NCBI GenBank assembly: GCA_903861145.1
Contig: CAIOTH010000168.1
Span: 1 to 34,722 of the forward strand
Length of the DNA stretch: 34,722 nucleotides
From: an uncultured Bacteroidota bacterium
GTDB taxonomy: Bacteria; Bacteroidota; Bacteroidia; Chitinophagales; LD1
Direction of reading: 5' to 3'
The translations under genes were made by a program, and so were the position numbers. This document shows positions 1 to 34,722 of the stretch, piece by piece. Position 1 is the stretch's first letter. Every line of letters starts with the position of its first letter. The notes beneath the pieces were generated by a model. That model saw only the letters and a program-made list of their open reading frames with translations, was not told the DNA's origin and did no database searches.

Positions 1-591
1 GGTAATGCCTATAACATATTTGCAACCGGCTGATGTACCCTCCTGTAAATCGGAAGCCGTATCACCCACTTTGGCAACTTCATCGGCGGTTTTAATATTC
101 AAGTCGGCCATTGCTTTATAAATCATATCGGGAAAGGGGCGCCCGTTATTTACCTCATCGCTGGTTACGGTAAGGTCAATCAAATTATTCTCTCTCCATT
201 TTAACCGGTCGAAAATGGTATCGGCAATATCGCGGCTGAAGCCGGTATCAATGCCTACTTTAATTCCTTTTTCGTGCAGCGCAGTAAAGGTTTCTTCGGC
301 ATTCTTTTTTGATTTTACCGAGGGATCATTTTTGTAGAATGCAATCATTTCGGCAACAAAAGTTGCGTGAATTTTTGATACCAGTTCGCCGGTTTTTTCC
401 TTCAAGTTAAATTTTCCCTCTAATAAGGTACGGATAGCTACCGGCTTCGGAATGCCCATTACACTATTGGCATCATCGCGGGTTATTTTGTAATTGTTTA
501 ATTCAAAACTCTTTATCAGGGCCTCATGCACGTTGTCTTTGTCTTCTACGGTTGTGCCCGCCATATCAAATACCACTAATTTTATTGCCAT
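1..591 (-). CDS. Phosphonatase-like HAD hydrolase (3' end outside window)
   Basis: Reading leftward from the ATG at 591-589, 197 codons are open to the window edge, so the C-terminus is missing. Motif I is D9-M-A-G-T-T-V, the DxAGT form typical of phosphonoacetaldehyde hydrolase (PhnX) and its close relatives rather than the usual DxDGT of HAD enzymes. A lysine, K49 in M-G-I-P-K, sits where PhnX of Bacillus cereus has its Schiff-base lysine (from memory of that family). The late motif GRPFPDMI followed by KVGDTASDLQEG matches motifs III/IV, with Arg replacing the usual motif III Lys. It is expected to be a cytoplasmic Mg-dependent hydrolase of a phosphonate or phosphate ester. It diverges from the PhnZ-type gene across 255 bp, which favours phosphonate chemistry, but substrate is inferred. 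It may belong to the phosphonatase-like group rather than true PhnX. Confidence 0.85.
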   Translation of the reverse strand, partial: MAIKLVVFDMAGTTVEDKDNVHEALIKSFELNNYKITRDDANSVMGIPKPVAIRTLLEGKFNLKEKTGELVSKIHATFVAEMIAFYKNDPSVKSKKNAEETFTALHEKGIKVGIDTGFSRDIADTIFDRLKWRENNLIDLTVTSDEVNNGRPFPDMIYKAMADLNIKTADEVAKVGDTASDLQEGTSAGCKYVIGIT

Positions 592-700
592 TGTTGCCTG
601 TTTGAAAACCTACAAATGAATGTACTTTTTTGAAGAGTAATGTTAAGAATGTATTAAGAAGTGCCAATTTAGAATTTTAGAGCTAAAAACAAGAGCCTTT

Positions 701-726
701 GCCACGAAGGCACTAAGACACTAAGA
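701..726. repeat. Single arm of a GCAC(T/G)AAG-type intergenic repeat
   Basis: The segment carries CACGAAGGCACTAAG (703-717), identical over 15 bases to the reverse complement of the copy at 15262-15286 upstream of the proline dehydrogenase terminus. It lies in the 255-bp divergent gap between the HAD and HD genes. Elements of this 'cacaaaggcacgaaggcactaag' kind are scattered widely in environmental bacterial genomes. Here only one arm is present, so it does not form a hairpin by itself. Confidence 0.6.
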
Positions 727-804
727 AATACAAATTTGATTGGATTCAAATTTTAACGACGGAAAATGCTTTTCTTAAATTTAATATAAAGCTCAACGGG
801 AATT

Positions 805-812
805 TACTTTCG
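805..812 (+). promoter_or_regulatory. Candidate -7 box (TAnnTTCG variant) of the HD-oxygenase gene
   Basis: TACTTTCG lies 34 bases before the ATG at 847. It differs at one base from the Bacteroidota TAnnTTTG -7 element. Similar TAnnTTCG boxes lie at nearly the same distance before the acyl-CoA dehydrogenase and the exonuclease genes. No convincing -33 TTTG is visible, so this is tentative. Confidence 0.3.
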
Positions 813-846
813 ATTTGTAATTTAGCAGTACGTTAATTTAAGTGGT

Positions 847-1413
847 ATGCAAAAGCACGAAGCGGTTAAAACAGCCGAAGAAATAATTGAAATATTCAGA
901 GTGAAAGGTGGCGAGGATTATGCGGGTGAAGAGATTACCCAGCTAGAACACGCCTGCCAGGCGGCACAACTTGCCGAGCAACAGGGCTATGACGATGAGG
1001 TGATACTGGCCGCACTACTGCATGACTTAGGACATTTGTTGAGCGATGATGAGGAAGACGACATGGATGGCTTTGGCGTTAAAGACCATGAAGCAGTGGG
1101 TGCTGAATTTTTAAAGCAACGCGGTTTTAGCGATAGAGTTACAACATTGGTTAAATCGCACGTAGCGGCAAAAAGATATTTGTGCTATGCCAACAAGCGC
1201 TATTATGACAACCTCTCAGAAGCCAGTAAAATGACCCTGCTTTACCAAGGCGGACCTATGACCGAGGCTGAAGCAAAAGCATTTGAACTGAACCCTTTAA
1301 AAACGCTGATTATTAAAATGCGCACATGGGATGAAGAGGCTAAAGTAACCAACGTACCCGTACCCAACATGCAGGTGTACAAGGATATGATCGTAAATCA
1401 TTTGAAAAAATAA
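847..1413 (+). CDS. HD-domain protein of the PhnZ type (mixed-valence di-iron phosphonate oxygenase family)
   Basis: This 188-residue protein has the HD-domain metal ligands H35, H59-D60, H81, H105 and D162, with H63 after the HD pair. It also has Y25 and E28 in the segment DYAGEEITQLEH, K109, S127 and R159. From memory, PhnZ uses Y24, E27, H34, H58, D59, H80, H104, K108 and D161, so the whole set matches with a constant offset of one. This makes a di-iron oxygenase cleaving the C-P bond of a 1-hydroxy-phosphonate more likely than an ordinary HD phosphohydrolase. PhnZ turns 2-amino-1-hydroxyethylphosphonate into glycine and phosphate; the relative TmpB acts on a trimethylammonio analogue, so the substrate is open. 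A PhnY hydroxylase would be expected as partner but is not in the window. The gene diverges from the phosphonatase-like HAD gene. Confidence 0.8.
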   Translation: MQKHEAVKTAEEIIEIFRVKGGEDYAGEEITQLEHACQAAQLAEQQGYDDEVILAALLHDLGHLLSDDEEDDMDGFGVKDHEAVGAEFLKQRGFSDRVTTLVKSHVAAKRYLCYANKRYYDNLSEASKMTLLYQGGPMTEAEAKAFELNPLKTLIIKMRTWDEEAKVTNVPVPNMQVYKDMIVNHLKK

Positions 1414-1430
1414 AGCGCACCTTATTTTTT
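1405..1430. terminator. AT-rich stem holding both stop codons of convergent genes
   Basis: AAAAAATAA (1405-1413) and TTATTTTTT (1422-1430) are perfect reverse complements around an 8-base loop. The left arm contains the TAA of the HD gene and the right arm the TAA of the barrel gene on the other strand. The stem is all A/T, hence weak, but each strand ends in a T run, so it may work as a shared terminator. Confidence 0.35.
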
Positions 1431-2279
1431 CTTGAACGAAGTTTTATCAAAAACATAACCAAAACGGAAGGTGAGCACGTTGTTATGCTCATCAATTATC
1501 TTGCTTACACCCGGGTATTGTGCGCCCCTGATTGGAAGGAAAGAATAATCGAACTTAATACCCAGCATATAGTGTTGTTGAATAACAAAATTCAACATAG
1601 CAAAGCCACTTAGATCAAACTTGTTAGGCTGGCCATTGGGTGGATTGTTGGTGTCATCTTGCCCGGCTTCGGTCCGCTCCTTATATCTTACCATTACACC
1701 CGGACATAGACCTAAGCTAAACATCACTAGTTTTTTATCCTGAACGTTAATGGAAATGGGGACTTCTATATAATCCCACCCCACCCGGTATAATTGGCGC
1801 GAGGAGGAATCAATAACGCCCTGGTTATTTTGCTGGGTGAACTTTTGCTGCGCGCCCTTTTGCTCGTAGTTTAATTCCATCAGCACAGAGAAAAACTGGT
1901 GGAACCTGAAAAGTGCTCCAACCCCGGCATCTAAACCTATTTTGTTGTAACCGGCATAGCCATCGCCATCAATTTGGGCGCCATTAATGCCCACGTGGGC
2001 AATGGCTTTAATAATACCTTCCTTACGCCACTCCTGGGTAATACTGGTTTGTTCTTTTTTCTCTTTTACCCTTTTTGCCTGTTTTTGCTCATCACTAGGC
2101 TCCTCTTCCATGGGTTGGGTCATTTTTAGGGAATCCTGCACACGGTCGATAGAGTCTTGAACACGTTGTTTTTCGCGCTTATTCTTGCCAATATCGAAAA
2201 TAAGTGCCCCGTTTTTGATTTCCTGGGCCATTATTACTATCGGAAATAAGAATATCAACAGTGTTAGTTTCTTCTTCAT
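1422..2279 (-). CDS. Outer-membrane beta-barrel protein (PorT-like domain)
   Basis: The 285-residue protein starts with a clear signal peptide (MKKK, hydrophobic core, cleavage near MAQ-E at 18-20). Residues about 25-95 form a charged, low-complexity linker with a heptad repeat VQDSIDR/VQDSLKM and runs of Lys and Glu. The remainder alternates aromatic and polar residues in short strands (for example GLDAGVGALFRFHQFF, YIEVPISIN, FRFGYVF), as in the Bacteroidota outer-membrane barrel domain that reports the PorT family. It probably has eight strands and ends with KTSFKKK rather than the usual terminal aromatic. It is convergent with the HD gene and transcribed alone. PorT itself is part of type IX secretion, but this family has many paralogues, so I call only a barrel of unknown role. 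Confidence 0.7.
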   Translation of the reverse strand: MKKKLTLLIFLFPIVIMAQEIKNGALIFDIGKNKREKQRVQDSIDRVQDSLKMTQPMEEEPSDEQKQAKRVKEKKEQTSITQEWRKEGIIKAIAHVGINGAQIDGDGYAGYNKIGLDAGVGALFRFHQFFSVLMELNYEQKGAQQKFTQQNNQGVIDSSSRQLYRVGWDYIEVPISINVQDKKLVMFSLGLCPGVMVRYKERTEAGQDDTNNPPNGQPNKFDLSGFAMLNFVIQQHYMLGIKFDYSFLPIRGAQYPGVSKIIDEHNNVLTFRFGYVFDKTSFKKK

Positions 2280-2444
2280 CTTTTCAAGTTTGTTCGGCGT
2301 TATGTTTGGTTTTAATAAATGTGCATCATTTAAAAGCGGTAAAGCCGTTTATATAAGTAGAGCACTTTTATTGGGTAGACAAAGATTTTGGTTTTGAGGA
2401 TGTAAAATGCAATTTCTGTGAACAATTAACAATTAAGTAAAACA

Positions 2445-2771
2445 ATGGCACTCAAATATAACGCTGCACTGCTAAAGAAGATAGAAGAAATTTTTAAGGA
2501 GGGCGGTTACACTGTAAGGTACGAGAAAGGAAGTTTTCAAAACGGCTTTTGCGTTTTGGAGAAAAGAAGGGTAGTGGTTATTAACCGCTTTCACGAACCC
2601 GATGCCCGTATAAACTCGATGATGGAGATTTTGGGGACTATTGAGGACCTTGAGTTGAGTAGCCTTTCGAGCGAAAGCTTAGAGCTTTATCAAAAAATAA
2701 AAGCCGAAAAGGCTGATACCCTTTTTGATAATAAAGAGACCCAATCTTTACTTCCTGATACCACAGTTTAA
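2445..2771 (+). CDS. Small conserved hypothetical protein
   Basis: This 108-residue soluble protein has a well-formed start and typical local codon use. The N-terminal half alternates helix and strand (LLKKIEEIFKEGGYTVRYEKGSFQNGFCVLEKRRVVVINRF), followed by a helical section with IEDLELSSLSSE, and a disordered tail. It has no signal peptide or membrane segment. It lies 33 bases before the PhnP-family hydrolase gene, on the same strand, so the two could be cotranscribed. I recognise the pattern as a Bacteroidota-restricted protein of unknown function and cannot name a family or role. Confidence 0.7.
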   Translation: MALKYNAALLKKIEEIFKEGGYTVRYEKGSFQNGFCVLEKRRVVVINRFHEPDARINSMMEILGTIEDLELSSLSSESLELYQKIKAEKADTLFDNKETQSLLPDTTV

Positions 2772-2804
2772 ATAAGCTTCATTAGCTTAGCGCAAAATCA
2801 AACT

Positions 2805-3566
2805 ATGGAGATTACATTCCTTGGAACAGGCACCTCAGGCGGAGTTCCGTTGATAGGCTGCCAATGCGAGGTTTGTAAATCGAGTGACACGCGCGACAAA
2901 CGCTTGAGAACTTCTGTTCTTATAAGAGTAAACAAACTGGCTTTAACGATTGACTGCGGCCCTGATTTCAGGCAGCAAATGTTGCGCGAAGATGTGCGGC
3001 ATATTGACGCTATACTAATGACCCACCAGCATAAGGACCATACCGGTGGGTTAGACGATATCCGCTCATTCAACTTTATCAATAAAAAAGCCGTAGATAT
3101 TTATTGTGATGAAGCTACGGAGGCAGGAATAAGGGAACAATACAGCTATGTATTTAAGGATACCGAATATCCCTACATGCCCCGTGTGAATTTTATAAGG
3201 GTAGAAAACAAACCATTTACAATAGATGACCTTGAAGTGCAGCCTATAGAGGTGATGCACGCCACTATGCCGGTTAAAGGCTACCGGTTTGGGCACTTTA
3301 CTTATATAACCGATGCCAAAACCATTACAGAGGAGGAAAGGAATAAGATAAGAGGAACAAAAATACTAGTGATAAATGCCTTGAGGCAAGATGCACATTA
3401 CTCGCATTTTAATATTGACGAAGCGCTGCAATTAGCCGAAGAGGTTAAACCGCAGACAACTTACCTGATACACATGAGCCATCAGTTTGGATTGCATGCA
3501 GAAATGGAAAAGAAATTGCCGGCCGGGGTTATCCCCGCATACGACGGATTGAAATTTTCCCTCTAA
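2805..3566 (+). CDS. Metallo-beta-lactamase-fold hydrolase of the PhnP family
   Basis: The 253-residue protein has the di-metal signature H74-Q-H-K-D-H79, an upstream D50-C-G, the histidine of PIEVMHATMP, a later D in FTYITDAKT, and a last HMSHQF segment. The N-terminal G18-C-Q-C-E-V-C24 triad is the structural zinc site found in PhnP but not in general lactamase-fold enzymes, and the ending SHQFGLHAEMEKKLPAG closely resembles the end of E. coli PhnP. PhnP opens 5-phosphoribosyl 1,2-cyclic phosphate in the C-P lyase route. Most Bacteroidota carry this gene without a C-P lyase operon, so its substrate here is probably another cyclic phosphodiester. It is cytoplasmic and follows the 108-residue gene at 33 bases. 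Confidence 0.85.
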   Translation: MEITFLGTGTSGGVPLIGCQCEVCKSSDTRDKRLRTSVLIRVNKLALTIDCGPDFRQQMLREDVRHIDAILMTHQHKDHTGGLDDIRSFNFINKKAVDIYCDEATEAGIREQYSYVFKDTEYPYMPRVNFIRVENKPFTIDDLEVQPIEVMHATMPVKGYRFGHFTYITDAKTITEEERNKIRGTKILVINALRQDAHYSHFNIDEALQLAEEVKPQTTYLIHMSHQFGLHAEMEKKLPAGVIPAYDGLKFSL

Positions 3567-3641
3567 AAATTTGGTAGCCGAAAAATTTATATAGATTTAC
3601 CTGATTCGATAAACAATTAACACCCACATAACAGTAACATT

Positions 3642-5114
3642 ATGGCAGATCTTTTCCGCAAGAAATCTATTGCTGAGTTAATGAAAATGACGGATGGGGA
3701 ACATTCGTTAAAAAGAACTTTAGGCCCCTGGGCACTGGTTGCCTTGGGCATTGGTGCAATTATTGGTGCGGGCTTATTTGTTAGAACCGCCGCTGCAGCG
3801 GGTGAGCATGCAGGTGCTGCCGTAACGTTTTCGTTTATTATTGCGGCAGTGGCTTGTGCCTTTGCCGGTTTGTGTTATGCTGAGTTTGCTTCAATGATAC
3901 CGATTGCCGGAAGTGCATATACCTATGCCTACGCAACCATGGGCGAATTAATAGCATGGATAATAGGATGGGCGCTGATATTAGAGTATGCTTTAGGAGC
4001 TGCAACCGTTTCGATTGCGTGGAGCGAGTACCTCAATAACCTGTTGGGGGGAATCATTCCTTATCAGCTATGCCATTCTCCGCTCGAAATTTCATCAGCA
4101 GGTGTACATGGCCTTATTAACTTACCCGCTTTATTTATCCTGCTTATGCTAACCCTGTTACTGATAAGAGGAACCCAGGCTTCTGCATCGGTAAATGCAA
4201 TTATTGTATGTATTAAAGTAACGATTGTGTTGTTATTCATATTTATTGGCTGGAAGTTTATGAACAACGCCAACCATACGCCATACCTGATACCCGATAA
4301 CGCCCCCCCTGTAGATTTAGGAAACGGAAAAGTATATGACTATTCACCGGCAGTTAATCACGGGTGGCTGGGTGTATTACGTGGTGCGGCGGTTGTATTT
4401 TTTGCATTTATTGGTTTTGATGCCGTATCTACTGCAGCACAAGAAGCTAAAAATCCGAAGCGCGATATGCCTATAGGTATATTGGGCTCGCTGGTAATAT
4501 GCACGTTCCTTTATGTGTTATTCTCTTACGTACTAACCGGAGTTGCTCCCTATACCGATTTTGTGAAGGCAGGTAAGGAAGCTTCAGTTGCATATGCCAT
4601 TCAACATTACATGGTGGGTTATCAGTGGTTATCGCCGCTAATTTCGATAGCTATTCTTGCAGGGTTTTCCTCAGTTATATTGGTGATGCTGTTAGGCCAA
4701 TCGCGCGTATTTTACTCTATGAGTAATGATGGCCTACTACCTCCTGTTTTTGCCGATCTGCACCCAAAATTTAAAACACCCTGGAAATCGAATCTCATCC
4801 TGTTTGTTTTTGTAGGCTTGTTTGCCGCATTTATACCCGGCAGCGTTGCCGGCGACCTAACATCTATAGGTACTTTATTTGCATTTGTATTGGTGTGTGT
4901 TGGTGTTATGAGGTTAAGAAAAACAGATCCTGAGCGCGTTCGTCCTTTTAGAGCGCCATTTGTTCCTTTAACTCCTATTTTGGGTATTATCGTATGCTCA
5001 GCTATGATTATAACCCTTGACAAAACCACGTTGCTTACAGCCTTAGGATGGATGATTGCAGGACTTATTATTTACTTTAGATACAGTCAATCGCGTAGCA
5101 AACTCAGTAAGTAG
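3642..5114 (+). CDS. APC-superfamily amino-acid permease (cationic amino-acid transporter type)
   Basis: The 490-residue membrane protein has the TM1 signature GIGAIIGAGLFVRTA (about 36-50), the unwound-helix substrate site of LeuT-fold transporters, and about 12 hydrophobic segments. The TM6 region carries FFAFIGFDAVSTAAQEAKNPKRDMP (about 253-277), characteristic of the CAT/YfnA/GkApcT branch, and TM8 the stretch GQSRVFYSMSNDGLLP. These proteins bring in amino acids with protons at the inner membrane. The N-terminal tail has LKRTLGPW just before TM1, as in bacterial CAT proteins. It precedes a second APC permease by 48 bases in the same direction, so they may form one transcript. Substrate cannot be read from the sequence. 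Confidence 0.92.
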   Translation: MADLFRKKSIAELMKMTDGEHSLKRTLGPWALVALGIGAIIGAGLFVRTAAAAGEHAGAAVTFSFIIAAVACAFAGLCYAEFASMIPIAGSAYTYAYATMGELIAWIIGWALILEYALGAATVSIAWSEYLNNLLGGIIPYQLCHSPLEISSAGVHGLINLPALFILLMLTLLLIRGTQASASVNAIIVCIKVTIVLLFIFIGWKFMNNANHTPYLIPDNAPPVDLGNGKVYDYSPAVNHGWLGVLRGAAVVFFAFIGFDAVSTAAQEAKNPKRDMPIGILGSLVICTFLYVLFSYVLTGVAPYTDFVKAGKEASVAYAIQHYMVGYQWLSPLISIAILAGFSSVILVMLLGQSRVFYSMSNDGLLPPVFADLHPKFKTPWKSNLILFVFVGLFAAFIPGSVAGDLTSIGTLFAFVLVCVGVMRLRKTDPERVRPFRAPFVPLTPILGIIVCSAMIITLDKTTLLTALGWMIAGLIIYFRYSQSRSKLSK

Positions 5115-5162
5115 ATAATAAGAATTTGGTACCATTGAACCTTCAAGGCGGAAACAGGATAT

Positions 5163-6602
5163 ATGTCTGAACAAAAAAAATCGCTCAACTTACTGGATGC
5201 AACTTTAATTGTATCGGGGTCGATGATAGGCTCAGGTATTTTTATAGTGAGTGCTGATATGGCACGAACTGTCGGCGGACCGGGTTGGATGTTATTGCTT
5301 TGGGTAATAGCCGGTTTGCTTACCATTTTTGCCGCGCTTAGTTATGGCGAGTTGGCAGGTATGTTTCCGCATGCGGGTGGGCAATATGTTTATTTGCGAG
5401 AGGCTTACCACCCGGTAGTTGGTTTTTTATATGGATGGAGTTTGTTTGCGGTTGTTCAATCGGGAACTATTGCGGCGGTGGCTGTTGCTTTTGCTAAGTA
5501 TACAGGTGTGATTTTTCCGGTGTTTAGTGAGAATAATATTTTGTATACCATAGGTACGTTCAAAATTTCCGCCGCGCAGGTGCTGGGGATATTTTCTATT
5601 CTGCTGCTTACTTTTATTAATGCACGGGGTATTAATTATGGTAAAATTATTGTCAGGTTTTTTACCTCAACCAAGCTAATTGCGTTGTTTGGCTTGATTG
5701 TGTTGGGCATTTTTATTTGCGGCAATCACGAAATATGGAACGAAAACCTAAAACATTTTTGGGATTTTGGAGCATATACTGCCGATGAAACCGGCAAAGT
5801 AAGTTTTCAGAAGTTAACCACGCTTGGATTACTGGCAGCCATTGGTGCAGGACTTGTTGGCTCATTGTTTAGCAGCGATGCATGGAACAATGTAACTTTT
5901 ATTGCCGGTGAGATTGAAAACCCTAAGCGCAGTATTCCGCTTAGTTTGTTTTTCGGAACAGTAATAGTTATCAGCCTTTATTTATTGGTGAATGTTGCTT
6001 ACTTATTCCTCCTCCCCTTTTACGGCGACCCTCTAGCAACGACAGCGTTAGGCAAGGGAATTATGTTTGCTGAAAAAGATAGGGTAGCGACGGCTTCTGC
6101 TATGCAGATATTCGGGGCACCGGCTACCATTATTATGGCTGTGCTGATTATGGTTTCAACCTTTGGTTGCAATAATGGGATTGTATTAAGCAGTGTAAGG
6201 GTTTACCAGGCTATGGCTAAGGATGGTTTGTTTTTCGACAAGATGAAAGACAACAATAAGTTTGGTGTGCCGGGTTATGCGCTTTGGGTACAATTTGCCT
6301 GGGCGGGTTTATTATGTTTTTCGGGTAAATACGGCGACTTGCTGAACTATGTAATGTTTGCGGTAATGCTGTTTTACATTATTACCATAGTTGGCATTTT
6401 TGTTTTGCGCAAAAAAATGCCCGATGCCGAAAGGCCTTACAAAGCTTTTGGATACCCGGTGGTGCCAATTATCTATATCGTTTTGGTTTCGGCGTTTTGT
6501 TTGAACCTGCTTATTACCAAACCGCTTTATAGCTGGCCGGGATTAGGGATAGTATTATTGGGCTTACCGATATATTATTTTTGGAAACACAAGAAAGCCT
6601 AA
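5163..6602 (+). CDS. APC-superfamily amino-acid permease (L-type/SteT-like)
   Basis: The 479-residue protein has TM1 motif GSMIGSGIFIVSADMAR (about 19-35), then SYGELAGMFPHAGGQYVYLREAYHP (about 60-84), which is the signature of the LAT/SteT amino-acid exchanger branch rather than the CAT branch of its upstream neighbour. TM6 carries GSLFSSDAWNNVTFIAGEIENPKRSIP. About 12 transmembrane segments are present. A run of about 25 residues, including WNENLKHFWDFGAYTADETGKVSFQKL, forms an external loop between TM5 and TM6. It is an inner-membrane uptake or exchange carrier for neutral amino acids by family resemblance. The start ATG at 5163 follows the preceding stop by 48 bases. Confidence 0.92.
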   Translation: MSEQKKSLNLLDATLIVSGSMIGSGIFIVSADMARTVGGPGWMLLLWVIAGLLTIFAALSYGELAGMFPHAGGQYVYLREAYHPVVGFLYGWSLFAVVQSGTIAAVAVAFAKYTGVIFPVFSENNILYTIGTFKISAAQVLGIFSILLLTFINARGINYGKIIVRFFTSTKLIALFGLIVLGIFICGNHEIWNENLKHFWDFGAYTADETGKVSFQKLTTLGLLAAIGAGLVGSLFSSDAWNNVTFIAGEIENPKRSIPLSLFFGTVIVISLYLLVNVAYLFLLPFYGDPLATTALGKGIMFAEKDRVATASAMQIFGAPATIIMAVLIMVSTFGCNNGIVLSSVRVYQAMAKDGLFFDKMKDNNKFGVPGYALWVQFAWAGLLCFSGKYGDLLNYVMFAVMLFYIITIVGIFVLRKKMPDAERPYKAFGYPVVPIIYIVLVSAFCLNLLITKPLYSWPGLGIVLLGLPIYYFWKHKKA

Positions 6603-6674
6603 TACAATAGAACGCTGATTTATTATGATTTTGATGATTAATGATGATTTTAAAAATTCATTTTATAGAAAACC

Positions 6675-7214
6675 ATGAACCTAGAGAAGAAATTAAATGA
6701 AGTAATAAGGAATGTGCCCGATTTTCCGAAGCCGGGGATTATGTTTAAGGATATAACACCCATATTTTTAGACGCCGAGCTTTGTGATGAGATAACGGAG
6801 AATATCATCAATACGTTTCTACACAATCACGGAAAAATAGATGCTGTTTGCGCTATTGAAAGCCGCGGTTTTTTTATTGGGGTGTTGATAGCTAATAAAC
6901 TGCGCATTCCGCTTTTCCCGGTACGCAAGGCGGGTAAGTTGCCGGCTAAAACCAGGTCATTTTCTTACGATTTAGAGTATGGCTCGGCTACATTGGAAAT
7001 ACATACTGATGTGGTGAAGAAAGGCTGGAACGTAATGATACACGACGACATTCTAGCAACAGGCGGCACTGCCATGGCAGCGGCTGAATTGGTTAAGGCT
7101 GAAGGAGGCAATGTAGCGGGGTTCTCATTCATCGCTACGCTTGATTTTTTGAAGGGTAGGGATAGGATAATGCCTTATTCGAAAAATATTGTTGCTGCTA
7201 TTGAGTTTACATGA
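6675..7214 (+). CDS. apt: Adenine phosphoribosyltransferase
   Basis: The 179-residue enzyme joins adenine and PRPP to give AMP and pyrophosphate in purine salvage. The family start FPKPGIMFKDITPI (17-30), the E62-S-R-G-F adenine-pocket region, the loop VRKAGKLPAKTRS (83-95), and the PRPP-binding motif VMIHDDILATGGT (120-132) are all present and intact. The length matches bacterial Apt. It is cytoplasmic and homodimeric by family knowledge. Its stop codon overlaps the start of the small lipoprotein gene (ATGA at 7211-7214), so the two are translationally coupled. Upstream is a short A/T-rich gap of 72 bases with tandem TGATGATT-like runs. Confidence 0.97.
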   Translation: MNLEKKLNEVIRNVPDFPKPGIMFKDITPIFLDAELCDEITENIINTFLHNHGKIDAVCAIESRGFFIGVLIANKLRIPLFPVRKAGKLPAKTRSFSYDLEYGSATLEIHTDVVKKGWNVMIHDDILATGGTAMAAAELVKAEGGNVAGFSFIATLDFLKGRDRIMPYSKNIVAAIEFT

Positions 7215-7666
7215 TCATGATCAGGGCGATTTCATCAATATTCATTTTACCGCTATTTTTTCTAATAAGCTGCAATACCCCGCGAACAATTCATGGAGAT
7301 TATTGTGTCACTCAAAACGGCAATGAATGGCTACATCTACAACAAAAAAACAAGTTCACCCTTTGCTATTGGTTTTGTTCTCTTGCACATGGTTGTGATA
7401 GTGGAACCTACACAATACGGCATGATTCGCTGATATTGAATTTTCCTTTAATAAAAAGTCATACTAAATGCTATACCATCGACTCTATGGCATATTATAC
7501 AGATAGCGATGAGCTATTGCTTTATAAAATGGTGCCGATCAAAAAGTGCGAGGAGATATCCGAAATACCAACTCGGACATCGGTTTATTTTATACGGTTC
7601 GGTAAAATTTACGGAGTCAAAAATAAATCAACATATAAGGAGTTCTGGAAAAAAATAAAAGTCTAG
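7211..7666 (+). CDS. Small putative lipoprotein of unknown function
   Basis: This 151-residue protein has a hydrophobic leader ending in a lipobox (LFFLIS-C21), so it is probably lipidated and held in the cell envelope. The mature part has several paired cysteines (CYWFCSLAHGC, SHTKCY, PIKKCEE), suggesting disulfide bonds, and a short motif GDYCVTQNGNEWLHLQQ. The likely fold is small and strand-rich, but I do not recognise a family. The start overlaps the apt stop by four bases; an in-frame ATG two codons later (7217) is a possible alternative. It is more A/T-rich than apt, hinting at a lineage-specific gene. Confidence 0.65.
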   Translation: MIMIRAISSIFILPLFFLISCNTPRTIHGDYCVTQNGNEWLHLQQKNKFTLCYWFCSLAHGCDSGTYTIRHDSLILNFPLIKSHTKCYTIDSMAYYTDSDELLLYKMVPIKKCEEISEIPTRTSVYFIRFGKIYGVKNKSTYKEFWKKIKV

Positions 7667-7775
7667 AAATTAGGTAAACAAGTATTGAGACCATCCAAAT
7701 GAAAGCGATATTAGTTGCCTGATCCTTGAATGCTCACAAATGGACAGTTTTTTCCCAACATTGGGCGGTTTTTGC

Positions 7776-7783
7776 TATCTTCG
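7776..7783 (+). promoter_or_regulatory. Candidate -7 box (TAnnTTCG variant) of acyl-CoA dehydrogenase
   Basis: TATCTTCG lies 32 bases before the ATG at 7816 and differs at one base from TAnnTTTG. The placement gives a leader of about 25 bases. No clear -33 element is seen. Confidence 0.35.
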
Positions 7784-7815
7784 CACCCTCTCAAATACTA
7801 AAAACATAGCTAACC

Positions 7816-9012
7816 ATGGGATCTGCTACTGCACATGCTAATGACACTACCGGAATGAATTTCGATTACAACGAAAACCAGATAATGATTGCCCAGTCCA
7901 TAAAGGATTTTGCTGACCGTGAAATACGACCAAATTTGATGGTATGGGATGAGGCGCAAACTTTCCCTAAAGAGCTGTTCCACAAAATGGGTGAGCTTGG
8001 CTTTATGGGGGTATTTATACCAGAGGTATACGGTGGTGCCGGTTTTAGCTATTTTGAATATGTAACTGTGGTTTCGGAAATATCGAAGGTTTGTGGTTCA
8101 ATAGGTTTATCTGTTGCGGCGCATAACTCGCTTTGCACCGGGCATATTTACTACCATGGCACTGAAGAGCAGAAGAAAAAATACTTGCCTAAACTGGCTA
8201 CCGGCCAATGGATAGGCGCATGGGCATTGACTGAACCCAATACAGGCTCAGATGCTATGCGTATGAAATGCACTGCTAAAAAGGTTGATGGTGGTTGGAT
8301 ATTGAACGGCACCAAATGCTGGATTACACACGGTATTAGCAGCGATGTAATTGTAGCGATTGTTAGAACAGGTGAACTGTTAGATACCAAAGGCATGACC
8401 GCTTTTATTATTGAAAGAGGGGCTAAGGGATTAAAGGCAGGCAAGAAGGAAAATAAACTGGGCATGCGTGCCTCGGAAACTGCAGAGGTGATATTTGAAG
8501 ATTGTTTTGTGCCTGACGCGCAGGTTGTAGGAGGAGAATCTAAAATCGGCACGGGCTTTCAGCAAGCTATGCAGATATTGGATGGGGGTAGAATTTCGAT
8601 TGCCTCGCTGGGGTTAGGTATTGCCAAAGGCGCTTACGAGGCATCGGTTAAGTATGCTAAGGAGCGCGAACAGTTTGGACAGCCGATTAGCAACTTCCAG
8701 GCAATAGCTTTTAAACTGGCTGATATGGCTACCAAAATTGAAGCAGGCGAACTGTTAACTATGCAGGCAGCGTTTTTGAAAAATACGGGCCAGAAAATGA
8801 CTAAAGAATCGGCTTTTGCCAAGTATTTCACTTCGGAAACTGCGGTTGAGGTTTCGACCGATGCTGTGCAGATTTTTGGGGGTTATGGGTATACTAAAGA
8901 TTTTCCGGTTGAGAAATTCTATCGTGACTCTAAGCTTTGCACTATTGGTGAGGGAACTTCGGAAGTTCAGAAGCTGGTTATCTCTCGCGAGATTATGAAA
9001 GGAAATATTTAG
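7816..9012 (+). CDS. Acyl-CoA dehydrogenase (short/branched-chain type)
   Basis: The 398-residue flavoenzyme puts a trans double bond at C2-C3 of an acyl-CoA and passes electrons to electron-transfer flavoprotein. It has the complete layout: N-terminal helical domain, the FAD-binding strand segment [21 protein letters not shown], the C-terminal helical domain with [12 protein letters not shown], and [20 protein letters not shown]. The catalytic base is the glutamate of G-E379-G-T-S near the end, as in medium- and short-chain enzymes. It acts in fatty-acid or branched-chain amino-acid breakdown; the chain-length class cannot be settled by eye. The ATG at 7816 adds 13 polar residues before the family's usual start at M14 (7855), so the later ATG is possible. 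It stands alone, without beta-oxidation partners. Confidence 0.93.
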
Positions 9013-9083
9013 GCCTTTTTTGTGGAAATGGGGACTAAATGGCAGTTTTTGTGCATAATCGTCTATTTTAAAAGTCTATAAAG

Positions 9084-9114
9084 TTTGTTTTTTACCAAGT
9101 AAGTTTTATTTTTG
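9084..9114 (+). promoter_or_regulatory. Bacteroidota-type promoter of rpsU
   Basis: TTTG (9084-9087) and TATTTTTG (9107-9114) match the -33 TTTG and -7 TAnnTTTG elements exactly, with 19 bases between. Transcription would begin near 9120, leaving a leader of only about 16 bases before the rpsU ATG at 9137. It is the cleanest promoter in the window. Confidence 0.8.
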
Positions 9115-9136
9115 CATTCCAAAATTTAATACACAC

Positions 9137-9331
9137 ATGCTAATAATTGACGCAAGAGAATCAGAATCGATAGACAGAGCACTTAAGAAGTACAAGAAAA
9201 AGTTCGAAAAAGCGGGCATTCTTCGTCAGCTTCGCGAGCGTCAGACTTTTACTAAACCAAGTGTTAGAAAAAGAACTACGGTTTTGAAAGCGGCTTATAT
9301 CCAGACTTTGAAAATGGAACTAGAAGGATAA
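9137..9331 (+). CDS. rpsU: 30S ribosomal protein bS21
   Basis: The 64-residue basic protein begins MLIIDARESESIDRALKKYK and continues with KFEKAGILRQLRERQTFTKPSV, the standard bS21 pattern; length is normal for Bacteroidota. In this phylum bS21, with bS18 and bS6, lies on the platform of the small subunit and helps hide the anti-Shine-Dalgarno tail of 16S rRNA. Some flavobacteria keep a strong Shine-Dalgarno sequence before rpsU as an autoregulatory sensor. Here the leader between the predicted start of transcription and the ATG is A/T-rich and shows no AGGAG-like site. The gene has its own promoter and a terminator at 9358-9391, so it is monocistronic. The xer gene follows, as in many Bacteroidota. 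Confidence 0.97.
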   Translation: MLIIDARESESIDRALKKYKKKFEKAGILRQLRERQTFTKPSVRKRTTVLKAAYIQTLKMELEG

Positions 9332-9357
9332 TATCCTTCCATCAAGATAACTTTCAA

Positions 9358-9391
9358 GCTCATTCCGGTAACGGGATGGGCTTTTGTTTTT
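9358..9391 (+). terminator. Intrinsic terminator after rpsU
   Basis: GCTCATTCC (9358-9366) pairs with GGGATGGGC (9373-9381) as a nine-pair stem with two G-T wobbles and a six-base loop, followed by TTTTGTTTTT (9382-9391). It separates rpsU from xer. Confidence 0.75.
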
Positions 9392-9451
9392 AATACTGCC
9401 CAACCACATAATACGGGTTGAAATGTGCAATCAACCAAGCACTGCAACGTT

Positions 9452-9459
9452 TACCTTTG
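9452..9459 (+). promoter_or_regulatory. -7 box close to the xer start codon
   Basis: TACCTTTG matches TAnnTTTG exactly and ends only four bases before the ATG at 9464. If used, transcription would begin at or beside the start codon, giving a leaderless mRNA. No good -33 TTTG lies at the right distance. Confidence 0.45.
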
Positions 9460-9463
9460 ACAG

Positions 9464-10351
9464 ATGCACGCTTTAACCCAATCCTTCTTCAGTTATATTG
9501 AGTACGAAAAACGATACTCGGGCCATACGCTGGAGGCTTACAAAAGCGACCTGGACCAGTTTGCCATTTTCCTTACAAAGAATGAGAGCAATGATATTCC
9601 GTTTGCCACACACCACGATATACGCAACTGGATTGTGAACATGATGGAACAGAAAGTTTCGGCGCGCTCCATCAACCGTAAAATATCTACCCTTAAATCT
9701 TTCTATAAGTTTTTGATGAGGAAGGGAGAGATTAAGAAGAGCCCATTAGGCAAAGTGCAATCGCCCAAAACATCAAAACGCTTACCGGTTTTTGTTGAGT
9801 TGCCGGGGATTGAAAAGTTGCTGAAGGAAGTTGAATTCCCCGAAGGGTATGAAGGCCTGCGCGATAAAATGATTATCGAGCTTTTTTATGGCACCGGTAT
9901 GCGGCGTAACGAATTGATTAATCTGAAGGAGGCCGACGTTGACAGTTATAACTCTCAAATTAAAGTGCTGGGCAAGGGAAATAAAGAGCGGTTGATACCC
10001 ATTCATCCGGGACTATTAGCCTCGGTAAAAAACTTTATAGCGGAGAAGAAGAAACTGCTTGAGATTGGTGGAGAGCCCTATTTAATTGTAAGCGAGAAAG
10101 GCAAAAAACTTGAGCCCGGTATAGTTTACCATGTGGTTAAAAAGTATTTGAATATGGTAACCACCGTAGATAAAAAGAGTCCGCATGTTTTGAGGCATAC
10201 CTTTGCTACGCACCTAATGAATAACGGTGCCGATATTAATGCGGTGAAGGAATTATTAGGTCACACCAGCCTGGCGGCTACCCAGGTTTATACCCATAAT
10301 ACCATTGATAAGCTGAAGGAAATATACCGCCAGGCGCACCCCAAGGCTTAA
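9464..10351 (+). CDS. xerC: Tyrosine recombinase of the XerC/XerD type
   Basis: The 295-residue recombinase has the N-terminal SAM-like core-binding domain (about 1-90, with YIEYEKRYSGHTLEAYKSDL) and a C-terminal catalytic domain. All catalytic residues are present: R147 (GTGMR), K171 (LGKGNKER), H241 and R244 (HVLRHTFATH), H267 (LGHTS) and nucleophile Y276 (QVYTH). The length and the absence of extra domains fit a chromosome-dimer resolution enzyme rather than an integrase, and its place behind rpsU is the usual one in Bacteroidota. XerC or XerD cannot be decided by eye. It is separated from rpsU by a terminator and has a -7 box close to its ATG. The genes that often follow in this phylum (hibernation factor hpf, tRNAs, tuf) are absent. 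Confidence 0.9.
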   Translation: MHALTQSFFSYIEYEKRYSGHTLEAYKSDLDQFAIFLTKNESNDIPFATHHDIRNWIVNMMEQKVSARSINRKISTLKSFYKFLMRKGEIKKSPLGKVQSPKTSKRLPVFVELPGIEKLLKEVEFPEGYEGLRDKMIIELFYGTGMRRNELINLKEADVDSYNSQIKVLGKGNKERLIPIHPGLLASVKNFIAEKKKLLEIGGEPYLIVSEKGKKLEPGIVYHVVKKYLNMVTTVDKKSPHVLRHTFATHLMNNGADINAVKELLGHTSLAATQVYTHNTIDKLKEIYRQAHPKA

Positions 10352-10460
10352 CTTATATTGGCTTTTATATAAACCAACCTTTATATTGGCTTTATCTTCT
10401 CCTAACAATCAAACCCGTTATTTGCAGAGGCTTTTGGGCCATATTAAAAATAGAAAAGTA

Positions 10461-10484
10461 AACCTCTGTTGTGAAACAGGGGTT
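10461..10484 (+). terminator. Ten-pair hairpin with GTGA (GNRA) loop, possible xer terminator
   Basis: AACCTCTGTT (10461-10470) pairs with AACAGGGGTT (10475-10484), with one wobble pair, around loop GTGA. The T-tract after it is poor (TTCGGATTTT), so termination is uncertain; a structured RNA or repeat arm is the alternative. Confidence 0.4.
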
Positions 10485-10536
10485 TTCGGATTTTAAGGGG
10501 GTACCTTGACAAGGGGCACTCCGGTCTAAATTAAAA

Positions 10537-10627
10537 AATACAGGTTCACGCAAAGTCCGCAAAGAGAATCGCAAAGGACCGCAAAGGAAAATAAAATTCT
10601 TTGCGGTCCTTTGCGTGAACCTGTATT
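10537..10627. repeat. Large inverted repeat of the 'ctttgcg' kind
   Basis: A 19-base perfect outer arm, AATACAGGTTCACGCAAAG (10537-10555), matches 10609-10627. An inner arm, GCAAAGGACCGCAAAG (10571-10586), matches 10599-10614. The inner and outer pairings share the right-hand bases 10609-10614, so two alternative foldings compete. Such CGCAAAG-rich palindromes are common intergenic repeats in environmental genomes. Confidence 0.8.
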
Positions 10628-10712
10628 AATGGTATCAACCTAACACAAAATACTTTAGACCTCATTCGTTCGACCTGAATACTAAAAATAATAGGAACGT
10701 AAGACTTTTTTG

Positions 10713-10720
10713 TATATTCG
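10713..10720 (+). promoter_or_regulatory. Candidate -7 box (TAnnTTCG variant) of the exonuclease/GIY-YIG gene
   Basis: TATATTCG lies 28 bases before the ATG at 10749, one base off TAnnTTTG. No strong -33 box is visible. Confidence 0.35.
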
Positions 10721-10748
10721 CTATCCCAATTAGCTAATATAATTAGTG

Positions 10749-12116
10749 ATGCATTTTGCCATAGTAGATATTGAAACCACAGGAGGCCATGCCACGGGCA
10801 ATGGCATTACTGAAATTTCTATACAGGTGCACGATGGCCATAAGCTGGTTAAGCAATACGAAACGCTTATTAACCCGCTACAATCTATACCCTACTACAT
10901 ACGCGGCTTAACCGGCATTGACGATGCCATGGTGGCCCATGCGCCTATTTTTAGCGAGGTAGCCGAACAGATTTACGAAACCCTGCAAGGCTGCGTGTTT
11001 GTGGCGCATAGCGTCAACTTCGATTACTCGTTTGTAAAGCATGCGCTGCAGAGTTGCGGTTACGAGCTTAACCTTAAAAAGCTGTGCACCGTTAGGATGA
11101 GCCGAAAGATATTTCCGGGGCTGCCATCGTATAGCCTGGGTAAAATTTGTGCTTACCACGGTATCGAAATTAATAACCGGCACCGGGCCGGTGGCGATGC
11201 CGAGGCTACCGTTAAGCTATTTGAGTTGCTGCTTAAACATGATACTGAAGATTTAATTGGTAAAGCGCTAAAGCGAAACTCGAAAGAGCAGGCTTTGCCA
11301 CCCAATTTGCCACGCGAACATTTTGAGCAGTTACCGAATGCGCCCGGCGTGTATTACTTCCACAACCAAAAGGGGAAAATAGTTTACGTGGGCAAGGCGG
11401 TTGATATAAAGAAGCGGGTAAGCAGCCACTTTAGTAATAACTCGCCCAACAAGCAAAAGCAGGATTTTTTGCGCTCCATACACGGCATTAGCTGCGAACC
11501 TTGCGGCAACGAGTTGATGGCATTGATATTAGAGAGCCACCAGATAAAACATTTGTGGCCCGAGCATAACCGGTCGCAAAAAAGGTTTGAACCGGTGTTT
11601 GGCATTATGGAATACCAGGACCAGCGCGGGTTTAGAAGGCTGGCGCTTGATAAAATACGCAAGAATGCGCAGCCACCACTAATTGCCTTTAGCAATATGA
11701 TTGACGGATTAAGTGTGCTGAAACAAACCGCCGAAGAGCATGATTTGTGCCTGCGCCTAACCGGTATTGCTACCGACCCCACCGCCTGCGAAGAAAAAGG
11801 CTGCCCCTGCATTACCGGTAAAAAAATTGGGGTGGCGCTGCACAACAAAAAGGTTGCTGTTGCGGTAAAGGCGTTTAGCAATAACCAATCGTTTGTTATT
11901 GTTGAGAAAGGCCGAAGCAAAAACGAAATTGCCCTGGTGGTGGTAGATAACGGCGCATTTAAACGCATGGGCTACCTACCCGAAAAGGAATTTAAAAAGA
12001 GTAAGCTTAAGCCTGCCGTTTTAGAAACCTTGCCCCTCTACCGCGAGAATTTTAATATCCGCCAAATTATTTCGGGGTATTGCGAGAGGCATCCGGAGAA
12101 TGTGGTGGGGTTGTAA
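10749..12116 (+). CDS. DEDDh exonuclease fused to a GIY-YIG (UvrC/Cho-like) nuclease
   Basis: The 455-residue protein joins two nucleases. Residues 1-165 are a DnaQ-like 3'-5' exonuclease with D7-I-E9, D92 (AHSVNFD), and H145-x4-D150 (HRAGGD), the full DEDDh set. Residues about 195-285 are a GIY-YIG domain as in UvrC and Cho: GVYYF, YVGKA, the arginine of KKRVSSHF, the glutamate of LILESHQIKHL and PEHN. The last 170 residues hold a cysteine cluster (C-x-E-K-G-C-P-C) of unknown role. Known homologues are DNA-repair candidates that could nick near damage and degrade the cut strand; this is inference. A GTG at 10746 directly precedes the ATG at 10749, which I choose as start. The gene stands between two repeat-rich gaps with no operon partner. 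Confidence 0.88.
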   Translation: MHFAIVDIETTGGHATGNGITEISIQVHDGHKLVKQYETLINPLQSIPYYIRGLTGIDDAMVAHAPIFSEVAEQIYETLQGCVFVAHSVNFDYSFVKHALQSCGYELNLKKLCTVRMSRKIFPGLPSYSLGKICAYHGIEINNRHRAGGDAEATVKLFELLLKHDTEDLIGKALKRNSKEQALPPNLPREHFEQLPNAPGVYYFHNQKGKIVYVGKAVDIKKRVSSHFSNNSPNKQKQDFLRSIHGISCEPCGNELMALILESHQIKHLWPEHNRSQKRFEPVFGIMEYQDQRGFRRLALDKIRKNAQPPLIAFSNMIDGLSVLKQTAEEHDLCLRLTGIATDPTACEEKGCPCITGKKIGVALHNKKVAVAVKAFSNNQSFVIVEKGRSKNEIALVVVDNGAFKRMGYLPEKEFKKSKLKPAVLETLPLYRENFNIRQIISGYCERHPENVVGL

Positions 12117-12171
12117 CTATCCATTCATCTCAAAATTTCCAATACCGCAATGGGGTTGCCCATGCTTCGCA

Positions 12172-12262
12172 AGGGCCGGGCCTGCTCCGACACTTTCGTC
12201 GGCAGCTATCCGCTACAACCGCAAAGCCGGTTTCCGCTACTATCCCTAACCCGAACAGCCCC
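12172..12262. repeat. Copy of a 'CTATCCGCTACAA ... GCTACTATCCCTAAC' intergenic repeat
   Basis: The stretch includes GGCAGCTATCCGCTACAA and CCGCTACTATCCCTAAC, words I recognise from a frequent Bacteroidota intergenic repeat in which the two blocks flank a variable palindrome. Here the centre is shortened to CCGCAAAGCCGGTTT. There is no coding signal. Identification is from memory of the pattern. Confidence 0.45.
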
Positions 12263-12836
12263 GACAAAAAAAACAAAATCGTCTTTGCGAGAAGGCTTTG
12301 CGACGAAGCAATCTCGTATTGGGTCTTTAAACGTATATGAATACTTTGGCCATCACCACCTGAATTTCATTTGGGAACTTTTGGGTAGTTTTGGGTAGTT
12401 TTTCAAACGCACTCCGCACCTTGGCTCTTAATTCCTGACAACAAAAAATGTGTAAACTTTTGTAAACTTTTCTATAAATCGCTATTTGTTATTTATTGAT
12501 TATCAATATTATACAACTGCAAAAATGCTCAAAAATAAGTCATTTTCAAAAGTGTAAACCTTTTTACAAGTCACTGATTATCATGAATCCACCGCCACAA
12601 AAACTCATTTCCACCCAAAAAAAAGCTATAAAATCCCTCATTTCCCAACCCCCAATAAACATTACCCACCCACATGCACCATCATTTCAAAGAACAATAA
12701 ACACAACCCAACGGTATTTACATAAGCACGTAAACACCTGAAAACGCAAACACATTTAAAATCCATTTCGTATTATATTACGAAGTTAAAACAATGGCAC
12801 CAATACCACAAGGGGTGTCGATAACTTAAACCGGCC

Positions 12837-12888
12837 AAACCTTTCAGGTCTAAGCAACGCCCATGCCTGTCCAACACCTGAAAGGTTT
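12837..12888. repeat. Inverted repeat AAACCTTTCAGGT / ACCTGAAAGGTTT
   Basis: Thirteen perfect paired bases (12837-12849 with 12876-12888) surround a 26-base loop. The right arm is followed by TT, so it could also stop transcription weakly. The CCTTTCAGGT word is typical of short palindromic repeats in Bacteroidota intergenic DNA. Confidence 0.75.
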
Positions 12889-12930
12889 TTACAAGATGAC
12901 CGTTGGCTGTTTGTATTAAAATAAAACAAA

Positions 12931-13089
12931 TGTCATTGCGAGGATAATTCACGTAAAAAATAACAGAGGTATTGTCCGTGGCAATCTTCAACTTTGTCTT
13001 TCATTGGTAATGTGCAATTTAAAGACAAAGTTGAAGATTGCCACAGCCCTTTCTCTAAAATTAATATTGGAAAAGGCTTCGCAATGACA
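12931..13089. repeat. 159-bp nested inverted repeat (MITE-like)
   Basis: Outer ends TGTCATTGCGA (12931-12941) and TCGCAATGACA (13079-13089) are perfect inverted repeats. Inside, a 24-base perfect arm (12978-13001, starting GTGGCAATCTTC) pairs with 13021-13044 around a 19-base loop. The outer ends match the common Bacteroidota repeat word GTCATTGCGA. It carries no gene and no obvious target duplication is seen. Confidence 0.85.
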
Positions 13090-13279
13090 CTCAATTTTAT
13101 TTAAAAACCAGGACTACGTAAGGGGCGGCTGTTTGCATTTCTGGGCAGCGGTTCTCCCCAGTGGGGAGTAAGAGGGTTGCCTAGCCTACCCCAAAAAACG
13201 ACGGTTTTCCGTCATTGCAAGGACGGATTTAATGTATTTTATTTGAATAAATTACATTGAACAGTTAAATACTATAAAA

Positions 13280-14080
13280 ATGAATTATAATTTAAGCAAC
13301 CTTGATCCCTATGCATTTGAAAAGTTAATTCAAAGTATTACGAAAGCGATTATTGGTAATGGTGCCATTAGCTTTGGACAAGGTGCGGATGGTGGGCGTG
13401 AGGCAACCTTTCAAGGTAAAGCGCCTTATCCAAGCGTCACCGAAAAATGGGACGGCTATTGGGTTATACAAGCTAAATATAAAATGGTTCAAAGAGAAAC
13501 GGACCTTAAGGATTTTTCTTGGCTAAAAGTGCAAATAGAAGCAGAATTAAAGAAATATAAGAGCCGAAAAACGAAAGTGGTGAAGCCAGATAACTTCCTT
13601 TTTTTTACAAACATAAGGTTAACCGCCGTCGCAAAAACCGGTGGAAGGGACAAGGCAAGTAAACTTGAGAAAAGTCTTGAAAAAGATTATAATATTAAGC
13701 ACATCAAAATAATCGGCTATGATGACTTAGTCGATTATCTCAATTCCAACCGGGATATTGCCACCACCTTTGCAAGTTTTATTTTGCCAAGTGACATTAT
13801 TCATGAACTGCATGACCGTCTAAAGTTGCAAAATACCAAGAATGTAAAAAGAATACATGATGCCTTGACCCGATTTCTGGAATTGGAGTTCAAGGATAAT
13901 ACCCAATCAAAACTTGACCATGCTGGTAAATTAACCAGTGACAAAGTGAATTTGGATAAGGTCTTTATTGATTTATTGGCTGTACCCGATAATAAATTTG
14001 TTATAGAGCAAAAGCCAGCAAAATTTGTTAAGAGAATTGTTGAAGTCGGTAATTTGGTACATAGTGGGCTATCATGCTAA
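13280..14080 (+). pseudogene. Mrr-like nuclease domain, probable 5' remnant of a STAND-type defence gene
   Basis: The 266-residue product begins LSNLDPYAFEKLIQ, with helix residue E14, then G35-A-D37-G-G-R-E41 and the strand WVIQ64-A-K66-YK. This is the E/D/QxK active site of Mrr-type PD-(D/E)XK restriction nucleases. Next comes DNFLFFTNIRLTAVAKTGGRDK and IIGYDDLVDYLNSNRDI, a second subdomain seen in large defence proteins that join such a nuclease to a STAND NTPase and a repeat sensor. The last part (VNLDKVFIDLLAV ... FVKRIVEVGNLVHS) looks like the linker just before the NTPase, but the frame ends there and no Walker A follows. The stop overlaps the convergent ruvB stop by three to four bases, as if a deletion had removed everything up to ruvB. 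It is more A/T-rich than its neighbours and sits beside a repeat mosaic. Family and truncation are inference; a short free-standing nuclease is the alternative. Confidence 0.6.
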
Positions 14081-15102
14081 AATAAACCACCGGTTACGGC
14101 AGGTGGGGGCGTTTTACCAATGTGGCGGTAAGCCAGCTCAGTGGCTTCGCGGCCACGGGGGGTGCGTTTAATAAAGCCTTCCTTAATCAAAAAGGGTTCG
14201 TATACTTCTTCTATGGTGCCGGCCTCCTCTCCCACTGCGGTGGCAATGGTGGTAAGGCCAACCGGTCCGCCTTTAAACTTTTCTATAATGGCAGAGAGGA
14301 TGCGGTTGTCCATTTCATCAAGGCCATGTAAGTCAACGTTCAGGGCTTCGAGGGCATATTTGGTAATGGCAAGCGTAATGGTGCCATCGCCTTTTACCTG
14401 GGCGAAATCGCGCACGCGGCGTAACAGCAAATTGGCAATACGCGGAGTGCCGCGGCTTCGGCGGGCAATTTCGTAAGCAGCATCCTCGTTAATTTCTGCC
14501 TTCAAAATTTTAGCCGAGCGCTTAATGATGTTTTTAAGCACCTCCGCATCGTAATACTCCATGCGGCAGGTAATGCCAAAGCGCGAGCGCAATGGCGCCG
14601 TAAGCAGGCCCGAGCGCGTTGTAGCGCCAACCAACGTAAAAGGGTTAAGCGTAATTTGCACCGAGCGGGCATTGGGCCCGCTATCAATCATAATATCGAT
14701 TTTATAGTCCTCCATAGCACTATAGAGGTATTCTTCCACCACCGGTGAGAGGCGGTGTATTTCATCTATAAAAAGGACATCGTTGGTTTCGAGATTAGTG
14801 AGCAGGCCCGCAAGGTCGCCGGGTTTTTCCATCACCGGTCCCGAGGTAATTTTAATGCCCACGTTCATTTCGTTGGCTATGATGTTAGAGAGCGTTGTTT
14901 TGCCTAAGCCCGGAGGGCCGTGTAGCAACACATGGTCCAGGGCTTCGTTACGTTGTTTGGCGGCCTTGATAAATACAAAAAGGTTATCTACAATTTTGGG
15001 CTGTCCCATAAAATCGTCAATCGCCTTGGGCCTAAGGGCGCGTTCAACCTCAAACTCCTCGGGGCTTAAATCGTCTTTTTCGGGATCTAAATTCTTGTTC
15101 AT
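14077..15102 (-). CDS. ruvB: Holliday junction branch-migration ATPase RuvB
   Basis: The 341-residue AAA+ motor drives branch migration of Holliday junctions with RuvA during recombination repair. It starts with [19 protein letters not shown], then Walker [11 protein letters not shown] (61-70), Walker [11 protein letters not shown] (109-118), sensor I GATTRSG, the arginine-finger region LRSRFG, and the C-terminal winged helix with [18 protein letters not shown]. Length and all motifs are normal. It is transcribed toward the nuclease remnant, with their stops overlapping. Directly upstream lies a double GTTTC-GT-GAAAC element (15113-15135). No ruvA or ruvC lies nearby, which is usual in this phylum. 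Confidence 0.98.
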
Positions 15103-15112
15103 TGCACTACAA

Positions 15113-15135
15113 GTTTCGTGAAACTTTCGTGAAAC
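15113..15135. promoter_or_regulatory. Tandem GTTTC-N2-GAAAC palindromes before ruvB
   Basis: GTTTCGTGAAAC (15113-15124) is followed without gap by CTTTCGTGAAAC (15124-15135), sharing one base, and then by CTTTC again. The arms GTTTC/GAAAC pair perfectly in the first copy. The position, 11 to 33 bases before the ruvB start, suits an operator, but no regulator is known from this sequence. Confidence 0.35.
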
Positions 15136-15181
15136 TTTCAGGAAGATTTGAACTTAGCAACTATTAAAACAAATGAACATA

Positions 15182-15286
15182 GCCACAAAGGCACTAAGAA
15201 CACAAAGGAAAGGCACAGGTTTAATGCTTTTAACCTCAAAAGGTGTATTTGCTATATAAAACTTAGTGCCTTCGTGCCTTTGTGGC
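15182..15286. repeat. Hairpin of the 'cacaaaggcac' intergenic repeat
   Basis: GCCACAAAGGCAC (15182-15194) pairs perfectly with 15274-15286, and GCACTAAG (15191-15198) with CTTAGTGC (15262-15269), so two pairings share bases 15191-15194. The right arm is the full copy of the element whose fragment lies at 701-726. It fills most of the gap between ruvB and the proline dehydrogenase gene. Confidence 0.75.
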
Positions 15287-15312
15287 AAGCAGTTTTGCAG
15301 TTAAATAGCTTC

Positions 15313-16488
15313 TTAACAACCGCGGCGCTTAATTTCTTTGTTTATCAGCGATAATTCGCGGGTGGTTTGCCCGGCTACAGAGGTATTTTCCTGGGCCCGG
15401 CGTATTAAGTAGGGTATTACCTCTTTTACCGGCCCGTAAGGCAAATACTTGGTAGCATTAAAGCCAAGCTTAGCCTGGTTGAATGTTACGTTATCGCCCA
15501 TGCCATACAATTGCGAAAACTGGATGCGGGGGTTGCCCGGGTCAATTTTCTTTTTGTGGGTAAACTCCATAGCCAGTTGGTTGCTCAGCTCGCTTTGCGA
15601 AGCAACACATACGTATAGGTTATCGAGATTATCGAGGCAAATATTTACGGCCTCATTAAAGTCTTCGTCTACCTCTTTTTTGCTGCGGTGGATAGGTGAT
15701 TTATAGCCCATCTCCTTAGCGCGCTCACGTTCTTTTTCCATGTAGGCACCACGCACCAGCTTTGCCCCTAAAATATATTGGCCTGCATCAGCCCGTTTAA
15801 TCTGGCTTTGTAAATAGGCCAACCTATCGTGCCGGTATAATTGAAAGGTGTTGAACACAATGCATTTGCCGCGGTTATATTTCTCCATCATCTCTTCTAC
15901 CATTTCGTCAAGCGGGTTTTGTATCCAGCTTTCTTCGGCATCAACGTATAGCGGCACATCGTTCTTTTCGGCAACGTTGCATATTTTTTCGAAGCGCTTT
16001 TTTACTGCCACAAACTCACGCTTTTCATCGGCATCAAGTTGCCCGCCGCCCTGTATTTTTTCAAACAACCCGTGGCGCCCGAAACCGGTAAGTTTAATGC
16101 ACAAGGCCTTTACCGATTTGTTCTTACCGGCAAATTGCAATGCTTCAATATTGTGCTCAACTGTTTTATTAAAGTCCTCTTCGCGTTCTTTTAACTCAAC
16201 ACCATAATTCAGCAAAACACCAACGCCGCTTTTATCCAAATTTTGAATCGTCTTTTTGCATTCGTCAAAGGTTTCGCCGCCGCAAAAGTGATTGTAAACG
16301 GTATACCTGAAAAGTGGTGAAACCGGCAGATGTAATGACAAGGCAAAATTGGCCAATGAACTACCAAGGCTAACCAATCCATTATTGCTCATTAACTGAA
16401 ACAGGGCTTTGGCTTTTTTCAATTCGCCGTTACTACGGTCGGCATATGCTACTTCTGTATTCTCAAAAATATCGGGCGATATTTTCAT
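15313..16488 (-). CDS. Proline dehydrogenase (monofunctional, FAD-dependent)
   Basis: The 391-residue enzyme oxidises L-proline to pyrroline-5-carboxylate and passes electrons to the respiratory chain, the first step of proline use. The beta-alpha barrel motifs are present: LYVDAEESWIQ, KLVRGAYMEKERERA, QLYGMGD and, near the C-terminus, YLPYGPVKEVIPYLIRRAQEN, whose Arg-Arg pair binds the substrate carboxylate. There is no fused P5C dehydrogenase or DNA-binding domain, as expected in Bacteroidota. An in-frame ATG at 16566 would add 26 residues, but they look unrelated to the family; MKISPDIFENTEVAYADRS starting at 16488 fits better. It diverges from rmuC. A P5C dehydrogenase partner is not in the window. 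Confidence 0.93.
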   Translation of the reverse strand: MKISPDIFENTEVAYADRSNGELKKAKALFQLMSNNGLVSLGSSLANFALSLHLPVSPLFRYTVYNHFCGGETFDECKKTIQNLDKSGVGVLLNYGVELKEREEDFNKTVEHNIEALQFAGKNKSVKALCIKLTGFGRHGLFEKIQGGGQLDADEKREFVAVKKRFEKICNVAEKNDVPLYVDAEESWIQNPLDEMVEEMMEKYNRGKCIVFNTFQLYRHDRLAYLQSQIKRADAGQYILGAKLVRGAYMEKERERAKEMGYKSPIHRSKKEVDEDFNEAVNICLDNLDNLYVCVASQSELSNQLAMEFTHKKKIDPGNPRIQFSQLYGMGDNVTFNQAKLGFNATKYLPYGPVKEVIPYLIRRAQENTSVAGQTTRELSLINKEIKRRGC

Positions 16489-16655
16489 GGTTATTGATTT
16501 TGATTTACTGTTAAAACCGCGGCGAAGTTGAGAAAATATCACAAGAAAGCAACTGACGTATTTCATGTTGATGGCATATAGTTATACCTGATGCTAAAAG
16601 CTGAACAATATCGGCTGAATTGCTATTTTTAATTTTCTAAACCCCTGTCCACCAC

Positions 16656-18038
16656 GTGATAACGATAGTTGCTGTTTTAATGGGATTAATTGTAGGTGCA
16701 GCCCTGGCCTTTTTCTACGCAAAAAGCCAGAGTGGAAGCCTATTGAGCACCGCCAACGAAAAAGCGCGCATACTTGAATCTACAGTTAACGAACTTAAGC
16801 AGGATATTAAGAACGTAACCCAAAGCGCGGAAGGCCGCCTACAGGAAGAACGCAAAAACGCCGAAGCCAGATTGTTACAGGAAAGAAATGTTGCCCAAAC
16901 CCAATTACAAGATGAGCGAAAAAAGGTTGAAGCTTTGAGTACGGATTACTCAAAGGCAAAGACTGAGAATGAAAACAACGAGAAGAGGCTGGCAGAACAG
17001 AAGGGAGAACTGGAACAGTTGAATAAGAAGTTCACTACGGAATTTGAAAACCTCGCTAACAGGATTTTAGATGAAAAAAGCCAAAAATTCACCGACCAGA
17101 ATAGAACCAACCTTGATATTATTCTCAACCCGTTTAAAGAGAAACTAAAGGAGTTTGAAAACAAGGTAGACCAAACTTATAGGGCAGAATCGGCAGAAAG
17201 AATTACGTTAAAGACCGAGATTAAAAACCTGGTTGAACTGAACAAGCAAATAAGCGAGGAAGCCAATAACCTGGCAACCGCTTTAAAGGGCGATAACAAA
17301 CAACAAGGAAACTGGGGTGAATTGGTGCTTGAGAAAGTGCTTGAACGCTCGGGCCTTGTTGAAGGAACCGAATACAAAACACAGATAACCTCAACCAATG
17401 TTGATGGCGATAAAATAAGGCCCGATGTAGTTATTTTTTTACCGGACGACAAGCATGTAATTGTTGACTCGAAAGTATCGCTGATTGCTTACAATGCATG
17501 TGTAAATTCAGTGAGTGAGGAAGAAAGGTTAAAGTATTTAAAGCTCCATATTGAATCGTTGCGAAGCCATATAAAATTACTGAGCGACAAGAACTACCAA
17601 ACTGCAGCAGGTTTTGAATCGCCTGATTTTGTGCTGCTGTTTGTGCCGATTGAATCGTCATTTAGCTTAGCCGTGCAAGGCGATGCAGAGTTGTTCAATT
17701 ATGCATGGGATAGAAAAATCGTAATTGTAAGCCCGTCAACTTTATTGGCAACGTTAAGAACCATTGCCTCTATATGGAAGCAGGAACGCCAAACCCGAAA
17801 TGCATTGCAAATTGCAGAAGAGGGAGGAAAGCTATATGACAAGTTTGTTACTTTTTACGACGACCTTAAAAACGTTGGCAAGAAAATGGAAGACGCTAAA
17901 GAGAGCTATGTAGACGCTATGAAGAAACTATATGATGGCAGCGGAAACCTTGTAAAGCGTGCCGAAAAAATGCGGGAGTTGGGAGCCAAAACAACCAAGC
18001 AGTTACCACAAAATATTATTGACCGGGCATCAGAATAA
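16656..18038 (+). CDS. rmuC: DNA recombination protein RmuC
   Basis: The 460-residue protein has an N-terminal membrane helix (ITIVAVLMGLIVGAALAFFYAK, 2-23), a long coiled coil rich in Glu, Lys and Gln (about 30-135, with near-repeats of LQ(E/D)ER), and the RmuC nuclease-like domain. That domain shows GDNKQQGNWGELVLEKVLERSGL, DGDKIRPDVVIFLPDDKHVIVDSKVSL and FVPIESSF, including the D-x(n)-DSK pattern of the PD-(D/E)XK superfamily. RmuC limits rearrangements between inverted repeats and restrains foreign DNA in some bacteria. The start is a GTG at 16656, which alone yields the complete membrane helix; the first ATG at 16680 would cut it. The next gene begins four bases after the stop. Confidence 0.95.
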   Translation: MITIVAVLMGLIVGAALAFFYAKSQSGSLLSTANEKARILESTVNELKQDIKNVTQSAEGRLQEERKNAEARLLQERNVAQTQLQDERKKVEALSTDYSKAKTENENNEKRLAEQKGELEQLNKKFTTEFENLANRILDEKSQKFTDQNRTNLDIILNPFKEKLKEFENKVDQTYRAESAERITLKTEIKNLVELNKQISEEANNLATALKGDNKQQGNWGELVLEKVLERSGLVEGTEYKTQITSTNVDGDKIRPDVVIFLPDDKHVIVDSKVSLIAYNACVNSVSEEERLKYLKLHIESLRSHIKLLSDKNYQTAAGFESPDFVLLFVPIESSFSLAVQGDAELFNYAWDRKIVIVSPSTLLATLRTIASIWKQERQTRNALQIAEEGGKLYDKFVTFYDDLKNVGKKMEDAKESYVDAMKKLYDGSGNLVKRAEKMRELGAKTTKQLPQNIIDRASE

Positions 18039-18042
18039 AACT

Positions 18043-18588
18043 ATGTTTTCACTCATCATATATATCATTATTGCAGCAGTTGGGTTTACTATGGTTTTTC
18101 TGTATAAGCAAACCTATACCTCCGCCGAAATACTAAAGCCGGACCCGGAAAGGCTGAAAAAGATATTTATGATTTTTTTCGGAGTTGCTGCGGTTGTTAC
18201 GTTTGCGCTATCATGGTTTACCACTTACCAACTTCAAAGTTCGAACATACCTTTAGAGGGCTCTATCAAATATCAGAACATGAAATCGATTATGATATTT
18301 GCGCTCAACTTTTCGTTTTTGGTAATGATGGTGCTCGCCAATGCATATTCGCTATCTCTTAAAAAGCTGGCAGTGGTGCCATACTTAATGCTGATTGCTT
18401 TTTATGTATTGTTTGTTCTGAAAGACGCTTATATAATTTCCGACTATTTCTCGCTGTGGCAAAAGTCTTTAAAAATGCTGAAGGGCGATTTGCCCGGTTT
18501 TCATAGCACTGCCTGGGTAAAATGCTGGATGGGAGCTGCCGTTACGGCTTTTAACGTTGTATTAATTTGGTTTGGTTTGAGAAAGTAG
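18043..18588 (+). CDS. Five-helix integral membrane protein, unknown function
   Basis: The 181-residue product has about five hydrophobic helices (roughly 2-22, 42-64, 82-104, 108-131 and 162-180) and short charged loops such as KPDPERLKK. I do not recognise a family; there are no catalytic motifs. The frame is open upstream into the end of rmuC, but the ATG at 18043, four bases after the rmuC stop, gives a product beginning directly with a membrane helix and is the sensible start. The tight spacing suggests cotranscription and translational coupling with rmuC. It is convergent with aroE, nine bases away. Confidence 0.75.
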   Translation: MFSLIIYIIIAAVGFTMVFLYKQTYTSAEILKPDPERLKKIFMIFFGVAAVVTFALSWFTTYQLQSSNIPLEGSIKYQNMKSIMIFALNFSFLVMMVLANAYSLSLKKLAVVPYLMLIAFYVLFVLKDAYIISDYFSLWQKSLKMLKGDLPGFHSTAWVKCWMGAAVTAFNVVLIWFGLRK

Positions 18589-18597
18589 AGCAACGAA

Positions 18598-19329
18598 CTA
18601 TTCCGGGTTCCAAATTTTCCAACTTCGTTCGGCCTGTATGTGCAACATTTCAAGGCCGTTTTTAGTTTTAGCCCCTCTTTCACTTCCCTTCTTCAAGAAA
18701 ACAGTTTCTTCAGGGTTGTATACCAAGTCGAATAAAAAGTCCTTACCGCTTAATTTAGAATATGGCAAATCGGGGAAGGTTTCTACATCAGGAAACATGC
18801 CCTGAGGAGTAGTATTTACAAAGAGGTTGGATGATTTAAGGTGTTTGGATATTTCATTATAACCAATCCGGTTATCGCCAAACTGGCGAGATACCATCAT
18901 GAAGTTGATGCCCAAATTCATCAGCACATAGCAAACCGCCCGTGCTGAACCACCGGTGCCTAAAACAAATGCCTGCTCGGGCATTTCGGTTAAAAAATGC
19001 TTTATTGATTGTTCAAAAGCGGGTGCATCAGTATTGTATCCCTTTAAAAAGCCGTTGGTTATTTGAATGCAATTAACCGCCCCAATAGCTTTAGCCGTTG
19101 GGTCAATTTCGTTCAAAAATTCCATGACCGATTCTTTGTACGGTATGGTCACATTCAACCCCTTGAGACCCGGATTGTTTCCTAAAAACGGTAAAAAGCT
19201 TTCAATAAAAGGAAGTGGGTAAAGATGGTAACTGTGGTCTTCAATTCCCTCCTGCCCAAACTTCTCTTCAAAATACTTTTTAGAGAATGAATGCGTAAGA
19301 GGATATCCTATTAATCCGTAGGTGTTCAT
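18598..19329 (-). CDS. aroE: Shikimate dehydrogenase
   Basis: The 243-residue enzyme reduces 3-dehydroshikimate to shikimate with NADPH in aromatic amino-acid synthesis. It has the substrate site SFSKKYF (14-20), NVTIPYK with catalytic K65, GAVNC, N99-T-D101 with the catalytic aspartate, and the Rossmann loop GTGGSAR (124-130). The usual NRT cofactor motif is replaced by VSRQF, which is seen in related short Bacteroidota forms. It is somewhat shorter than the 270-residue enterobacterial enzyme. The ATG overlaps the dedA stop (ATGA at 19326-19329), so the two are coupled. Confidence 0.95.
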   Translation of the reverse strand: MNTYGLIGYPLTHSFSKKYFEEKFGQEGIEDHSYHLYPLPFIESFLPFLGNNPGLKGLNVTIPYKESVMEFLNEIDPTAKAIGAVNCIQITNGFLKGYNTDAPAFEQSIKHFLTEMPEQAFVLGTGGSARAVCYVLMNLGINFMMVSRQFGDNRIGYNEISKHLKSSNLFVNTTPQGMFPDVETFPDLPYSKLSGKDFLFDLVYNPEETVFLKKGSERGAKTKNGLEMLHIQAERSWKIWNPE

Positions 19330-19985
19330 GCCTGTTTGGCTTGCCCTTTGCCCTTAAAAAACTGCCATACCACAGGCAGGATGGATACAAAAATGATAAG
19401 CAATATTACCTTTTCGAAGTTATTCTTAACAATTTCAATACCTCCAAACCAATAGCCCATTGCAGTAACACCGCCTACCCAAAGCACCGCCCCTGCGATA
19501 CAGAACATTATGTAGCGGCCATAATTCATACTTCCGGCACCGGCTACAAAGGGCGCAATGGTCCTTATAATAGGAATGAAGCGAGCCATAATTACGGTCT
19601 TGCCACCGTTTTTCTCGTAATACTCATGAGTTTGATCCAGATACTCGCGCTTGAAGAAAAGTATCCTTTCGCGCTTTTTAATTTGCTCGCCAAAAAATTT
19701 CCCCACAAAATAGTTGACGTTATCGCCCAACAACGCAGCTAAAATGAGCAGCGGTATCGCTACCTCAAGCTTAAGCGCACCGGTAGCGGCAATGGCGGCT
19801 CCTATAATAAAAAGAAGCGAATCGCCCGGCAGTAAGGGCATAAATACCAGGCCGGTTTCAACAAAAATGATGAGAAAGAATACTACGTAAAAAGCAGTAT
19901 TGTACTGTGCAATTAGGTGGTTGATGCAATCCGGGTTCCTGAGATTCTTAATCAACTCGATAGCAAGGTGAAAATATTGTTCCAT
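19326..19985 (-). CDS. DedA-family membrane protein
   Basis: The 219-residue inner-membrane protein has the DedA/SNARE-associated signature: ETGLVFMPLLPGDSLLFIIGAA in the first half, then the re-entrant motif VIMARFIPIIRTIAPFVAGAGSM with its conserved arginines, and a long final helix. DedA proteins are thought to flip undecaprenyl phosphate or phosphatidylethanolamine and to be needed for envelope integrity; the substrate here is not known. An in-frame TTG at 20006 would add seven residues, but the ATG at 19985 giving MEQYFHLAIELI is the likely start. The gene overlaps aroE by four bases and diverges from the large surface-protein gene over about 108 bases. Confidence 0.92.
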   Translation of the reverse strand: MEQYFHLAIELIKNLRNPDCINHLIAQYNTAFYVVFFLIIFVETGLVFMPLLPGDSLLFIIGAAIAATGALKLEVAIPLLILAALLGDNVNYFVGKFFGEQIKKRERILFFKREYLDQTHEYYEKNGGKTVIMARFIPIIRTIAPFVAGAGSMNYGRYIMFCIAGAVLWVGGVTAMGYWFGGIEIVKNNFEKVILLIIFVSILPVVWQFFKGKGQAKQA

Positions 19986-20034
19986 AATTAGGAGCAAAGA
20001 AAACAAAAATGTGCAACCATTTTAGTCAAACTTT

Positions 20035-20042
20035 TATCTTTG
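20035..20042 (+). promoter_or_regulatory. -7 box (TAnnTTTG) of the large T9SS-substrate gene
   Basis: TATCTTTG matches the Bacteroidota -7 element exactly, 51 bases before the ATG at 20094. It overlaps an upstream in-frame TTG at 20040, which is therefore very unlikely to be a start codon. No strong -33 element is visible. Confidence 0.55.
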
Positions 20043-20093
20043 AAGCTGACACAGGTTTTAACATTTCACTTAGTTCCTTTTTTGACTCAAAAC

Positions 20094-23000
20094 ATGAAGA
20101 AGCTTTACCCCCTTTTCGTAATATTATTGCTTTGGATAAATTCATATCCCCAGGGCCAAACAAACAATTGGTATTTTGGAGCCTTTGCAGGCGTTACGTT
20201 TAGCAGTGGGGTGCCGGTTGCAGTAACCACTAGCGCATTATCCACAGGTGAGGGTTGCGCTACCATTTCGGATAAATATGGTAACCTGCTCTTTTATACC
20301 GACGGTATAAAGGTGTGGAATAAGAATAACGTACAGATGACCAATGGGTTTGGCTTAAACGGCGATCCATCGGCGGCACAATCTGCCACCATTGTGCCTG
20401 CCCTCGGCAATTCAACCTTGTTTTACATTTTTACGGTTGCCGCACAAGGTAATCCGGCAGGGGTTTGTTGGTCGCAAGTGGACTTAACGCTAAATGGGGG
20501 GCTGGGCGATGTAGTAGTAGCCACAAAAAACACAACCCTCTTTACGCCAAGTGCGGAAAAATTATGCGCGGTTAAACATGCTAATGGCTTGTACGTTTGG
20601 GTAGTGGCACATGGGTTTACCGACAATGCTTTTCACGCATACCTGGTAGATTGTAACGGAGTTGAAGCACCGGTAATAAGCAATGTTGGGCAAAATGAAA
20701 CAGCGCCTGGGTGGGGATATATGGTTGCTTCCTCAGATGGTAAAAAGCTTGCAAAAGCATCGGCAAACGTGGGATTTGAGTTAGTTGATTTTAATAATTC
20801 AACCGGTGCGGTTTCCAATCCGGTCTTTTTGGGCAATCCAACTTCGCCGTATGGCATTTCATTTTCGCCCGATAACAATGTGCTTTACGGAATTAAAATA
20901 AATAACGGCTCAATTTGGCAGTGGAATTTAGCGGCTGGTACACCTGCGGCGATAATTGCATCAATGACTCAAATTGGAACGGCCATGGGTACCGGTGCTT
21001 ATAAAGGCGGCGCATTACAATTAGGACCGAATGGAAAAATGTATTTTCCACAGTATAATCAAGCATTTTTAAGCTGTATCAATAACCCAAATGTATTGGG
21101 AGTTGGCTGCAATATCCAGTTTAATGCGGTTAGTTTATCGGGACGTAATGCTATTTTGGGCTTACCTCCATTTATTCAAAGTTATTTTGACACTGCCGCA
21201 GTAATTCAATACACTGATACGTGTTTTCAGCACCCTACAAACTTTTCAGTAAGTGGAAACACGGGGTTACTTGATTCGGTTTACTGGAATTTTGCTGATC
21301 CTTCATCAGGAGCTCAGAATACATCAACCGCGCTAATAACCGCGCATACCTTCACTTCACCCGGTACTTTCAATGTTCAGCTCATCCGCTACCTATCCTG
21401 CGTGGCAGACACCAACTATCAAAATGTTACGATTTTGGCACCGGTTACCTCATCCCAAAATATCGCCACATGCCCCGGCACCGCAGTTACCCTGCCTGAC
21501 GGATCGACGGTTACAAATGCCGGTACCTATACCAGCACTATTACCGCTGCCTCAGGTTGCGATAGTATTGTTATTACCATCGTAACTTACGATTCGGTAC
21601 ATGCCACTCCGGTTCAAGCAATATGTAAAGGGCAATCGGCGCAGTTAAACGCCACCGGTGCCTCGTATTATTCGTGGACGCCCACTGCAAATCTCAGCAA
21701 TCCAAATATTGCCAATCCTATAGTATCGCCAACAACTACAACCACGTATACCGTTTCGGGCCTCGAACCACTGGATAATTTAATTGTGAATGGAGATTTT
21801 TCGCAGGGTAACACAGGCTTCTCTTCGGGATACGCTTATACCCCACCGCCTAACAATAACCAAGGGCAATATTGGGTTTCTACCAACGCTCAGCCCTGGA
21901 ACGGAGGAATGGCACCCTGTGGCGACCATACCACCGGCACCGGTAATATGCTATTAGTTAACGGGGCAACAACACCTAACGTATCAGTTTGGTGCCAAAC
22001 TGTAAATGTAACGCCCAATACTAATTATGCGTTTTCAACGTGGCTGGCCACATTAACCGCAAACAATCCTGCACAACTGCAGTTCTCAATTAACGGCGTA
22101 CTAGTAGGTTCAGTCTTTACCGCCTCGCTCACCAATTGCATTTGGCAGCAATTTTATAATGTTTGGAACTCTGGCGCTAACACTACTGCTAACATCTGCG
22201 TGGTCAATCAAAATACGGTTGCATCGGGTAACGATTTTGCGCTCGATGATATATCCTTTACACCGCTTTGTGTAGTAACCGATACGGTAACCGTTACAGT
22301 TTATCCAACGTACAGTAGTGCAGTTAGCCGGGATATTTGCAATGGAGTATCGTATACCCTGCCCAACGGAACGCAGGCCACTGTTACCGGTGCTTATATC
22401 GATACTTTACAAACCATAAATGGCTGCGACAGTATCATTACAACCAACTTAACAATTCACCCGGAATATGCCGATTCCGCCTTCCCTATTATTTGCCCGT
22501 TTGATATTTATCTATTACCTGACGGAATTACAGTTCATACCACTGGGGTTTATACTACTCATTTTACCAGTATATATGGCTGTGATAGTAGCATTACTAC
22601 GCACCTTACAGTTATTCCTTCAACATTAATTGCAGGCGATGATACTGCCATTTGTCTCGGCGATTCAGCACAGCTTTTTGCCAGTGGCAGCTTGCTTAAT
22701 AATTACTCTTGGTCACCAGCGGCAGGTTTGAGCGATTCGAGTATTGCTAATCCCAAAGCAAGCCCGTTACAAACTACTACGTACATAGTTACTTCGCAAA
22801 TAGGTTCGGGCAATTTGATATTTAATGGCGATTTTTCGCAAGGGAATGTAGGTTTTAATACTGCTTACAACTACGACCCTAATCTGGTTCCTGAAGGGAA
22901 TTATTACATCGGGGCTAATCCGCAAACGTATCATGGCGGATTTTCTCCCTGTCCCGATCATACTACCGGAACCGGGAACCAGATGATTATTAATGGATCG

Positions 23001-24968
23001 AGCACCCCTAACACAAATGTGTGGTGTCAAACAATCAGTGTAACGCCAAACACTAATTACACTTTTATTGCCTGGGGACAAAGCGTAACCCAGGGTAACC
23101 CGGCGCAACTGCAGTTCTCAATTGATGGCAGCCAAATAGGGCCCATTTTTAATCTTCCGGTGCCAACTTGTCAATGGTCGCAATTTTATACAACATGGTA
23201 TTCGGGAGCGAACACAACAGCCAATATTTGTATTCTGAATCAACAGACCGCACCCGGTGGAAACGATTTTGCTATTGACGATATTTCGTTTGTAAGCATT
23301 TGTACGGCATTTGATAGTGTTACCGTTGTAGTACACCATCCCGACACCGTTGTTATTGACACTTCCATTTGCCAGGGGCCAACTTATACTTTTCCCGATG
23401 GGACAACTTCAATAGCTGCAACAACAGACACTGCGCGTTTTTCAAACCGGTTTGGATGCGATAGCACCATTATAACAAACCTTACTGTTAATCCGACATA
23501 TAGCGTTGCGGTATTCCCAAGCATCTGCTATGGAACAACATATACTTTACCCTCAGGCGTGGTAGTAAATACTAGTGGTGTTTATACAGATACACTTTAC
23601 ACCATCCATGGTTGCGACAGCATTGTTGTAACGCATCTGACAATTAACCCTGCTCCGATTAGTTCGCAATTTGACACCATTTGCCAGGGATTTACTTTTA
23701 TCCGGCCATCGGGCTTAACGGCCACTACAACCGGGGTTTATATTGATACGCTTGCCCTGCAAACCGGCTGCGACAGTGTGGTTATTACCAATCTTACGGT
23801 CCATCCAACTTCGGCTACAACCACGCTCGATACAATTTGCACCGGCGCAAGCTTAACCCTGGGTGATGGTAACGTTGTTACTACGTCAGGCTCATACCCC
23901 GTCACATTGCCCAACAGGTTTGGATGCGACAGTATTTCGACCACCATTCTTACTGTAATAACCGTAAATGTTGTTGCTACTGAAACCGATGAAACGTGCT
24001 ACGGTTTAAGTGCCGGCAGCATACAAGCAGATGCAACCGGAGGAGTAAATCCTTACAGCTATAATTTATTGGTTGGTGGTAATACCATGGGCAATAATGC
24101 AACAGGTACCTTTAATCAACTGGCGGCGGGCAGTTATGAAATAAGTGCTACAGATAATTTTGGATGTAGCGCAACCACCAATATTATCATCCACCAGCCA
24201 GATTCGCTGGTGCTAAGTGAGAACATTGTTAATGTTACTTGTTTTGGAGCGCACAACGGGCAGGTGGCGCTTAATGCAACCGGTGGTACAATCGCTTACA
24301 CTTACTTTTTAAATAATCAATCAAGCAATACCGGAGTTTATTCGGGACTTGATACCGGAAGTTATGAATGCGAGGTTGTGGATGCTCATGGCTGCACTGA
24401 CTCAACAAGCATAAATATCCACCAGCCTCAGCCTGTTTATATCAGCATTTCTCCCGATTCTCTTTATGTCAATTTGGGTAAAACCATTCAGTTAAACGCA
24501 ACTTCCAATTTCGACCCTTCCACCACTTATTTATGGAGCCCTTCGTTTGGATTAAGTTGTATTAATTGCCCGGATCCGGTGGTAGATATTAATAACACGG
24601 CACAATACACAGTACAGGTTACGGCAAGCATTAACGGCAACAATTGCACGGCAGATACCAGTGTAACAGTTACGGTTATACCCGATTACGACCTATTTAT
24701 ACCGAATGTATTTACACCTAATAACGATGGTAAAAATGATTTCTTTCAAATATTCGGTAACCTGCCGGCATTGAAGTTTATTCATATCATGTTGTTTGAC
24801 CGGATTGGTGAATTGGTTTTTGAAAGCAACGACATTAACTTTAAATGGGATGGCACTTACAAAGGGCAATTGTTACCACCGGCCGTATATGTTTATACGC
24901 TTAGAGCGGTTTTTGATGATGACCATACCGATAAACTATATAATGGTAGTGTTACCTTGTTGAGGTAG
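20094..24968 (+). CDS. Giant secreted multi-domain protein with T9SS type B (gliding-type) C-terminal domain
   Basis: The 1624-residue product starts at the ATG at 20094 with a signal peptide (MKKLYPLF, core ILLLWI). Residues about 25-370 look like a beta-propeller (NNWYFGAFAGVTF, YTDGIKVWNKNN). A PKD domain (about 375-435) follows. From 450 to 1290, about seven short cysteine repeats of the form IC-x-G-x2-Y-x-LP(S/D)G ... GCDS(I/T) alternate with two 165-residue modules (about 561-727 and 905-1072). Each module runs from NGDFSQGN to the DIS(F/FV) end and resembles carbohydrate-binding galactose-fold domains. Two SprB-like repeats (about 1293-1445) and a C-terminal domain (FIPNVFTPNNDGKNDFFQIF, about 1533-1624) end it. 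The C-terminal domain is the signal for type IX secretion, type B. It is probably a cell-surface adhesin or released glycan binder; substrate is unknown. Confidence 0.9.
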   Translation: MKKLYPLFVILLLWINSYPQGQTNNWYFGAFAGVTFSSGVPVAVTTSALSTGEGCATISDKYGNLLFYTDGIKVWNKNNVQMTNGFGLNGDPSAAQSATIVPALGNSTLFYIFTVAAQGNPAGVCWSQVDLTLNGGLGDVVVATKNTTLFTPSAEKLCAVKHANGLYVWVVAHGFTDNAFHAYLVDCNGVEAPVISNVGQNETAPGWGYMVASSDGKKLAKASANVGFELVDFNNSTGAVSNPVFLGNPTSPYGISFSPDNNVLYGIKINNGSIWQWNLAAGTPAAIIASMTQIGTAMGTGAYKGGALQLGPNGKMYFPQYNQAFLSCINNPNVLGVGCNIQFNAVSLSGRNAILGLPPFIQSYFDTAAVIQYTDTCFQHPTNFSVSGNTGLLDSVYWNFADPSSGAQNTSTALITAHTFTSPGTFNVQLIRYLSCVADTNYQNVTILAPVTSSQNIATCPGTAVTLPDGSTVTNAGTYTSTITAASGCDSIVITIVTYDSVHATPVQAICKGQSAQLNATGASYYSWTPTANLSNPNIANPIVSPTTTTTYTVSGLEPLDNLIVNGDFSQGNTGFSSGYAYTPPPNNNQGQYWVSTNAQPWNGGMAPCGDHTTGTGNMLLVNGATTPNVSVWCQTVNVTPNTNYAFSTWLATLTANNPAQLQFSINGVLVGSVFTASLTNCIWQQFYNVWNSGANTTANICVVNQNTVASGNDFALDDISFTPLCVVTDTVTVTVYPTYSSAVSRDICNGVSYTLPNGTQATVTGAYIDTLQTINGCDSIITTNLTIHPEYADSAFPIICPFDIYLLPDGITVHTTGVYTTHFTSIYGCDSSITTHLTVIPSTLIAGDDTAICLGDSAQLFASGSLLNNYSWSPAAGLSDSSIANPKASPLQTTTYIVTSQIGSGNLIFNGDFSQGNVGFNTAYNYDPNLVPEGNYYIGANPQTYHGGFSPCPDHTTGTGNQMIINGSSTPNTNVWCQTISVTPNTNYTFIAWGQSVTQGNPAQLQFSIDGSQIGPIFNLPVPTCQWSQFYTTWYSGANTTANICILNQQTAPGGNDFAIDDISFVSICTAFDSVTVVVHHPDTVVIDTSICQGPTYTFPDGTTSIAATTDTARFSNRFGCDSTIITNLTVNPTYSVAVFPSICYGTTYTLPSGVVVNTSGVYTDTLYTIHGCDSIVVTHLTINPAPISSQFDTICQGFTFIRPSGLTATTTGVYIDTLALQTGCDSVVITNLTVHPTSATTTLDTICTGASLTLGDGNVVTTSGSYPVTLPNRFGCDSISTTILTVITVNVVATETDETCYGLSAGSIQADATGGVNPYSYNLLVGGNTMGNNATGTFNQLAAGSYEISATDNFGCSATTNIIIHQPDSLVLSENIVNVTCFGAHNGQVALNATGGTIAYTYFLNNQSSNTGVYSGLDTGSYECEVVDAHGCTDSTSINIHQPQPVYISISPDSLYVNLGKTIQLNATSNFDPSTTYLWSPSFGLSCINCPDPVVDINNTAQYTVQVTASINGNNCTADTSVTVTVIPDYDLFIPNVFTPNNDGKNDFFQIFGNLPALKFIHIMLFDRIGELVFESNDINFKWDGTYKGQLLPPAVYVYTLRAVFDDDHTDKLYNGSVTLLR

Positions 24969-24972
24969 TTTC

Positions 24973-25009
24973 AAAAAAAACGTGCGATTCTCAAATTGAA
25001 AATCGCACG
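24973..25009 (-). terminator. Bidirectional terminator between the giant surface gene and the TPR gene
   Basis: CGTGCGATT (24981-24989) and AATCGCACG (25001-25009) form a perfect nine-pair stem with an 11-base loop. Read on the minus strand it is followed by eight T's (24980-24973), a strong terminator for the TPR gene. On the plus strand the tail is weaker. Confidence 0.85.
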
Positions 25010-25032
25010 GTACGTTTATTGATAGACTTTTC

Positions 25033-26448
25033 TTAATCGCGGTATTGTTCAATAACCTGAAGTACAGAGTCATTGTCCAACAATGACTCATCCATTTCAA
25101 ATACAAGAATGTGTTCGTCAAAATTGACCAGTAGTCCACGTTCAAGGTTAATAAGTGCCTCGTGGTTGTTGCCTACCTGGAAATAGAATACGGCTTTGAT
25201 ATAAAATATGTCGGCGCTGCCCTCATACTTCTGTTCAGCCTCGTGCAAAACCTGGAAGGCCTTTCTGAAATTCTCTACATTGAAATATGCAGTTGCCAGG
25301 TTAATCCAGTTCTGTTTGCTTTGGGTATCGAGCTGAAATATTCGTTCAAATATTTCCAGGGCCTGCTCCCCCTCGCCGGTGCATAAATAAGCATCGGCTA
25401 AAGCGGCTAGGTAGTCAATATTCTCGCGATTCAACTTAACTGCGCGTTCAAAAGATGAAATTGCCTTAGGCCATTTCTCTTCCGAACGATAAGTTTCGCC
25501 AATACGATAAAAGGCCTCATCAAAATAAGGGTCAACCACGATTGCTTTGCGTAAGTAAGCACGGGATTTAGCAAAGTCACCAACTTTTTCAAACCCTTCG
25601 GCAGTCTTTAAATACAACTCTTTATTGGGCTTCGAAAGCTTGATGGCGTCCAGATAAAAGGTGATTGCCTCTTCATAACGCCCCATATTATATAGCACAT
25701 CGCCGCTGCAAATATATGCAGCATCAAAAGTGTCATCAATGGCAATTACATAGCTAAAAGCATCGAGTGCCTTTTCGTACAATTGTAAGCCTGCAAATGC
25801 ATGGCCCAGATTAAACCATGCCAAATGTGAGTATGGGCTTTGTTCAATCAGGTCTTCATGAAATTTTATGCTGTCATCATACTTCTCGCTAAGTTCGGTG
25901 CAAAACCACAGGCGATTTAAGCCTTCTTCGCACATCGGGTTAATGGTAAGGACCTCCTTAATGGCCTCAACTACTTCAGGATATTTTTCCTGGTCTTCAT
26001 ATATGTCAGCAATCTCAAGGTAAAGCTCACAACGGTCTTCAATTTCGGTGGCAATAGTTAAAGCATACTCAACCTCGTCCAAGGCCTCCTGGTGGCGGCC
26101 CTCCCATAAATGAATATCAGAACGAATTAAGAATATGTTAATGTCGTTGGGGTCAAGCTTTTCGGATTCCTCTAAAATACGGAGGGCTTCTTCAAAGCGC
26201 TTTTGGTTAGCCAGTATTTCGGCTTTTTTGGTGTAAAAGAAAGATGAGAAGGTGTATTGACGCAGTGCGACGTCTATTACTCTGAGGGCTTTATTATACT
26301 CACGGTTTTCCTGGTAAAATTCGATGATCTGTTCAAAATTGTCTTCTTCAAAAAAAACCTGTTCTTTTAATTTTTCTGCTTCTTCAAATTGTCTTACTAA
26401 ATCTACAATCTCTCCGAATGAAGGCTCAAGGTTCTCGTTTTCTTCCAT
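25033..26448 (-). CDS. Tetratricopeptide-repeat protein
   Basis: The 471-residue protein is built almost entirely of 34-residue helix pairs. Clear units include EEALRILEESEKLDPNDINIFL, YSHLAWFNLGHAFAGLQLYEKALDAF and PYFDEAFYRIGETYRSEEKWPKAISSF, with the usual W/L, G, Y, A and P positions, giving roughly ten to twelve repeats. It is acidic, has no signal peptide or membrane helix, and should be a cytoplasmic scaffold for protein-protein contacts. Partners cannot be read from the sequence. It is monocistronic, ending in a strong hairpin and converging on the giant surface-protein gene. The same arrangement is common for general TPR genes in Bacteroidota. Confidence 0.93.
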   Translation of the reverse strand: MEENENLEPSFGEIVDLVRQFEEAEKLKEQVFFEEDNFEQIIEFYQENREYNKALRVIDVALRQYTFSSFFYTKKAEILANQKRFEEALRILEESEKLDPNDINIFLIRSDIHLWEGRHQEALDEVEYALTIATEIEDRCELYLEIADIYEDQEKYPEVVEAIKEVLTINPMCEEGLNRLWFCTELSEKYDDSIKFHEDLIEQSPYSHLAWFNLGHAFAGLQLYEKALDAFSYVIAIDDTFDAAYICSGDVLYNMGRYEEAITFYLDAIKLSKPNKELYLKTAEGFEKVGDFAKSRAYLRKAIVVDPYFDEAFYRIGETYRSEEKWPKAISSFERAVKLNRENIDYLAALADAYLCTGEGEQALEIFERIFQLDTQSKQNWINLATAYFNVENFRKAFQVLHEAEQKYEGSADIFYIKAVFYFQVGNNHEALINLERGLLVNFDEHILVFEMDESLLDNDSVLQVIEQYRD

Positions 26449-26845
26449 GGTCTGAATTTTAAATCTAAAGCATGCCCCGTTAGTATGAAGATAATAAAAA
26501 CAGGATGCTTTAGTATACCGGAAAACAATTATTGTAAAATTGCCTGGCGGTAACCGTGAATAATGGAATTACCTAAATCGTTAGCGCTTATATAAAGAAC
26601 GTTGTTTAGAACTTCGCTATGACCTTCCGAAGGTAATTTTACCTGTCAATTAATGAAATGCCATTTTTCAACACATAAAAAGTTGATTGTATAGTCAGCC
26701 ACTCTTATTTCATGCAAACAGCCCGTAAATTAACTTAACGCTAACGGGTGAATAATGTTTGTAAAAAAATGCCAATTTAAATTGCCGGTCATATGCTATT
26801 AGCACGTCACTTTTATTATTTTCATTTACAAATAAACTCTAACCA
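26449..26845. other. 397-base gap between divergent TPR and YbjQ genes
   Basis: No gene is seen. The most structured part is ACCTTC-c-GAAGGT (26622-26634), six-base arms with a one-base centre, which is too tight to fold as a hairpin but could be bound by a dimeric regulator. The rest is A/T-rich leader DNA without a recognisable TAnnTTTG box. Confidence 0.6.
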
Positions 26846-27178
26846 ATGAACGACCTTACATTAATCACCACCAGCACCGGCCTTGAAGGATACAAAGTAA
26901 CCCGCCAATTAGGATTGGTAAGAGGCATTACCGTGCGCTCAAGAAGTATTCTTGGCAACATGGCAGGTTCATTTATGACCATTTTTGGCGGACGTAGTAC
27001 CATTTACACAACCCTATGCGAAAATGCACGCGAAGAGGCTTTTCAATTAATGGTAAAACATGCACAAGAAAGAGGAGCAAACGCTATCATAAATATGCGT
27101 TATGATGCCAACGAAGTAATGCAGGGGCTGACTGAAGTACTTGCTTATGGCACAGCCGTAGTGGTAGAAAAAGTTTAG
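26846..27178 (+). CDS. YbjQ-family protein (UPF0145, heavy-metal-binding fold)
   Basis: The 110-residue protein has the family pattern: LITTSTGLEGYKV at the start, GLVRGITVRSRSI, then HAQERGANAIINMRYDA and AYGTAVVVEK at the end. YbjQ-like proteins form pentamers, and the name rests on a structural likeness to heavy-metal-binding domains; the biological role is not established. Length is typical. It is cytoplasmic with no signal peptide. Its stop overlaps that of the convergent NTF2-like gene by four bases. Confidence 0.9.
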   Translation: MNDLTLITTSTGLEGYKVTRQLGLVRGITVRSRSILGNMAGSFMTIFGGRSTIYTTLCENAREEAFQLMVKHAQERGANAIINMRYDANEVMQGLTEVLAYGTAVVVEKV

Positions 27179-27549
27179 TTTGTTGGTTCGGGGCAATAGT
27201 AAGCAAAGGCCTTATAGGCTTTTCCTTGTTCATTTAGAAAGAATACCTCGGTTACTTTTTTGCCGGTTGCGCGATTAAGGTAATAAATGGATAATCCATT
27301 TACTCCAATAAAAACTTCAATTACTTCAAAAAACAAATCAGGTATCAACTCAAGGCCCATTTTCCAGTACACACGTACGGCCTCTTTTCCTTTTACAACT
27401 CCGCCGGTTTCAGGCATTCGTTGCAGAGCCAAAGGAGATTCCATTGTAAAATCGTCGGTATAATGCGATAAAATTTTGTCCAGGTCGTGTGCATTCCATG
27501 CACTAATCCAATGTTCGGTAAACGCGTAGGCAGCATGTGGCTCTATCAT
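27175..27549 (-). CDS. NTF2-like (SnoaL-type) small protein
   Basis: The 124-residue protein has the cone-shaped NTF2-like fold: an N-terminal helix (HAAYAFTEHWISAWNAHDLDKIL), the short motif HYTDDFTMESP, VVKGKEAVRVYWKMGLELIPD, and closing strands with VTEVFFLN. Such proteins serve as small enzymes or ligand carriers, and no active-site set here points to a reaction. An in-frame TTG at 27591 could extend it by 14 residues, but the ATG at 27549 (MIEPHAAY) is the better start. It lies just downstream of the ABC-2 export genes on the same strand, 49 bases after the permease stop, so it may be carried on their transcript, though the roles seem unrelated. Confidence 0.8.
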   Translation of the reverse strand: MIEPHAAYAFTEHWISAWNAHDLDKILSHYTDDFTMESPLALQRMPETGGVVKGKEAVRVYWKMGLELIPDLFFEVIEVFIGVNGLSIYYLNRATGKKVTEVFFLNEQGKAYKAFAYYCPEPTN

Positions 27550-27598
27550 AATTTCATGTGTTGCATTGCCAGATAGATGAAGACCTGTCAAGTTGTTC

Positions 27599-28705
27599 TT
27601 ATTCCCACTTAAACAATTTGGTGGCCAAAAAATAAATTACAATCCCCCAAATTCCAAGCACCAAAATATCGTCCCAAACGCTCAGCAAGCTAACACCCTC
27701 AAACGCCACCTTTCGCATAGCATCGTTGAGATAAGTTAATGGCAGAATTTTAGGAATAGGTTGTAGCCATGCCGGGAAAACGGTTATCGGGAAAAAAGTA
27801 CCTCCTAAAATTAACTGGGGGAGAACAATCATGTTAGCCAGCGGTGGCACAGCACTTTCTGTTTTAGCCAAACCCGAAATAATAAAGCCCATACCCATAA
27901 ATACAAACAAGGCGATAAAGGCCAGCACAAGCATATTGATAAAGGTAAAAATGCCGTGCTGCAGCGTAAAGTCAAATACAAAATAGCCCAAAACAATTAT
28001 TAGGCTCGAACTAAGTAGCGCAAAAATTACTCGGCTCAAAGCTTCACCTAAAACGATATATGCTTTGTGTATTGGAGTAGCGAAGAACCGCTTTATGACA
28101 AGTGTGTTTCTTAAATTCAAAAAAACGAAAGCGGTGCCAAATACACCCATGCTTAATAACGAAAAGCCAAGCATACCCGGCAGGATAAAATCAATGCTCT
28201 TAAAAGCCTTATCCGTTACCTCTTGCGACCTGAATTCAGCCACTCTTTTTAATTGAGGCATGGAGGCGAGATTGGCCTGGCCCACTACATTTTTAAGAAT
28301 CATCTCAGCAGCTGCGCCGCCCTCGGCTGAGGCTTTAGACTTTTGAAATAATAACTGTAGCGCTGCTTTCGACGAATCGCCGCACTTCTGAAAATCCAAA
28401 ATCCCATCCAGTTTACCACGGTTTAACTCCTCTTTCATTTGATTTGAGGTCTCTGCAGTTACCAGGTTTATCTGCGGAATAGAGTTTAGAATAGTGTATA
28501 TCTGATTTGTAGTATCGCTTGTTGGCGTTATACCCACTTTCACCGAAAAGTTTCCATGGCCGATGAAGCCAAATACCAAGATAAAAAACACCGGAAGCGC
28601 AAAAGAAAAAGCAACTGTAGAAGGATTGCGGAAAATGCTTCGCAAACTGGCTTGTGTAACCGCCAACATTGCTCGAATTTGACTATACGATTTTGATCCG
28701 TTCAT
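27599..28705 (-). CDS. ABC-2 type exporter permease
   Basis: The 368-residue protein has one N-terminal membrane helix (FSFALPVFFILVFGFIG, about 30-46), a large external domain (about 48-175), and a block of five membrane helices, ending in a final helix with FLATKLFKWE. This 1+5 layout matches ABC-2 permeases of the YhgE/DrrB-like group that export drugs, lipids or polysaccharides. The stretch VPPLANMIVLPQLILGGTFFPITVFP is typical of the last third. It forms an operon with the ATPase gene upstream (34 bases between them). One permease with one ATPase implies a homodimeric transporter. Substrate is unknown. Confidence 0.9.
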   Translation of the reverse strand: MNGSKSYSQIRAMLAVTQASLRSIFRNPSTVAFSFALPVFFILVFGFIGHGNFSVKVGITPTSDTTNQIYTILNSIPQINLVTAETSNQMKEELNRGKLDGILDFQKCGDSSKAALQLLFQKSKASAEGGAAAEMILKNVVGQANLASMPQLKRVAEFRSQEVTDKAFKSIDFILPGMLGFSLLSMGVFGTAFVFLNLRNTLVIKRFFATPIHKAYIVLGEALSRVIFALLSSSLIIVLGYFVFDFTLQHGIFTFINMLVLAFIALFVFMGMGFIISGLAKTESAVPPLANMIVLPQLILGGTFFPITVFPAWLQPIPKILPLTYLNDAMRKVAFEGVSLLSVWDDILVLGIWGIVIYFLATKLFKWE

Positions 28706-28739
28706 ATTTTCATGCCTTGTTTAAGGCTACTTAATTAAA

Positions 28740-29510
28740 TTATTGATCGCGCCATTCGCGACCCGTCAAATCAAGAAATACGTCTTCAAGGTTCGCCAGT
28801 TTAACTTCTTTTTTTCTTTTGAATCCACGGGCTATTAGCTGGTCTATTAAAAATTCGGGGGTATTAAGGGCTATAAATTGACCGGCCTCCATAACCGCTA
28901 CCCTATCGCAAAGTTCTTCCGCTTCGTCCATGTAGTGGGTAGTAATAACTACGGTGGTGCCTTTGCCCCTTATTTTTCTTATCAAATCCCACAAATTTCG
29001 GCGCGATTGCGGATCGAGGCCGGTGGTCGGCTCATCCAGGAAAATTATTTTGGGGCTGTTAATCAATGTAGTACACAAGGAAAAGCGCTGCTTTTGACCA
29101 CCGGAAAGATCTTTGAACTTGCTCTTTGCTTTGTCTTCCAATCCCACAGTTGAAAGCATTTGCATTTTATCAATCGTAACATTGTAGAGCCCACTAAATA
29201 AATCCAATAATTCGAGCAGCTTTAAGCTTGGGTAATATCCTGCAGCCTGTAGCTGAACTCCAATTATTTTTTTGATGCTGTTTTGGTCTTTATCAAGATT
29301 TAGCCCGTCAATTATTACCTCACCTCCACTTTTATCGCGTAATGTTTCCAAAATCTCAAGGGTAGTGGTTTTCCCTGCTCCATTGGGGCCAAGAAGACCA
29401 AAAATTTCGCCTTGTTTCACCTCAAAGGAAATTCCGTTTACAGCGGTAAAATCGTTGTATTGCTTTACCAAATTTTTTACTGAAATGATAACAGGTGATT
29501 GATTATCCAT
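28740..29510 (-). CDS. ABC exporter ATPase subunit
   Basis: The 256-residue ATPase has Walker A GPNGAGKT (41-48), the Q-loop region VQLQAAGYYPSL, signature LSGGQKQR (135-142), Walker B IIFLDEPTTGLDP (156-168) and H-loop VITTHYMDEAE. The C-terminal tail includes IARGFKRKKEVKLANLEDVFLDLTGREWRDQ, as in drug/lipid exporters of the CcmA-like group. It precedes and partners the ABC-2 permease. It is cytoplasmic, bound to the membrane subunit. Confidence 0.95.
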   Translation of the reverse strand: MDNQSPVIISVKNLVKQYNDFTAVNGISFEVKQGEIFGLLGPNGAGKTTTLEILETLRDKSGGEVIIDGLNLDKDQNSIKKIIGVQLQAAGYYPSLKLLELLDLFSGLYNVTIDKMQMLSTVGLEDKAKSKFKDLSGGQKQRFSLCTTLINSPKIIFLDEPTTGLDPQSRRNLWDLIRKIRGKGTTVVITTHYMDEAEELCDRVAVMEAGQFIALNTPEFLIDQLIARGFKRKKEVKLANLEDVFLDLTGREWRDQ

Positions 29511-29973
29511 TTTATTTTAGATATACAGCGACAAATGTATAACAGGATTTGGTACAAACAACTTTAAGTCAAATAGGTAGTTAGCTGAAATATTTTGGTA
29601 ATAAACGTTTATGCAACGCTACTTTAACGTAGCTAATGAGAAATAATGGATTTGAAGTATTGTTTAAATAAACGACTACTTATTTTTTGTTGAAGCCACT
29701 TATAAACTAGACACCTGCGAAAAAGTTGTTAAATTAAATGGCTAGTGGCCGATTGTCTTGTTGCAAAAATTTCCTTATCATTGTCAAGCACCCTCCAGCA
29801 CCTCGTTCTTATATTTTTGTCTTGCAACGATTTGATATGGGAATAGCATCCTCTTTAAAGAGAAATTCCTGTTGCGATGAAATGATTAAGTTTTGACCTT
29901 TATAATTTGGGGTATTTGCTTTTTTAAACAATATTGGTTATATTAAATTCTGGTTATTATAAAACAAGGCTAC
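29511..29973. other. 463-base gap before the collagen-like protein gene
   Basis: No credible gene is seen; the region is A/T-rich and holds regulatory DNA for two divergent genes. A perfect TAnnTTTG box, TATTTTTG (29812-29819), lies about 154 bases before the ATG at 29974. It is flanked by inverted GTTGCAA (29760-29766) and TTGCAAC (29822-29828), possibly an operator around the promoter. If the promoter is real, the mRNA leader is about 150 bases long, unusually long for this window. Confidence 0.5.
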
Positions 29974-32900
29974 ATGGTGAAAAAATTGTTTAATTCAGGT
30001 GTTAAGATACTAGGCATTGCGTTACTAATGAGCTGTGTTTTTGACATAAAAGCGCAAGCTCCGCCGCAGGCGATGAATTACCAGGCTATTGTTAGAGACG
30101 CATCGGGTAACCCTCTTGCACCTAATACCCAGGTTTGTGTGCAATTTACTATTACGGATGGGCAAAATCCCGGTACGCCAGTTTACAGAGAAACCCAAAC
30201 TTTAACTACGGCTGGTACTAATAGGGCTTTGGGGCTAATTACCGCGCAAATAGGAACAGGAAATCCCATTAGCGGCACTTTTTCTGCCATCCAATGGTCA
30301 ACGGGCAATAAGTTTATGGAAGTTGATATTGATCTCAGCTGTTCAGGTAATTGGACGAACATGGGATCGACCCAACTGATTAGTGTTCCATATGCATTCT
30401 ATGCCGGAACTGCAGGTAATGGTGGCGGAGGCGCTACGGGACCAACGGGCGCAACAGGTACTGCAGGAACGGCCGGTTCGCAAGGTGCTACAGGGCAGGG
30501 AGGCAATACAGGTCCCAGGGGAATAACCGGAGCACAAGGTCCGACAGGATTAACCGGTGCAACAGGATTAACCGGACCTACCGGATTGCAAGGGATACAG
30601 GGGATAACAGGTGCTACCGGCGCAACCGGTGCCATTGGTTTAACAGGTTTTACCGGTGCCATAGGAAGAACCGGAACAACTGGTTTTACGGGGTCAACTG
30701 GTAATACAGGGGCTACCGGTAGTACTGGTGCAACCGGAGATATTGGATTAACAGGTGTTACTGGTTTCGGACCCACAGGATTTACAGGTGCTACCGGTGC
30801 TACTGGCAGCACCGGGTCCACAGGAGATATTGGATTGACAGGTGCCACTGGTTTTGGGCCAACGGGTTTTACTGGACCTACTGGTGCCACAGGATCTACT
30901 GGTGCTACAGGTGACATAGGTTTAACCGGCGTTACCGGTTTTGGGCCGACCGGATTTACGGGAGGGACCGGCGCAACTGGTAATACCGGAGCTACAGGAC
31001 CTATCGGTTTAACAGGTGCAACTGGCGCGGTTGGAGCTACTGGCGCAATAGGGGCTACAGGATTCACGGGATCAACCGGAGCAATAGGACCTATTGGTTT
31101 AACAGGTGCGACTGGAGCGGTTGGAGCTACTGGCGCAATAGGGGCTACAGGATTTACAGGATCAACCGGAGCTACAGGGGCGATTGGATTGACAGGAGCT
31201 ACAGGGGCGGTTGGAGCTACTGGATTTACGGGACTTACAGGAAGTGTTGGCGCTACAGGCGCAACCGGTTTAACAGGAGCCACAGGCTTTGGTGTAACCG
31301 GAACAACGGGTAATGGCGGAGCTACTGGAAGCACAGGAGGTACAGGGGCCACAGGAGTTACTGGCCCCGGAGGTGCAGGCAGCATAGGCGCAACGGGAAA
31401 TAACGGGGCTACGGGCGCAACAGGGGCAACCGGTGTAACCGGCACTAATGGAGGTACTGGTGCAACGGGTAGTACCGGTTCAATTGGAGTTACAGGACCC
31501 GGAGGAACAGGTAGCGTAGGTGCTACCGGTAGCAATGGTGCTACCGGTGCAACAGGCGCAACGGGATCAACAGGTAGTATAGGTGTTACAGGGGCTACCG
31601 GTGCATTGGGCACGGCCGGCGGAAATTTATCGGGTAACTATCCTAATCCTACGGTTGTTCAAATTCAGAACGTTGGTGTTTCAGCAACTGCCCCGGTAGC
31701 TGGTCAGGCATTAGTGTATAATGGCACCTCGTATGTTCCTACAACCGTGCCTACGGCCGGCTGGCAGTTAACAGGTAACTTGGGTACCACTCCTGCTACA
31801 AACTATGTTGGAACTGCTGACGGGCAAAATTTACAGTTCAAAATAAACGGAGTTAATTCCGGTCTGTTAGATATGAATTCTGGTAACACATATTTTGGAT
31901 ACCAGGCTGGATTGGTAGGTGCTAGCCTTAATAACACATTTTTGGGTGCGCAAAGTGGTATTAGCACCACAACTGGTTACTCTAATACAGGCGTAGGATT
32001 CCAGGCATTACATGCCAATGTGGGGGGGCTTTTCAATGTAGCTGTCGGAGTAAATGCGCTTGGCCTCAATAATGCTAATAACAACACAGCTGTGGGTGCA
32101 GGTTCTATGGGTTCCAATACTGGTGGAGGCCAGAATACTGCATTGGGTTCTTCAAGTCTAGGAGCAAATACTTCGGGTTCAGACAATACAGGTTTAGGTT
32201 TTTCGGCATTAAGCAGCAATACTTCGGGTTTTTGGAATGTAGCTTTAGGCAGCCAGAGTTTGCAATATAATACAGCAGGTAGCTATTGTACCGCAGTTGG
32301 TTATGGCGCGCTAAATGGTAATACAACGGGTAACAGTAACGTTGGAATAGGAGAAAGAGCACTTAAATCCAATACTGTAGGTAATGAAAACATTGCTATT
32401 GGAATTGTATCTCTTTTTTCCAACACCGGTGGTAATGACAATACAGCTTTAGGAACCGCTTCTCTTGAATATACTTATGCCAGCAATAATGTTGCGATGG
32501 GTGCATATTCAATGCAAAACAATACCTCGGGGTCGGCAAATACCGGGTTGGGTTACTATGCCTTGGCAAATAATACAGTGGCTAATTTCAGCGTAGGGGT
32601 AGGTGACTCGGCGCTTTTTGCATATAACGGTACCGCTGTTCAAGGTGGTAATACAGCAGTTGGAGGTGCAGCGTTAGCATTTAATACCACCGGTTTTCAT
32701 AATGCTGCATTAGGTTACCAGGCAGGCTATAAAACGTTAACGGGTAATCAGGTTACGGCGTTAGGAGCCTATAGCGGACCAACAGCAGATGTGAGTAACC
32801 AAACGGACGTTGGTTATCTTTCAGGCAACGCTAACGCTAATTGCGTAGTGCTGGGAAATAACTCGATAACCGCAATTTATTCGGCGGTAAACGTTATAAC

Positions 32901-33354
32901 CCTTTCTGATCAGAGAATTAAAAATAACATACAAAATGAGGCGCATGGTTTGGATTTTATTATGCGTCTAAGGCCAGTTACTTATAATTATGACGTTCAT
33001 CTGGCAGATCAATTAACCGGTATGAGCGATAAAATTGCCAAGATGGATCCGGAGGCGAAAAAACTATACGAGGATGGCGTGAAAGAAAAAGAGAAGGTTA
33101 AGTATACAGGTTTTATTGCGCAGGAGGTTGAGAACGCTGCGAATGAAGTGGGATACGACTTTAGTGGTATAAGCAAGCCTAAAAATGACAAATCTATCTA
33201 CGGATTAGCGTATTCGGAATTTGTAGTGCCTTTGGTAAAAAGTGTTCAAGAGCAACAAAGTATGATTGACACCCAAAAAGCATTGATTGAAAAGTTAAAT
33301 GCTCATATTGACCAAATGCAAAGGGAAATTGATGAGCTAAAAAGACAGAAATAA
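29974..33354 (+). CDS. Collagen-like, YadA-head-like surface fibre protein with S74 self-cleaving chaperone
   Basis: The 1126-residue product has a signal peptide (about 1-28) and an N-terminal domain (30-148, [18 protein letters not shown]) found in Bacteroidota exported proteins. Residues about 150-549 are Gly-X-Thr/Y triplets, mostly GAT, GFT and GLT, like bacterial collagens. From about 640 to 962 come 14-24-residue repeats of the NTALGxxSL/NxGLGxxAL type, as in the heads of YadA-like trimers. At 978-983, S-D-Q-R-I-K starts a peptidase S74 domain, the intramolecular chaperone of phage tail spikes, where Ser and the Lys five residues later act in self-cleavage (from memory of endosialidase). 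A coiled coil (about 1085-1126) ends it. A trimeric surface fibre is the likely form. No type IX signal is visible after the domain. Confidence 0.88.
31024..31203. repeat. Two 90-bp near-identical tandem repeats in the collagen-like region
   Basis: The unit at 31024-31113 recurs at 31114-31203 with few changes, and a shortened third copy begins at 31204. Each codes for 30 residues of the type G-A-V-G-A-T ... G-A-T, so copy-number change would keep the reading frame. Confidence 0.8.
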
Positions 33355-33407
33355 AACTGTGATTTGCGTAAGGTTCTTAAGAAAGGACGCTTTGATATCT
33401 ATCCGTA

Positions 33408-34526
33408 TTAAATATCGGAACTTACCTGGTAATCAAACTTCTTTTTTAATTCATTGATGGGTTTTTCGTATAAAAACCACGACAAAGATGCTACCAAAAT
33501 AGTGGCTGCAAAATAAATAAACGATTGCGAAGCCCCACCTGCAAAGGGCAGCAATGAATATTTTGTAAAAGGAATTAACCATCCGTGCGCATAAAGAAAG
33601 TTGCTAATATCCTGATAGATCATGGGTATTGGTAGATGCCATAAATAAAGCCCATAACTTATCTTGCCAATATAGGCGGGAATAGGATGCGAGAATATAC
33701 CTGTTATAACGTGTGATTTATTGCTAACCAGGGTAAATATAAGCGCACCAGATAATACCGAAACAAACAAAGGTGATAGTGCCACTATTATTGGGTTAGC
33801 CGATACCAAACTCCAAACAAATAACGGAAAAGCAACTATTGCCAGTCTGTTGGCCCACTTACCAAAAGCATTAAAGTCGGTTTGTTCATATTTATAAAGC
33901 GCCAGCAAGGCCCCAATACCAAAAGCGTCAAAGCAGGTAACCGTAAGTATTCCGTAATATTCTAATGAATTATTGGATGGCTGAAAAATTGCAAAACCGA
34001 GACGAACAAAAATGGCAGCAGCTATAAAAATGCATATTACTTTAAGTAAATACTTTTGTGGGGTAAATAAAATTATCAAAGGCCAAAAAAGGTAAAATTG
34101 TTCTTCGACTGCCAATGACCATGTATGGCCTAAATCGCCGATAAAAGTATGAGTTATATATATGTATATATTTGAAGCATATGCCAAACACCAATAAAAA
34201 CTACCAGGGTATTGCGCATAATATGCAGGATAAAACAGAAGAATAAGCAACAACAGCAAATAATAAGCCGGAAAAATGCGTACGGTCCTTCTGGCATAAA
34301 AAACTTTAAGCGCGTTGCCTACTTTTATCTTTTGGTAAAAAACAGACTCGCGACAACGCAATAAAATACCTGTAATAAGAAAACCGCTGAGGGTAAAAAA
34401 CATGGTAACGCCGGTTCGCCCCACCAGTAATTTACTGATTCCCCAGTGTTGTTTACTATAATGAGAGATAATAACTAATAGCACCGCCAATGCACGAAAA
34501 CCATCGATACTCTTAACATACTTCAT
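33408..34526 (-). CDS. Acyltransferase-3 family membrane protein (OafA-like)
   Basis: The 372-residue protein has about ten membrane helices and the family's opening SIDGFRALAVLLVIISHY, with conserved R11 and H21, then TGVTMFFTLSGFLITG and RRTVRIFPAYY. The segment GDLGHTWSLAVEEQFYLFWP is the usual second motif. Members move acyl groups such as acetyl from the cytoplasm to glycans or lipids at the outer face of the inner membrane. There is no fused SGNH esterase domain. It converges on the fibre gene, so it could modify surface glycans on the secreted proteins nearby, but this is only proximity. Confidence 0.92.
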   Translation of the reverse strand: MKYVKSIDGFRALAVLLVIISHYSKQHWGISKLLVGRTGVTMFFTLSGFLITGILLRCRESVFYQKIKVGNALKVFYARRTVRIFPAYYLLLLLILLFYPAYYAQYPGSFYWCLAYASNIYIYITHTFIGDLGHTWSLAVEEQFYLFWPLIILFTPQKYLLKVICIFIAAAIFVRLGFAIFQPSNNSLEYYGILTVTCFDAFGIGALLALYKYEQTDFNAFGKWANRLAIVAFPLFVWSLVSANPIIVALSPLFVSVLSGALIFTLVSNKSHVITGIFSHPIPAYIGKISYGLYLWHLPIPMIYQDISNFLYAHGWLIPFTKYSLLPFAGGASQSFIYFAATILVASLSWFLYEKPINELKKKFDYQVSSDI

Positions 34527-34617
34527 TGCAAAATTTGTATGTGATTTTAAGAAGAAGGGATAATTGATATTGAGTCAACAAAGAGCAGCGCTTAAGAGCA
34601 AGATATGGAATTACAAA

Positions 34618-34722
34618 TTATTGAACCCTACCCTTAGGTAACGTGAAAAATATTTTTGTACCCTTTGCGGTTTGGTCTTCAATCCAGATGGCCCCGCCGT
34701 GATTTTCCACAATTTTCTTGCA
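34618..34722 (-). CDS. C-terminal end of a sensor histidine kinase (5' part outside window)
   Basis: Only the last 34 codons and the TAA stop (34618-34620) are inside. They read [16 protein letters not shown] followed by [15 protein letters not shown], the G2-box end of a HATPase domain (K-x-I-V-E-x-H-G-G-x-I, then K-G-T-x-F-F-x-L-P). The rest lies beyond the right edge. The sensor domain and partner regulator are not visible. A gap of about 90 bases separates it from the acyltransferase start. Confidence 0.85.

Follow-up and report, generated by a model that had tools for sequence, protein, structure and literature searches.

The window analysed here is a stretch of 34,722 nucleotides (contig CAIOTH010000168.1 of assembly GCA_903861145.1) from an uncultured member of the Bacteroidota. 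It carries a gene whose product combines a likely signal peptide, an N-terminal domain (N-domain), a collagen-like stalk, a head of short repeats and a Peptidase_S74 (S74) domain (Table 1). An earlier sequence-only reading of this DNA had proposed the same open reading frame, and its account of the frame, the Sec signal peptide and the collagen stalk agrees with our results. The signal peptide is likely, as judged by eye and from a junction (AQ-A/V-PQ) that is conserved in the paralogues described below; its exact cut is only approximate. The stalk matches Pfam Collagen with an E-value of 1e-40, and its G-X-Y triplets fall into seven runs. Threonine occupies the third place in 94 of the 136 triplets and proline the second place in 12. 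As in other bacterial collagens, these threonines may carry sugar. A 404-aa proline-rich open frame antisense to the stalk (window 30399-31613, reverse strand) is a by-product of the G-X-Y codons.

Table 1. Features of the fibre gene, in window coordinates.
Feature	Position	Strand	Basis or remark
Whole fibre gene	29974..33354	+	1126 aa and stop
Likely Sec signal peptide, residues 1-28	29974..30057	+	By eye; conserved AQ-APQ junction in paralogues
N-domain, residues 28-147	30055..30414	+	37 matches in own genome, alignment A1, MAT_N matches, model pLDDT 87
Collagen-like stalk, residues 150-551	30421..31626	+	136 G-X-Y triplets, short breaks
Head of 17-residue repeats, residues 641-968	31894..32877	+	Autocorrelation; strands at that spacing in model
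Peptidase_S74 match, residues 978-1060	32905..33153	+	Pfam; S978 and K983 predicted as catalytic pair, with the cut in front of S978
C-terminal long helix, residues 1080-1124	33211..33345	+	Structure model

The head shows a self-match of 0.30 at lag 17 and of 0.21 at lag 34 in the autocorrelation. It had been described as YadA-head-like. This is right only in part: a repeat head is present, but the period is 17 residues and Pfam YadA_head is unmatched in the window protein at E≤0.01. The unit of the YadA head has 14 residues. A trimeric autotransporter of the YadA type was rejected for the same reasons and because the C-terminus consists of the S74 domain and a long helix, not of an anchor barrel.

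The S74 domain lies well above its Pfam cut-off (E 2.5e-9, 37.7 bits versus a cut-off of 22). It opens with S978-D-Q-R-I-K983, so that the SDxxxK catalytic motif is present with both the serine and the lysine intact, as had been claimed. The 14 tails in alignment A3 all have the serine, aspartate, arginine and lysine of the motif, and SDxRxK occurs in all 12 S74 matches of the organism's own genome, the twelfth being on contig C74. By homology to Ser782 of Bd3182 from Bdellovibrio, S978 and K983 are expected to be the catalytic residues. An AlphaFold2 model of the last 579 residues has a mean pLDDT of 67; its helical end reaches 77-90 by block, while the head, which contains short strands at 17-residue spacing, is modelled with low to middling confidence. 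The 11 best PDB matches of this model are S74-type intramolecular chaperones, among them 7dc3 (MyRF ICA), 3gud and 3gw6. Their Foldseek E-values (0.02 to 0.6) are weak because the head makes up most of the model. A 14-row profile of the C-terminal part matches 6f45 (phage long tail fibre distal subunit) and 7dc3 (MyRF) by sequence; a single-sequence search of the PDB with the C-terminal half gave nothing useful.

The N-domain, left undiscussed by the sequence-only reading, defines the fibre family. It matches 37 places in the organism's own 4.7-Mb genome and lies near the start of its frame; one of these frames (L075) is partial and was left out of alignments A1 and A2. The 36 aligned N-domains have invariant residues in common, including an early YQA and a terminal SVPYA. 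What follows the N-domain on these 36 full frames varies: collagen is found on 29, S74 on eight, Lcl_C on seven and YadA_head on one (E≤0.001). Eight of the 12 S74 domains of the genome are on N-domain frames; two more are on an adjoining frame (contigs C9 and C115) and two occur without an N-domain, both on contig C118.

The N-domain is predicted to be all-beta (pLDDT 87). Sequence searches found no credible relative in the PDB, and Foldseek with the model returned none at E≤0.001. VIA-align gave Z values of 5.9 to 6.8 to assorted beta-sandwiches among the rows listed, which is below a telling level. The profile Bdello_MAT_N (NCBIfam NF053851), which describes the N-domain of the mosaic adhesive trimer (MAT) fibres of Bdellovibrio, matches 35 of the 36 N-domains at E≤0.01, with a best value of 7.2e-12. 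For the window N-domain the E-value is 2.3e-7, and the whole protein scores 22.5 bits. In a scan of the whole genome none of 30 matches reached the curated cut-off of 60 bits (best 37.1), and most of them cover the first half of the model. By sequence comparison, the N-domain thus appears distantly related to that of the MAT fibres. As it stays below the curated cut-off, we call the family MAT-like rather than MAT.

Some paralogues depart from the common build. At L044 (1653-7685 and 346-1716, reverse strand) and L047 (3901-4662 and 1909-3897, reverse strand) the N-domain frame ends ahead of the S74 domain, which is found on the frame that follows. A broken gene, an assembly error or switching could produce such an arrangement, which is only described here. 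In the N-domain frame L052:6211-7476 (reverse strand) the S74 domain ends early, the last residues being LDFITRLRRI. The two frames on contig C118 (L076:5673-7226 and L077:2525-4693, both forward) combine collagen and S74 without an N-domain, and L076 starts otherwise (NNVGIGTPAPDASSLLELKSTSTGFLVPRLTSAQR).

The N-domain is widespread in the phylum. It was found in at least 75 of 296 sampled genomes; at most 15 candidates were scored per genome, and copies, perhaps also genomes, are undercounted. The S74 domain occurs in 88 of the 296, and both domains share one frame in at least 26, the organism's own genome included. All 79 named loci with an N-domain, taken from the best 80 of at least 567 confirmed matches, are titled Bacteroidota. 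Within the window's own family the domain is present in 28 of 30 genomes. SprA of the type IX secretion system (T9SS) is encoded in the own genome and in all 75 genomes with an N-domain. We do not lean on this co-presence, because SprA occurs in 228 of the 296 genomes and the genomes without it belong largely to a few families. T9SS surface proteins are also encoded close to the fibre gene, since window 20040-24968 (forward strand) specifies a protein of 1642 aa that contains SprB repeats and a T9SS tail of type B (CHU_C).

A small gene with a T9SS tail recurs next to N-domain genes in other loci. This partner gene encodes about 165-170 aa, made up of a signal peptide, a module of ~60 aa and a type IX secretion tail. 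In family f24 all 12 loci have it directly ahead of the N-domain gene, in the same orientation and no more than about 20 bases away. Overall, a small T9SS-tailed gene lies upstream of 47 of 156 N-domain genes, compared with 5 of 665 other genes of the same loci. The 47 divide into 2 of 35 genes in the own genome, 30 of 96 in the named loci (from the same best 80 of at least 567 confirmed matches) and 15 of 25 in the phylum loci. Genes with 700 bp of upstream sequence were counted, leaving out 8 of 164 with less, and three frames on viral contigs. The initial selection of partners used a tail-like pattern and a length of up to 260 aa; the count does not include a tailed neighbour of 348 aa at L056.

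Alignment A4 comprises 46 of the 49 partners, leaving out one on a viral contig (L195) and two whose start was trimmed wrongly (L180 and L183). All 46 carry a type A sorting domain, matched by both TIGR04183 (NCBIfam) and PF18962 (Pfam). The other Pfam matches are to CHU_C (seven), DUF3244 (four), FlgD_ig (one) and DUF4851 (one). The module just before the tail is marked by S-Y/F-S/T-V/I-G-E/Q and, mostly outside f24, by T-Q-G-x-Q-Q. Further genes that recur in the surroundings of the f24 loci (clusters c2-c13) seem to represent the local gene order of f24. The module also opens a large protein (L199 from 1429, forward strand; a 953-aa frame at G000:C33:26485), and in other genomes of the window's family it is found in frames of 800-1686 aa.

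A sorting tail within the fibre itself was considered and rejected: NCBIfam models found none on the 36 own frames, and a profile of the partner tails found none on 167 N-domain frames. The sequence-only reading had called for a search for a co-occurring exporter. This search yielded a strong lead in the small T9SS substrate that is co-inherited with the N-domain, though not beside the window gene itself, which is flanked upstream by a divergent ABC transporter and downstream by a convergent acyltransferase.

For the survey of genomes we used a profile of the module (A5), built from 39 of the 46 partners in A4 without two divergent L135 rows and five f24 rows. It detects the module in 51 of 296 genomes, 50 of which also have the N-domain. 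In the sole exception (G223), an S74 gene lies at a distance of about 1 kb from the module. Among genomes with a strong N-domain match (E≤1e-20) the module is present in 47 of 49, the exceptions being G045 and G126; it is absent from 23 of 26 genomes with only weaker matches (E above 1e-20). The two are also physically linked, with 54 of 63 module matches lying within 1.5 kb of an N-domain match. When the 228 SprA-positive genomes are stratified by family, 45 joint presences are observed versus 22.4 expected, with nine informative families. In f24, 15 SprA-positive genomes have both module and N-domain and 20 have neither. Of the 30 genomes in the window's family, the 28 with the N-domain are also those with the module, and the remaining two have neither.

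The rows of A5 come from 9 of the 51 module genomes. When these source genomes are removed from the SprA-positive set, 38 genomes with a strong N-domain have the module and two do not, as against 4 with and 175 without among the rest; the named loci in A5 may still be species that are also among the sampled genomes. Because the genomes are related, p-values are only indicative. It is the repeated within-family pattern, together with the linkage, that carries the argument for co-inheritance. We are highly confident that the partner is functionally tied to the N-domain family. That a partner encoded elsewhere also serves the window gene itself is probable with less assurance. The own genome has three modules versus 37 N-domains.

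Taken together, we consider it likely that the window gene encodes a trimeric, self-cleaving surface fibre of a large mosaic family, served by a T9SS partner whose module binds the N-domain and either anchors the fibre or also exports it. The part of this reading that concerns a self-cleaving surface fibre is very probable. We infer trimerization, cleavage, surface display and partner binding as follows. The fibre would be exported by Sec. Its N-domain may form the cell-proximal base, the collagen the stalk and the repeat head the binding tip. The S74 domain would help the trimer to fold and then cut itself off before Ser978, as Bd3182 does at S782. If this self-cut occurs, the mature fibre comprises about residues 28-977. 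The module of the partner would bind the N-domain and moor the fibre at the surface, or also bring it through the T9SS pore. Type A T9SS substrates can be attached to A-LPS after their tail has been cut (PMC10202324), and the partner, as such a substrate, would presumably be attached in the same way after tail removal. Whether its main role is anchoring rather than export is evenly poised in our judgement. A bolder version is tentative and somewhat doubtful. Here, the small T9SS substrate would bind the N-domain of the tail-less trimeric fibre, take it through the translocon and stay behind as its mooring, so that a single carrier gene could be enough for dozens of phage-tipped fibres that are interchangeable. 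If true, proteins that lack a sorting tail could exploit the type IX system indirectly, and a single type of mooring could let a genome display its phage-tipped fibres by the dozen. We found neither this two-part carrier logic nor its T9SS partner in the openly licensed literature searched.

Rather unlikely, in our view, is that the same surface fibre leaves the cell by another route, as in Bdellovibrio, with the small T9SS protein being independent and merely co-regulated. No partner adjoins the window gene, nor 33 of the 35 N-domain genes counted in the own genome. To our knowledge, MAT fibres work in a bacterium without T9SS and need none; hence, the N-domain is not always dependent on this system. 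However, co-inheritance within families and the absence of a sorting tail from all 167 N-domain frames suggest dependence rather than mere co-regulation. That the fibre is released unanchored and serves as a structural or adhesive polymer of the extracellular matrix, with the partner as another matrix component, appears improbable. The collagen stalk and the many paralogues would suit such a polymer, and the fibre sequence shows neither an evident membrane anchor nor a lipobox. Yet a conserved N-domain with a diversified far end is the layout of the MAT fibres, which were shown on the predator surface (PMC10769870).

It is very improbable that the gene belongs to a prophage or an extracellular contractile injection system (eCIS) and encodes its tail fibre. 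The head and S74 part of the product resembles 113 phage records, at identities of less than 60% throughout, as well as PHROG tail families, which bears out the phage-tail-fibre-like tip of the earlier description, and S74 is mentioned in papers on eCIS tail fibres. The N-domain gene L194:7938-9521 (forward strand) lies on a viral contig with tape measure, endolysin and transposase genes (PHROGs). Among three viral contigs with N-domain genes, this one is a convincing transposable phage; consequently, the domain can ride on phages. Another of these contigs (L195) carries a pair of partner and N-domain genes. Against a phage or eCIS origin stand the signal peptide, the spread of 37 N-domain copies over the genome and the lack of any N-domain match in 50,697 phage records. 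Among 72,556 plasmid records there is one, on a plasmid of Aureispira anguillae (NZ_AP026868.1:12815-13141). None of 10 window open reading frames compared with PHROGs belongs to a head, tail or packaging family; one is an integrase and others match families of metabolic, 'moron' or unknown type. The 14 other window proteins with Pfam matches belong to household families only. The claim that no phage genes lie nearby is therefore fair; a lone tyrosine recombinase (window 9464-10351, forward strand; Pfam Phage_integrase and PHROG integrase) is located 20 kb from the fibre gene. Equally improbable is a decayed or unexpressed gene of phage origin without function. Some paralogue frames are interrupted (L044, L047 and L052), but the window frame is intact over 1126 aa, the catalytic motif is preserved in every S74 domain of the genome and the gene is conserved across genera. 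Thus, the fibre gene is real and cellular, and its tip is of phage type.

The closest known system is the MAT family of Bdellovibrio bacteriovorus, for which S74 self-cleavage, with Bd3182 cut at S782, and surface display of family members have been published (PMC10769870). A self-trimmed bacterial fibre is hence known in kind and the idea is not new. Like the S74 group of the MAT proteins, the window protein has a signal peptide followed by a beta-rich domain of about 120-130 aa, a long fibre and an S74 end with SDxxxK, and like the MAT family as a whole its relatives are many per genome, with varied tips on a common base (PMC10769870). In contrast to MAT, the window family belongs to the Bacteroidota, has a collagen stalk and a linked T9SS partner, and its N-domain matches below the NCBIfam cut-off and mostly over the first half of the model; the word 'collagen' is absent from the main text of the MAT paper (PMC10769870). 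The MAT authors likewise describe no telling PDB relative for their own domain and leave open which surface element holds it (PMC10769870). The T9SS partner is a concrete small candidate for this role in the Bacteroidota. Neither the pair nor such fibres in Bacteroidota were found in the openly licensed literature searched.

Lcl, the collagen-like adhesin of Legionella, shares the trimeric collagen stalk and a C-terminal binding tip (PMC11162425), and Lcl_C is present on seven of the 36 paralogues. In contrast, Lcl has an amphipathic helix at its N-terminus and lacks an S74 domain (PMC11162425), and the window protein is without the Lcl_C tip. Phage tail fibres and spikes (K1F endosialidase 3gw6; SPO1-like phage proteins) share the head repeats and the S74 domain, but not the signal peptide or the N-domain, the latter being unmatched in the 50,697 phage records. 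Type A substrates of the T9SS (TIGR04183 / PF18962) resemble the partner in their tail; the fibre, unlike them, has none, and in the partner only the tail follows the ~60-aa module. The fibre described here is therefore of a known kind, and its collagen-stalked Bacteroidota branch is a variant of it.
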